A DNA stretch of 64,000 nucleotides from Sanghuangporus weigelae (taxonomy: Eukaryota > Basidiomycota > Agaricomycetes > Hymenochaetales > Hymenochaetaceae): positions 992,001 through 1,056,000 of the forward strand of contig CP137318.1 of NCBI GenBank assembly GCA_033182465.1, written 5' to 3'. A program made the position numbers and the translations under genes. Shown piece after piece: positions 1 through 64,000 of this stretch. Within the stretch, counting starts at the first letter, position 1, and every line of letters starts with the position of its first letter. The notes under the pieces are model-generated. The model did no database searches, was not told where the DNA came from, and saw only the letters and a program-made list of their open reading frames with translations.

Positions 1-47
1 GTCACCCTTGTCACACTCACATCGCGCAGTCTCGTTCGATGGAGGTC

Positions 48-1136
48 TTAATCTTTTCCCTGTTGCTCTTTACTTGCTAGGGATTTGCGAATGTTGTTTC
101 GGTATTCTTCGTCATGCTTGCAAGTCCATCCTGCTGATTCGTCGCCTTTAGCCCATGCTACATGGTCGTAGTGGACTGGTCTTCGGCAGTGTGGATCGGG
201 ACATGTTTCCTTGAAATCGATTGTTCGTGTTGTCATCGTCCTCCGTTTTACACCATTAGTCTTCTTCGGCTTCCTAGAGGAAGAACCCTTTTGCTTCCTT
301 GGTGCCTTGCAATCCTTTGCGTAATGTCCTGACTTTTCACAGTTGTAGCACTTGCCTCCCTTCTTCGGCAAGCCTCGGAGTGCATCTACATCCATGGCGT
401 CTGGATCTCGTTTCGTTGTTTGTACTGGTGGTCGGAAAGATGACTGTCCATTCGATTTGAATCTCGGGGTGTATGTTTGACTGCCCATGAGCCTTTGCCT
501 GGCGTCAGAGTTTGCTAGGTTGCTTGTCCATTCCATCCATGCATCGAGGTCGTTCTTCTCGAAAGCGTCGGGTTGTACAGATTCGACTCGTCGTTTGACC
601 CACATGTCTAGTCCTTTGACATAGATGTACTTGAGCATCTGCTTATCCATCGTGTCTGGTGCTCGTGCTTTGAGTCGTCGGAACTCGTCGTTGTACGCCC
701 TAATGCTCGCTCCTTTCTGCTGGATGCATAGTAGTTGGAATAGGGCTTCCTGTTCTCCAATGATTGGATGTCCTGCTCGGATTCTCATCCAGTTCAGCAT
801 GTCCTTGAGTGATGCGAACATTCCATTTGTTGCAGCGATAATCGCAGGTACTGGTTTCAGTTTCCCATTGGCATCGAATGATGTTAGGGTATTCTTCTCT
901 GCAAACCAATCGTAGCTATCGCCTTCGAGTGCTGCGAATAGGCTCTTTGCGATCTCCTCCTCATCCTTGACTCCATGCTGTGCCAGCTTCGAGATACATC
1001 GACTAATCCACAGATCAATATCTTCGCTTCGCTTGCCATAGTACTTCGGAAGCTTGATGCTGTGTTTAGAGAGTTGTGTCTGAAGAGTCTGTAGTTGCTG
1101 CTCCAGTGCTTGCACCTTCTGGTCGGTTGCCGACAT
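48..1136 (-). CDS. Gag-like protein with CCHC zinc knuckle (LTR element)
   Basis: A 362-residue frame. The first 200 or so residues resemble the retrotransposon Gag domain; around residues 260-280 there is a zinc knuckle of the form C-x2-C-x4-H-x4-C (CYNCEKSGHYAKDC), followed by a basic tail. Gag packages element RNA. The start at 1,136 lies 71 bases inside the end of the upstream coiled-coil frame, in another phase. It belongs to the element at the left edge. Confidence 0.8.
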   Translation of the reverse strand: MSATDQKVQALEQQLQTLQTQLSKHSIKLPKYYGKRSEDIDLWISRCISKLAQHGVKDEEEIAKSLFAALEGDSYDWFAEKNTLTSFDANGKLKPVPAIIAATNGMFASLKDMLNWMRIRAGHPIIGEQEALFQLLCIQQKGASIRAYNDEFRRLKARAPDTMDKQMLKYIYVKGLDMWVKRRVESVQPDAFEKNDLDAWMEWTSNLANSDARQRLMGSQTYTPRFKSNGQSSFRPPVQTTKRDPDAMDVDALRGLPKKGGKCYNCEKSGHYAKDCKAPRKQKGSSSRKPKKTNGVKRRTMTTRTIDFKETCPDPHCRRPVHYDHVAWAKGDESAGWTCKHDEEYRNNIRKSLASKEQQGKD

Positions 1137-2091
1137 GGTCGTATGTGCTTATGGGCACTGCTGGTGGGGAATAGGATGGTGGTGGTGGATTCTCTGGCGC
1201 TTGGGTTGCTACTGAACCACTTGTTGGTACTGCTGGTACTTGGATGATAACCGTTCGAGGTGGGGTTCTGAGTAAGAATGGCCTTCGTGCTGCCTCTTCG
1301 TCTGAGGACACTGATTCGTCAGAACTCTGTTCCTGTTGGGCTCTCTCTCTTGGTAGAAAGTATTCCCAGCGTTGTGCTGCCTGAGCTACTTCTCGAATTC
1401 GTTGAGCGTGTTCAAGTATATTCCTCGAGGTAGTTTCGGTTGTCTGTACCGATGTGAGTATGGCTGCGTAGGTACGTTGACTCGACTCGATTGTTTGTCC
1501 TAGTTGGAGTAGGGCTTCTCGCAGGTTATGGATGTCTTGAACAATCCTTGGTTGATCTAGAGCTGTCCTGTTAAGCTCTCCGACTCTCGTCTCGATCGTC
1601 TGTAGTTGTTGTTCCTGAGCAGTAATCCTGTTCCGGATAGCGTTGAGCTCTCGGTCAAGTACTCCGTTTCCGTCTATAACCCGTTGATTGAGTGCTCCTG
1701 CTGCTCGATCCAATTCCAGAGTATATCTCTCTAGAGCTGCTACTTGTGCTCCAATTCTTCGAGTAGTTGTTTCGAGTGCTTCGAATCGATCTCCTACTGC
1801 TGTCGCGTATGCTCCAGTTGGTAGACTGTTTGACTGCCCCGTGTTTGCAGTTCGTTCTTCCAGTCTTTCAACCCTTTCTTGTAGCCTTCTGATCACTGGT
1901 GGATACAATATGCTGTGGTTCGTTGTCGCGTATAGTATGTCGTGATCGCTTTCCAGACTACGTAGCCTGTTGGTGATATGTTGAACTCGTTCGTCGAGGG
2001 ATCTAGGTGTGAACCTCGTTTGATTATCGTTCGCTCGTTCGTTCGTTCGATGACCGTTACTTCTGTTGTTGGCGTTTCCTGATCGGTTCAT
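1066..2091 (-). CDS. Coiled-coil accessory frame of the LTR element
   Basis: A 341-residue frame with long heptad-like stretches (leucine and isoleucine spacing from about residue 30 to 260), an acidic serine patch (SSDESVSSDEEAA) and a proline-rich C-terminus. I do not recognise the family. It overlaps the preceding 113-residue frame by four bases (ATGA) and the following Gag frame by 71 bases, so the three sit like a compact polycistron. It could be a structural partner of Gag; that is inference from position and coiled coil only. Confidence 0.5.
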   Translation of the reverse strand: MNRSGNANNRSNGHRTNERANDNQTRFTPRSLDERVQHITNRLRSLESDHDILYATTNHSILYPPVIRRLQERVERLEERTANTGQSNSLPTGAYATAVGDRFEALETTTRRIGAQVAALERYTLELDRAAGALNQRVIDGNGVLDRELNAIRNRITAQEQQLQTIETRVGELNRTALDQPRIVQDIHNLREALLQLGQTIESSQRTYAAILTSVQTTETTSRNILEHAQRIREVAQAAQRWEYFLPRERAQQEQSSDESVSSDEEAARRPFLLRTPPRTVIIQVPAVPTSGSVATQAPENPPPPSYSPPAVPISTYDHVGNRPEGASTGAATTDSSDTTL

Positions 2092-2429
2092 GAACTTCGT
2101 TTCTCGCCTGATGCTTCAGGGTTATTGTTCCTTGGTGCTGTTAACCAAGTAGTTCCTTTCTCGTCGAATGTAGCAATAGTGGAAGGGACTGCTGCTACTT
2201 TCGTGGTTGTTGTTTGCGTGCTCCCAACTGCAGGGCTACCAGATGCCTTTGCTATTAGGTACACTTCGTCGTTGTAGGGGTTATGATAGTAGATATGTGA
2301 TTTAAGTGAATTGGGTTTGTCGTTCTCCAGGATGTGCACTTGTCCTGAGGATCCGATATGGGTACTAGTCTCGAAACTAGTGACGTCGATAGGGACTTGA
2401 GGTCGACGGTCCTCGCCTCGATAAAACAC
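2088..2429 (-). CDS. Short upstream frame of the LTR element, unknown function
   Basis: A 113-residue frame that stops in an ATGA overlap with the start of the coiled-coil frame. The composition is protein-like (mixed polar residues, threonine-rich middle), but no motif is recognised. Its reality rests on its place in the ordered minus-strand series. Confidence 0.35.
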   Translation of the reverse strand: MFYRGEDRRPQVPIDVTSFETSTHIGSSGQVHILENDKPNSLKSHIYYHNPYNDEVYLIAKASGSPAVGSTQTTTTKVAAVPSTIATFDEKGTTWLTAPRNNNPEASGEKRSS

Positions 2430-2468
2430 TAGCCAAGAACCTTGCCCGTGAGAGGTGGTGGTAAAACT

Positions 2469-2762
2469 AGCGAGTGATCTTTCGATCCAATGTTAGGGAG
2501 TAGGCCCGGGGTTACACCGGTTCGATCCTTTTGCCTAAGCAGCGATATGTTGTGCAAAGGTGATCTTATCTACCCACGTCTGGCTGTACCACGCGGTCCC
2601 TTACTAGCCTTCTTAGTCGCGGTTCGAGTTATGGATGCTTTCAGATACGAGGTGATAGTAAAGCAGATTGGGATTTCCAAGAGGCGTGATAGTACAAAGC
2701 ACACAGTAATAGCTCGCTGTAGGGCAAGCTTTACACCAGTGTGTTAAGAGGATCGAAAGATG
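2469..2762. repeat. Short inverted repeat pair bounding about 0.29 kb
   Basis: The 12-base word ATCTTTCGATCC near 2,469 returns inverted (GGATCGAAAGAT) near 2,751. The pair bounds about 0.29 kb without a frame in the 5' part of the LTR element. It could be a small MITE or a folded leader; no target duplication is evident. Confidence 0.35.
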
Positions 2763-3010
2763 GGGAAATGAGGGCCTAATCCTACAACTATTTATGCTCC
2801 CAGATATTCCATTTTCCGTCCTATTTCTTACTCATCCTGTCTCCACTTTACTCCACTTTTCTCCACCATTACATCTGTTCCTTTGTCATCCTGCTGCGCT
2901 TTGCTCCACTTTGCTCCAATCTTTGTAAGGTCGTCTCCACTATGACAGAATTCTTTGGAGTTGCTGACTGAGACAATAGAGGTGGTGTTCCGATATGGAA
3001 TGCTCCACTG

Positions 3011-3652
3011 TCAGTACTCCATAACAATGTCATTGCCGTCATTGAGTGGCATCTTTGCCCTTGGAGCGATGTAGGCTGCTCGGTATGTGATCCTTCGGAA
3101 TTCATCTCGAGGTCCAGCGAGGGTAAGCATAACTCGCACGTCAGTGTTAAGGTGTCGGGTCGGTGTAGAGTATGGTCCAAGGCATATCATGAACTGCATA
3201 AGCTCTGCTGGTGGGTTCTGCTGGGTTCTGGTGACTAGCCATGCTTTGCCTTCGTATCGTATATCTCGAATGTAGCGCCATATCCTTCGTTGTATAAGGA
3301 GTTGTAATTGTTTGGTTTCCAGGTTCGCATCTCTCGGTAAATAAAGGTTTGCCTGTATCGTAGATGCTGGACATGGTGTGTGCAACTCCGGTCTATACCA
3401 TCCAATCATTCTCCAAGTTATCGGGTTCGCAGTTCGAGGGGTCCGCGTTGTGATCGTGAGTTCCTCTCGTTTCTTGGGTACTATTGGGCTTGGTGGATTG
3501 GAATGCATTGTATCCTGAAGGTGTCGCTCGGTTTCGATGTGACAGTCACGCGTACCAACCGTTGCCGTGCATACTAAGTAGTATACTTCATAAAGGACCA
3601 TGTAAACTCGTGCACAGATTTGACAGTGCTGAAATGCCAGTGAGGTCTCCAT
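3011..3652 (-). CDS. 213-residue frame upstream of the LTR element frames, unknown
   Basis: A minus-strand frame that reads like a real protein (even use of hydrophobic, basic and aromatic residues, for instance WRYIRDIRYEGKAWLV) but matches no family I know. It may be a further 5' frame of the same element or a separate gene. A 580-base stretch with no frame separates it from the next member of the series. Confidence 0.35.
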   Translation of the reverse strand: METSLAFQHCQICARVYMVLYEVYYLVCTATVGTRDCHIETERHLQDTMHSNPPSPIVPKKREELTITTRTPRTANPITWRMIGWYRPELHTPCPASTIQANLYLPRDANLETKQLQLLIQRRIWRYIRDIRYEGKAWLVTRTQQNPPAELMQFMICLGPYSTPTRHLNTDVRVMLTLAGPRDEFRRITYRAAYIAPRAKMPLNDGNDIVMEY

Positions 3653-4003
3653 AAACCTTATTAGCCTTTAGCCTTTTAGCGTTTAGGCTTTAGTAGTTGT
3701 GCTTCTGGACTTCTAAGAAGTTTGATCGCTTCTTTTGATCGAGGTCGCTCTGGTTGCTTGGTCGGCGGCGTTAGAGTGGTAGTCCGCGGTAATAGGCGGT
3801 CGGCGGTGTTAGCTGTTAGCGGGATTACGTATCCGCTTCGGTGCTTCTAGCGCTCGGGTGGTAACGGGTTACTGTTACCTAGGCCGCTCGATTGCTTGGG
3901 CCTTTGATAGCTGGCTTGGTTACCGGTCGCGTTTGGAAAGCTGATCGTGTAGATCTGTTGATCGCGTTGATCCTGATGCGAGATTTTGAGCGGATCCTTT
4001 CAG
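3653..4003. other. Junction between LTR element and recombinase gene, no gene seen
   Basis: About 350 bases with repeated GGTCGGCGG-like words and no convincing frame. The recombinase homology begins abruptly at its right end, so this may hold the terminal part of the LTR element or the place where the recombinase gene was cut. Confidence 0.4.
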
Positions 4004-4884
4004 CAAGGCCTTCAAAGAAGGCTAGCAAAGCAGGGAGATGTATCTGCATCTGCCTGTGCTATCACTTATCAGGATATGAAGCGTCTTCATTGGATCTGTA
4101 TTAGCAAGCCAGGACTGAGTGATTCAGCAGTGCGCTCTGGCTCAATCAGATATGTAAGTTCTACTTTATATTTTAATTTAGAGAAAGCTGAGTTTTCTTT
4201 AGTGTGTCTACCTTTTTGCTTGGCTCTTACTAGAGCGCTTGAATGAGACTCTAAGTCTTGATTTTACAAATATTGACTTTAGTACAAGTGCGTCTTTCAC
4301 TTTATCTTATATGTTCTTTTACTAATTATTAATAGTGGGTCATTTTACTGTGACACTCAACACTAGAAAGAATATGCAGTCAGGTGGCTGTCAGCGGATG
4401 CGCTTGTATGCAAATGATGCTGAGCCAGTCATCTGTCCTGTCAGAGCTCTTTTGCGTGTTGTTGGTGTTTACAAGTACTCTGCAGATCCTTTAGGACCAT
4501 TGTTCCTTACTGTAAATAGTAAGGGACAGTTGGATCCAAACAAGCGTCTTGTAAGTTGTATTCTAGTATTATGATTTTTTTAAATACTAATTTCTGCTCT
4601 AGACACCTCAGAACCTTTATACTGTGATGCAAAAAGATCTACAAGACTTGCTATACAAAAGGTGGTCTTCTTATAGCACTCACTCTTTTCGCCGTGGTGG
4701 ATGTCAATTTCGTCTTAAGGAGCGCGGCTGGAGTCCTGACATGGTAGCTGCCTGGGGAGGTTGGTCTCAGCAGGAGGCTATAACTATGTATCGTTATTTT
4801 TACTCCCCTGAGGACAACCATGATTTTGTAGAAGACTATGATAAGATAGGAATGCCTTCTGGAAAGCGCATGCGCACTAACTAA
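4004..4884 (+). CDS. Tyrosine recombinase, Crypton-like, N-terminus not found
   Basis: Four exons join in frame: about 4,004-4,153, 4,203-4,287, 4,336-4,550 and 4,603-4,884 (introns of 48-52 bp, all GT..AG). The product holds a full catalytic domain of the phage-integrase/tyrosine recombinase fold: the first arginine in ERLNETLSL (exon 2), a lysine in TRKN (exon 3), the H-x-x-R box in HSFRRGG, a tryptophan in AAWGGW and the nucleophile tyrosine in TMYRYF (exon 4). Such enzymes cut and rejoin DNA through a 3'-phosphotyrosine and are the only enzyme of fungal Crypton elements. No reverse transcriptase is nearby, which speaks against a DIRS element. The N-terminal SAM-like DNA-binding half is not found; an acceptor at 4,003 (TTTCAG) suggests an upstream exon that has been lost or displaced. 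The splice sites and catalytic residues are intact, so the catalytic part has not decayed. Confidence 0.75.
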
Positions 4885-4977
4885 TAATAAATATTAATCT
4901 GACTTCTGACTTGCTTTACAAGAAGTAGAGTTTGCAGTATATCATATATGATATTTGAAATAAGACATATTAGCTAT

Positions 4978-5159
4978 ACATACATATATGGTATGACCTA
5001 TTGGACATACATATGTATACAATATGACCTATTGGACATACGTACATATACGGTATGGCCTATCAGACATACATACGTATACGGTATGGCCTATCGGACA
5101 TACGTACGTATACGGTATAGCCTATCGGACATACATATGTATACGGTATGGCCGATCAA
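4978..5159. repeat. 31-bp minisatellite, about six copies
   Basis: Units start at 4,978 (27 bp), 5,005, 5,036, 5,067, 5,098 and 5,129, each of 31 bp after the first. A typical unit begins ACATACGTACGTATACGG and ends GGCCTATCGG. Units carry perfect palindromes such as ATACGTACGTAT and GTATAC. The array lies between the 3' ends of the recombinase gene and the convergent unknown gene. An open plus-strand frame runs through it only because the repeat lacks stops. Confidence 0.9.
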
Positions 5160-5214
5160 GCATATGTATATATATATAATATATGCAAAGTTCAAAATTC
5201 TAGCATAAATCTGC

Positions 5215-6390
5215 CTATTTCTGTTTTGTAACTAGCTCCTTACCAATATAGTACCAGTGGTCCTTTGGGAATGCCTGTTTCCACTTCTTCTCTGAAAAAA
5301 TCCCATCTTCCAGATACTTTTCATCTTCTCTCTCCTTTTTAATCAGATCCTTCCAGATAGCCTCCATGATTTCAAAGCGATTCTTTCCTTCCCAAGTCCT
5401 ATCCCACTGATCTTGAGGAACCTTGGCCTTCTCCTTGTCAATCGTCTTCGAGCAAAGCCGATTCATATGATCTGCAACCTCATTGAGAGAGAGAAGTCCA
5501 TCATCTTGCTGGGAATGATATCCTCCACGACTAGTGCGCTGCATATTATACCCCTTGAAGAAGGAGGCAAAATGATCCAGATCACTGTTGAAGTCATCCT
5601 TGAATATTTGGAAGACCCTCCTGAAAAGATGAGTTCAGTAAGAGCAATATGCAGTGGTTGATTAAGGACCAACCGGTGTCTTGCAAGCGCATTCTTAATA
5701 CGATTATAAGATTCAGCTCCCTTCATCTTCTCCTTCTCTTCAAGCGCATCAAGCTCGCCTGAGATGCCATGTTGAATGGCCTCTAGCAATCCAGTAACCT
5801 TGTTGACTGTGTTGATCTCCATGCTAAGCGCTCTGGATATTGTGGAAGATGATTGTTGAATAGATGATGGATGGGGTGCTGGAAGTGCAATCTGAGTAGT
5901 CGCAGCAGATGGAGGTGATTCACTGGACACTTGTGCAGCTTGACGTGCATCTTCATCTTCAAGTGCAGATGCAGACGCATCTGTAGCAGCAATATGTGAG
6001 TTGCAAATATGTCAGAAGCTGTTGAGAGAGCTCACCATTGGAAGAGAAAGAATATGGCTCTCTGTTGTTCCAGGCCTGATATGCAGAGAGCATGAGGTCA
6101 TACTGGGCCTGCTGGATGTTGCGGTCGATGTTGGAGATATCAGGCTTAATATCTGGAGCATCCAGAGGGAGATCCCCAGCCATGGGAGCAGAGAGGTCAA
6201 TCCCAAGATGATCAGCCAGAGCCTGAGCCAGAGCCTCCTTCCTGACACTGAGAGACTTGATAGGCTTTGTGCCGGAGAGCTGCATTGAAGCTTCATTGAT
6301 TTTACGGGCCCAGAACTTGAGTTCAGTCAGGTTGGCATGATTGAGCTGATGCGCAGTCGAAGGAGGAACAAAAGACTGGTGTGTCGACAT
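5215..6390 (-). CDS. Unknown protein convergent to the recombinase, SAP-like N-terminus
   Basis: Three exons join exactly in frame (6,036-6,390; 5,674-5,980; 5,215-5,620; introns of 55 and 53 bp) to give 355 residues. Residues about 15-65 (LTELKFWARKIN, then a leucine-rich helix ending in LGIDL) look like a SAP-type helix-loop-helix DNA-binding fold, but this is a weak resemblance. The middle is serine/alanine-rich, and the C-terminal third is charged and helical with a basic, tryptophan-containing end. I do not recognise a family. It converges on the tyrosine recombinase with 330 bp between stops, filled by the minisatellite, so it may be the second gene of the same mobile element. Intact splice sites and an open frame argue that it is, or recently was, expressed. 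Confidence 0.6.
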
Positions 6391-6854
6391 GACAATATGC
6401 TGGGATGGAGATGCAATGTGCCCGAAGCACTGAGGTCAAGTACGAGTTGATGTTGTGGATGGAAGTGAGACAAGAGCCGTGCACGCACGGCTCACCAGTT
6501 ACTAAGTATGTCTATATATGTACATGCACATCGTCTACATAGGTGCTCACATGTAGAACATAGTGTTCTTGAGCGAGTCGTGTGCACCACGCCTTCCCAG
6601 CACCTCACTCACATTACCCCCAGGGCCAGCCAAGTCATGCATTTGACCTCAGCGCAACGTAAGTAGCACCCCGGGGGACCTGCAAGCAGTGCTGCCATAG
6701 CGTGCACATCCCGAAGGAAGATTTGATGCGAGACTGTACGTCATCCATGTATTTCTTCTGAAGCTTTGGTCGGAGAGCGAGCGGTGCGAAATGGAGCAAG
6801 CATGGCATGGCACCCACTGACGGAGAGTCACAGGCCCTAGGCGAGGACAACTGT
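6391..6854. other. Intergenic stretch, nothing recognised
   Basis: Upstream of the SAP-like gene start (6,390) and below the HSP70 fragment. It probably holds the promoter of the former. A minus-strand frame crosses its right half but shows no family features. Confidence 0.4.
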
Positions 6855-7063
6855 TCGAAGCAAACACGAACGATCGAGGTGTAGAAGTCGATACCCTCGT
6901 AGAGCGAGTCGATCGCTTCGCACGTTCGCGAGTAAGAGATCTAAGAAAAGAGGAAATATCATCTACGCTCATCATCATGATTAAATACATACCCTTCTTG
7001 TTCTTGCGCTTGAATTCCTGAACGAAGTGGTTTACGAGGCGGTTGTCGAAGCCTTCGCCGCTC
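6855..7063 (-). pseudogene. H​SP70 gene fragment with retained introns
   Basis: Minus-strand translation gives the highly conserved HSP70 segment FDNRLVNHFVQEFKRKNKK (about 6,993-7,063). A 52-bp intron follows (6,941-6,992, GTATGT..CTTAG), then in another frame IDSLYEGIDFYTS and FEQL. In a full HSP70 these segments lie in the ATPase domain and are joined by about 30 more residues, part of which is missing here. The piece has a frame change and a deletion, lacks the rest of the 640-residue protein, and an acceptor-like TTTTCAG borders its 5' side. Because introns are kept, it is a genomic copy, not a reverse-transcribed one. It is not functional. Confidence 0.8.
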
Positions 7064-7110
7064 CTGAAAATAAGTGTCAGGGAAGGAAGTTGAAGTTGTG
7101 GTAGTGAGTA

Positions 7111-7690
7111 CGAGCGTACTTTGTTACGGAAGAAGCTCCGCCCCGGTTCTTGCATCGCAATCTGACGACAACGATCTTCTGTCGCGCGCGCGACCAGGCC
7201 ACTCGGCGGTCCAGAGAGGCGGCGGTGAGCTGAGCCAGCGAGAGCGAGACGGCATTTTGAGGAGAATGTCGACATGACGAGGTCCCGGGAGATCGGGTGA
7301 GGCGGCCTCTCGAGGACGCGATGTACTGGCCAGGACGAGCGCAGTTTGTTACGGAAGAAGCTCCAGCCCCGGTTCCTACAGAGGCGGCAGTGAGCCAGCG
7401 AGAGCGAGACGGCATTTTGAGGAGAATGTCGACATGACGGGGTCCCGGGAGATCGAGTGAGGCAGCCTCGCGACGGGATGTACTAGCCAGGACGAGCGTA
7501 CTTTGTTACGGAAGAAGCTCCAGCCAGCCCCGGTTCCTGCGTCGCATCTGACGACAACGATCTTCTGTCGCGCGCGAGAAGGCCGCTCGCAGCGACGGTG
7601 GAGGCCATCGGCGGTTCCGGAGAGAGGCGGCGATGAGCCAGCGAGAGCGAGCCGGCTTGAGGAGAATGTCGACATGACGAGGTCTGTGGA
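7111..7690. repeat. GC-rich tandem repeat, three imperfect copies
   Basis: Three copies begin with CGAGCG and a TTTGTTACGGAAGAAGCTCC core at 7,111, 7,336 and 7,493. Each ends with a TTGAGGAGAATGTCGACATGACG-like block. The spacing is 225, 157 and about 200 bp. The middle copy lacks a block of roughly 65 bp containing TGACGACAACGATCTTCTGT that the first and third copies share. Open frames across it in several phases are a side effect of GC-rich repetition. Confidence 0.8.
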
Positions 7691-8200
7691 TATCGCGTCG
7701 AATCTCAGCAAGATGAACGGTGTTGATTAAGGAGCAAAGAGAGTGAGTACACACCTAGAATAGGAGTGAGCACATTTGAAGATGATGAAGAAAGTGCGCG
7801 TGCGTGCGCGTGTTCGTCGGACTCACCTTGAGAAGTGCTAGAGAATGACCTTGAGTGAGTTTGGAAGGTCGTCCGTGAAGTAAAGTGAAGTAAATAAAAG
7901 AAAGTAAGAGCATGGACCGTGCAGAACGGCCCATACTCTTACTTCCTCGCTCGCGGCCGGCCCAGCTGCTCGAAAGAGTGCGTGCGCGTCACAAAGGACG
8001 ACGGCAGGCCCTCCGAGGGCTTACGAGGGCTTGCTAAGCGGTGCCGGGGGCGGCTTCACCATAAGGGGCAGGAGGACCCTTCGCTTACGGTAAGCGGGCT
8101 TGGCGTCTCTCGACAATCGTCGAGAGACCGATTACATCAGCGACCCCCACCCAGGCCCGGTCTCTCGACAAAACAAAGCGATATCTCCGACCTAAGATAA
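7691..8200. other. GC-rich spacer with a 10-bp perfect hairpin
   Basis: No gene recognised. At 8,105-8,128 GTCTCTCGAC and its exact inverse GTCGAGAGAC are parted by four bases; a third copy of GTCTCTCGAC follows at 8,160. An open frame at 7,919-8,200 has no protein-like character. Confidence 0.5.
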
Positions 8201-8607
8201 GGTAGGCGAAAGTTAAACTCGACAAGCTGTGATGCGACACGTGCCTAACCCCACCTTCCTTTCTCAGCTCACACATTGATGCATAAATTCCGACAAGACA
8301 CAACCTCAAAATCATATTTGGTCACCATTCGATTGTAGGGAATGTAGATAGCTACAGATTGTTGGTCTTATTTCTCAAAAATATGAAATTTTGAGGGCAG
8401 AATTTCAGAAAAAGTTTTTTTGTATAAAATGCTTTAGAAGTCATTTCTCTGCATTTTGGCGAAGTTTGTAAAACTTACCCTCCAATTTTGGCCAGGGTTC
8501 ATATTACTAAGAACTTTATATATAAACATTACTAAGCATTACTAACTCGGCAATATTACTAAGCATTATTAATCAGCTTGTCTACTAAAAGATCTTGTCA
8601 CTAATGA

Positions 8608-8985
8608 CACACCGGGCAAAGAGTTATTATAATCTAAAAGAAATTTGTAATTAGCTGACAAACAAGATTTGAAATTAAATACTGCATTTAATTACGTGAA
8701 ATATTTCATGTTTGTTCCTTGATAGAACTTGAAATAACAATAAGGATTTAGATTCGGATTAGGAAAACAAAGAGATTTCAAATAATGTCGTGTGAGGAAC
8801 ACATAAAGAAATTTGAAGTCTTAGAAAAGCAAAAATGGTTACGTTTAGTTATTGCCGAAATTTTATGTCTTTGATAGGAAAAAATTTAAAGTTCTTTTTA
8901 TTATTCTGACAAAGAAAAAATAAGTTTGACTCTCAGTGGGCGCTCAGCGGGCGATCAGAGGGCACTCAGCGGGCACTCAGCGTCC
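8608..8985 (+). repeat. Left terminal inverted repeat of the Pack-TIR element
   Basis: Matches 10,688-11,106 inverted. Over the outer 0.33 kb the two arms differ by a 7-base indel (TTCAAAT near 8,785) and a few substitutions. The inner part has three to four degenerate GC-rich units, fewer than the right arm. Confidence 0.9.
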
Positions 8986-9029
8986 TGATATTTCACCATA
9001 CATACAATGCTTAACCAGTCCATGCATCC

Positions 9030-10680
9030 TCTATATAGCTCTTCAATAAAATAAGCATGCAGATGCATTTCTTCAGTATGGATGGATCTTTGAAAGGCAC
9101 TTAATGAACGGAGAGTAAGTCTACCATTCAGTAGCGTCTGATCTAGTCTCATTTATCTATCAACGCAGTTATGTCCTCTTCAACAGACAGCCATAATTGC
9201 ACGCACAAATGTCTATGATGTGTCACAGGGTCCGACTAATGCCCTATTCAAGTGCGTGCTCGACCTATATGTTCATGTCTGAACTCTGACCAATTTTATG
9301 CAGCCTTTCGTCTCAATCTTTCCGTTACTCCTCCGTACAATGCCAACTTCGATGGTGATGAAATGAACATGCAGTACGTCGTATCACTGCCGCCTTGTGC
9401 TGTCGTTTCTCATCTTCGTGTAGTGTCCCCCAGAGCGAGGAGACTCGGGCCGAGTTCAGTCAAATAGAATGGGTCCCCAGGCAGATCATTTCGCCCCAAG
9501 CGAACAAGCCCGTTATTGGTATCGTGCAGGATACTCTTTGCGGTATCCGCGAGTTCACCTTGCGAGGTTGTTCCCTTGATTGGCAACAAGTACAGAATAT
9601 ACTGCTTTGGGTACCGAATTGGGACGGCACGATCCCAACGCCAACCATTTTGAAACCCAATTTTTTATGGACGGGCAAGCAAATTCTTAGCATGACAATC
9701 CCGCGTGGGATCAACATTTTCCGGTCGCCCGAGAACAAGTCATGGAGTCGATGATTGCATACTGATCGAGAATGGCGAGATCATCTTTGGTATTGTTGAG
9801 AAAGAAGACCGTTGGCGCATCCCAGGGCGGCCTAGTGCACGTTGTTTTCCGAGAGAAAGGTCCTGAAGCTACACGATCGCTCTTTACGGGTCTGCAGAAT
9901 ATCGTCAATTATTGGCTGTTCCACAATGAATTCAGTATCGGTATCGGCGATACGGTTGCAGACAGAAAAACGATGGCGTACATCATGGAGCAGATTAAGA
10001 TGCGGAAACAGAATGTGGCCAAAGTCCATAGAAGATGCGGCCATGGATCGCCTGAAAGCAGCTCCGGATATGACTATCCAGGAATCCTTCGAGAGTCAAG
10101 TCGAACGGGAGCTCAGTTTGGCTCGTGATCCCTCCGGTCAATATGCTCAGGAGAACCACAAAGAGGACAATAATGTCAAGCAGATGGTAGTCGCTGGTTC
10201 CAAGGGTTCCTTCATCAACATCTCCCAGATGTCTGTTTGCGTCGGTCAGCAATCCGTCGTAGGGAAGCATATCCCGTTCGACTTCGGACATCGAACACTT
10301 CCGCACTTCACGAAGGATGATTTCAGTCCAGAGGCGCGGGGTTTCATTGAGAATTCCTACTTGCGTGGATTAACACCGCAAGTGTTCTTCTTTCACGCCA
10401 TGGCGGGTCGCGAGGGATTAATTGACACGGCTGTCAAGACGGCGGAGATTGGCTACATCCAACGGCGGCTTGTCAAGGCTCTAGAAGACCATGGTACATT
10501 ACGACGGGACTGTTCGGAACTCGTTGGGTGATCTCATACAGTTCGTCTATGGCAAAGGTGGCATGGATGAGACTTTCATTGAGAGACAGAGCATTAAAAC
10601 GTTCAGTATCAATGATCGCGAATTCGAGCATCGCTACCGTGTCGATGTTGCAGATCCGAAGGTGGCTTCCCTCCTATTGC
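9030..10680 (+). pseudogene. Captured fragment of RPB1, RNA polymerase II largest subunit
   Basis: Plus-strand translation follows the central part of RPB1 for about 440 residues: DAFLQYGW and ERHL (near 9,060), [28 protein letters not shown] (near 9,300-9,370), [98 protein letters not shown] and FEHRYRVDV (near 10,650). The genomic introns are kept (for example GTAAGT..GCAG ending near 9,173 and GTGCGT..TGCAG ending near 9,302), so it was taken from DNA. It is broken: an in-frame TAA in the FNRQPSL motif, several frame changes, and the catalytic loop NADFDGD reads NANFDGD, so one of the three metal-binding aspartates is gone. It starts and stops mid-gene exactly within the inverted repeats. 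Confidence 0.92.
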
Positions 10681-10687
10681 CCGCTGA

Positions 10688-11106
10688 TCGCCCTCTGAGC
10701 GCCCGCTGAGCACCCTCTGAGCGCATCCTCTGAGCGCCCGCTGAGCACCCTCTGATCGCCCGCCGATCGCCCGCTGAGCGCCCACTGAGAGTCAAACTTA
10801 TTTTTTCTTTGTCAGAATAATAAAAAGAATTTTAAATGTTTTCCTATCAAAGACATAAAATTTCGGCAATAACTAAACGTAACCATTTTTGCTTTTCTAA
10901 GACTTCAAATTTTTTTATGTGTTCCTCACACGACATTATCTCTTTGTTTTCCTAATCCGAATCTAAATCCTTATTGTTATTTCAAGTTCTATCAAGGAAC
11001 AAACATGAAATATTTCACGTAATTAAATGCAGTATTTAATTTCAAATCTTGTTTGTCAGCTAATTACAAATTTCTTTTAGATTATAATAACTCTTTGCCC
11101 GGTGTG
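10688..11106 (-). repeat. Right terminal inverted repeat of the Pack-TIR element
   Basis: Inverse of 8,608-8,985. The inner part holds about ten GC-rich units of 10-12 bp (CGCCCGCTGAG, CACCCTCTGAG and variants), more than the left arm, so these subterminal repeats have expanded or contracted since the arms formed. Confidence 0.9.
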
Positions 11107-11448
11107 TGATACTCAAGCATGGATGTCACTATGTTCAGAGAGCCTTGGGTGCAAGAACTCTTGCTGAAATGTCTTCTGGGGCTGAGCTATCTGTGTACTC
11201 CACACTTCAACATCAATTTTTTTTTGAGATTTGGCCATCAGGGTCCTTCCAAATGGGGAAATACTAATTAAAGTTTAGGGTTGTGACCGTGACGTCACAA
11301 CCTGTCGAGTTTACTTTCGCCTACCTGAACGCACGTTCCCCGGTCCGGAACGGGATCTTTCATTTCATTGCAACATTCACCACAATTAACTCATCCCGCA
11401 TACTCTTCTATCGAAAGAGCTCTCGTTCGACTCGCAACCACTAGAGAC
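11107..11448. other. Right part of outer element and promoter of the phosphatase
   Basis: Up to 11,326 this is the remainder of the outer TIR element. The following 120 bases up to the ATG at 11,449 hold the core promoter and leader of the inositol monophosphatase gene, so the outer element sits very close to the transcription start. Confidence 0.5.
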
Positions 11449-12875
11449 ATGGCTTCCAATGATATTACGTCTGCAGAGCTGAAGGAGATTCTCGATTTCT
11501 CCATTAATCTGGCTCGAGAAGCTGGAAAAATCATCTTGGAAGGCTCAGACGCTATCTTGCGAGCCTCAGCAGATGCGGTTGACGTGAAGAAAAATTCCGT
11601 GGACTTGGTCACGGAGTACGATAAGGGGGTAGAAGAACTGGTACAGCAGAGGACAAGAAGTGCCTACCCAACTTTCGGTTTGTGAGTGTGGATCTTACGA
11701 CTTGAACATTCTGTAATTGCTGATGTCTGACAGCTTGGGCGAGGAAGAGACGTCAGCACAAGGAAAACTCCCTGAGCTGACTGATGGTCCTATTTTCTGT
11801 GTTGATCCAATCGGTTTGTACAGGATACAGTGTGATTGTAGACTTGGTGAAAATGACTGGCTTTCAGACGGGACAGTGAACTTTGTGCATGGCTTCCCGT
11901 TCGCTTGCATCTCCATCGGTTTGATCAATCAGAAGCGTCCTGTCTTGGGCGTAATCTACAATCCGTTCATCGACTGGCTGGTCCGTATGCGTTCATCATG
12001 CAAATTTGTGTACTTCAGTTCGTGAAAGCTGACTATGTCGTTTGCGAAGTATTATGGCGCTGAAGGTCAAGGGTCGTATCTCGTGAAGGCTGGCGGCCCG
12101 CCACAGAAACTTCCTTTGGCCCCTCCTCGCCCACTTCCTTCTCTGTCTCAGGCACTCATGGCAATAGAATGGGGATCCGATCGTGCGACGGAACAGATGA
12201 ACGCACGCGCAACATCATTTGTTCGGCTAGCGGGTGACGGAACCCAGATTGAGCATGGTAAGATGGCGCATTCGCTCCGCTCCATGGGGAGTGCCGCATT
12301 GAACTTCGCCGCGGTGGCGAGTGGTTCGCTGGACTTGTACTGGTGTGTTTATTTTTTAATGAAATCCCAGTGCGCATAAACTCAATTGTCGTCAAGGGAA
12401 ATCGGATGCTGGTAGGCTTTTTTGACCTGTATAACCATTACCCCGTTTCTGACTATTTTAAGGCCTTGGGATGTTTGCGTAAGAGTCTCATGTGTCAACC
12501 CACTTTACGTCCAAAGAAGTCTTACCTCAACTACAGGCCGGTTCCATCATCGCTCAAGAAGCAGGTTGCATAGTTAGCACTTCTGACCTCTCCGTGCATG
12601 GAGGAGAGGTCACAGGTGATATTTCCGATAAAGTATTGACAAGCAGGAAGTATATTGTAATGAGGTAAGCCTTATTTCCGTCCAGGACTAGAATTTCATT
12701 ATAATCATGTTCCTTTAGGGCTATTTCAGACACCGAGGTATGCCTACACGTCTATATACCCCATCCTGATCACCAAGATGTTCCATAGAACGAAAAGGGA
12801 GTCGATATCCAGAAGCGTCTCATCAAGGAGTTCTGCGAGACCATTGTAGACTTCAATCCTAGTTCTAAGATGTAG
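11449..12875 (+). CDS. Inositol-1-monophosphatase, complete, nine exons
   Basis: Exons at 11,449-11,681, 11,734-11,813, 11,868-11,980, 12,050-12,342, 12,397-12,411, 12,463-12,478, 12,537-12,664, 12,719-12,737 and 12,798-12,875 join in frame to 324 residues. The enzyme removes the phosphate from myo-inositol monophosphates with Mg2+, the last step of inositol synthesis and recycling. The metal-binding motifs are all present: GEEE near residues 80-83, DPIDGT (102-107, split by an intron inside the ID pair) and WPWD (245-248, spread over two micro-exons of 15 and 16 bp). EIGCWPWDVCAG can only be read when both micro-exons are used, which fixes the model. Length fits the family (about 270-330). 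It stands alone, head-to-tail with NOG2, 247 bp upstream of its start. Confidence 0.93.
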
Positions 12876-13122
12876 ATGACGTTGGCCTGCATGGAATGGC
12901 AATTATTGTATCCCTAGGAGTTAAGTAGACTACAGCAAAGACATAGAAGAGAATATACATATGCGATTATTTCGGTCTTCAAGTACCTTATGGAGTTAAT
13001 CCAAAATCCAAAATGATTGAAGAGGAGATTTCTTACTCGACGTGAGAATTTGTTCCAAATCAGGATGACATAATATATTTTTTCTGATCCTAGTTTTCAG
13101 TTCCTCTGTTCCAGTCTCCGCT

Positions 13123-15715
13123 ATGGCAAAAGCCAAAGCGCCTACACATGCGTCAAAGACGCGCTCAACGTCATCGAAAGATGCCTTTGGGAAAAGTGTC
13201 AAGGGCGAAAATTTCTATCGTGATGCAAAAAAAGTGAACCGACTGAAGATGTTGAGTGGGGGCAAGCCTGTCCGAGATCGTGAAGGCAAAATCATCCAGG
13301 CTGCCCCGTTCCAGAAAACAGAGGCGGAAACACAACCAGGCAGAGTTCAGCCTGATAGACGATGGTTCGGTGCGTCATTTTTTTCCCGTTTGCTGATTCG
13401 TTACCTGACAAATTCTCTTCATTTTATGTGTCAGGGAACACCAGAGTGATATCTCAAACTGCACTGGATCATTTTCGGTCAAATTTAACGACGAAGGCTC
13501 ATGATCCATACTCTGTTTTGCTTCGAAGGAACAAGTTGCCGATGGTGTTGCTTGACGAAGCTGCCAATCCACATGCCCAGAAGGTTCGTCTGCTGCGCGT
13601 CACTTTTTCTTTTAATGATTTGACCCTGTAACATAGCGAGCTCACATAACTGAGACTGAGCCATTCAAAGACACGTTTGGACCTAAATCACAACGTAAAA
13701 AGCCTCGTCTTGATGTCGGAAGCTTTGAAGAACTTGGGAAAACCAGTGCGGATGCAGCTCAAGAAGCGGAGGAGCAGGTAGATGTTGCTGCGAACGAGCC
13801 TGCTGGTATTTGTGGTCACCATGTACTGCTGTCTGCTTACTGATTGCCTATTCGGAGTAGGCTCCGTGGAGACGGAAGAACCGATGCCTCAGACGCACGC
13901 AAATCACATCGAGCCTATATATTTCAAGGGCACATCGCGGCGAATATACGGCGAGCTATACAAGGTCATCGACTCGTCGGATGTTATTCTACATGTCTTG
14001 GACGCCCGAGATCCTTTTGGCACGATGTGCGAAAGTGTGCTGGAATTTATCAGGAAGGAGAAAGCGCACAAACAAGTCGTATTAATCATCAACAAGTGCG
14101 ATTTGGTGCCAAGCTGGGTGACAGTGAGTACAGTTGTCCGTGCGATTGTTTTCCATATTCTTCATATACCACGGACTTGTCAGGTCCTCTGCTGGCCCTA
14201 GCGCAACTCCTACAGCAGAGACCGTTACGTTCGTGGAAGATCAACCCATATCGCTTCGCTGCCTTTGGACTTCGTTGTGAAGCCCGGAGGATCTCAGTGC
14301 AGTGATTTTGCACTGTCTTCATAGAGTTGAGCAGATTATTCGTCTGAACGTCAGATTTGCTCTTAGTTTGGGGACGAACATTTAGATTTTGTTCATATTT
14401 CTGATGCCAAGACGAAACAAGAATACTGAATGATACCCTTCTTTGCAGGCACGTTACATCCAATACTTGACACCTCGCCATCCTACTCTTGCATTTCATG
14501 CTTCCCCGAACCATTCCTTCGGCAAAGGTTCCCTCATCCAGTTGCTACGGCAGTTCTCACGTCTTCATTCCGACAAGAAACAAATATCAGTAGGATTCGT
14601 CGGGTACCCTAATGTGGGCAAGAGCAGCATCATCAATACCCTGAAGAGCGGGAAAGTCTGCAAGGTTGCTCCTATCCCAGGCGAAACTAAAGTTTGGCAA
14701 TACATTACCTTGACCAAACGAATATACTTGGTCGATTGTCCAGGAATCGTCCCTACATCTGCTCATGATTCTCTAACCTCGACTGTCCTAAAGGGAGTGG
14801 TCCGCGTTGAAGCTCTTCCTACGCCTTCTGACCATGTGCCATCACTTATGGCTCGTGTGAAGCCCTTGTATCTTTCACGTACCTATGGAGTCCCTCTCCC
14901 GTTTCCGGATGACCCGACGAAAGCCTGGGAGCCAGAAGTGTTCCTTGACAAACTTGCACGCATGAAGGGTCGTTTACTGAAGGGAGGCGAGCCCGATCTC
15001 GAAGGCGTGGCGCGTATCGTCCTGAGCGATTGGGTACGTGGGCGCATACCATTCTTTGTTCCTCCGCCCGAGCGACCGGAAGAACTAAATGAGAAGGAGG
15101 AGCTGAAACGAAAGAAAGGAAAGAACAAGGAGAAATTCGAGCCTGGAGTCACACAGAAGCTTGGTGGCATCATTCAAAAGAATACTTTTGTGGGAGAGGA
15201 TGTAAAGCCCATGGAAGATGCCAATGCTGAGGATGACGCTGAGGGATGGAAGGGATTCGGTGACGACGAGACTGACGATACGGGCGAAGTATCGGACAGC
15301 GATCAAGGTGCTGTAAACCCCCCGGGGGAAGATGTGGAGGAAGAATTGGCTTGGGCCGATGTTTTTGCCGACGATCGAGCAGTTGGTAGTCTGGAAGTTG
15401 ACGAAGATGACACCGAGGATGACTCGGTTGATGACGCTGAGGGACATGAAGAATCTGTAGATGCTGCTTCAGATGAGGGGTCTGAAGGCTCCCAGCCACA
15501 GAAGAAACCCAAGGCAAAGGAGCAGCGTTTGACAACGAATAAGGTACGATATACCCTCTCTCTCGCTAAATTCAAGCTTGACCGCGTTGGTTGTGCAGCG
15601 AAAACCCTCAAACTTCTTTACCACGGCGAATGTGAAGAATAAGAATAGAAATCGTCAGAAGCCCAGGCCTGCTGGAGATGTACGAAGAAAGCACAAACCG
15701 GGAAAGCACAAGTGA
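13123..15715 (+). CDS. NOG2: Nucleolar GTP-binding protein 2 (60S subunit assembly)
   Basis: Six exons (13,123-13,369; 13,435-13,583; 13,637-13,805; 13,861-14,123; 14,449-15,543; 15,599-15,715) give 679 residues. NOG2 (human GNL2) is a placeholder GTPase on pre-60S particles in the nucleolus and nucleoplasm. It has the circularly permuted G-motif order of the YlqF/YawG family: G4 NKCD at 266-269 comes before G1 GYPNVGKSS (328-336) and G3 DCPG (372-375). Upstream lies the NOG2-specific region with [16 protein letters not shown], and the C-terminus is acidic then basic, ending [14 protein letters not shown] and a lysine-rich tail. The fourth intron is long for this genome (about 325 bp). The gene converges on the RS-rich gene 204 bp downstream. 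Confidence 0.95.
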
Positions 15716-15919
15716 ACCAGTGTGCCGTTCATATCCGCAAACCTTGTCACATTCCTCCTCCCATAGACATCATGCCGCTGTATTGCTAGTCATTGCATTG
15801 TCAATTGTAGTGTCTTTGACATCTCCTGAAACCAGGACAGTATGTTCAATGTATGTGGATGCAGGCCAACCAATGTATCTTATACAAGAAGTCTACAATA
15901 TTATATACGCAAGTGATAT

Positions 15920-17406
15920 CTAAAACCCTGCCTTTCCGAGGTCCCACTCCCGGACGCTACCTCGTTTACTGTACTTGATGTCCAAAGCACTCGTCCCAGA
16001 CTCCATTGTCCATGCTTCGGTAGGTTTGGGACTTTTACCGTCTTTCTCCTTAGACTTCTTGTCCGGAAGTAATCCCAGACGCTCTAGACGCTTTCGTTCA
16101 GCCTTGTCTTCTCGGCGCTGGCGAATAATGTCCAACATGGCTTCCCAACGTTCGAACTCAGTGCCTTCAATTAAACCAGTGCTAGGAACGTTCGGTACCG
16201 TCAATGGCCCCGTATCAAGTCGTGGATCATATGATTCTTCGAAATACTTGTCCATTTTCGAAGGTAGTTCTGGGGTAATAGTGTCATCTTGGGCCGCCGC
16301 TGAAGCACCAGGTGGTGTACGTTTCTTCCGTCGCGGACGATAGCGCTCAATATCCTCTTCTTCAGACAAAGTCGGAGATGGCGGAGGTGGAGGTGTGGCG
16401 GCAAGCTTAGCTTTTCGCGCTTGGAACTGTGCAGATAAATCTGCTGGAGATGGCTTTCTTGGAGGTGTCAGCGATCGACGTGACGACTGCTTCGAATGAT
16501 CTTCATCGGGGGGCTCTGGAGACATGTCATCCCTGGGAGTACCACGAGTCGAAGACCGAGACGATGTCGCAGCTATTTGTGGTCTTTCGACCTCCTTTCC
16601 TTTTCCTTTTGGCCTCTTAAGTAGTTCAGGAGTTTCGTCGCGCCTTTTATGCTTGCCAGAACCCTCTTGTTTGCGACTGGATTTATGGCGTTCATTATCT
16701 GACGATTTTGACCTCGAGCGTCGTCGATGCTTCCGAGAAGAGCTGTCCTCTCTTTCTTCGTTTCGACTTCTTCGTCTCTTATGACGGTCGATGTCACCTT
16801 CCTTCGCAAGGGGCGAACGTGAACGATGCCTTCTCTTCCTCCGGTCACGATAGTCATCTCGATCGTCTGCACTGTCATCATCGCGAGAATCCCGGCTTCT
16901 CCTCCTACGTCCACCGTCTTGACGCCTATCCCACTCAGCATCACGCCGCCGCGACGGGCCGCCCATCAACCGCCACAGACGCTCTGCTTCGGTGGCTTCC
17001 AGAGCGCGCACTCTTCTCTCCCTTCTTTCTTGCTCCTCTCTATCAGCCTTCGCTTCTTGAGCAGCCTCAGCCTGTGTCCTGAGAATAGCTCGGTTGTGTT
17101 CATCCGTATTCCGAATGATCGCAGACAGGAAGCGTTTATTTGCTCTAGGTAAATTTGAATTGGAACTGCTTTATTGAAATAAGAAATACAAAACACAAAT
17201 AGTTAAGATTCCGACACTCACTCTCTGTCCGGTAAATATGCCTGCACACCTTCCTCTAAATACCGTTCAGCTTTCTGCTTTGCTTCCTTGATAATGAGAT
17301 CGGCGACATAACGATCGAGCTCGTCATCGACAACAGTCGCTGGTACAGAAGAGCCCATGGAGGCCCTTACGAGGTCTGAGACTACTGAGGACAGTGACGA
17401 TGACAT
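15920..17406 (-). CDS. RS-rich basic protein of unknown function
   Basis: Two exons (17,222-17,406; 15,920-17,144) give 469 residues. The N-terminus (about 60 residues, ending RYLEEGVQAYLPDR) is followed across the 77-bp intron by AFANKR-like ANKRFLSAIIRNTDEHN, then an alanine/glutamate-rich helix and RALEATEAERLWRLMGG. From about residue 130 to 330 it is dominated by RS/RR/RD repeats and serine/proline stretches, as in nuclear speckle proteins. The NTDxHN segment faintly recalls animal NKAPD1, which I cannot confirm. The C-terminus (EGTEFERWEAMLDIIRQRR) looks conserved. A role in splicing or chromatin is inference from composition only. Its start is divergent to importin-9. Confidence 0.75.
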
Positions 17407-17548
17407 GGAGGATTAGAGATCAGAGATCACAGTAAGTCAGTCCGATTCCACCTAAGCGTGGGATACGCTTCCCATAAACGCGTATATCGTGTCAAGGCCA
17501 CGCGCGTTTCGTTTAGGCGTCTCTTGCCCTACCTCCACCAGCTTCATC
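17407..17548. promoter_or_regulatory. Divergent promoter, RS-rich gene and importin-9
   Basis: Only 142 bases part the ATG of the RS-rich gene (17,406, minus) from that of importin-9 (17,549, plus), so both must use this stretch. No clear TATA box is seen. Confidence 0.6.
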
Positions 17549-20500
17549 ATGGATTCAGAAGTCCTACAATGTCTTGCTTCTTCTTTGAGTGCAGATCCAA
17601 ACACGCGTATGAGTGCAGAGCTCAAATTGAATGAGTTTTTTGCTAATCCAGGTTTGTGGATCGTTTTGATCACCGCGATGCGTTGTATAATGACGCGTTT
17701 GTGGTTGTGAAGCCACTTGTCTTGCCCTTGCATCTATCACGATTTCGCAGGATATCGACGTGTCTTTGAGACAGATAAGTAGTATTTTCGGTTTGATTCC
17801 GTTCGAAATCCTGACAGTTCTCCCTTAATTACTCAGCAGTCATCGTACTTCACAAGTATGTGAAGGAAAGGTGGTCGCCATTCTTTCCATCCTTCAAGGG
17901 GAACGCTCCATCCGTCGAGGTAGCGTTTTCTACTAGTAGCTGGGTTTTATCTACTGCTGATATGCCGGAAAATCAAAGTTCAAGACACAGGTTCGCGACG
18001 CCATCTTCAAGGCTCTATCGGACCCAAATCGAAAGATCAGATCATCGAGCGTGAGCGCAGTTTTCTTTACTTCATCATTCATATTGAGCGGAGGCGACAG
18101 GCTCGCACATTGTCTCTCATTGCAAGTTCCGACTGGCCAGACGAATATCCAGATCTTCTCTCATCTTTAATGGGCCTTTTATCATCCTCGTCTTTGGACT
18201 CGGTACACGGGGCAATGCAAGTTTTGAATGAGTTCATAAAATCCGACCTTACGGAGGATCAAATTCTTCCTTTACTACGCGAACTTCTTCCGGTCTTACT
18301 TAGTATTCTTGGTTCTACCCAGGTGGGGCTGGTCTTCTTCCCGATGTTCAGGAAACTCACTATATGCTGCAGCATACACCGATGACTCGAGCCCGGACCG
18401 TTTCCGTCTTCCGCCAGTGCATTGGAACGCTGTACATGGTCAAGGAACAACACCCTCAAGCTGTTAAGGAAGCTACTGGATCTATTCTTCCTGTCTGGAT
18501 TGACGCGTTTAAAGTATTGTTGAATGTGTCCCTCGAAAGCGACGTCGAGAACGTACAATCTTGGGATGCTCTTGCTATTCGCATCGAAATATTTAAAGTG
18601 CGTCTCGCATAGTCCCGAAGGCGATGTATTGACACCTGTGCCTACAGACTCTAGATACTATTCATATGAGCTTCGCCAAGTCGTTGTCGCCTCACTACAA
18701 TGAGCTTCTAAATACCGCACTTGCACATTTACAAGTCCTTTTGCCCACATTTTCTCGTTATTATTTGTCGTCATCCGCTGCTCCTCCTACGGCATCAGAG
18801 GAAGATCCAATTGAGCTTTCTATGCTTGGTTGCCCGGTCATTGACTTTATCGCTGCACTTACCCGGAGTAGCAAAGCAAAATCCTGGTTGCAATCTTCCA
18901 CTGTTGAAGCGCTCATTGTTGCATTATGCGGTTGGATGCAGATGACCGAAGACGACGTAAGCATAACTTAACCATTTAGTACCTTCATCGTCGTATTGAA
19001 GGACCACACAGGAAGAAAACTGGGGGAATGACCCTAATGCATTTGTCGCTCATGAAGATGACGAAACGCAATCGTACTCCTTACGAGTCGCAAGTCTTGA
19101 CTTACTGGCTGTGAGGATAGAGATTGACCTTCAAGGATCTTCATTGAAGTTTGCCTTTTTAGAATCTTGTTGAGCGTGAACCTGCTGTGACAATCAGTGG
19201 ACTTTCACAAGCTGCTAATCGCATAGTCTCGGAGTCTAAACAAGCACGCGATTCTGGAAATTCTGAATGGTATTTCAACTTCTGAATATACGCAGAAACG
19301 TATATTGACGGCCTTCGCAGGTGGCGGCCCGTTGAAGCGGTCTTGCTAGCCCTGGGCTCCGTCTCTGAAGATGTGCAAGACTTTTGCAGCAATGAGCAGG
19401 AAGTGGGACGATCAAAGCCGATAGATATCGAGTCGCTGTTGTCCGATCTCATTCCCCAGTTACTTTCATTGTCAGGTATTGTACTATTCAACATGTTTTC
19501 AAGAAGGTCACCTTAGACTTATTGCGTCAAAGAATGTCCGTTTCTACAAGGCCGTGGCTTTGTTTTCGCTAGTCAATATTCTAGCCTCCTACCGTCCCAT
19601 TTAGCAGACCAATATGTGTCAGCGGCCATTTCAGTTATGGAGACGGAGAGTGCAAGTGTACCCATCAAAGTGTCTGCGGTGAAAGCTATCCAGAAGCACG
19701 TATTTTCCAAATGATTTTGCATGCGTTCTGACGATAAAGCCGTAGTTTCGCATCTGGAATGAGCGATTCGAATCTGCTTCCAGTCGCACTCCGCATCGCA
19801 AAAGACTTGGGCCCGTTCTTGTTGGCAACTACAGAAGATACACTGTCTCTGGTGCTTGAAACCCTTTCGTCCGTCATGAACGTTGGGAAGGGTACTTGGA
19901 TAACTCCAGAACTCGCTGAGCAGTTGGTCACAGCCATGTTGCAAATCTGGGCGCGCAACAATAAAGGTAATTGGCTAATTCCTGTCGGGTTTGTTCGTGT
20001 TGTGACAGAACGGCCCAGACCCGATCCTTATTTCAATCCTCACCGAGATTTTTACGTCTCTTGCTCGTTCGTCACGCCCCGGTGTCTACCAATCCGTTGT
20101 CAAAACATCGCTGCCAACTCTTTGCACTGCCATCAGCTCTGCAAAACCGGATGAATCTTGGATTACCAGTTCTGCGATCGAACTGGTGACCAGTCTTGTC
20201 GAAGGTGCACCTTCTGGGAATCTTGGTGAAGGCTTCTTCACTACGCTGGCGCCATGTTTATTCGATTGTCTGCGCGTGGCAGAAGATAGGGACGTTTTGC
20301 AGGTATGTGCCGTGTCGCAACCAAGAAATGATAAGTTATTCACCGAGGATCAGAATGGCGTCTATTGTCTAACTTGGATCGTCCGAAAAGATGTAAAGCA
20401 AATTCTCGATTGGCAGGATGCTTCCGGACAAAGTGGTGTGGACAAGATACTTGCAGTCATTGCAAAGTTGTTGGAAAATGAAGACGAGTCGGGTGGCCTT

Positions 20501-21776
20501 GTTATCGGTGACCTGATCATACATCTATTACGACGGGCAAGTTCTTCCATTGTTTCCGTTTTGCCTGAGCTTCTGCAGGCAATGGTACGCAGAATGCAGA
20601 CTGCGAAGACGGCAACGTTTGTTCAAAGTCTCGTCATTCCATTCGCTTTTTTGATGCAGAGCGAGAGAGATACGGTCCTTTCCCTCCTTGAGGGTATTGA
20701 TGTGAATGGCCGTTCTGGACTTGATATTCTCATTCAGACATGGTGCGAGAATGCCGAAGTGTTCCAAGGGTTCTGGCCAAGTCGAGTCAGGTAAGAGAGA
20801 TTTTTTCGAAGAAACTTAAAGCTGATTGTTTTAAAAGTACTCTCGGGCTTTGTCAGCTTTTCACGTCACAGCGGCCGAGTCTACAAAGCCTTCTTGTGAA
20901 AGGTGACATTATTGTAACCCCGGAAACGAGGGATGGTGAGTGCTTGTATTCCATTTTTACTAGGTTTGATTGGATGCGAGCTCGATACCCAGTCATTGTC
21001 ACGCGTTCTAGGGCAAAGAAGAGTGCGCTGTGTTTTTATCCTAACATCGGACTAATCATAACTTACGATTGTGCCCTTTTAGCACCACATGAGTTCACGA
21101 AAATTCCATTTCCTGTAAAGGCTCTTAAGCTTATCGTGAGCGACCTGCATTCAAATGGCGAATCCGCCACGATGGGCACAGTTACGACTCAGGCTGGGAG
21201 CATCGGTGCTGAATCGGATGATGGGGTGAGTGATTGCAGATTTTGGGGCATCGATGGCAACTATATTAACTACGTAATAGGATGAAGACTGGGAAGACGA
21301 GGACGGTGTAAATCCGTTGAATAAAGACGAGATAGCCTTTTTGTCCGGTGAGTGTCTGCGCACTTACGTAAAAAATTCTGAGCTGAATCTCTGGTGATAG
21401 ACATGCTCGGGCCGCGGGCTGGTGCCTTTGATGAGGATGACATTCCTGATGATATTGATGACGAGGATCTGAAGAATGACCCCATTTCTCAGATGGACAT
21501 GACGGTGAGAGCATTCCTCGCTTTTTCACAGCAGTCCTCGCGGGGGTCCAACGACGCTTGTTGGTGTTGCTCTCACCGTCAATGGCACTAATTATAATGC
21601 GCCTCGTTTTTGTTTCCAATTTTCTGATCACTCTTACTCCTGGACAGGCCCACTTGATATCTTTCGTGAAGGAGTGCGCATCCCACAATACTAACAATTT
21701 CTCTGGTGTCGTAAACCAGATGAGTGCGGAGGAAATGCTTGTTATTCAACGGCTCCTCAACGAATCGCGTGGGTAA
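17549..21776 (+). CDS. Importin-9 / Kap114-type karyopherin, about 20 exons
   Basis: Importin-beta family receptor that carries histones H2A-H2B, TBP and other cargo into the nucleus. Exons join in frame from 17,549 (MDSEVLQCL, importin N-terminal HEAT region) through SLRQITVIVLHKYVKERW (18 kb), SSDWPDEYPDLLSSL, ECPFLQGRGFVFASQY (19.6 kb), RIAKDLGPFLLATTEDTL (19.8 kb), IPFPVKALKLIVSDL (21.1 kb), the acidic DEDWEDEDGV loop (21.3 kb) typical of this subfamily, and NMSAEE-like VNQMSAEEMLVIQ at the stop. Total length is about 1,030 residues, matching IPO9/Kap114. Most introns are 45-60 bp. One join is unsolved: between 19,690 and 19,790 no GT..AG pair links VKAIQK to PVALRIAKD in frame, although DDKAVVSHLE, which belongs there, is readable in another phase. 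This is either an indel or an unusual intron. Confidence 0.9.
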
Positions 21777-22741
21777 TGAAAGGAAAAGAGAAAATTAGAC
21801 GGCTACTCAATGGATCTAGCGGTGAAGACCTGTCTTACATACTAATACTTAGTTCCCCCGAAGTTTATCATGAAATAATGTTTGATTTTCCAACTACATG
21901 AAGAATACGTGTTATCGCATATGCTGCGCGCAAACTGGGCGCTCAAACTCCGAAGAATACACTTTCATCAGAGTCTTGAGCTCAGACGGAACTTATAAAG
22001 TTCCGCACTTCCGCGACAGGCATAGACGACGCCCCGTGAGGCAGGGGCAGAAATAGTAGTGCCCCCGCTACAATCCGGACGAATGCTCATCTAGTCAAAG
22101 GTCCAATCTCTTTTCAGGTGATTCATTGGGCGTGCAACGCGAAGGCTAAATTATCTTGTGCAGACCACCTGGAGCATGGTCGACAGGGAAGCCGTGAATT
22201 TTACCTTTTGGCGGTCGGATTACGTAACTGATGACACGCCAGCTCAAGGAGTTGACTTGTGATGTTTGGTTTGGGGCTGTGACAGGATGCTTTTACTTTT
22301 GACCGACTCACTTCTGTATGTCAAGTCACCACAGGCGACATATGAACGTAATCTGAGAAGAACTGGCCACAAATACAATGAAGACAACATCTTCTGTAGG
22401 CGCCACGCTCTAGTCATCGGGCGCATTCTCTTGGATCTCTTGGATCTCTCTTACTAGGTGCTCTAGATTGCCTGGTTCACCCCAAAGCCGTAATGAGCGG
22501 ATATTTAGGTTCCCACTGCCTTTTTGATGTGTCATTTCAATCAGACTTGACACAGAGAAGAGTCCACCCGACTCGTATTCGCTTTCCGGCTGAGCTACCC
22601 TATCTGGACCACACCTATTCGGGAGATCTAGGTGGTCATTACCACTCAGGGTCCATCCCGTCCTTAGGGTACATATAGTATGCCTGGTAAAATGATTCTT
22701 TCTTCATCGCCCACTCTTCCTGTTATACTCAAGAGTACAGC
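21777..22741. other. Intergenic, nothing recognised
   Basis: About 965 bases between the importin-9 stop and the F-box gene. No conserved frame, tRNA-like pattern or repeat was found. The last 100 bases presumably hold the F-box gene promoter. Confidence 0.4.
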
Positions 22742-24044
22742 ATGCATACCACAAATATCCTTGCCGCTCAGCACTCTCTGGTACGTCCAATGCCTTCTCT
22801 TAGTCTCCATGCTGACAGAATTGTTTATATGTTTCTAGAGCAAGCAAACATTTACATCCGTTCAGAAATCTCTGGCTTCTGTACCGACAGCGCGTAATGC
22901 GCCATGTCCGTTGCCCGTGGAGATCGTTACACTGATACTGGAGTTGGCATACTATAACGAAAACTTGGACCCAGACTATCAATTTCTTTCGGTCTGTGCT
23001 CTCGTCTGCAGAAGTTGGTCTGCGCCTTCACAAGCACTCCTATTTAACCATGTAACCCTTCGATCGAGCTCTGCATTCCTTGCCTTTCGATCAGCTGTAG
23101 ACGCCACCACGGTTCGGGGTCGAACTCTCCGGAGCAATGTCGTACGCCTGCGAATTATAATAGATCACAATCATCCAGACCAGCTCTCACATCATGCACT
23201 CGCAATGATAGTTCTTTCTTGCCCGAATCTATACGAACTTGACCTTGCAATATACGGCTGCGGCGTCCCAACATCCTCTACCGACGGTACCTCACGCGTT
23301 CGCATTTTTCGAGCAGCGCCATCTTTTGATACCGAGACGCTCAATTTGCTTCGAGCAGGGCCATCTATCCGATCGATGAAGTTCGCCAACTGGTCAGACA
23401 ATGATCAACTGGCTATTCAGCTCCTTTCAGACGTCTGGCCTGCCCTGACGGCCGTTTCGCTCAGAGGAACGCCACCTCGTTTACCGGCTTTCGATGACAG
23501 CCCTCTTTTGCCTTTCGAATGTCCATTGAGCGAACTTAGATTTGGATTCCAAGTGATGCCATGCCCAGACTTCATCAGCTGGCTCGTGCAGAATTCTAGA
23601 CATTCACTTCGACACCTAGAACTAGAACGACTCCCAACCACTGACGTTCTAGAAGCTCTATTGAGTAGATGTGGACTTTCCTTGGAGTCGCTTGCGTTTT
23701 CGTCGTGTGCGTCGCGTGATCAGGGCGTGTGGATGCATGGATGCAAGAAGCTCAAAGAGTTCAGGTTCGAGAGCTCGAACGTCTCTCCTCTCCTTCTGAG
23801 TCAGCTACCCGCTACTGTGGAACACCTAGCGTTCTCAATCAGCAGGGACACACCGTTGTACCTCATGGTCAATCTGGTCAAGACCCGTCGACATCTCAAG
23901 GCTGTTACCATCCATGTTTGGGACGACGCTGCATCGCACCCCCAAATGCCGAGTCTGAAGATTGCGTGTGCACGCAACGGCGTGGAGCTCGTTGTTGTGT
24001 GTGGCATCCGGCAATTCCGCGAGGCAGTCGTGAGTCTCGCTTAA
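22742..24044 (+). CDS. F-box-like protein with leucine-rich stretches
   Basis: Exon 1 (22,742-22,780, MHTTNILAAQHSL) joins exon 2 (22,839-24,044) to give 414 residues. Around residues 35-70, LPVEIVTLILELAYY, then VCALVCRSW, is a degenerate F-box as found in the large agaricomycete F-box families; the rest shows irregular leucine-rich repeats (CPNLYELDL, LRHLELERL, LESLAFSSC). Such proteins recruit substrates to SCF ubiquitin ligases, but many fungal members are lineage-specific and uncharacterised. A start inside exon 2 is less likely because the first in-frame ATG would remove the F-box. Confidence 0.75.
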
Positions 24045-25984
24045 TCTCGTCTCTTCTTGCCACGCCAAATTGAACTCAAATGGTTTACTACTTTTTTTAG
24101 CGAGGCGATCCGATACCATATCCCTCGTATCCGCGTCTCAAGGAACCCGCGAACTTTCGCAGGATGTTCCACATCTCTAGGCACGCGAGGGAAGGCGAAC
24201 TTGCGAAAAGTTCAACGCGACGACAGCGTCCGCGTGCTGAATCTGCCTCAGCAATGCTCACGCATCCTGTACTGCCCGAGTTAGCCGGTACTAATGAAGT
24301 GACTATTACTGCCGATGGTGAACGCAAAAAGTAATGATTCGAATCGGTAGCATTGCAGGCCGGATCGACTCCAACCTAAATGCGCACATCAAGAAGTCGG
24401 CGCACTCCGAGAACCAAAATTCCCGTACATTATTCGCCTACCCACGACAATCTGGTCTATTTCTGTATATTATGCCCACTTATTGCGCCTGAGACAGCAA
24501 AAGAGCGCATTCTTTTCAAATATCCAGGTTCGCGTGCGTCTTCTTATCATCCCTTTATTGCTTGTTCGCTCACTCATCGCGTTCGTTTGCCATCTTCAGC
24601 GAACAGCTTCTCACAGAAATTTATCCAACCTTATCCCATCATCCTTCTGGCGCAGCGTTTTGTCTGTTTTACCGGAATACCTGCGCGTGTAACAAACGTG
24701 TCCTCCGATACGCACTAATACCACAGTCTCGATCGAGGATCGATAGTCGCACACTTTCGTTCATCAACCATTCGTTATTTATCCATCTCTTCGTTGTACT
24801 TATTCTTCTAGACTCTTTCCTAGACTCCATCTGTCTAACGTGCTGACTAGCCCAGATGTCCACAATTGCAAATAAGTGTAATGCATGATTACTTTGGACC
24901 CAATCGGCGCTGCTTCCGGGCACCGTATTGATCTGTGCTAGTGCGCCTAGATAAACCTCTTGCCTTGACCATCTCAGAATCGTTAAATCGAATGAAATTT
25001 GTATTACAATTCTATCAATCAAAGGAGCGATCCGCTAACGCTGATAATGAATGGAGACAACCGTGAGCCTGGCCATGCCATTTCGTCATTCCGAGACACC
25101 GAACTTCACTTCCGCGTTCGCTTCCGCTCCGAGACTAAGCGAAAAGTGCTAATGGAAAAGGAATGACTGCCGGAGATCGAGATCGGGTCATTTTCTAAAG
25201 TTCAATGGCTAGACAAATTCAAAAACCCTTTATTCACATACAATCCTTTACTTCATTTTCTTGGCGCCGCAGAGTTCTAAAGTGGTCAACTTGCGGTCAT
25301 TTGAGGCATGCTTATCGTAATGCGTTCATGACCGGCTCGTGAATGAAATATGAGGCGGACCGTGTTCCTAGGCAGAGCCATATACAGACATCAACTAACA
25401 GTTCAATCTTGGATCAGAAAGACGAGATCTATACCGCGAAGAACTTGATAATGCTCTACAACTTATTCAAAAACGGAACAGAATCATTTCCGTTCAGTTT
25501 TCAGGCGAGAATTTCTGGGCTGATGAGTGACGAGTTGTCAAAGGTACTCAGATATAATTCATTGCATTTGAGGGGCTCCGACAGTCACGCATGATATCTA
25601 GATTGTCGGTGTTGCGTACCGAAACTCAAGTCTGCGTCTCCACATCACCATCCCGAACAGCTTCTCCGCTTGCTTGAGACCTCTTCGCTCTTCCCTTCAG
25701 CCTGATTCGGCATGTGGTAAATAATGTGGCAAAGCGGGAAGCAGGGGCTCGGGAAGGCTGCTAGTATTGATGGATGCTCAGTGCGACCAACCCGCCAGCG
25801 GTGTCTTCGGGAAGCTAGGCAGAGATGATGTGGCACGCAATACGGCCCGTGAATGGGTTTATATATGAGTTTTGAATACAAGGCCGGCGCTCCCGCGATG
25901 GCCGGTTCTTCTGAAGCTAAGGCTACCGTCCGGGTCGACGCGCATGCGCAATTGCGGGAAGGACAACGAACGGACGACAGCCCT
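24045..25984. other. Long intergenic stretch, nothing recognised
   Basis: About 1.9 kb between the F-box gene and the release factor gene, which converge on it. Several open frames of 60-130 codons exist on both strands, none with protein family character or splice-supported extension. No inverted or tandem repeat stood out by eye. Confidence 0.4.
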
Positions 25985-27443
25985 TCATGAGGATGAAACA
26001 CGGAAGTGCCTGAGTCCGGCCTCCATGAACCTAGCAAAATCATCCGTTATCGATTAAGATGAAATTTTATGAAGCGGAAAGTTCTATTGAGCTTACCCGT
26101 CCAAATCACCATCTAACACTGCATGCACGCCGCCGGTGCCAACTTCATAGCCTGTCCGTACGTCTTTGATGAGTTGGTACGGCTGTAGAGTGTACGAGCG
26201 AATTTGAGATCCCCATGTGATTTCAGGGAGGTTATTGTGCGTTGTGGCTTTCGCTTGAGCCCTGAAGGAGATGAAAAGATGAGAAATTTAATAGCTGGAT
26301 AAGGAGAGCATCTACTCACTTCTTGAGCTGTTCCATGTCATACAATCGCGACTTAAGCAAGGACACTGCAACAGCCCTATTTCTAGCTTGACTTCGTTCC
26401 TGTTGGCAAGCGACAACGATACCAGTCGGGATATGTGTAATCCGAACCGCGCTCTCCGTCTTATTGACATTCTGTCCTCCTGCGCCCGAGCTGCGCATCG
26501 TCTGAATCTTTAGGTCGGCGAAATTGATCTCCACTAAACTTTTCCCTGCTCCACTCCCTGACGAAGTTCCACCCTTCTCATCTATGTCCTCTTCTTCGCC
26601 AAAATAGGGTGAGACCTGGACCGAAGCGAACGAAGTGTGTCGTTGTCCGGCTGAGTCAAACGGAGACAGTCGCACCAAGCGGTGGATGCCCGACTCAAAT
26701 TGTGCATATCCATATGCGTACGCACCGTCCACACGGAGGGTACGAGACTTGATCCCAGCAATTTCTGCAATCGTCTCCTCAGCAACGGATACATCAAAGC
26801 CCCGGGATTGTGCCCAGCGCGTGTACATCCTGGACAGAATACCTGCCCAGTCGCATGCTTCCGTACCGCCTGAGCCTGATTTTATTTCTATGTACGCCCC
26901 ATGCGGATCTGCTGGTGAAGAAAGCAAGAGGGACTTGGTGAGTTCGTCTGCCCGCTTTCTAAGCGCCTCGAGCTCTGGGACGAGCTCATTGACAAATTGA
27001 TCATCTCCAGATTCATTTGCAAGTGATGAAAGCTCGGACAGAGACTCGAAGCTCGACTGAATCTCCTTCAAGGAAGATGTTTGTTTCTGAAGATGGACTA
27101 GTTGTTGTTGCTTGCGAGAAGCGGTGTTGTAGTCCCTTGTCCATAGTTCTGAGTTCTGCAATTTGTCAAGCCGTGTGGAAGATTTGGGTCGGTTCAAGCA
27201 GAACAATCTTACCTCAAGCTCTTTGGACAGTTCCTTTGCCTTCAACTCTGCGGTCTTGAGCTTCTCGCCTTGATTGACGAGAGAGAGCGCGTTGTGGATG
27301 TCCGCTAATGCCTCATGGACGGACTGGAGCACCTTGCTATTCGAAGTAGAAGTCCATCGAATTCCCAAAATCGACTTATTTGCAACACGGGATAGGCATC
27401 TTGTAGAGATAGGATGGGCACGCAGGAATCTAGCAGAAAGCAT
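25985..27443 (-). CDS. Mitochondrial RF2-type peptide chain release factor
   Basis: Four exons (27,213-27,443; 26,320-27,155; 26,097-26,261; 25,985-26,030) give 425 residues. The first intron (57 bp, GTAAGA..TTGCAG) has no stop and a length divisible by three, so read-through would add 19 residues; the bacterial alignment (KELE-NSELW) favours splicing. Class I release factors bind stop codons in the ribosomal A site and release the peptide through GGQ, here at 303-305 ([14 protein letters not shown]). The GTEACDWA and [21 protein letters not shown] segments are of the prfB (RF2) type, and the tripeptide anticodon SPF is present at 241-243. The N-terminus is rich in R, S, L and lacks acids, as in a mitochondrial presequence. 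Its start faces the small membrane protein gene. Confidence 0.9.
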
Positions 27444-27715
27444 GCCGCGGCATCAGTAGAAAAAAGTCAATAAAACCTGTCGATCTCGTAATTGCCAGAA
27501 AAGGGAAAAACGGGGAACGTGATTCAACGCCGATCACTTAAGTTCTGTTGGTCAGGCTGCTTCTTCTCTCATCGGCGAGGACGTCATAAACACAACTGAA
27601 TCAGCCCACTGGCTCTTCCGCATCAGCCAGCCTTCCGTCCCATATAAACAAGGCATGTCGGCGAAATGTGTCTCTCATATCTTATCTTCCCGCACAGTCT
27701 CAGAAAGCATCCATC
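27444..27715. promoter_or_regulatory. Divergent promoter with TATA box toward the plus gene
   Basis: 272 bases between two divergent starts. TATAAA at 27,643-27,648 lies about 70 bases before the ATG of the membrane protein gene and fits its orientation. Confidence 0.55.
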
Positions 27716-28656
27716 ATGGGGAATGATCTTTCAACCGCACGAATCGTCGCCCCTGGCGCGTTCGTCGTCAACTTCGCCGCCCAGGTTTATGGGATGGTCT
27801 CCTCCCCCAACATGAAGGAAATCGCAGACAAGGTACTAACAAGACGAAACCCCATGTATTCTGGACACTGAACAAAGATGTAGAACCACTATGCCTTCTC
27901 CCAAACCCACTCTTCATTGGAGCGTTCTTTGCACCCCAGATGGTTTTGCAACTTTTCTGGATTAGAAAACTATTCCTCGATGATAATGAGGTAGACCAGG
28001 CCCAGCTAGATTACGTTCCCATATATACTCTTGGCAACCTTTGCATCGGTGTGTATTAATCCCGTCGTTAAAAACCGATAATTACTAATTCGTGTATATC
28101 CAGCTGCATGGATGATTTTCTGGAACAATGAGCAGTTTACTGCCTCTCAGATATTCGTTACCATCAACTCGCTCGCTCAGCTGTATGCAGTGGCGACCCT
28201 ACCGGCGTACTCGTCTCAGAATGCGCTTACCCACTGGGTCGCGAAAACTACCGCAGGGATTGGGCTTCTCGACTTTGTCGATAACGGAGGTGTAGTTATT
28301 GTAAGTCATTCTCATCCATGTCTGGAACTTGTGTTTAAATTGATCACGTCTGTTCTTATTTTTTTTAGAAATACAGTCCCCCGGCTTCGACGCTTGTCAA
28401 AATATTAACAGCGGGATTCTTTGGGATTGCGGTAAGGATTCAGAAATTCTTGCCTGGCATTTTCGAGCCGCGTATTCTAATCCATTATATCCAGAGCCTT
28501 TTTGCTGACCCAATTTTGGGAGGTTGCGTCGTCTACGACCTAGTTGCCCTGTACGCAGGCCAGCAAGGATCTTGGCAATCCACGTTGGGTTGGTTCGCAG
28601 CAGGATCCGCTGCTATCGTAGGATTGAGGAATGTTGTCCTCACTGAGCATGCGTAA
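27716..28656 (+). CDS. Small multi-pass membrane protein, unknown, with a frame break
   Basis: Exons 27,716-27,832, 27,884-28,048, 28,104-28,300, 28,369-28,431 and 28,495-28,656 give a protein of about 234 residues with roughly five hydrophobic segments (for example GAFFAPQMVLQLFW, TLGNLCIAAWMIFW, STLGWFAAGSAAIVGL). No family with a known function is recognised; I recall similar uncharacterised proteins in agaricomycetes. Within exon 2 the frame changes near 27,900: NHYAFS is read in one phase and NPLFIGAFF in the next. One more C in the run TCTCCCAAACCC would restore a continuous reading, so this is either a sequencing indel or a real frameshift. The 63-bp last intron is in frame and stop-free, so retention is possible. 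Confidence 0.65.
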
Positions 28657-29137
28657 TCTCACTGTTGACCGAAATGATCGCATAATTCGTTGAGAACTCG
28701 ATCCCTTAATTCTGATATTTGCGTCTGCCTAGCCTTTTCTTCAGTTCACCCAAAGTTCATCGTCTCGCTTCGCAAGTGCAATTGTCCTTTTGTTTTCCAA
28801 TTAGTGATCTGACCCAGCATTCCTTCGAACTCCGCGACTTTCGTAAGCTATAACTGTATAAGTATCCTATACAAATCAATGAGTTGGAATCGAGGTTGAT
28901 TTTTTAATAACTATTCTGACAATGAGATTGTAACCGGTCATGAATCACTCACATTCTCAGCGGTCCAATGCCAAATAGCTTCATCCGTTAAAGATGGACA
29001 AGTCAAATGTAAATTGCCTTCAATAGCCTACAAACTATAGTGCCGAGGTATCATATAAAATAAAGAATCACTTAAAATTACAGCTGCGATGTATTCCTCG
29101 GTGCAGTCAGCTAGGCCCGTAAAGGACGCCGAACAGC
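28657..29137. other. Intergenic between convergent genes, nothing recognised
   Basis: AT-rich stretch holding the 3' regions of the membrane protein gene and of the first tandem paralogue. Confidence 0.4.
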
Positions 29138-30462
29138 CTAATTCAATTCTGTTTCTATGCGTTTCCATACGCTGACCATACACTCGACATATTCCTTCGA
29201 ATGGGTATACGGATACCTTTTGACTTTCTTCTCGTTGACGATGAAATCAATGAGCAAAGTTTCGTCCCGCATGATTTGGGATCCCTTCTGGAGTACACGG
29301 ACAATAGATTCAAGACGGGGCAGCTGGTCTTGCGCTTTCGTCAAATTGTCGTTTGCTATCCGAATAGAATCCTCTAGAAGCTGTATCTCTTTGCCAAGTC
29401 TGCTGATCTTTTCGGTATTCGACATCTGACTCCACGTAACCGATGGTAAATCGCTTGGGTTGCTGGCGGACAAGCTACGTGATCGCTTCCCGAGTATTGA
29501 TCGTGATCTCTCTTGATTTGAAGAGGCGGCGGTCTGACGTTCTAGCTGTTGTAAATAAGACCGGAGACGTTCCAATTCTGCTTTCTTTGCGTCCATCCTG
29601 GAGTTTGAATCTGACGACAGCGTCGTATTCACCTCTATCAGCTTGCGCTGCGACTCCACTTCATGCTTGGAAGCGTCCAAGTGCGCAAAGATTCTCTGAC
29701 GCAGTCGCTGGGCTTTCTCCTTGTACGAAGCTCCTCTTGGCCAGCTAAGCACCGGGTCCTCCACGTCCTGTGCCTCGACTTCTATGAGAAAGTATACATC
29801 ATCCAAAAGTCCCTTTGTGTCAACCATCTCAACTGGATTAAGGTGTCTTTGAAGTGAATCAAGCTGCTGCTGCTTGGTTGCATCCTTCTGCGCGGTAGGT
29901 AAGTCAGGAAAGAAAGTGCAAATTGCAGCATCGAGGATTCCACGTGAGGCTAAATCCAAGACGCGGCCGAGAACAATAGCATTTCTCCCGTTGGTATCCT
30001 ACATCTCTGTTAGAAGGCTTACACAAGAACCGCGAAGATGAACGCACGCAGAGAACTGCACGCTCGACGAGATCCGAGCGAGCATAGAAATCCCAAACCT
30101 GCGGTGTAAATATTTCTCGGAGTGAGGTGACTTCTTTGCTCATTGCAGCCACCATCACTTGTAGCTTCTGCAGTCGTCGGAGCTGTTTCTCAGCTATCAT
30201 CTGCAGCGCTTGCAGCTGTCCCTCCGCGTTTCCTTTGCACCCGCAAGTCTCGCATAACGTTCCAGCATCACTGGCGGAAGTCAAGCTGGAAATCTCAAGA
30301 CGCCACTCGTCAATGATCTCGATGGAGCGATGGGCAGCGGCATGGATCCCTAAGAAGACATGGCAGACTAGTGAGAAGTAGGAGGGGAAAGCACATGAAA
30401 GGAAACAAACCGATATGATAGCCATCGTCGTCGTCGTCGCTGACTTCCGACCGAGTAGCCAT
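29138..30462 (-). CDS. Tandem paralogue A, coiled-coil protein with CxxC motif, unknown
   Basis: Three exons (30,411-30,462; 30,048-30,349; 29,138-29,998) give 404 residues. After a short acidic start (SEVSDDDDDGYHIG) comes a helix with IEIIDEWRLEI, a CETCGCKG motif that could bind a metal, a long coiled coil, the conserved block LVERAVLC, GILDAAICTFFPDLP, and a second coiled-coil half; the end contains YPYTHSKEYVECM. No known family is recognised. It is clearly related to the next gene (paralogue B): same exon order, second exon of exactly 302 bp in both, same block order. The two lie head-to-tail, so they arose by tandem duplication. Confidence 0.75.
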
Positions 30463-31017
30463 GGCCACGAGCAAAGTGATGATCAGAGGCTGAGCCTGTA
30501 TAACCCGAACGAACGAGACGACTGACTTCTACAAGTCTTTCCTAATCCATCGGCCTCGAGCTCTGATAGACTAAACCATCCATCTCTACTAGACACCTCA
30601 CTATACGGAAGGAAACAGAAATGATGGGACTGCTACGCAGAAAAATCCGTTAAATTACAGAATAACTGAACAAGGCGAAAGAAGAAAACATCACTTGGGC
30701 TGGGACCGTGCTTTCGCCCGTGGAAACATCACATAATATTGGGGACTTAGGGGTTAGCAAAAATCACCCCGGAATACTACGAATATCAGTTGTTTCCTAA
30801 AGACATAGTATATACGAAAAATTATCTTCTCAAAGTGAGAAAGTATTGAGCAATTCAGGCACATACTCGTCTGATAGACGATGTAGGATGTAGAAATGAT
30901 TCGCAAGCAGTACTCATCAGGCCAAAATCATGCAGGATACTCTCTCGCAACGACCTCAAGATACAGCACGATGTGCAAGCTGAGTTTCGCCCCCAAGTTC
31001 GAGTATACGGTCCTTTA
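30463..31017. other. Spacer between tandem paralogues
   Basis: Promoter of paralogue A and 3' region of paralogue B. No gene or repeat recognised. Confidence 0.4.
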
Positions 31018-32352
31018 CTACACGGCAGAGATAAGTTCCCTTGGCGTGTCCCTGAAAAGGATGTTAATCAATTTAGCTATGGTCGTGTCGTGTGTTCTCT
31101 CGGCGTAATTGAGCATATTGTCGATATACTCCTGTGAATACGTGCGAGGATCCGGCGGATAGTCGAAAGTCAGAGTATTGATCACGCTGTCGTCCTCAAT
31201 AAACTCCCATCCCTTCTTCAGCTTCAAAATAAGAGGATTGAGACGGGCCAGCTCGTCGTGCTCCTTCTTCAGTTCGCCTCTGACTGCATGAATACGACTT
31301 TCTGCGAGATTTATTTCCTTTTCCGAATCCTTGCGTGACCACGTCATCGATTTTTTGCATATTTAATATGAAGCACCAGGGACACTTACGGATGAAACAG
31401 TGATGTGTTTCCCAAGTTCATCGGAGCATGGTCCGGGACGGTCGTCTTGTTTGAGAGTGGAAGACCGAAGTTTTTCTTTCCTCCTTTCTAGTTCAACCTC
31501 CAGAAGCGAGATATTCTCCGTTTTAGTCTCGACCAAATCGTTCTGTAGTTTTGCTTCGCGTTCATACTTGACTAAATGCTCCCGGATTCTTGTTCGTAGT
31601 CGCTCGATCATCATTTGAAATGGAATTTTTGTTCGCTGACGAGATTCATCCTTCTCGGTGGTTTGGTATCCGACGTCCTCGATATAGCAGAAGTCTTGTA
31701 GAAAATCTTTCATATCAACCAGTCCATCAAGGCCGATGTGACTCTGAAGCGATCTAAGCTGTTCCTTCTTTATCTCGTCCTCCCGCACCGCAGACAGATC
31801 GGGAAAGAACGTGTAGATCGTGGCGTCAAGGATGCAGCGGGTAACGAAAGAAGAAACACGGATGAAAGTAATAGCGTCCTTTGCATAAACATCCTAAACC
31901 GATATTAACAGACATTCAAAGTCATTAGAAGAGCGACGTATGGATACTCACTCCTAGAACCGCTCTCTCCACTAGTTGAGTACGAGGACACATAAGACCG
32001 ACATGTCGCTTGGATCTTTCTATGACTTCGAGGATACCTCGTTCCAGCGTGGACGCCTTTTCTTCTAATTGGCCCAGTAGCTGGAGTTGCTTGTCGATTA
32101 ACGATTGCAAGTCCTGCGTCTGTCTCTTCACGCCTTCCTTATTTCCGCACGTCGTGCACGACGTGCCAATGTCTTCAGCAGACTCTTTGTCGGCGATCTC
32201 GACACGCCACTCGTCAACAATTTCGGTGAAGTCATGGAAAGTGGCACGCAGATCTGTTCAATATGAAACATCAATATAAAGTTTGAAAACGGTGGAAACA
32301 AACCTGGCTGTGGCTCATCATCACTGTCGTTAACTTGCGACCAAGTAGTCAT
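31018..32352 (-). CDS. Tandem paralogue B, coiled-coil protein with CxxC motif, unknown
   Basis: Exons 32,304-32,352, 31,952-32,253, 31,390-31,893 and 31,018-31,329 give about 388 residues. It matches paralogue A block for block: acidic N-terminus (NDSDDEPQP), FTEIVDEWRVEI, CTTCGNKEG, coiled coil, LVERAVLG, CILDATIYTFFPDLS, coiled coil, and YSQEYIDNMLNY at the end. It carries one extra intron (31,330-31,389) not present in A; its acceptor (CGCAAG) is weak, and the base sequence just before it (TGGTCACGC) encodes WSR in line with A, so this last join is less sure. Divergence between A and B is high outside the blocks, so the duplication is old or selection is loose. Confidence 0.7.
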
Positions 32353-32546
32353 GGTCGCAGAGGTAGTGGTGTAATAAGGATAAGTTGAAGTGAACGAGTC
32401 AAAAGAAAAGAGTACTAGTTGCCTAATATATATCACGCCCGGATTGAAACTCGGAGCCGTAGCATAAACGATTGACTCGAGTATCATGAAACATAAATGA
32501 ATATTTTGAAGGAGAGTGAAGCAACAGTCAACATAATATATCCAAG

Positions 32547-34253
32547 TTAACTGTCGTTGGATTCTGTACTCCTAGCTGATTCTTGTGGGTCAAGCCAAGT
32601 ATCCCACTGCACAAGACTCTCCTTCACTCTGCTTCCCATTTCCAGCTCGACAGAATCTACAACCCCGTATACACCCTGTACAAGAGCTCTCCGGACGTAA
32701 GGAACCAGCAGATGTACGAAAATTTTACCCGAGACGCGTACGACGCGCTCCTGGTCAGGCGGCTCCTCTTCCTCATCTAGTATCACTTTCGTTCTCACAT
32801 TTGAAGCGGATGCACTCTCCACAGAGGTTTGAGCGTATCTGAGGAAGTTTTCTGATGCGCGTGCAAGTGCTTCATCTAGGGTTGATAGGAGTTGCATGAG
32901 AAGAGAAGCAGGTGCTAAGAGTCGGAGACTATTGAGCGCAGTGAGTATGGCGTTGGTGTATATTGCAAGAGGCGGGTATGATGCGAGAACGTGCGGAGGG
33001 ACATGTAATGGTTCCGGAAGTGCTGTTTCCTCTGGTGGGGAGGATGATGCTGTCGGCGTACATAATACTGTAGACGGCTGACGATGATATTTCAACGCGT
33101 CTGAGAAAGTAGAAGTCAAGGTGTCGGTAGCCGATTCGAGAGAATGCGAGAAGCGCGCTTGCACCGCATGTTCAAACAGAGGCGGAAGAAGTGGTCGGAA
33201 GTCAAGCCCGGAGCGTGCGAGTGCAGCTCCACAATGCGTAAGTTGCGTTAGGAGTGCGGACAACGACGTCGCATCGCTAATGTGCGAAAGATGTGCGCGA
33301 AGGACAGCAAGAAGCGCGCTGACCTGATAACGTGTCAGCGCGGAAAGCAGATATCGCAGTTGGTGTATGCGATCTGCGGCATCAGGATCCGTCACGAGCA
33401 CTCGTTCAAGGAAGATAGTCGTATATTGCGTGATCACGTCCGACACACCCTCGCGCCAAACATCGACATATCGGCGGACATATCGAGCGTGGTCAGTTCG
33501 GTCCTCTTTAATCCCATCGATCATATTCTTGATGTTGACAAGCCTACTCGTCAAAAAGACAAGAGCAAGTTCCTTCTCGTCCATTACGTCCATCTTGCGG
33601 AGGAAAGAGATGGACTTGAAAAGAGCAGGGAGCTTCGCGGGTTCGCGAAGGAGTGAAAGGAGCTGAGCAAGCATAAGGCGCATAGCATGAGAGGCTTCGG
33701 CGGCGACGTCTTGCACAACTGTAATGTCGGGAAATGTTTCCGATAATCGCGCTGCGTGCGTAGCAAGGTCCATAGCTTCCTGATAATACGCATTGCGTAC
33801 GCAAGTATCAATAAGCTGGGGGACGTCAAGTATGTCAATCAGCGCGTCGTGTTGCACAAGAACTCTGCGCGCTTTTGTTCGCGCGTCTTGTATTCCCTGA
33901 GTTTCTTGTGAGAATTGCCGAGCTTGGGTTTCAAGCACGGGTAGAGCGGAAAGCAAGGAAGAGAGCGAAGAAGAGAAAGACGAAAAGGTCGAGGATAGCA
34001 CAGATGAAGTGCGATGCAAAGAAAGGAATGTCGGATATTCAGTGTGGCAAAGCGAGGTGAGTGAATTCGTCAACTGGGACGCCTCCGAGGCGAGCGTTGT
34101 TGGTTCGTGTAGGATTTCAGGTAGACCGAGGGAAGTCAGGTGTGAAAGGTATTGCGAGATTTCTGGCGTCGAGAAACGCGTTCGTAGTGGGGCCGACGGC
34201 TCTTCGCCATCGCTGGTAGCGAGAACGTCTGCAAGAGATTCGAGCTCTGACAT
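32547..34253 (-). CDS. COG8: Conserved oligomeric Golgi complex subunit 8
   Basis: A single exon of 568 residues from ATG at 34,253 (MSELESLADVL). COG8 (Dor1) is part of the eight-subunit tether that holds intra-Golgi retrograde vesicles; it links the two COG lobes with COG1. Family signs: an N-terminal YLSHLTSLGLPEIL segment, helical rod (LVQHDALIDILDVPQLIDTCVRNAYYQEAMDLATH) and the FLRKMDVMDEKELALVFLTSRL block. An in-frame start 237 bases further upstream (34,490) exists, but that stretch runs across the first exons of the divergent delta-COP gene and lacks COG character. Rod helices are rich in leucine/serine; there is no membrane segment. Confidence 0.88.
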   Translation of the reverse strand: MSELESLADVLATSDGEEPSAPLRTRFSTPEISQYLSHLTSLGLPEILHEPTTLASEASQLTNSLTSLCHTEYPTFLSLHRTSSVLSSTFSSFSSSLSSLLSALPVLETQARQFSQETQGIQDARTKARRVLVQHDALIDILDVPQLIDTCVRNAYYQEAMDLATHAARLSETFPDITVVQDVAAEASHAMRLMLAQLLSLLREPAKLPALFKSISFLRKMDVMDEKELALVFLTSRLVNIKNMIDGIKEDRTDHARYVRRYVDVWREGVSDVITQYTTIFLERVLVTDPDAADRIHQLRYLLSALTRYQVSALLAVLRAHLSHISDATSLSALLTQLTHCGAALARSGLDFRPLLPPLFEHAVQARFSHSLESATDTLTSTFSDALKYHRQPSTVLCTPTASSSPPEETALPEPLHVPPHVLASYPPLAIYTNAILTALNSLRLLAPASLLMQLLSTLDEALARASENFLRYAQTSVESASASNVRTKVILDEEEEPPDQERVVRVSGKIFVHLLVPYVRRALVQGVYGVVDSVELEMGSRVKESLVQWDTWLDPQESARSTESNDS

Positions 34254-34406
34254 GGACGAGCCGCCGACACCACCGTTAGCGATGTTGAACGCGTCGGCTG
34301 GACGCGTCGTGTCAATGGACGAAATATAGCAATGAATTCTCACGAATACATGCACAGACTCGACACGTCCAAGTAAGTAACATTCATTCACACTTTCCGC
34401 TTCAAA
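34254..34406. promoter_or_regulatory. Divergent promoter shared by COG8 and delta-COP
   Basis: 153 bases between the ATG of COG8 (minus) and the ATG of delta-COP (plus). Both products act in Golgi retrograde traffic, so co-regulation from this stretch is plausible; no specific site is recognised. Confidence 0.6.
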
Positions 34407-36349
34407 ATGGTGAGCGTAGAATACAGAAATTCTCGATAAATGCTTACAAGTCCCTGTTAAGGTCGTATTAGCAGCATCCATCTGTACCAAGGCTGGAAAA
34501 CGTATGTTCCACCTATGTGATTTAGTTTAAGTAACTTAACAGAAGTGCACAGCGGTCATCTCTCGTCAATTCAGAGAAATGACGAGGGCTCGCATAGAAT
34601 CACTACTTGCTTCTTTCCCAAAACTCATACCAGCAGGATCGCAACATACTTCAGTCGAAACATCCGACGTACGCTATGTCTACCAGCCGCTCGAGGATCT
34701 CTACATACTCCTCATCACCAATAAAGCATCGAACATCCTTCAGGACATCGACACGCTTCATCTCTTCGCTCGTGTTGTATCTGACATGTGTCGCAGCGCA
34801 GAGGAGCGCGAAATCCTGAGGAATTCTTTCGAACTTCTGGGGGCATTTGATGAGATTGTTAGTCTGGGATACCGAGAACAGATTAACCTCATGCAGGTTA
34901 GGAATGTCCTTGAGATGGAAAGTCACGAGGAAAAAATCCAGGACATCATTGCTCGAGTAAGTACAGTCACTGCTCTTTTCTTGGTATGATGTTTCGCTGA
35001 TTGCTCGTTTAGAACAAGGAAGCGGAGGCAAAGGAAGAGCTCAAACGCAGAGCAAAACAGCTCGAGATGCAGCGTCGCGAGCAACAGCGACGCGCCGCAG
35101 CCGGTGGAGGAGCGAGTGGAGGAAGCGGCTTCGGCGGCGGTATGGGAGGTGGCATGGGCGGATATTCCCCTGTTCCACGTTATGAGGCTCCGTCCCCGCA
35201 ACCCGCACGAACATCATCACCTGCGCAATCTACGTTACGTGCGCCAGCCTTCAAAGGATCCGGTATGAAGCTCGGTAGTAAGAAGAAAACTGCAGAGCTA
35301 CTGGATGCTCTAGGTGGAGAAGCCGCTGTAACTCATGAGGAGCTTTCTGCACCTCCCACTCCTTCTATACCGGTCCCTGAAGCGTCGGCCGCGGCTGATA
35401 CTCGTGGCAGCTTACCTGCTGTTACCCAGGAGGGGTGAGGGATATATTTCCCGACTATCGTCTTAACTAAAGCACTGACTGAATTTCTGACAGTGTCCAC
35501 GTCGTTGTCAAGGAGAAGATCTCCCTGCAAATCTTACGCGAAGGCGGGCTAAAGTCGATGGAAGTTCGGGGTGACATGAATCTTCAAGTCTCCGATCCCT
35601 CACAGGCCAAGATCAGACTCGCCCTAGACCAACTTTCATCCGACGTCAACGCCGGTGACTTACAGTTCAAGCAGCATCCGCACGTTGCGAAGTTCGCACC
35701 AACCGGCGAGCGTTTCATTGCGCTCAAGGATTCGTCCCGGGCCTTCCCTGTTGGGCAAAGTCTTGCGGTCTTGAAATGGAGGTACGAAGGTAAAGATGAA
35801 AGTTTGGTGCCACTTTCGAGTACGTGTCTACAACAACATCTCGTTATATCAACGAGACTGACTTGCTACTTGAAGTAAACTGCTGGCCTACTCCGTCAAA
35901 CGATGGGACGTGTGATGTCAACATTGAGTATGAACTTGAGAATGACAAGCTCGCGCTGCACGACGTGGTCATCTCAATTCCTTTACCGTAAGTCTACCTT
36001 CCCATGCTTTGATCCTTCTCATTGATATATTGCTTGTATATTAAGCACGGGCTCCTACCCGACCGTCTCCCAATACACAGGCACTTGGTCACTCAACGCC
36101 TCCACGCACTCCCTCGACTGGTCTATCCCACTTATTACCTCTTCCGACCCGGACTCACGAACGGGTACACTCGAGTTCACCGTCGGCGGGGATGATGCAG
36201 CGACTTTCTTCCCTGTCCGTGTGGCCTTCCTTGCTGAAGGTAACTTGTTCGGTGTCGGGATTGGTAGCGTCAAGCACGTGGAAACGGGCGACGACGTGCA
36301 GTTCTCGCAAGAGGTGACCCTTGCTGCAGATGATTATCTTGTTGTTTAG
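34407..36349 (+). CDS. RET2: Coatomer subunit delta (delta-COP)
   Basis: Seven exons: 34,407-34,409 (the ATG alone), 34,462-34,501, 34,553-34,956, 35,013-35,434, 35,494-35,819, 35,876-35,987, 36,046-36,349; 536 residues, the family length. Delta-COP is a subunit of the COPI coat (F-subcomplex) for Golgi-to-ER vesicles. The N-terminal longin domain begins [21 protein letters not shown], which is only recovered with the three-base first exon and the 40-base second exon. A glycine-rich linker ([12 protein letters not shown]) leads to the mu-homology domain ([21 protein letters not shown], about residue 290 onward), ending in [15 protein letters not shown]. The next gene, an amidohydrolase, converges with 140 bp between stops. 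Confidence 0.95.
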
Positions 36350-36489
36350 ATGTTGGCTGTCTATACTTAGAATCATGGATACCTCTTTGAAGACCTTGGC
36401 GAAAAATTTGTAGGAGCTTGCGATGCTTATGTTTCGTAATGTAATCCCTTCATTTCGTTTTCTAAACTATTGTCACGAAGACAAAGTTC

Positions 36490-39400
36490 TCAGTCAGCAT
36501 TTATAATCGGCATCAAGCTTTTCTTCCCCTTCAACGGCCATTCCTCCACCATCGTGTCTGCATCCCAAACTCGTCCTCCTCTCATAACGTACCGAATCTC
36601 TTGAGTTTCTTCGATGTCTTCAAGCAGCTTCGCCCCGGGCTTATAAACTAGCAAATCCGCAAGTTTCCCGGGAGTGAGTGAACCGAGAGAGTCATACAAG
36701 CCAAGAGTAATCGCCGCGTCCCTCGTCGCGGCGCGGAGAGTCTCGTAAGGCGTGAGACCGCCTGAGGCGGTGAAAAACATCTCAGCGTGGTACATCCGTC
36801 CCAATGGCGCCTCGCCATGCGCACCAATGTGCGTCTTCAGTCCCTTCTTTACCATTTTCGCGATAGAAGCAGAGGTATTGAAGAGCTGGAAGGCTATTTA
36901 GAAGATGCAAACCAGTGAGTAAAATGGCACGAGTAGTGAATTCAGGAACTCACAGTCAATTGGACGACTCGTCGTCTCGATTACACTCTCCAGAATATCG
37001 TGCCTTGTAAAGCTGCGTAGTCTGAGAGTCGATCATCATTTATACGACAGAAATGATGTCTTTGATGCGATGAAAGACGCACTTAGGATCATTGGCAACT
37101 TCTTCGTGTGCCCAAAGGTACTGTTCACCCATTACTCCACCGTAGTTCACGATGTGCGTCGGAGTAGCACCGGTTCCGCTCAACGCATACAGAGTCAACA
37201 CGTCATCATAGAGCTCTGGTATGGGAAGAGCATGTTCCACCGTTGTCATCCCTATTTTTGCCAATAAGACAAGGCAACATTGTCATCTCGGCAAAATATC
37301 CACACCGTCAACAATATAAGCTATGTTCCAGTCCTGGTTCATTCCCTATTCACAAGTATGGGTTGACAGGTTTGAAGCAAAGAACGAGTGCTTACTCCTT
37401 CTGGGAAGCAAAGCATGGACAGATTCCGAGCCTCCAACAGGAGCCTCTGGCGAGAAGCTCTTTTCAGAGCAACAATCACTGATGAGAAATTTTATACATG
37501 GACATCAATATTTGAACTCACCGCGATGGCTGATTGTAGTTCTTGTATGAAAAGCTTGCAGGACCTCCCTCGACTTTGATACGGATTAGTGCGGAGCGAG
37601 CGTCTGTAAGGTCAGCTACAGTATTGTGGATTCCACCGGCTCCTGCTCCGTAAATTACATCACCAGTATGGAAGATGCGCGGGCCAACCATCTGTCCGCT
37701 TTCCACACGCGCTCTTTCGACGAAGCCAAGAACATTATCCGAGCTTGGACTAATAACATAATCAGCAACCTTGGACGGATATGCAAAAGAAGAAAACAGC
37801 GCACTTGTGCAATGTCGTTACGCCATAGGCAAGGAACGTTTGCAGTTCCCATGACTTTGATGGGAAAGAACTCCCAAATCCATTCCAGTGTGCGTGTACA
37901 TCTATGAAACCAGGCACGATAAATGCGCCTTGTGCTTCGAGGACCGTGGCTCCGTGAGGGATCTCAACCTCACTTGAAGGACCGACCGCTTCAATAATAC
38001 CTCCTCTAATGATAACATTTGCGGAATCCAAGAGATCGTCCTCCAATATTCCATGGTTCATAGCCAACACTGTGGCATTCCTGATTGCGTAGACTTCGGC
38101 ATCTTGAGCATCAGCTCCTCGGGAGCGAGCGATAGCTTTTGCATCGTGTTTTAGGCGCGCGATGTCAGTTGAGTAAGTCACTTCTAACTCTCGGATGTCC
38201 AGTAAATTCTTGATACAATCTATGCCGAAGCGCATGGCATCGCTCTTGACTTTCGACGAGCACTCCGACAGACGCGAAATCTCCACTGAATGCAGGTATG
38301 GACCTAGATTAACCCAATTCAGCACTAGCAGGCGGCTGAGACTTGGGCACTGTCGTACCTAACAACCAGAATAGACGTTTCCCAGCAGCATCCCATTGCA
38401 CGTCGTGGCCGCCATCAAGGCTAATCCTGGCTATGCCCTTCGTTGCATTGTCAGGCTTACTCCAAAGTGGGGTATCACCGATATTCCCTATGTCCGTGAT
38501 GAAGACATTGAAATTATCCACGAATGCGACTTTGTCGTGTTTAATTGGAACGGCGACTTCAGAGGTGAAGCGACCTTCTGCGATAGTAGTATGATTGTAG
38601 TCCCCGAAGGCATTTGGTCCACTTGCAAGATCAATTATAAAAGCACGGTCTGACTGATGAACGAGAAGTTGTTTGTTTCCGTTGAGGAACTTCATCGTCG
38701 TACGGTCGCCCACAGAAATGTCCGTCTGAAGGTGTTGTACATTCCTGATGGGTATGGAAAGACCTGCTTCAACGAGAGGATCGGGAAGCGTGATGTCGCC
38801 GATATATAACCCTGGCTCAGCCGTAGCGATGATAGATCCTGACAGGTAGTCACCAGACGCCTTAATGAATGCTATCTTTCTGCTGTTTCCTGGGCATCCG
38901 CAGACGACTGGGTAGATGTACCTTCCAACAGGTAGTCCAGAGAGCTCGTATCCAGCTTCGCTTGAGATATCTGCGAGTTCGAATATAGTGAGATTCCTGT
39001 CTGACCATCGAGCATGTATGACAAGATCCTTGTTGCCGGGGATAAAGGAGGGCGAATAATAAGGCTCGGAAGCACGGAGGACGGGAATTTTGACTGGCTT
39101 AGACGTTTTCATGGAAGCCGACGGATCAAAATCAGAATAGTACGAGACACCAGCACCCTGGAATGCAATACGGGAGCCATCATCTGCGACAGCTAAGTCA
39201 ATGAGAGCATGGAGACGCTGCGTGTCTGCTTCCTCTAGAGCGAGCAAATCTGTTTTCGATGTTCGAGTCGGCGCCAGGCGTTTCTCGATATGTGCTTTGA
39301 ACGGTATGGTTTGAGGTTCACCGCCCAATACCTTTTCGCCAGATGCATCGACGGACAATGGTACATGCCATAGTTTTCCGGCGGCCCAGATAATTATGGC

Positions 39401-40848
39401 ATCGTCATTCGGAGTAAAGGCAAAGGACGGGTAGGTTCCCATCGGAGCGGAAATGATTGTGAGATCGTACGAGAGTCCATACCAGATATTTCGGATTGCT
39501 CCAGATTTCAGGTCTCTGTCCACTAGGTAGTCAATAAGGTGATGTGAATGTCGAATGATTGGATACTTACTTTAGGACAAGCGCTTCCTTATCGCGTACT
39601 CTACGCACGAACGCGAGCGTTCTGCCATCTCTCGAAAGCTCGGGTCGGTTTGCTCCTCCAGGCGACGATGAGACAAGAGTCTCTGTCCTCTTTGTCGTCA
39701 AATTCGTTCTGAAGATCGAATAAATGCCGGAATGCGCGTCTTTGCTATATTGGTAAGTGCCATCCACGTCGATGACATTCTTCGCATATATGACTGCATC
39801 TTCACCAGACCAGATGAATTGTTCTGGTCCAATCTGCTGAGATCCGTAGTCTTCAGAGCCCCATCCGGCAGGTAACGTCCTTCCGACGGCTCTCTCTCCA
39901 TCACCTTTGGCAACCTCCGATGCCCATTTTGGAAGCTCGTATATCCAGCCCTCGCCTGCACCAAGACTGCGGGAGCTTGTGTACCATTTTGTTGCTATCA
40001 ATTTCGACCCACTTGGATGGAATCTCGCGTCGCTCACAAATCGGTAGGTCTCGTTTGTAACGCGCTGCACTGATAAACCGTGAGCTCTTCTTGTTTGGCT
40101 CCTTATGGTTTACAGACTAACCGGTTGATCTGCCTTCTCTGAGAAGACGGCGCCACTTTCTCTCAGGAGTTTCCTTGATACCTGATGCTAGTAAAAATTC
40201 GTCGGAATCCTTATATCGCAAGGCCTCGGACAAGTCGAAGTCCTTCCCGTTTTCATCGTTCGAGTTGGGTCTGACGTTCATTAACTCGCATCCTTTCCAT
40301 TCAGTCGCCCAAATGTTATCAACGCCAAGTTCAGCATCCGACCTAAAAACGAGTATCTTTCCGTCAGGAGAGAAATGAGGATCTGCATCGTGCGGAACGC
40401 CTGCTAGGATTGGCCGAGCCTGTTCACTCAGTCTGATTTCAGGTTGAAGATAGGCAGCAGCGGGCAAGCAGTAGAGGTCGCCCAACATATCAAACACTAT
40501 CTCTCCGGATACCGGATGAACGTCCAAGCGCAACCAAGTTCCCTCATCGACGTCGAACTCCAGGGTGCGCGGGTAAAGGAAGTCTGTGGATATGTCCCAA
40601 GGTGTCTGTTCACGGATAGGGAAAACATCGTCGCGCCATTCGCCAGCAGGATCGACTTTCGCAAGGCGAGAAGACCCGGGTGCAACGACATGGTATTGTG
40701 AGAAACGTCGAAACAGACCAGTGAAGAGAACGGTAGTTTGGACTGCTCCGCAGAGTACAAGCAAGACGCGTCCCAACTGCGAGAGGCGATTAGCAGGTCT
40801 CCTCTCACGTAACAAGATCTCCGGCAGTTTCTTGCTGTCTGCGTCCAT
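36490..40848 (-). CDS. Membrane-anchored PD40 propeller / amidohydrolase, 1,284 residues
   Basis: Ten exons from 40,848 down to 36,490 join in frame (40,122-40,848; 39,571-40,069; 38,359-39,515; 37,805-38,303; 37,522-37,749; 37,396-37,459; 37,306-37,345; 37,083-37,251; 36,954-37,021; 36,490-36,893). Near the N-terminus VLLVLCGAVQTTVLFTGL is a single membrane anchor. The first 800 or so residues read as TolB-type PD40 beta-propeller blades (HFSPDGKILVF, FHPSGSKLIATKWY, RPELSRDGRTLAFVR). The C-terminal third is an amidohydrolase barrel: GFIDVHAHW supplies the metal-binding HxH, THIGAHGEAPLG another histidine pair, and SLGSLTPGKLADLLVY the typical end. The substrate is not known. A further ATG lies ten codons upstream (40,878). 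The 40-bp exon 7 and all splice sites are canonical. Confidence 0.88.
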
Positions 40849-41138
40849 CACGAGCGAATCCCGCTCCCGGCTAAACAAACATGAACGAGTCGCGCGTGGG
40901 ATTCCGCCGATCAGGGCTAAGTCTGAGTTTTAAATACTTCCATGATGACAACATGGACTTGCGCGTTACCGGCACGTGCGTCCCCTATAGTTGCTTACAC
41001 ATTTGCTCCCACAGTGTCCTAGACAGTTTTAGGGACATTGCCGGATTCCTTCCGTTCTCTCACCTCATCATCCACGTTGGCGAGCTGAAGGTGAGTGACG
41101 CGCGTACTGACCTTGACCTTGTTGACAATCGAGTAGAT
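40849..41138. promoter_or_regulatory. Divergent promoter, amidohydrolase and ubiquitin-L40
   Basis: 290 bases between divergent starts. GTGAGT at 41,091 could be the donor of a leader intron of the ubiquitin gene, but no acceptor is certain, so I left it out of the model. Confidence 0.4.
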
Positions 41139-41691
<553 letters not shown>

Positions 41692-42103
41692 TGGTGCGCT
41701 TTACTTATTGCAAGACTGGGTTTCATGCCGTTATGTCCTTTGCAATGTTATGATCCATGTCGTGCAATATGATTTCATCGCTATGTGCTGCTGAATAAGC
41801 CGAGAGAACTTTGTTCCTTGAGCATCAAGTTCTTTTGCTATTTTCATTGCATATGCTAAAAGTCAATGATCATGAGCGCTCTTCACATCTTTAGGTTGTG
41901 TTTACCCTTCACTTTTTGGGGTAATGTGAATAAACATGTTGCTCTGGTTCTTTATAATTACAAACCGGTTAGGATAAATGCACGTCCCCTATTTAAGACA
42001 AGAAAAAAAGAGGTCAAATTAGAAATGTATAAATCACGTGATATGAACTTTGGTGATTTCTTTGAAGTACGTACAGTCATATTTTCTTCATACCTCTTAT
42101 TCA
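41692..42103. other. Spacer upstream of UTP14, nothing recognised
   Basis: 412 bases, T-rich, between the L40 stop and the UTP14 start. It holds the L40 terminator region and the UTP14 promoter. Confidence 0.4.
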
Positions 42104-45100
42104 ATGGCAAGGCTATCGCAGAAGCGAGGCGTAACTCCTCGTAAATCAATGATCAAGAATGCGCTTATGCGTAAGGCAAATGCTATTGGTTTTGCGAGGC
42201 GACGCGAGCAATCTGCGAAGACTATTGCTAACTCTGTACAAGATGTTTATGACTATCAACCAGGCAAAAATCGTCGTGGCGGAATTACGCTTACTTTCGA
42301 CGAGGATGAAACTCGTGGAGCCAGATATAAAAATGATGAGTTAGACGATGAGGATGAGCAGTCACGAAGGAGGCCGCGGTTGATCGGCGAGGGTGAAGAA
42401 GATGAACGCATAGCTAGCGATGACGACGAGGATATCGACAGTGATGCTGCCTTTGATGAGAGTGACGAGGAGCAATTTGCGGGATCAAATTTTAAGCAAG
42501 AGGTATGCACACATTCTCTTTCAGGACTGTGACGCTGAAATCATCAACTGAAATCGCCTAGAAATTCGCAAAGTCTAAGAGGTCGTCACGAAGAAAGGCA
42601 GGAAAGAATGTCCATTTTGCAGAAGTGAATCTTGATGAGGGAGAACTCCGCTCCCAAGAAGATGCTATCTCCCGAGATAGTGAAGATGAAGGCAACGAAG
42701 AGTTGGAAGAGAATGGGGAAGACGGTGAATTCATGGACCTTCTGGACCTTCTAGATGGACGAGCAGACGCGTATCTCGGAGACGAGGAAGACGTGCAAGA
42801 GTCGAAAAATGAGCTGTCCCCTTCAAAAGGAGAAGCCGGAGAATTGATTTCGAAGGCAACCGATAGTGAGGAAGAAGAGGCAGAAAGCGAGGACGATTCA
42901 GATGAGGAGGAACGTATCTATGCTTCTCAGGAAGACGAGGACGATGCTACCGCTCTAGACATGCTGGATCAATTTGTCTCTGGTTTAGAAACCACCGGGA
43001 AGCGGAAAGCTTCTGATGAGGACGAGAAAATGGAGGAGAGTGGAGCCCTCGCGCAGGCCAGGAAGAGGAAGCGTTTAATAAGAGATCGCACGGAGAGTGG
43101 CATGGAGAACGAGTTCAGCGCGAGTGCTGCTGGTACGTTTCATGCCCCCTGTTTGATGCGTACATTAAGCCCGTCATGCCTTTTCCGTAGGCCCGTCAAA
43201 GCTCAGTCTCGATGACCTCTTGAAACCTCTGGCTTCAAAACAGGGTGTTTTAGCTTCGTTGAAGAAGTCTGTGAAACCCTTGACAGACTCTTCAAGTCCG
43301 AAGAATCAGCCGTTGCCTGCACCTCTTCCCGCCAGAATTCAGGAGAAGTTGGAACGAGAAGCTGCCTACGAATTAACAAAACAAGAGGTGGATAAATGGA
43401 CCGATACTATGAAGAGAATCCAGGAGGTGAGACTCTTCGCATACTCTTACTGTAGATCAAAGACCTTATGCGTTTTCAAGGCCGAACACCTTAATTTTCC
43501 CTTACAAGCATCACGAACAACGAAAGTATCCAATCTCGAACTCACGGCAAAGTTCAAAGTAAGTGCATATTCATTAATACGTTTTCAAATGTAGTATTAA
43601 ATAGAATTCTTCAGCCCACGACGGAACTGGAGAGCTCAATCGACCGATTGTTGCGGTCGGCGAAACTGCATGAAGATGAAATCAACAAGACTGAGGATCT
43701 GATGATGAAGGACCTTTCGGTTGAAGAGGTTGCCGCACGAAGAGCGGAACTACGAAAAATGCGGGAGCTCGCTTTCCGTGCCGATGCGAAAGCTAAGCGC
43801 ATCGCTAAGATTAAAAGCAAAACGTATCGTCGCATACACAAGAAGGAGCGTGCTAAGCTCATGGCTAAGCTTGACACTTCCGATGGGCGATCCGAATTTG
43901 ATGTGGAGGCAGAGAGACTAAAGGCAGAGACGGAGAGAGCCAGAGAGCGTGCGACATTCAGACACAAAAATACAGGGAAATGGGCTAAAGCAATGAGAGC
44001 TCGCGGCGAACTGGACGCCGATCAAACAAAAGACATCAACGAGATGTTAGAGAGAGGAGAACGTTTACGAAGACGAATACAAGGCGTTGGTAGTGGGGAA
44101 GAAGATGCATCGGAGACAAGTGAATCAGATGAGGACCAGGGGTCCGAGGACGGTGTGATACGGCTGAAAGCCAAAGCTTTTGAAGAGCTTAGGACTTTAC
44201 AGCGAGAGGGCAATGAGGAGAAATCCATTGACGATAAGGAGGCAAAAGGCGTGTTCCAGATGAAATTCATGAAGGAAGCTGCCGCCCGCAAGAACACCGT
44301 TCTTGATCGCGAGATTGATGACTTCCGCAAGGAAATGGGAGAAATGACGGCTCGAAGCGACTCCGACGACGCACGGGATTCGGGCACGGACGTTCCAAAT
44401 CATGCCGAACGACTCAATGGCCACATGATATTCCAACCTGGTTACCAGGTATGTTTCGCGATCTAATTGATTCGTTGTATGCTTCTCTGATTCAAAAATC
44501 AAGGTTCAATCTTCACTACTCCCTCCACCGCCCTTATCTGCATTGTCAGAGACGTCAACAATGCGATCTCACGATTCTATTGCCCATTCTCCCGTCCTAA
44601 CAATTCACGATGATACCAGTTCGCCACCGCCCTGGACTGCATCAACAGTAACTGTGCCGGCCACCGTTTCTGGGCCATTCAATCCCTGGCTTGCCGAGTC
44701 TTCTTCATCTACGAAAGTCACGAGACGGAAGAACGAACTTGTGGTCGGCAAGAATGTGAGTCGGGAGCAGAAGTCTGAGATCTCGATGCAAAAGCAGAAG
44801 GTGAAGGGAATAGAGGAGCGTAAGATTGAACGAGATGATGCAGTCGTTGAGATAACTACCGATGAGGTCCTCTTACTCCGAAACACCGATGAGGTTGCCG
44901 AGAAGACGGGTTCTTGCGGTCCCTCTCATCCCGCCAACGAGATCGCTCGGGAAGGAAAGAAGAGGAAAGACAAGAAAAAGGACAGAAAAGATAAAGTCAA
45001 GGCGGAACAACAGTCAGAAGACGACGACTCAGAAGGAAATAGTGAGCTTGAAGAGCAGGAGGCGGCACTTAAAAAGGGGAAGAAGATAACGGCTTTCGAA

Positions 45101-45729
45101 CAACGGGAACTTGTTGCCAGAGCGTTTGCTGGCGATAACGTTATTCGAGTAAGTGATACCATGTCTCAGGTTGATAAACTGTATCTTACTCTATTATCTT
45201 TCCAGCAATTTGCGGATGAGAAGAGAAGAGAAATAGAGGCAGATGCTCCCAAAGAAGTAGATACGACCTTGCAAGGTTGGGTACGTATCACCTTGCTTTT
45301 GCGGAGAACATGCTACTCAACTTTGGCTTTGTGGCTCTAGGGGTCATGGGGTGGCGCGGGGGTAAAGAGGACGGCATCAAGACCCAATTTGATCAAGAAA
45401 GTTGCGGGTATTGACCCGAAATCGCGAGCGGATTATACCAAGACACACGTTATCATTTCAGAGCGTCGTGACAAAAAAGCGTTGAAGTTCGCCGTAAAGG
45501 ATCTTCCGTACCCTTACACAAGCAAAGCACAGTTCGAGTCGCGCATGAGCACACCACTCGGCGTGGAGTGGAACACTCGCCTCGGCTTTCAGCGGGAGAC
45601 TCTACCCCGCGTCGTTAAGAAGGTGCGGTGAACTAACTTTTGCCGAATGGATTGTACTGACTGTCGTCTTGTGGTCGCCGCTTTCGTTGACAGATGGGCA
45701 CGATTATCGATCCACTTGAAAAGATGTAA
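42104..45729 (+). CDS. UTP14: U3 snoRNA-associated protein 14 (SSU processome)
   Basis: Nine exons (42,104-42,502; 42,562-43,132; 43,191-43,426; 43,481-43,558; 43,615-44,448; 44,504-45,148; 45,206-45,280; 45,341-45,622; about 45,694-45,729) give about 1,051 residues. Utp14 binds the small-subunit processome and activates the helicase Dhr1 in 18S rRNA maturation in the nucleolus. Family signs: ALMRKANAIGFARRR near the N-terminus, long acidic runs, AEHLNFPL, KIKSKTYRRIHKKER, ATFRHKNTGKWAK, FMKEAAARKN, FNPWL, GWGSWGGAGVKR and the C-terminal VIISERRDKKALKFAVKDLP. The last exon (MGTIIDPLEKM) is 36 bp. Start chosen at the first ATG with basic N-terminal context; an upstream in-frame start at 42,050 looks like leader sequence. 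Confidence 0.93.
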
Positions 45730-46372
45730 GTGCGAGAGGTCGCACCAGGCCCTGAACCAACGCAGCGGACTTGAACTTACGATTTGGAACAACTTCGCGT
45801 CACGAGATGGTCCTGTTTTTGTGGACATATTTTTGCGATTTTTCTTCATCCACCCCACATAATCCCATCTCGTACTTGCGCGTCTCTGTCTGTGTTCGCA
45901 GACTCAGGCTCATAATTCTTTGACATTCTACATCTCGTATATCAACTTTGATTGGCTGCAAACACGGATGCTGACATGTTGATTGGACCGGATCCAAAAC
46001 AGCGTTAATGATATGATGTGGCTTGTCACCATGCCTCGCTTGGCAGTCTACTCTCATTTTCTCAGCATTTCCAACCATACTCGGTACGTTGAAACTCCTG
46101 GTGAACTGAAGTTATTCCACTTTCCAAAACTGGCTGCATTCAAAACATTTTGGGTGACTAAGTGTTAAGGAAAGGAAATTCCGAAGTCACGGGTGACGAG
46201 TTACAAATCAGCGATTCGGAAGATATCGAACTTTCGAATTCCTTTCTAGAGACGCACCGCTACTTGGGTCCCGCTCGACGTTGGTTCGGGCTACCGCAAC
46301 CAGTTCATCGGTGCATACAAAAACTGTCCGCAATGCTTCGCGCCCCCAATCGTCTGTCTCCCATCAACCCCC
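45730..46372. other. Intergenic, nothing recognised
   Basis: About 640 bases between UTP14 and the metal transporter gene; it should contain the promoter of the latter. No frame with protein character. Confidence 0.4.
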
Positions 46373-48587
46373 ATGTGCTCACCTCTCACCCCAGCGCAGG
46401 AGAGTATCCCACTCGATTCCATGGCACAACTACCCTCCAAACCGGATTGGGAGTCTCAGAACTCTACCCCCAAACCCGGTCGCCTCGGAAGATGGTCCAA
46501 GAGCGTTTTTCACCATCTAAGACGACATACTGGCCTAGGCGCCGTATGTGCTGTTGCATACTTCGACCCGTGCGTACTTTGTCTTCATGCATGCGGAGTG
46601 TTTCGTAACTTTAATGCATAATTTCCAGAGGTAATTGGTCCGTGGATCTTCAGGCTGGCTCTGAATATGGGTACAAACTACTATTCATTGTGTTGCTCGC
46701 GGGTCTGGTAAGCGAATTGTAGCATTATACTGAGAGGATCATGATTTAAAATTTTCCCCTCAAAGATGGCGGTTGTATTCCAAGTCAGTTTGTTGCCTCC
46801 CCCCCCCTCCCTCCATCTTTCCTTCAGCTATACTGACCGTAATCGTTACACTCCCTTTACAGTCTATGGCAAGCAGACTAGGTTGTGTTACTGGTTTAGG
46901 TCAGTACAATGTATTTCTATTCAAAATGCTAAATATAGCTCAATATTTATTTTGATGTAGACCTAGCCGCGCACTGCCGTCTGCTCTTGTACAACAGGAC
47001 GAGTCATCCACGACTATGCCGCTGGCTAGTGCTATACCCATTGTATGCATTAGCCGAGATTGCTATTATCAGCACCGACCTTGCAGAACTTCTCGGTTCT
47101 GCTACTGCGCTCAGCTTGCTCTTTCCCTCCCTCCCGCTATGGGCAGGTGTGCTTATTACCGCATCCGACGTCTTCATCATCCTGGCGTTCTGCAGCCCAC
47201 GACGAGGTGCAAACCGTCCGCAGCGCGTGTTTGAAATCCTTATCGCACTACTCGTTCTCGCGGTCTTTCTATGCTTGATTTTTGTGGTCACTCAGGTCAA
47301 GCCTAACTGGGGGGACACATTCCTTGGATTCGTGCCTTCCTCAACAATCGTTAAACCTGGAGCTCTCTACGTCTGTAAGTAGTGAATTCTGATGGTAAAC
47401 TTTGACTTATGTACAGCCTTCATCTTCCAGCAATCGGTATTATTGGAGCAACTGTCATGCCTCATGGTCTCTTCCTCGGTTCATCCTTGGCAACCCAGAA
47501 CCGAGTTTTGGAATACTCAGATGAGGAGCCGACTTCTGGATCTGAAAAAGACGCGTCACTTCCTTCTCCAGCTAGTAGCACAAGTAACAGGAAGCTCTGT
47601 TTCCCTTCGTTAAAGCTGAACAAGCATTGGCTTCGCTCTGCACTCCAATCATGGCGCATAGAAGACTCCGAGGAAGCAGATGTGCCTAATGACAACGCGG
47701 GACATTCAGGATGGAGAAATAATTCTCTAGCTTTTGTCCGAGCTCACCTGACGCACGGTATTGTTGATATTGTGCTGAGTCTGCTTGGCTTCGCAGTCGT
47801 CATAAATTCCTTGTGAGTCATTAACAACTATCGTACTGATTACATGTATTTTGAGTTTCGTCATTTCAGGATCTTAATTATCGCGAGTGCCGTATTCTTC
47901 TATGCCCCAAGTGGCGAGGATACGAGTATAGCCGATTTGTTTGAGGCATACGCGCTCATCAGGGCGCGCGTTGGAAAAGGTGTGTTATAACATAGCAAGA
48001 TAACTATATATATTAACTTTGTGCGCTAGCGGCAGCGGTTCTTTTCGCTCTCGCGCTCTTATGTGCGGGTGAAAGCGCCGGTATCACTGCGACTTTAGCT
48101 GGTCAGATAGTATCCGAAGGCTTCATCAGATGGCATGTTTCTGTACGTCGCACTTTGCCTTATTTATCCAACATAGGAGTATTCAATTCAAAAATAGCCC
48201 GTTATTCGCCGAGCACTGACGCGCCTCATTGGGCTCGTCCCCGCCATGCTCGTTGCTTCAATAATGGGCCGCCCAGGTCTTAATGCATTACTCGTTGCAT
48301 CGCAAGTCGTGTTGTCCTTTGTTCTGCCATTTGTTGCATTCCCTCTCGTGTGGCTCACGTCGAGCGCGAAAGTGATGTCGGTTCGGCAGGAGTCGGGTTC
48401 GTGTGGGCGGGTTGATGGCGCGCTTGATCCTAGCGAAGAGGCGCGTGGACCGGGGACCGTCGACGGTAAGGCGCCGGACTTCAGTAACGGAAAGGTCGTC
48501 ATGTTCCTTGGTTATACGATTTGGCTGGTCGTGCTCGTCGCAAATGTCTACGTATTAGTGACATTGGCGATGGGTCAGGATGGCTGA
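46373..48587 (+). CDS. NRAMP-family divalent metal transporter (Smf-like)
   Basis: Nine exons (46,373-46,569; 46,629-46,707; 46,766-46,783; 46,863-46,899; 46,961-47,374; 47,431-47,812; 47,870-47,979; 48,030-48,142; 48,198-48,587) give 579 residues. NRAMP proteins co-import protons with Mn2+, Fe2+ and other divalent metals. The metal site is intact: DPGNW in helix 1 (the ion-binding D and N, split by an intron) and ATVMPHG in helix 6 (the M of the MPH motif). Other signs are AEIAIISTDLAELLGSA and the series of ten or more hydrophobic segments. Exon 3 is an 18-bp micro-exon (MAVVFQ). A second ATG at 46,421 could also serve as start. The extreme C-terminus is hydrophobic after a hydrophilic loop. 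Confidence 0.93.
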
Positions 48588-48940
48588 GAGTCTTTCTTCA
48601 TCCACCTTTTTGAAATTGAGCCGAGCCCTTTCGCAACGACGACTCCGTTAGCGATCGCAGTCACAGTTGCTTGTTTTGTTGTCATTTCTTGGAACTTATC
48701 GCCATGAACTCACGGAGAACCCTATGCATACCCTTTGACTTACAGTTCTGCAATTTGCTGTGTAAAGATATTATTATACTTGACGAATGTTTCGCATCGT
48801 ATAGAAAAAAAGAGAGAAAAGAGAAAAAACATATGCATTGCATATGAATGCTTCGTGTTGTAGGTTTATCTGTCCAACGCGCTTCAATAAAAGCTATACA
48901 AAGGATGAAGAAGATCAGCACCTAAATGCAACGAAGCCAT
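48588..48940. other. Intergenic between convergent genes, nothing recognised
   Basis: 353 bases holding the 3' ends of the metal transporter and cytochrome oxidase genes; AT-rich near 48,800. Confidence 0.4.
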
Positions 48941-49439
48941 TTAGTAGCGGGGATAAAGTTCCTCTTTCGTGTTTACACCTAAAAGATAAAGCAGCATGTT
49001 GTGAGCGAAGAATAAACGCTCCCAGACCAGAGGGCAGTGACTGACCGAGGTCATCTTTTATACCCTTGAGTTCGGCAAGATACGCCTCATACTGCTTTTT
49101 ATTTTCGACCTTCTCCTTGATTCCCTCGAAAATGCGTACAGCAGTAGAATAATCGTCGACGCGTCGAGCAGCACGGAGAGCGGCCTCCACGACCTCCGGC
49201 GCAGGAACAAGATCGTGTGCAAAGCAGTTATTCAGCCCCCGCTGGAGCTCGAAGAGATCCTCACAAGATTTGAAGAACGCGACGTAGCGCTGGGTAAATG
49301 ATTCGAAAGTCTCTTGGTGATGGGCATCGCTCATTCCACGACGAGGGATTACGACTGCCGAGGTGCGTGCACGCCATGCAGTAGAAACGACGGGTGTACG
49401 AGAAGCGCGCAGCGCGGAGGCAAGGAGACGGCCGTTCAT
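48941..49439 (-). CDS. COX6: Cytochrome c oxidase subunit Va/VI, mitochondrial
   Basis: Two exons (49,046-49,439; 48,941-48,978) give 143 residues. It is a nuclear-encoded matrix-side subunit of complex IV (yeast Cox6, mammalian COX5A). The N-terminus (MNGRLLASALRASRT, then many R and no acids to residue about 35) is a mitochondrial presequence. The mature part has the family core: TFESFTQRYVAFFKSCEDLFELQRGLNNCF, VPAPEVVEAALRAARRVDDYSTAVRIFEGIKEKV, and ends GVNTKEELYPRY after the intron. A more upstream in-frame start at 49,526 would precede the presequence and is unlikely. Confidence 0.93.
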
Positions 49440-50664
49440 CGTCGAGGGTAATGGCGGTTGTGAGACGACGAGTTGAAGGCAGAGACGATAAACGGACGGT
49501 GCACACAGGCTAAAGACTGTTTTCAATCAACGCAACGGGTTCTCGAAACGGAAAAGACCGTGGGATAGCAATCCGGCACGGTTCGGTGTTTGGATCGACA
49601 GCGTACGTAATATCACGAATCAGAACTTGCAACTTGAAGTCACTCACATCGTCCTGGATCTCTTCTCTGAAAGGGTAGTCTAACTGCCTGCTGTGTACAG
49701 CATGATCAATTAAGCGGTCTTGAATCTGACCTCTCCATCAGGTCGGCACGAGTAACTGCGTTTTCAGCTGTATCGCGACTGCGCTCACTCTGCGCAGCTG
49801 ATCACATCTGCCGCCCATCTGAATGCTTGTTTAGACCTTTCAAGAGTTTGGCTTCAGTATACTGTGCATGTCTCGGGAAATTATTTCTGTATAACGAAGA
49901 ACACCAATGCTGACCTATTTGTTCTGTTCTGAAGACTCACATCTCTCGTCAAATTTAGTGAAGCGGGTTTGAGCGCTGGACTTTGGGCCTACTGATATTA
50001 CTGAGGTGAGACTGCTTCGCAGTAGACTATTATCTCGTCGAACAAAGATTAGAGGTCTTTTGCTATCAAACGGTGACGGATTTTCAAACGGTACCCCATA
50101 TTCAGCCGAGGCAAAACCTTGTTTGTAATCAGGCGGCTGCGAGCCGAAGGGTTCTGTCACAGAGGTCACATCGTCTAGTTTGGGAATGCCGATCAACTGG
50201 ATTAACTCTTCCTCATTTAAGGAGTAGGAGATGAGAATAATCTGACAAAATTATGCTATTCACATCGAGTATGTGCTCTTATACTATATATTTCTGTGAA
50301 CCAGAGCTCAAATCAGAAAAAGGATTTTATTTTGACTTGAAGGTTGTGGAGACAAGAACTTGCCAATCAGGGTCAGAACTGCGTTACGGATCGGCAAGAT
50401 GTCGCTTAAGTCTTTGTCATGATCTCTCACGTTCAAGCGGTGGACCCCAGAATTTTCAAACGGTCGCATCGTTTGATAGCAAAAGACCTCTATTGGAACA
50501 AGTTCTGATCTTGGGCTCGGCTTAAGTTCCGTTTATAGCTGTGCTCTTATTTCTCCTTTTGATGCGGCTCATTTTCTGTTTTCTGAATAATTACAGTATA
50601 AAATACTTCGTAATCATAATGCCTTTACTTCGCCGACCCCCTTGCATTCACCTAGGACGCCACG
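49440..50664. other. Intergenic 1.2 kb containing an inverted repeat
   Basis: No gene recognised. AGAGGTCTTTTGCTATCAAACG at 50,051-50,072 recurs inverted at 50,470-50,491, about 0.4 kb apart; an ATTTTCAAACGGT word accompanies both arms. Short frames that share FDSKRPL on opposite strands are just translations of these arms. Confidence 0.5.
50051..50491. repeat. Inverted repeat pair, 22-bp arms about 0.4 kb apart
   Basis: Left arm 50,051-50,072 and right arm 50,470-50,491 are exact inverses. Beyond the arms, related words (TTTTCAAACGG, GGTACCCC against GGACCCCAG) suggest a longer but eroded duplication. It could be a relic MITE. Confidence 0.55.
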
Positions 50665-52497
50665 ATGAGAATGCTCAAACTCCTGTCAAGGAGACAAGAC
50701 CAGCATGAATACCTACTTTGCAACACCTCGCCCTCGCCAGTTCGGCGTGCAATACATGCGACTCCCTCACGCCGCCGTACATTCCTCTGCTGTGCTTTCT
50801 GCATACCGGTGTTTCTATGTTTTGTTCCCCACGAGCGCTTCTCCGACGTTCAACAAGCATGGGTGACCGTCAAGTACGCTTCCCAGTCCAAGTCCTTGCC
50901 GCCGACATACGACCGCTACTATGAAATCGAGCGGCGTTATCCGCAACACAATGCATCACTTCCTTTCCCCGAAGGTCAGAACGGGAGATTCCTCTACGTA
51001 TCTAACCAGCATTGCTGTGAGTTGACTCTGTCCAGACTAGATCCCTCATTGTGTGTGCTCAAGTCTACCTGTAGGTATAGGATGGAACAATGTTTTCCAA
51101 GCCTTGTAGGCTGTGCTTTCTCGCGACGAGAACGGCGTTCATCACTGACTATTACTCTAAGAATATTGAACACTCATATGGCTTATCTCTCAAATCGAGC
51201 GTATGTCAACTATCGCTACACGTTATTTTCTGACTCACATTTGTATTATCTTACTTCTAGGTGGGTGTTTGAGCCGTATACATGGGATCGACACCCGAGC
51301 CCGTATAGTACATACAATGGACGCGTAATCCCTTCTAGAATACCACTCTCAGCTCTCATTGACGGTATGATCTTACCTCCCTCTGTGCGTTTGATTTCTG
51401 ACAACTCGCGCATAGGACCCATCTCTGGTGGTCCGTTTCCCCCAGAACACCCAAACCCTCGTGCCGCCAGTGTCGAGTTCTTCAATCAGGTGTGCCCCGA
51501 GAATAAACGAACAAGAGTAAGCATCAAAGAAATGAACAAGGGACTTGGGGGTCGCCCTCCTATTGAGATAATGGAGAAGTATGCCTCGAAGCTGCTCGGG
51601 ATGGCAGAGGGTTGTGTGGAGCTCTATGGTTCCATGGAACATCCTTTCGACTGGATGTAAGCGGACCTGTCCTCCTCCCTGTGTCTTTTGTTTTTCGAAT
51701 TCTGATGCTCATCATCTTCTACCTAGGCAATTTGGAGACTCTGGGATGGAGACAGTGGTCCCCATACTTTCAGAATCTCCCATATTACGTGACTTCAGAT
51801 GGTCGCCACTAGTACTGTCCGCAGTGCGAACTAACGCACCGAATTTTACACCAGACCTTTCAGCCGACCCTCCTCCGGACGTCGTACGGGACCTCATGGC
51901 AATACACATCCGAAGGGGCGACTATGTCGATCACTGTCAACATCTGGCAAATTGGTCAGCCTCTTTCATGGGTTGGGCCCAAGCGCCAGGTATTCCTGAT
52001 GTGTTTGTACCGCCACCGGGTGGAGGTGCAGGCTGGAACACGCCAGAGAATACAGCCGAATACATGCGCCATTGTTTCCCTGAAATCGCGGATATCGTAC
52101 GCAGGGTGACAGAAGTGAAGCACGAATGGGAGACAAGGGTCGGTAGACCGTCCAAGGAACCGCCTCTGAAGCGGCTGTACATCCTCACTAATGGTAAAGC
52201 GGAGTGGGTTGCTCAGCTGAAGGACCGATTGATGCGGGCAGGAGATTGGAACGTCGCATTCTCGAGCAGGGATATGAGTCTCAGCCCTGAACAGAAATAT
52301 GTGGGACAGGCCATTGATATGGCTATTGCTGAGCGCGCGGCCGTATTTCTCGGTAATGGCGTAAGTTTCTCGGTTTTTAGGACTTCCTTGGATGATATAT
52401 ATCGACTGGAATTCAATAGTTCTCCAGCCTCACCTCAAACACAGTCCTATTGCGAAGAGTCCACAATCTTCCTATTGTCAGCAATCGATTTTGGTAA
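50665..52497 (+). CDS. Type II membrane glycosyltransferase of the POFUT-like family
   Basis: Seven exons (50,665-51,016; 51,075-51,105; 51,162-51,221; 51,261-51,364; 51,416-51,656; 51,727-52,360; 52,420-52,497) give 499 residues. A hydrophobic stretch near residues 40-55 (FLCCAFCIPVFLCFV) after a basic tail is a signal anchor, placing the enzyme in the Golgi lumen. CCIGWNNVFQ resembles the nucleotide-sugar entry motif of O-fucosyltransferases, MAIHIRRGDY carries the HxRRGD motif, and FLGNG then FSSLTSN near the C-terminus is the conserved closing block. Donor is probably GDP-fucose; acceptor unknown. Agaricomycetes carry several uncharacterised relatives. The 39-bp third intron is short even for this genome. 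Confidence 0.82.
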
Positions 52498-53707
52498 AAT
52501 TTATTGCGTCGACTCGGAAACGGAACAAATAATACTAGGTTTTGATATATGAAGGTAATATCAGCTCTTGACAATGACGGTAACTTAGCTCTGAATTCCT
52601 TCCATTGGATTACAAGGACACGCTGACGTACATACCTTCTCCTCCGTTCTGGTCGTTGATGTTACTCATACGAGCTCATATCGCGTCACTCTGTGTATCA
52701 TGGATCAATAATCTAGAGTATCTACAAGGAAACATGTATTCTATAAGTACACACGAATGTTTTTATAGTCGAATACTCAGGGTGTTAGTATGTTGAAAAG
52801 ATTGAAAATCCCAGGAACCTAACAGCGTTTTGTATAAGTAATGGCAATCTGGACTTTTTTTGAACAAAGAGAGCTTGTTTCAGAAAGCAGATGGAGAAAT
52901 GGACTTCACCGTCAGACTCCTGTCCAAACTTGCCTTCCGCCTTTCGTCCGGTAGTATTCATTTTGTCCAGAGCTTAATCCTCAACTAAATCACTTAGATT
53001 TACAACAAGCTCGTAAATCAAGTATGGACCCATCTACTATATGCCAAATTTCAAAAATAGTGATTTAATTTGTATAATAAAATTGAATTCCTTCTCAACT
53101 CAGAGCATTATCGGTCAGTAAAGCATTTCGAGAAGATCTGTCCTAACTATCATTATTGAAAAAATTCATGCTTCGCTTTTTCCCATGAGTAACACATCTG
53201 TATCAAGTTTCAAGGGAGAGAAGCTGTAATTAGTAGTTTCGTGATGCTGTCGACCCTTAGATGCAGGCCAAATTCATTCACAAAGTCAGGCTTGTCGCAC
53301 GATATAAACTTATTTTTTTACTTCATTCTCCAAGAACGCCTGGTGGAGTGCCATTACTTCTACAAACTTGAAGCGCTGTAACTTACTGAGCTGCGATCTG
53401 CTGAGTAATTGCGTCAATTGAGTCTTGTGAACTTGGCCCCTCGGGTCACTATTGAAAAATCATGACGGACTATGTGGGCCGAAGACTGCGGATTGATTCG
53501 GAGAGCAATAACTTGAGACCGTCGCCCAGTACTAGGGCCTGTGCTCGAAGACGGAGTCCGCATGAAGATGAGCGCGTCGCGTCACGTGTTTTGAAACACT
53601 ATTTTCTCACGTCACGCGAGGAGTAAATAGTAGTACTTCCTCCTCGATCGCATTATATTGCCTCGAACCTTTCATGGCATGCTGAGTTCGATTAAAACAA
53701 CAGTGAT
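52498..53707. other. Intergenic 1.2 kb, AT-rich, nothing recognised
   Basis: Lies between the ends of the convergent glycosyltransferase and RWD-protein genes. No repeat or conserved frame was seen. Confidence 0.4.
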
Positions 53708-54676
53708 CTAAGATCTAGACGTGGAGGCATTTCCAGTAGTGTTGGTTCCGAGGCCCATGTCTGTTACTATTTCTTCGCGACCAGACCGACGCATAACGTC
53801 GACGACCTCTCCGACCTTTTCCAATTCAATCCATCTCTTCCTTCTTTCTTTCCTCTCAGGAGCATGATTAATTTCATCGCCGAGATCCAATTGCCCATAC
53901 TTCTCCACGTCCAACTTCTCTTCAAATCGCACCTTCAGTGCGAGCCACTGCATAGCTTTCACACGTCCCACAAATTCTGAAATGTCCGCTCGTGTTCCTT
54001 CGGCGTAGATTGCACCCGGGTACCCGACTTTTTCGAATCCGTGCAGTGAGAGCTCGGCAGACCACTTTTGAAGGTTACGTCGTTTTGTTGGAGAGATGAG
54101 GTGATGCGAGGTGAAAAGGACATGGTACGCCTCACGTGTAGGGTGCGAGACGATCTCGGACGAAGAAGATGAGCTCTGTAAAGAGGTCCGTGCGGCTTGG
54201 ATAACATTCAGCTCCTCGTGAAGGAGAGGTATGAGATGCAGACATAGGAGACTCTGGACCTGAAAGCTTCTCTGATGATTAGCAATCAATCAAACCTTGC
54301 TCAGTAGAACTCACTCAGTGCCTTCTTCCCTGACTTGACTCAGCTTGTCATTGACGATTTCTCGCCACCTTTCCTGGTCTACTCTCTGAAGATTCTTCCC
54401 CCGCACAAACACGTTCGGTGCTTCTGCTTCTGGGTAGCCTCTTGGTAATTCGACTTCAAACCATATCGGACCATCCTCGATGCGTACTTCGAACCGACAG
54501 GTTGACGCAGGCTGCCAATCATCATCTGGAATCTGTCCGTCCTGTGTGTAACGATGAAGCAACTGCGACCACTGTTCGCAATCATCCTGAGGCAAAACAA
54601 AGTCAAATAGTTCCGGCGGGATTAGGGAGCACTGCAGTAGATGGATTTCTTCGAGTTGCTTCCGAATGGACATCAT
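53708..54676 (-). CDS. RWD domain protein (RWDD2-like)
   Basis: Two exons (54,335-54,676; 53,708-54,259) give 297 residues. Residues 1-115 form an RWD domain (EEIHLLQCSLIPPELFDF, GPIWFEVELPRGYPEAEAPNVFVRG), a fold related to ubiquitin-conjugating enzymes and used for protein binding. The second half holds the DUF1115 block seen with RWD in RWDD2 proteins (FTSHHLISPTKRRNLQKWSAEL, GFEKVGYPGAIYAEG). The splice pair uses GTCAGG and TTTCAG in phase 0; the more tempting GTGAGT 20 bases further would break the frame. Cellular role is not established. The gene is divergent to the NTF2-like gene. Confidence 0.82.
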
Positions 54677-55158
54677 CCACCAAGAAGTCAAAATTAAAAT
54701 TAGGGTGGGTTGAATGATGACATAACCGCCGATCGTCGATCTTAGATTAAGCTGTGCCAGGGATGGGATCCGGGTCAGATTCGCGCCTGATGACGCAGAA
54801 AATCGGGGAGAGTTCAAGGAAATACGACATAGTATACGTAAAGAAGCACTGCACTTCGTCATCATTGCGCTCATACCTCGTTCTACGACGGACGCAGGAG
54901 CAACCGTTTCATCTTTGAGCAACTCAACATCTTACCCCCATCACACACTGTCCCCTTCGTCGAAAGTATATATAACAGTCCCTGTGGCTGCAAAGTGAGT
55001 GGGCTTTGCTTTTCTCGCCCTCATTTTTCAATATTCCCTGTACTTTTGCTTATACTCGTATGTGGATGTGGCCTTGTTCATCCGCAGGTCGGGCAGCTCC
55101 TCCAATCCAAATCTCTAGACGGATTCTAGTTCCCGCCTCTCCCACTCTTCGGCGCGCC
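54677..55158. promoter_or_regulatory. Divergent promoter region with TATA box
   Basis: TATATATAA near 54,967-54,975 points toward the plus-strand NTF2-like gene. A GTGAGT at about 54,993 may open an intron in its leader. Confidence 0.5.
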
Positions 55159-55972
55159 ATGTCCAACACGAGCTCGCCGAACTCTTCCGGTCTTCCACCC
55201 CAGCAGTCTAAAGCCCTTCCGGAACGGCCTGTAGAGCCGACGGAGGAAAAGATCATTTCCGCCATAAAAGATGTACTTAGTCCGAGTCTTAGTCTTAGTA
55301 AAGCACATTGTCTGACGTGTTCGATAGCTATATACCTGCAGGCCGAGAGAAGTCAGCAACATCCCGTTTCAGCGAATTTATGTAAGCTGGTATTGATTCT
55401 TTCGGTTTACTTTTCCAGACGACCTACGAGGCCTATGCAAAGGATGCTGTTTTCAAAGATCCAGTCGGTATCGCAGAGGGTGTAGAATCTATTGATGCCC
55501 AATTCAACGGTCTTGCAAAGGTAGTGTACATTTCAAGGATAGGTTTGATTAAACATACGATCGTCGACGATTCCTCTAGATTTTTCCTCGAGCAGACATC
55601 CAGAAATTCCGCGTTCTGAAGAGTCCGGACAGTCTGCCACCGCGCACGATTCTCATTGACCAGGACGTTGCATATTTCCGCGACCCTTCCTCTTCCTCGC
55701 CCACCAAGGTAGGTCTACGCGTCATCTTTCGGTTGAAATTCGTTCCGAAATATCTGACGCACGACCTATAACTCCAACAGACTTTGAATTCTCTCCTCAC
55801 GATCTCCACAAATGAACAAAACCAAATAACGCGCCTCGTAGAAGAGTGGGACCACCAACGCGACGCAAGCAAAGAAGACGGCTTCTTCGGCTTGCTCAAC
55901 GACCAACGCAAGAAATTAACCGCCAGTCTTGTGAATAAAGTAGTCGGAAGCAACCAATCCAAAGGCGACTGA
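55159..55972 (+). CDS. NTF2-like (SnoaL-type) fungal protein, unknown function
   Basis: Exons that join well are 55,419-55,520 (TTYEAYAKDAVFKDPVG), 55,580-55,708 (IFPRADIQKFRVL) and 55,781-55,972, preceded by a first exon with EKIISAIKDV and a small one ending 55,381 (NIPFQRIY). The join between the first two is not settled: several GT sites around 55,270-55,310 are possible. The product is roughly 190-200 residues with a cone-shaped NTF2-like fold, common as uncharacterised fungal proteins. If translation begins at the in-frame ATG near 55,060 instead of 55,159, the protein gains an arginine-rich, acid-free leader (RAAPPIQISRRILVPASP) that could be a mitochondrial presequence. Confidence 0.65.
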
Positions 55973-56291
55973 GAGATCAGAAAAGACCCAAAGACGCGCT
56001 GCCGACGAAGACAACACGACCGTTTTTCTGCTTATTTATTATTTTGTTAGCTCCATCACAATTACTGTAGCTTAGATTTAATTTATGTCAGGGATGTGAG
56101 TGTACCACTTCGATTCGATAATGAAAACCGGTTATCATGCAAATTGCTGGGAAACAAAAGTAGACTTCATTGCCGAGCTATCTTCGCGTACAGGCCAGAC
56201 AAATGGTTACAGGAAACTGAGCTCGGAATACCTTCATTCATTTACAACAAGAAAAAAAGGACGAGGCATTGACGTTGCGATCTACTACTGT
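55973..56291. other. Spacer between convergent genes
   Basis: 3' ends of the NTF2-like and Tra2-like genes; no feature recognised. Confidence 0.4.
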
Positions 56292-57316
56292 TCAGTAGCG
56301 TCTGTCATCATATTTGCGGTCAGAGCCACCCCTGTCACCAATGAGCAAATTCAGTCGTTCATCCATAGGAAAGACAATATTTCAGATGTCACCTGTCACG
56401 GTCCCTGTCTCCACGTCCATTATAACGATCGCCGCGGTCATCGTAGCGCCCACCACCGCGATATTCGTCGTAACGGCCTCCTCGGCGATCATCACGGTAG
56501 TCACGGGAGTACCGTGAATCATAAGGACGAGGATCGTAGGGCCGTTCGTCTTGTAGCAGTCAGATTAAATCAGTGTTTGGCACATCGAAGAAGTATCATA
56601 TAGCGTACTGTCTCCCCTACGTTTCGGCGGGCCGTAGTACCGTCCTGGAGTGGGCGTTCTAGCCCGAGCACGCCTTGCCTGTGTATAGTCCCATGAGATT
56701 ATAGTTGACTCGAATGAAATATGCAAGATATACCTTCTCGACACTAATAATTTTACCGAATTGTTTGGTCGCATTTAAGGCATTGATCGCAGCATCCGCC
56801 TCTTCGGGCGTCTCCATAGTCACGAAAGCGAAGCCGCGAGATTCCTTGCTGTGGGGGTCGTACATAATAGATGCCTTTTGAACCTGCGAAAAAGAATTTT
56901 ACTTAGTCCGCACGACAAAATGCGAAACAGAAGCGACACATACGCGGCCGACTTTAATAAACACTGCCTCAAGGGCGTCGTTGTCCACGTCGTTGGAAAG
57001 ACCAGAGACGTGTAAATTATTGCCCGGATTTGTGTTCTCTCGTCTGTTTCTATAGACCGATACCCGATGAGCTGAAAATTGCTTGTTTTGCTGAAAGGAC
57101 TTACTCTCTGTCCCTGTCGTCTCTGCCGTTGCGCACACCAGGACTCCTGCTCCTGCTCGAGCGACGTGGAGGAGCGCTATCACCATGTCCAGGCGACCTA
57201 CCACCTGCAGGCGGCCAGCCCGAGTCATCAGCTGCTGTGCCTACACCAGGAGCATTGACCATAGTTGCATCCTGCGTGGGAATGCTAATGCCTGCTGCTG
57301 AACTCGGTGGGCCCAT
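56292..57316 (-). CDS. Tra2-like RRM splicing factor
   Basis: Six exons (57,105-57,316; 56,944-57,049; 56,734-56,883; 56,621-56,678; 56,393-56,549; 56,292-56,331) give 240 residues. The N-terminus is proline/glycine-rich with an RS segment (PPRRSSRSRSPG). One RRM spans about residues 75-150: RNP2-like NLHVSGL, RNP1-like SRGFAFVTM. After it comes RARTPTPGRYYGPP, the linker that marks transformer-2 proteins, then a C-terminal RG/RY/RD-rich tail (DDRRGG, GRGDRDRDRGG). Such proteins bind exonic enhancers and steer splice-site choice in the nucleus. Exons of 58 and 40 bp lie in the tail. The tail differs from the RS2 domain of animal Tra2 in having fewer serines. Confidence 0.85.
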
Positions 57317-58264
57317 ATCTTGAGATTGCCAGGCTAGGAGAATGACGGGACAGTCGGTCAGAAATCGAAATTAGGAGATTAAGCAGGCCCGATGAGATAC
57401 ACAATGCCGAGTAATAGCGACGAAGCGACAGATGAGGGTAGGGATGGTGATGGGTGACAAACGTTGGGGCCGAATGGCATAGCGAAAAGAGCGAGGCGAA
57501 TTTAGAAAGACTAGCGCGCGGTGAAGGTGTGCGGAGAACGGGCCAGCCAAAAACACCTGCATCATTTGCTGGCGGACCAGAAGCACAAAAAATGCACGGA
57601 AAATTTTCTGGGTTTCATACTGGTCATAGAGGACCATGCCGCACTTTATAGCCTTCAGCCATAAGTGAAAAAGGTCATCGAATGAAGATAACGATGCTAT
57701 ATGCTGCAAGTTCTGTAACCACTGGAAATCGTGACGCTCTCTCGAACGCTATGACAGAGAAAAGAAGCACGAGGAGTTGTAAAGGAACGAGCCGTCGAGC
57801 CAGTTGTCGTCGGCGGATGCTGGATGTTGAACAAACGTACCGTCGTCCATGTCGAATTTGTCGAGTAGATGGTGAGGTGGTGGTAGTTGATGGAAGAGAA
57901 TGGTCTGACGGTGGCAGTGGCAAGTCAAGCTGTTGGCGCGTTGTTTGTACAGCTTTGACCTCTCTCCTTTAAGGAAATAAATTCCGAAAGCCGAATTGAC
58001 TCGCCTTCGACGACTGATGCGATTATACGCGCCATGGCTCACATGAATAGACCTTTCTAAGTATATCCATTGGCAGAGGATAAACTACATATAGGGCAAT
58101 AAAATGCAACATCCCAAGAAAATGATATAAGGGCGCTCAAAGGGCGGCGGCGTACACATACGTTCACTTGTTCACATACATTAGTATGGACATCTTCAAG
58201 GGTCATGATATTGCTCATACAATTCCAATATGATCTACAAGTAACAGAAGATGATGCCGCGTCC
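57317..58264. other. Intergenic, nothing firm
   Basis: About 0.95 kb between the Tra2-like start and the end of the ABC transporter gene. A minus-strand frame at 57,749-58,042 contains an acidic segment but no recognisable domain or splice partner, so it is not called. Confidence 0.4.
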
Positions 58265-61200
58265 TTAACAAAGGTTCGCATACCAGCGTTTCTTAGGCGT
58301 CCGTGCAACAGAGCCCTCTTCCTTTATGTTGTTTGCCCTGATCACCTTCAAGAACACGCTCTCCAAGCTGACTCTCTCGACGGTATATTCAGAGAAGTCT
58401 CCGTGCTCAGATAGAATCCTGAACAAACTCGCCAATGTTTGCTCTTCATTATCGGAGCCTACCGGTACTTCGAACCGGGTCGCAACATCATCGGCTCTTC
58501 GAGATCCAGGTATGCGGGCCATGAGCTCCTGTGCTTTCGTCACCTCTTCTCGAGTGCGACATGAAAAATGAACTTCGTAAATAGGGAAACGGTCTGCTAG
58601 GGAACCCATCGAGCCGATGGCTGATGGTTGCATACAACTGTGAATAAACTACTTTCTGATGAGCAGGCAGGAGTATACATACCCAACATCTTTCTCGCGA
58701 TAATTCCGACCTTGTTTGCCAAGGCAGATGCCTCCTCCATGGAGTCTGATATCGAAATCTTGGTGAGGTGTGCTACGACAGCTGATTGATGCACTCATGA
58801 GTAGTTATCACAACTGCCTTGCCGATCGCAACATTTCTCAGCGTTTCCCACATCTCACGCTTCATCTTCGCATCAACGCCGGTTGAAAATTCGTCTATCA
58901 GGATAACTGATGGGTTTCCTGTAGACAATATCAGTAAACTCGTCTAAGAAGTGGCACACTGGTGGTGAAGATATACCAATTAGCGCAATTGCCAAAGAGA
59001 GCTTCCGCTGATTTCCTCCTGATAACTTGCTAGCTAATCTGTCTGCATATGGAGCCAACGCGGTCGAGTCAAGAATTAGATCAATATTTTCGTTCAACTC
59101 CGAACCCCTGTAAAGTCCTTTCAGCCGGCCATAAATAGCCAGGTGTTCGCGTACGGTGAGCTGCGAGTCTATCGCAGTAAACTGCGGACAGACACCCAAA
59201 GACAAACGGGCCGTCCTCGGGTATCGAATGACGGACGTGTTCTTGATAAGAACATCTCCCTGATCGGGAACTAGGTCTCCGCCTGGAAGAGATGATCAGA
59301 ATAGGAGGCAGCAGAAAATTCGTTGCAGTGGCTTACGGATGATATTAAAAGTGGATGTCTTTCCGGCTCCATTCGGTCCAAGTAGTGCGAAGATGGTATC
59401 TCCAGAAACCCTGAAGCTCACGTCGTCCACTGAATTGATGGTCGAACCAGGATACTGCTTGGAAACGTGCAAAACACGCAGAGGATCAGAAGAAGATTCA
59501 ACCGCATGTGCTTCTTCTTGAACATCTGCCGGTATGTCGTCATTCGTTATTTCCGACGACGAGGCTTTTTTGTTGCGTCGGAAAATCGAAGATACCGTTT
59601 CGGCAAGTTTGGATCCGGAATCAAACCAAACGAGGAAGGCGAAAAGAACGATGGAATAGACAATGAGATAGATGATCGGACCACCAAATTTATTCACAGT
59701 TCCTAACGAGTTTGTTGATATCCCTTCGTTGGCATCACAAAGCAAAGAGAACAAGTTCACTGAAACGAAGGATGCGCGTATCTGAGCAATGGTCGTAAAT
59801 CAGAATCACTGAGGGCAAACGAAATACGCTAAACCCACCGGACTAGCCACGGGAGAAAGGACCGAAAGCGTATAATCTGTGAAAGACGTGAGCCCTAGCA
59901 TCCGCACAGGATAGGAGACACTTACGAATAATGCTGACCAATCGTGGTGCATCCGACGTTTTTGCGTAAGTGTAAGTCAAAAGGTATCCAGACATATAGA
60001 GCTAGAGTAGTGACAATACGTGGGTGTACAGAGGAAACAATATGGTAACGATCTCTTACGGTCCCCATAATGACTTGATAACCAGCAAGCATCGCAAATG
60101 CTGCGATCGGAGAATGAGTGACCAAAGAAATGCAGTATGCGAACAGAGTCCCTGCTATTCCATAAAGCACAAGGACAACCCACTACGGAGTGCCAAACGT
60201 AAGATCTCAATATTTCCACGGAACAACTTTAAGAGCGACTCACAAAGTATCCAAGACCATGTAATTGAGTAGTCACGACTGCGAACACGATGATGATAAT
60301 TGTTACAGCTGCTACCGCGAATATCAAATCGAACATGAGATGGCCGAGCCAGAGACCGATAGGATCGGCTAAACCGTTCGACAATTGCATTGCTTGCACA
60401 GATGTTTTACGCTCATTGGAAACATATAGTGTATAGAAGGCGGGGAAGACGGCCTATGGGATTTGAATGTTTTGAGCTTTCACTAATCCAGTAAGCAGGA
60501 AAAGACATACCATAGCAATCAAGAAAAATATATTCCATCTGAGAGCGGTAAGTGTACCAACATTCAGTCCGGCGAACGTCTGAAGCCTAGGCGTAATTAG
60601 CCTGGGAACACCACTGCCTTGCCCGGTTGAATTCAAGGCATTGTTGAACAGAATGTTAGTTACAAGGTTCAGCAAGGTCGGACCCGTCAGTCCAGGTGGA
60701 CTAGCTTCCCACGCGAATAAAGAGCTTCCAGTGGACAAATCCAGGGAAATTCCGCCAAGGGATAAGTTGCGGGAATTCTCACTGACTTCTGATATGAAAG
60801 ATGAGTTGTCCTGTATGTTTGAAATCTGGAGCGAGGCACTCGAGAACCCGAGTGTCTGCATGATGTCCGGTGGTGATGTTAAGAGCGAACCATCACCCGG
60901 TTGGTCAAAGCCCGAAGTAAATGCAAGGGGCGATTGCGGGAGGAACAGTGTTGTGTTCTGGATGCCGGTCGAGTTCCTTCGGACTGTGTTTGTACAGGTC
61001 TCCGTTCTCGAATCGAGGAAGAATAACGGTATGCATGAGCCTGCAACAGCAACAACCAGTGAGAGAACAGGTGTGAGCCAGCTTCTGCGCGCAATGATGA
61101 GACGTTTGTGGAATATTGTGAAGGCTTGGGCAAAAGGCGAGCGCTTTCTTCCTGTAGTCAACTGAAGGATTCTAGGCGAGTTTGCCTCTGCGGAAGACGA

Positions 61201-64000
61201 CTCCTTGGTATCCACCCGTTGCACAGTGGATGGATAAATCAGATTTGGTTTATAATCGGTGGGTAATCCTTGGCCATGCTCTTTCATCAAACTCAGGAAG
61301 ATGTCTTCCATAGACGTTCCATGGACATCATACGACGCAATACCTAATGTGCCCTTTTCCCGTTCAATGAGATTGAGAACTTCGGCAACTTCCCTCGAAT
61401 CCTTCGTCTGTAAATGATATAATGCACGAATATCCGTGTGAGAAATTAAGTACGCCTCCGGCGCTACGGTGTGAATCTTCTCTAGTATTTCAGTATTCGG
61501 ACTCAGACGCGTCTTCTCCGATGTTTCAGGAGATACCAGCGTTACTTGCACAGAATATCCACGGCCGAGAGAAGACTTCAGAGACACAGGGGAACCGGCC
61601 GCAACAAGCTTGCCTGGCGCCGCAAGTATGACAACAGAGTCCCCGATCAATTCGCTCTCATCAAGGAACTGGCCAGAATATCAATTGGTGGAGATACTGA
61701 ATCAGCGTGGAATGCTTACATGTGTCGTGAATACAATAGTCCTATCTTCACGGACGGACATGAGCGTTCGCCACAGTGCTCGTCTTGATAGCGGGTCAAC
61801 ACCAGAGGTGCATTCGTCCACCAGAACAACTGTTTTACGTCTGTCAATCTAAGCAACCAAATTTATCTCGAAAACGGACGTACTCTTTGATCCGCCCACC
61901 AGACCAATCGCAAGCTGGAGTTTCCTCTTCTGTCCTCCGCTCAGCGTCGCGGCGTTGGCATGTATCTTTTGTTCTAAGTCGCAATCCTTCAGCAGCTGAA
62001 TAAGATCCTCATCACCTCTGGAACCATGCGGACGTTTAATCGCATCCCAGACTTTCAGAGTTTGCAAGCAAGTTAAATCTGGGAATAGAACGTTTTTCTG
62101 CGGGACTATTCCGAGCACTCCGTGCTGTAGCTTTGAAGACCCATCTTCGTATATCACTTCTCCGGAAGTTCGACCCTGTAGACCAGCGAGAATTGACAAG
62201 ACCGTTGACTTCCCAGCGCTAATTACGATATTATTCATTGATCATGTATTCAGAATAAATGGATACTCACCCATTTGATCCAAGTAGAACAAAAATCCCT
62301 GTCTTCGGAATATCCAGAGTCAAGTCCGCGATCGCAGTGACATCTGGCTTCTTCCAGTTGTACCACGGGGACTTATACGTCTTGTTTAAGTTACGAACTG
62401 AGATAGCTACGCCTGGAGATGGAAATTTCGTATCACTCGTGGATGGTGACTTGCGCGTCCCCAAACACCAGAGCCAGGATGATTTCGGCCGCGATCGTGG
62501 TGGCTCTCGAGCATCATACATCCTCTTTTCCCACCAGACCGCTACTAGAGGCCATGCAATAATACCAATCTGAAAGAGAATCAGATAGATTTGTTTGACA
62601 AAGGCGCAACGAGACTCACAAGAGCTGCAATTATTAACGGTAATAAGGTTAACTGATTATCCGGGTCTTCTTGCAGCAAGTTTGTCGGGGTTCGGTGATT
62701 TTCAAATCCGGCTATTGCGCGGACAGCGAAAATGTAGAATCCAGGCGGAAGAATGAGAGTATAGATGAACGCTGCTCCATCAGAAGCGCCTCCAAAAGCT
62801 TGAGCAATAACGGCGAAGACTATAGCCAAGAAGGTCGTAGCAACGGCAGCTAACTGAGGAGATTGTCCAAAGGGAGCACTGACGAAGAAAGACCAGCTGG
62901 CTAAGGAGAGTCTATAATCCGCAAGCCGCACCAGTAAGCTCAAGAAAGTTAATGGTAGACGAGATACAAGACTAACCCCAGCAAAAGATGCACGAGAAGC
63001 ACGATAACGATATGCGTCTGGGAGAAAATCCGAAAATGCCAGATGATTGCGATGATGATCCAAGCAGGAAGATATGCAAGCGTTAGGCTTGCATACCATG
63101 ACCTACAGAACAATCATCAATAAGAGAAACGATGTCGTGAGGTCTCTTTTTGTCGTACAGTATTCTTGCAGACTCCCGCAGCCCCATAGCTTGTTGATGG
63201 CTCGTGAGTAAATTTGCTCGTTCACCCATATAAAAACCAGGAAGCTGGTATGCAATTCCAATGTAGTTGACAAAACTGCAACATAGATGAGACGATTGGA
63301 GGAAACTGCCAGCGGCGTTGCTACTTACAGTGCGAGTACAAGAAGTTCTCGAAGGCCACGGACGTAACCTTTTAATACCATTCAGAACTCTTCCCAAGAA
63401 GCAGAGAGATTGAATGTTTACTAAGTCGGATTTCCTCAAACTGCTCTTCATTCGTTTCCTGCGTATAAGGCCTATAGTTTTTCAGCATCGACGAATAACG
63501 AATAACACCAAGTGGTCTCACCATTCCAAAGGTGTGGGGACTTCTCTTCCCGTTTGTAGCTCGATGATAGCCTGAACAGAGCATGATAAATCAACACAAC
63601 CTTGAGACACAAGATTGATTTACTGAATCAATTGCCCACTGAAGAGGAAGCACTCGTTTCTCATAATCACTCGAATGGTCCTCAACATCAACATGGATTA
63701 ATCCACCATCCACGAAGATAGTATAATTCAGCGTAGCGTTATCCCCGGCAGACGAGGGCAAGGAGTCAAAAGAAACCGCAGCAAAGCACTCTGAGAACAG
63801 ATTGAAGTTCTGCGGACAGGCTTCGACAATATCGTCCCTTGTCGCTAATTGATGAACGGTGCTCATTTGGTCGCTCGTGAAGCCACTTGTGACACGAGCC
63901 ATAATGTCGGCCGGAGAAGGCGTCCCAGAACCGTTGGTTCCATCTACCCAGTAAAGCGAAAGGGAAGTGTCTATGTTGTCGTTGAGAGGATGGATTGCAG
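58265..64000 (-). CDS. ABCA-type full ABC transporter, 5' end beyond window
   Basis: Many exons between 64,000 and the stop at 58,265 (KKRWYANLC). Order: a luminal domain at the right edge (63,600-64,000), membrane domain 1 (62,580-63,570), nucleotide-binding domain 1 (about 61,400-62,450), membrane domain 2 (59,600-61,150), nucleotide-binding domain 2 (58,680-59,500) and the ABCA regulatory tail. Domain 1: Walker A GSNGAGKST (split by an intron near 62,220-62,270), signature LSGGQKRKL (near 61,940), Walker [11 protein letters not shown] (near 61,810). Domain 2: GPNGAGKTS (near 59,365), LSGGNQRKL (near 59,010), [12 protein letters not shown] (near 58,890). Both have the ABCA-type GVD after Walker B. 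All catalytic motifs are intact, so a functional lipid or sterol exporter is likely; the substrate cannot be told. Domain boundaries are approximate and the N-terminus is outside the window. Confidence 0.88.

Follow-up and report, generated by a model that had tools for sequence, protein, structure and literature searches.

Capture of a housekeeping gene by fungal TIR transposons has been described for histone H3. According to the available text of the reports, histone H3 is carried by hAT elements of Pyrenophora tritici-repentis, which was called the first example of transduplication in fungi (PMC3538342), and by hAT elements of Pseudocercospora fijiensis and its relatives, where the cargo of P. 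fijiensis is without introns and thus points to a transcript origin (PMC6710886). The plant Pack-CACTA or Pack-TYPE elements are described as non-autonomous, with TIRs, a short target-site duplication (TSD) and a piece of host coding DNA, and the capture model includes the aberrant excision and joining of neighbouring copies (PMC8903248, PMC13317346). Fungal EnSpm families, as presented in the available part of their description, have CAC..GTG ends and a 3-bp TSD, their ends being defined by CAC only, and code for a transposase, joined in some of them by a TET/JBP dioxygenase (PMC12730594). Finally, the Helitrons of Pleurotus ostreatus are fungal transposons with extra genes for which gene capture has been discussed; in the available text, the intact copies hold no P. 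ostreatus gene fragments (PMC4289320).

In the 64-kb stretch of Sanghuangporus weigelae DNA analysed here (the window), a non-autonomous EnSpm/CACTA-like TIR element very probably captured a 1.6-kb segment of host RPB1 DNA and was later inserted within an older element upstream of an inositol-monophosphatase gene. As in the histone H3 elements of Dothideomycetes, a fungal TIR DNA transposon carries housekeeping-gene sequence between its repeats. However, those elements are described as carrying hAT sequence, with high copy number and, in P. fijiensis, an 8-bp TSD and an intronless cargo hit by RIP, whereas the present element has a 3-bp TSD and retains introns, and no RIP bias was concluded. 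It resembles the plant Pack-CACTA elements in being non-autonomous, with TIRs, a short TSD and a piece of host coding DNA, but its ends are CACACCGGGC and not the CACTACAA given in the available descriptions, its arms are far longer and its cargo derives from a single gene. With the fungal EnSpm families it has the ends and the TSD length in common, while encoding neither transposase nor dioxygenase. Helitrons, in contrast, have neither TIRs nor TSD. The coordinates of all features are collected in Table 1.

Table 1 Features of the RPB1-carrying element and its surroundings, in window coordinates
Feature	Position	Strand	Remarks
Enclosing inverted-repeat element	8200..11326	.	625 bp without the inner element and one TGA
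TGA target-site duplication, left	8605..8607	.	comparison of bases outside the ends
Non-autonomous TIR element, whole	8608..11106	.	2499 bp
Left inverted-repeat arm	8608..8982	+	blastn; 375 bp; from 8933 on, its inner end consists of arrayed 11-bp GC-rich units
Stretch from left array to first recognisable RPB1 codon	8983..9049	+	67 bp
RPB1 genomic segment, presumably captured; pseudogene as assembled	9050..10676	+	Pfam, phmmer; 5x4z_A residues from about 423 to 906
Retained intron 1	9115..9168	+	54 bp, GTAAGT..GCAG
Retained intron 2	9252..9303	+	52 bp, GTGCGT..GCAG
Exon with catalytic loop	9304..9373	+	NANFDGD; compared chains have NADFDGD
Retained intron 3	9374..9423	+	50 bp, GTACGT..GTAG
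Right array of 11-bp GC-rich units	10680..10790	-	repeat family D1; longer than the left array
Right inverted-repeat arm, paired part	10739..11106	-	blastn; 368 bp
TGA target-site duplication, right	11107..11109	.	comparison of bases outside the ends
Inositol-monophosphatase gene, first exon, downstream	11449..11682	+	Pfam 28.7 bits, cut-off 27

Comparison of the element with the window by blastn aligned the two arms over 375 columns with 95.5% identity (E 9.5e-171). The unique part of the arms (324 and 317 bp) contains only 3 mismatches and one 7-bp gap, and the longest exact inverted match within the element reaches 169 nt, whereas 30 mononucleotide shuffles gave 10-16 nt. TGA flanks both ends, and among the TSD lengths from 2 to 10 that were tested a full match was obtained only at length 3; for a 3-bp TSD by itself, the chance of a match is 1/64. 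The initial annotation had described long inverted repeats with TGA outside both ends, and its coordinates turned out to be nearly base-exact. From just the TSD and the ends of this single copy in the window, we infer that the element has transposed. With 3 of 317 compared bases differing (about 0.95%), its latest insertion looks recent, provided that the arms were equal at that time. The inner ends of the arms consist of arrays of 11-bp units (repeat families D1 and D2), with four regular units and one partial unit in the left array and nine motif hits from about 10682 in the right one. We considered whether the array unit copies the terminal motif and dropped the idea: the best agreement, 8 of 11 positions, was equalled by 1805 of 20000 shuffled termini.

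Between the arms lies a single block of about 1.6 kb of collinear RPB1 sequence in sense orientation, comprising the Pfam domains Rpb1_3, Rpb1_4 and Rpb1_5. When pieces of this cargo were compared with the PDB sequence set by phmmer, the four longer ones had Pol II largest subunits as top matches (best E-values 2.8e-41, 1.1e-24, 1.2e-69 and 2.2e-16), and the exon with the catalytic loop reached 1.1e-7. Three short pieces (E 0.27, 0.12 and 0.17) are singly not significant; each was topped by RPB1 at the collinear place. The top chain was 3h0g_A, which we take to be that of fission yeast, for the pieces with E-values of 2.8e-41, 1.1e-24, 1.2e-69, 1.1e-7 and 0.17, and 5x4z_A, presumably a Komagataella chain, for those with 2.2e-16, 0.27 and 0.12, which points to a fungal RPB1 as the source of the cargo. 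At the 3' end, the position of the final RPB1 residues varies with the chain compared (10661 or 10676) and in either case lies short of the right array. The 67 bp that precede the first recognisable codon are possibly RPB1 intron or exon. Outside the element, none of the six flanking open stretches of at least 36 aa contained RPB1 according to Pfam, and one of them matched DUF5845 below the family cut-off (E 0.0017). As far as Pfam sees, RPB1 therefore does not run past the repeats; such a continuation had been named in the initial annotation as an observation that would speak against the capture.

Three introns with GT..AG ends are retained in the cargo, and the codons flanking all three join in the RPB1 frame. 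Both the 1.6-kb RPB1 piece and its introns had been proposed in the initial annotation, and the Pfam domains, the collinear phmmer matches and the joined codons bear this out. Because the introns are kept, the segment was evidently taken up as DNA and not from a transcript, which excludes a retrocopy.

The reading frame of the cargo is changed four times, and an in-frame TAA occurs at 9194 within the second exon, with a further TAA at 9047 in the poorly supported start of the cargo. Owing to the frame changes, the in-frame stop and the altered catalytic loop, the cargo as assembled is evidently a pseudogene, its lesions excluding a role as protein. We also compared the substitution load of two cargo blocks with a control at columns invariant in three chains, using a Fisher test. 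The first block had 18 of 122 invariant columns changed compared with 9 of 131 in the control (p 0.065), while the second showed the opposite direction (9 of 65 compared with 21 of 86, p 0.15). The idea of heavy substitution decay was dropped, as the two blocks disagree and the load is not clearly above ordinary lineage divergence; it gives no clear age, and the case for lost coding capacity thus relies only on the stops, the frame changes and the NANFDGD loop. No RIP bias of the cargo was concluded from three dinucleotide indices compared with the window: TpA/ApT (0.51 vs 0.70), CpG observed/expected (1.05 vs 1.02) and (CpA+TpG)/(ApC+GpT) (1.29 vs 1.18).

The interior of the element consists of RPB1, the repeats and the 67-bp stretch, and its two ORFs of at least 130 aa gave RPB1 domains only in Pfam. 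For this reason the element has no transposase of its own and is non-autonomous, as the initial annotation had stated. With TIRs and a TSD, host-gene sequence confined between the repeats and no transposase of its own, it has the features of a Pack-type TIR element (transduplication). Across the window, Pfam scans of 29 of the 72 listed ORFs and of the first exon of the inositol-monophosphatase gene gave no transposase match, and blastn found no second copy within the 64 kb other than the element itself. A window scan with the terminal 16-mer, allowing up to 3 mismatches, gave four matches, two of them being the element ends, where 0.37 would be expected by chance. Two weak matches with 3 mismatches each are located on the minus strand at 21337-21352 and 29387-29402; they are not shown to be elements. 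In IMG/VR, neither the terminal 19-mer nor an inner 21-mer was matched, and a translated search with the RPB1 piece gave four pattern matches, none of which was confirmed. Among prokaryote genomes the terminal 19-mer had one match (Meiothermus), about the chance level in 257 Gb. Absence from IMG/VR and from the prokaryote genomes says little, because these collections are not meant for fungi.

The RPB1-carrying element is nested in an older inverted-repeat element, whose arms (8200-8232 and 11295-11326) align by blastn over 33 columns with 90.9% identity and which has no clear TSD. The left remnant of this enclosing element is CpG-poor (0.63 vs 1.02 in the window). The enclosing element ends 122 bp before the ATG of the inositol-monophosphatase gene, and the inner element 342 bp before it. 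Elsewhere in the window, an ORF on the minus strand (48-1145) has a gag zinc knuckle together with weak matches to gag/Ty3 capsid and likely belongs to a Ty3-type retroelement, AT-rich 31-bp tandem repeats occupy 4930-5177, and GC-rich blocks repeated about 160 bp apart (families D2-D4) are found at 7090-7700.

Concerning the superfamily, the element is best placed with EnSpm/CACTA-like transposons, a kinship that is drawn from the ends and the TSD length only and is consistent but unproven. The CACTA relationship proposed in the initial annotation stands as regards the CAC..GTG ends and the 3-bp TSD, but not as regards a terminal CACTA, since the element ends in CACAC, nor is it backed by a transposase. 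TIRs of CACTA elements are usually shorter than the arms of about 370 bp seen here. The ends CACAC..GTGTG rule out PlavakaA and PlavakaB, which are given as TGT..ACA and CATCA..TGATG, respectively (PMC12730594, available part). A hAT origin was rejected with only 1 of 8 positions matching for an 8-bp TSD. Mutator-like elements (Pack-MULE) have a TSD of about 9 bp, and 4 of 9 positions matched at that length. The same capture by an element of a different TIR superfamily (Academ, PIF/Harbinger or a foldback-like group, for instance) is a substantial possibility, if not the one we favour: long arms with tandem 11-bp units at their inner side are foldback-like, and 3-base duplications also occur outside EnSpm. 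On the other hand, TGA is unlike the TWA of Harbinger, the duplication of 8-10 bp expected for hAT and MULE is absent, and the combination of CAC..GTG ends with a 3-bp TSD fits fungal EnSpm families as far as these are described in the available text (PMC12730594).

The remaining alternatives concern how RPB1 came to lie between the arms and what it does there. A duplicated RPB1 segment might be flanked by chance by two independent copies of a short element in inverted orientation, without the whole ever having moved as a unit, a stage that the published capture model includes according to the available text (PMC8903248, PMC13317346). We regard this as unlikely, considering that TGA lies outside the two outer ends, that each arm is without an inner terminus of its own, and that the whole sits within the inverted repeats of another element, as a single insertion would. 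A processed pseudogene or a viral RPB1 relic enclosed by chance would fit the frame changes and the stop in a general way; the retained introns refute the retrocopy, and the top matches are eukaryotic Pol II subunits, with 8q3b_A, a chain named RPB1 homolog that we take to be viral, reaching 2.6e-12 as against 1.2e-69, and we give this explanation practically no weight. Finally, it would be speculation, with a very slim chance of being right, that read-through transcripts of the element form double-stranded or antisense RNA and bring about RNA silencing of the parent RPB1. In such a transcript the arms, each about 370 bp long, would pair with one another, and the RPB1 piece is long and sense-oriented, but it is the arms that pair and not the RPB1 piece, and selection would act against the silencing of an essential gene.

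Capture by a non-autonomous EnSpm/CACTA-like element followed by insertion as a unit thus remains the best explanation of the observed arms, TSD, cargo identity and orientation, retained introns, lost coding capacity and nesting. A related autonomous element would supply the transposase in trans, and this enzyme would recognise the element ends and probably also the 11-bp arrays. The RPB1 DNA would have been captured at the DNA level between the two arrays, either when two neighbouring copies were aberrantly excised and joined, as in the Pack-CACTA model, or through faulty repair in the arrays. The cargo would then be a passenger without protein function.

The initial annotation considered an essential-gene cargo unusual. 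In kind it is not, as TIR transposons of fungi have already been published as carriers of captured housekeeping genes, judging from the available text of the reports (PMC3538342, PMC6710886); what sets the present case apart from that printed transduplication is the retention of introns, the different TSD and the RPB1 cargo. The literature matches listed included no report of RPB1 captured by a transposon, which is not proof of absence, and among the 14 papers containing the terminal 10-mer none was, by title, on a fungal transposon.

RPB1 serves as a standard marker for the phylogeny of fungi, and for this reason the finding carries a practical warning: a transposon-borne RPB1 pseudogene could be amplified or annotated in error. 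As a long shot, a fungal EnSpm-like element that captures genomic gene segments with their introns might be the counterpart of plant Pack-CACTA, here with the catalytic core region of Pol II as cargo, and, should it have multiplied, its transcripts with their hairpin ends could couple the silencing of transposons to host Pol II levels. If sister copies exist, the few housekeeping-gene captures of fungi would gain a second kind of transposon, along with a second route that works at the DNA level and keeps introns.
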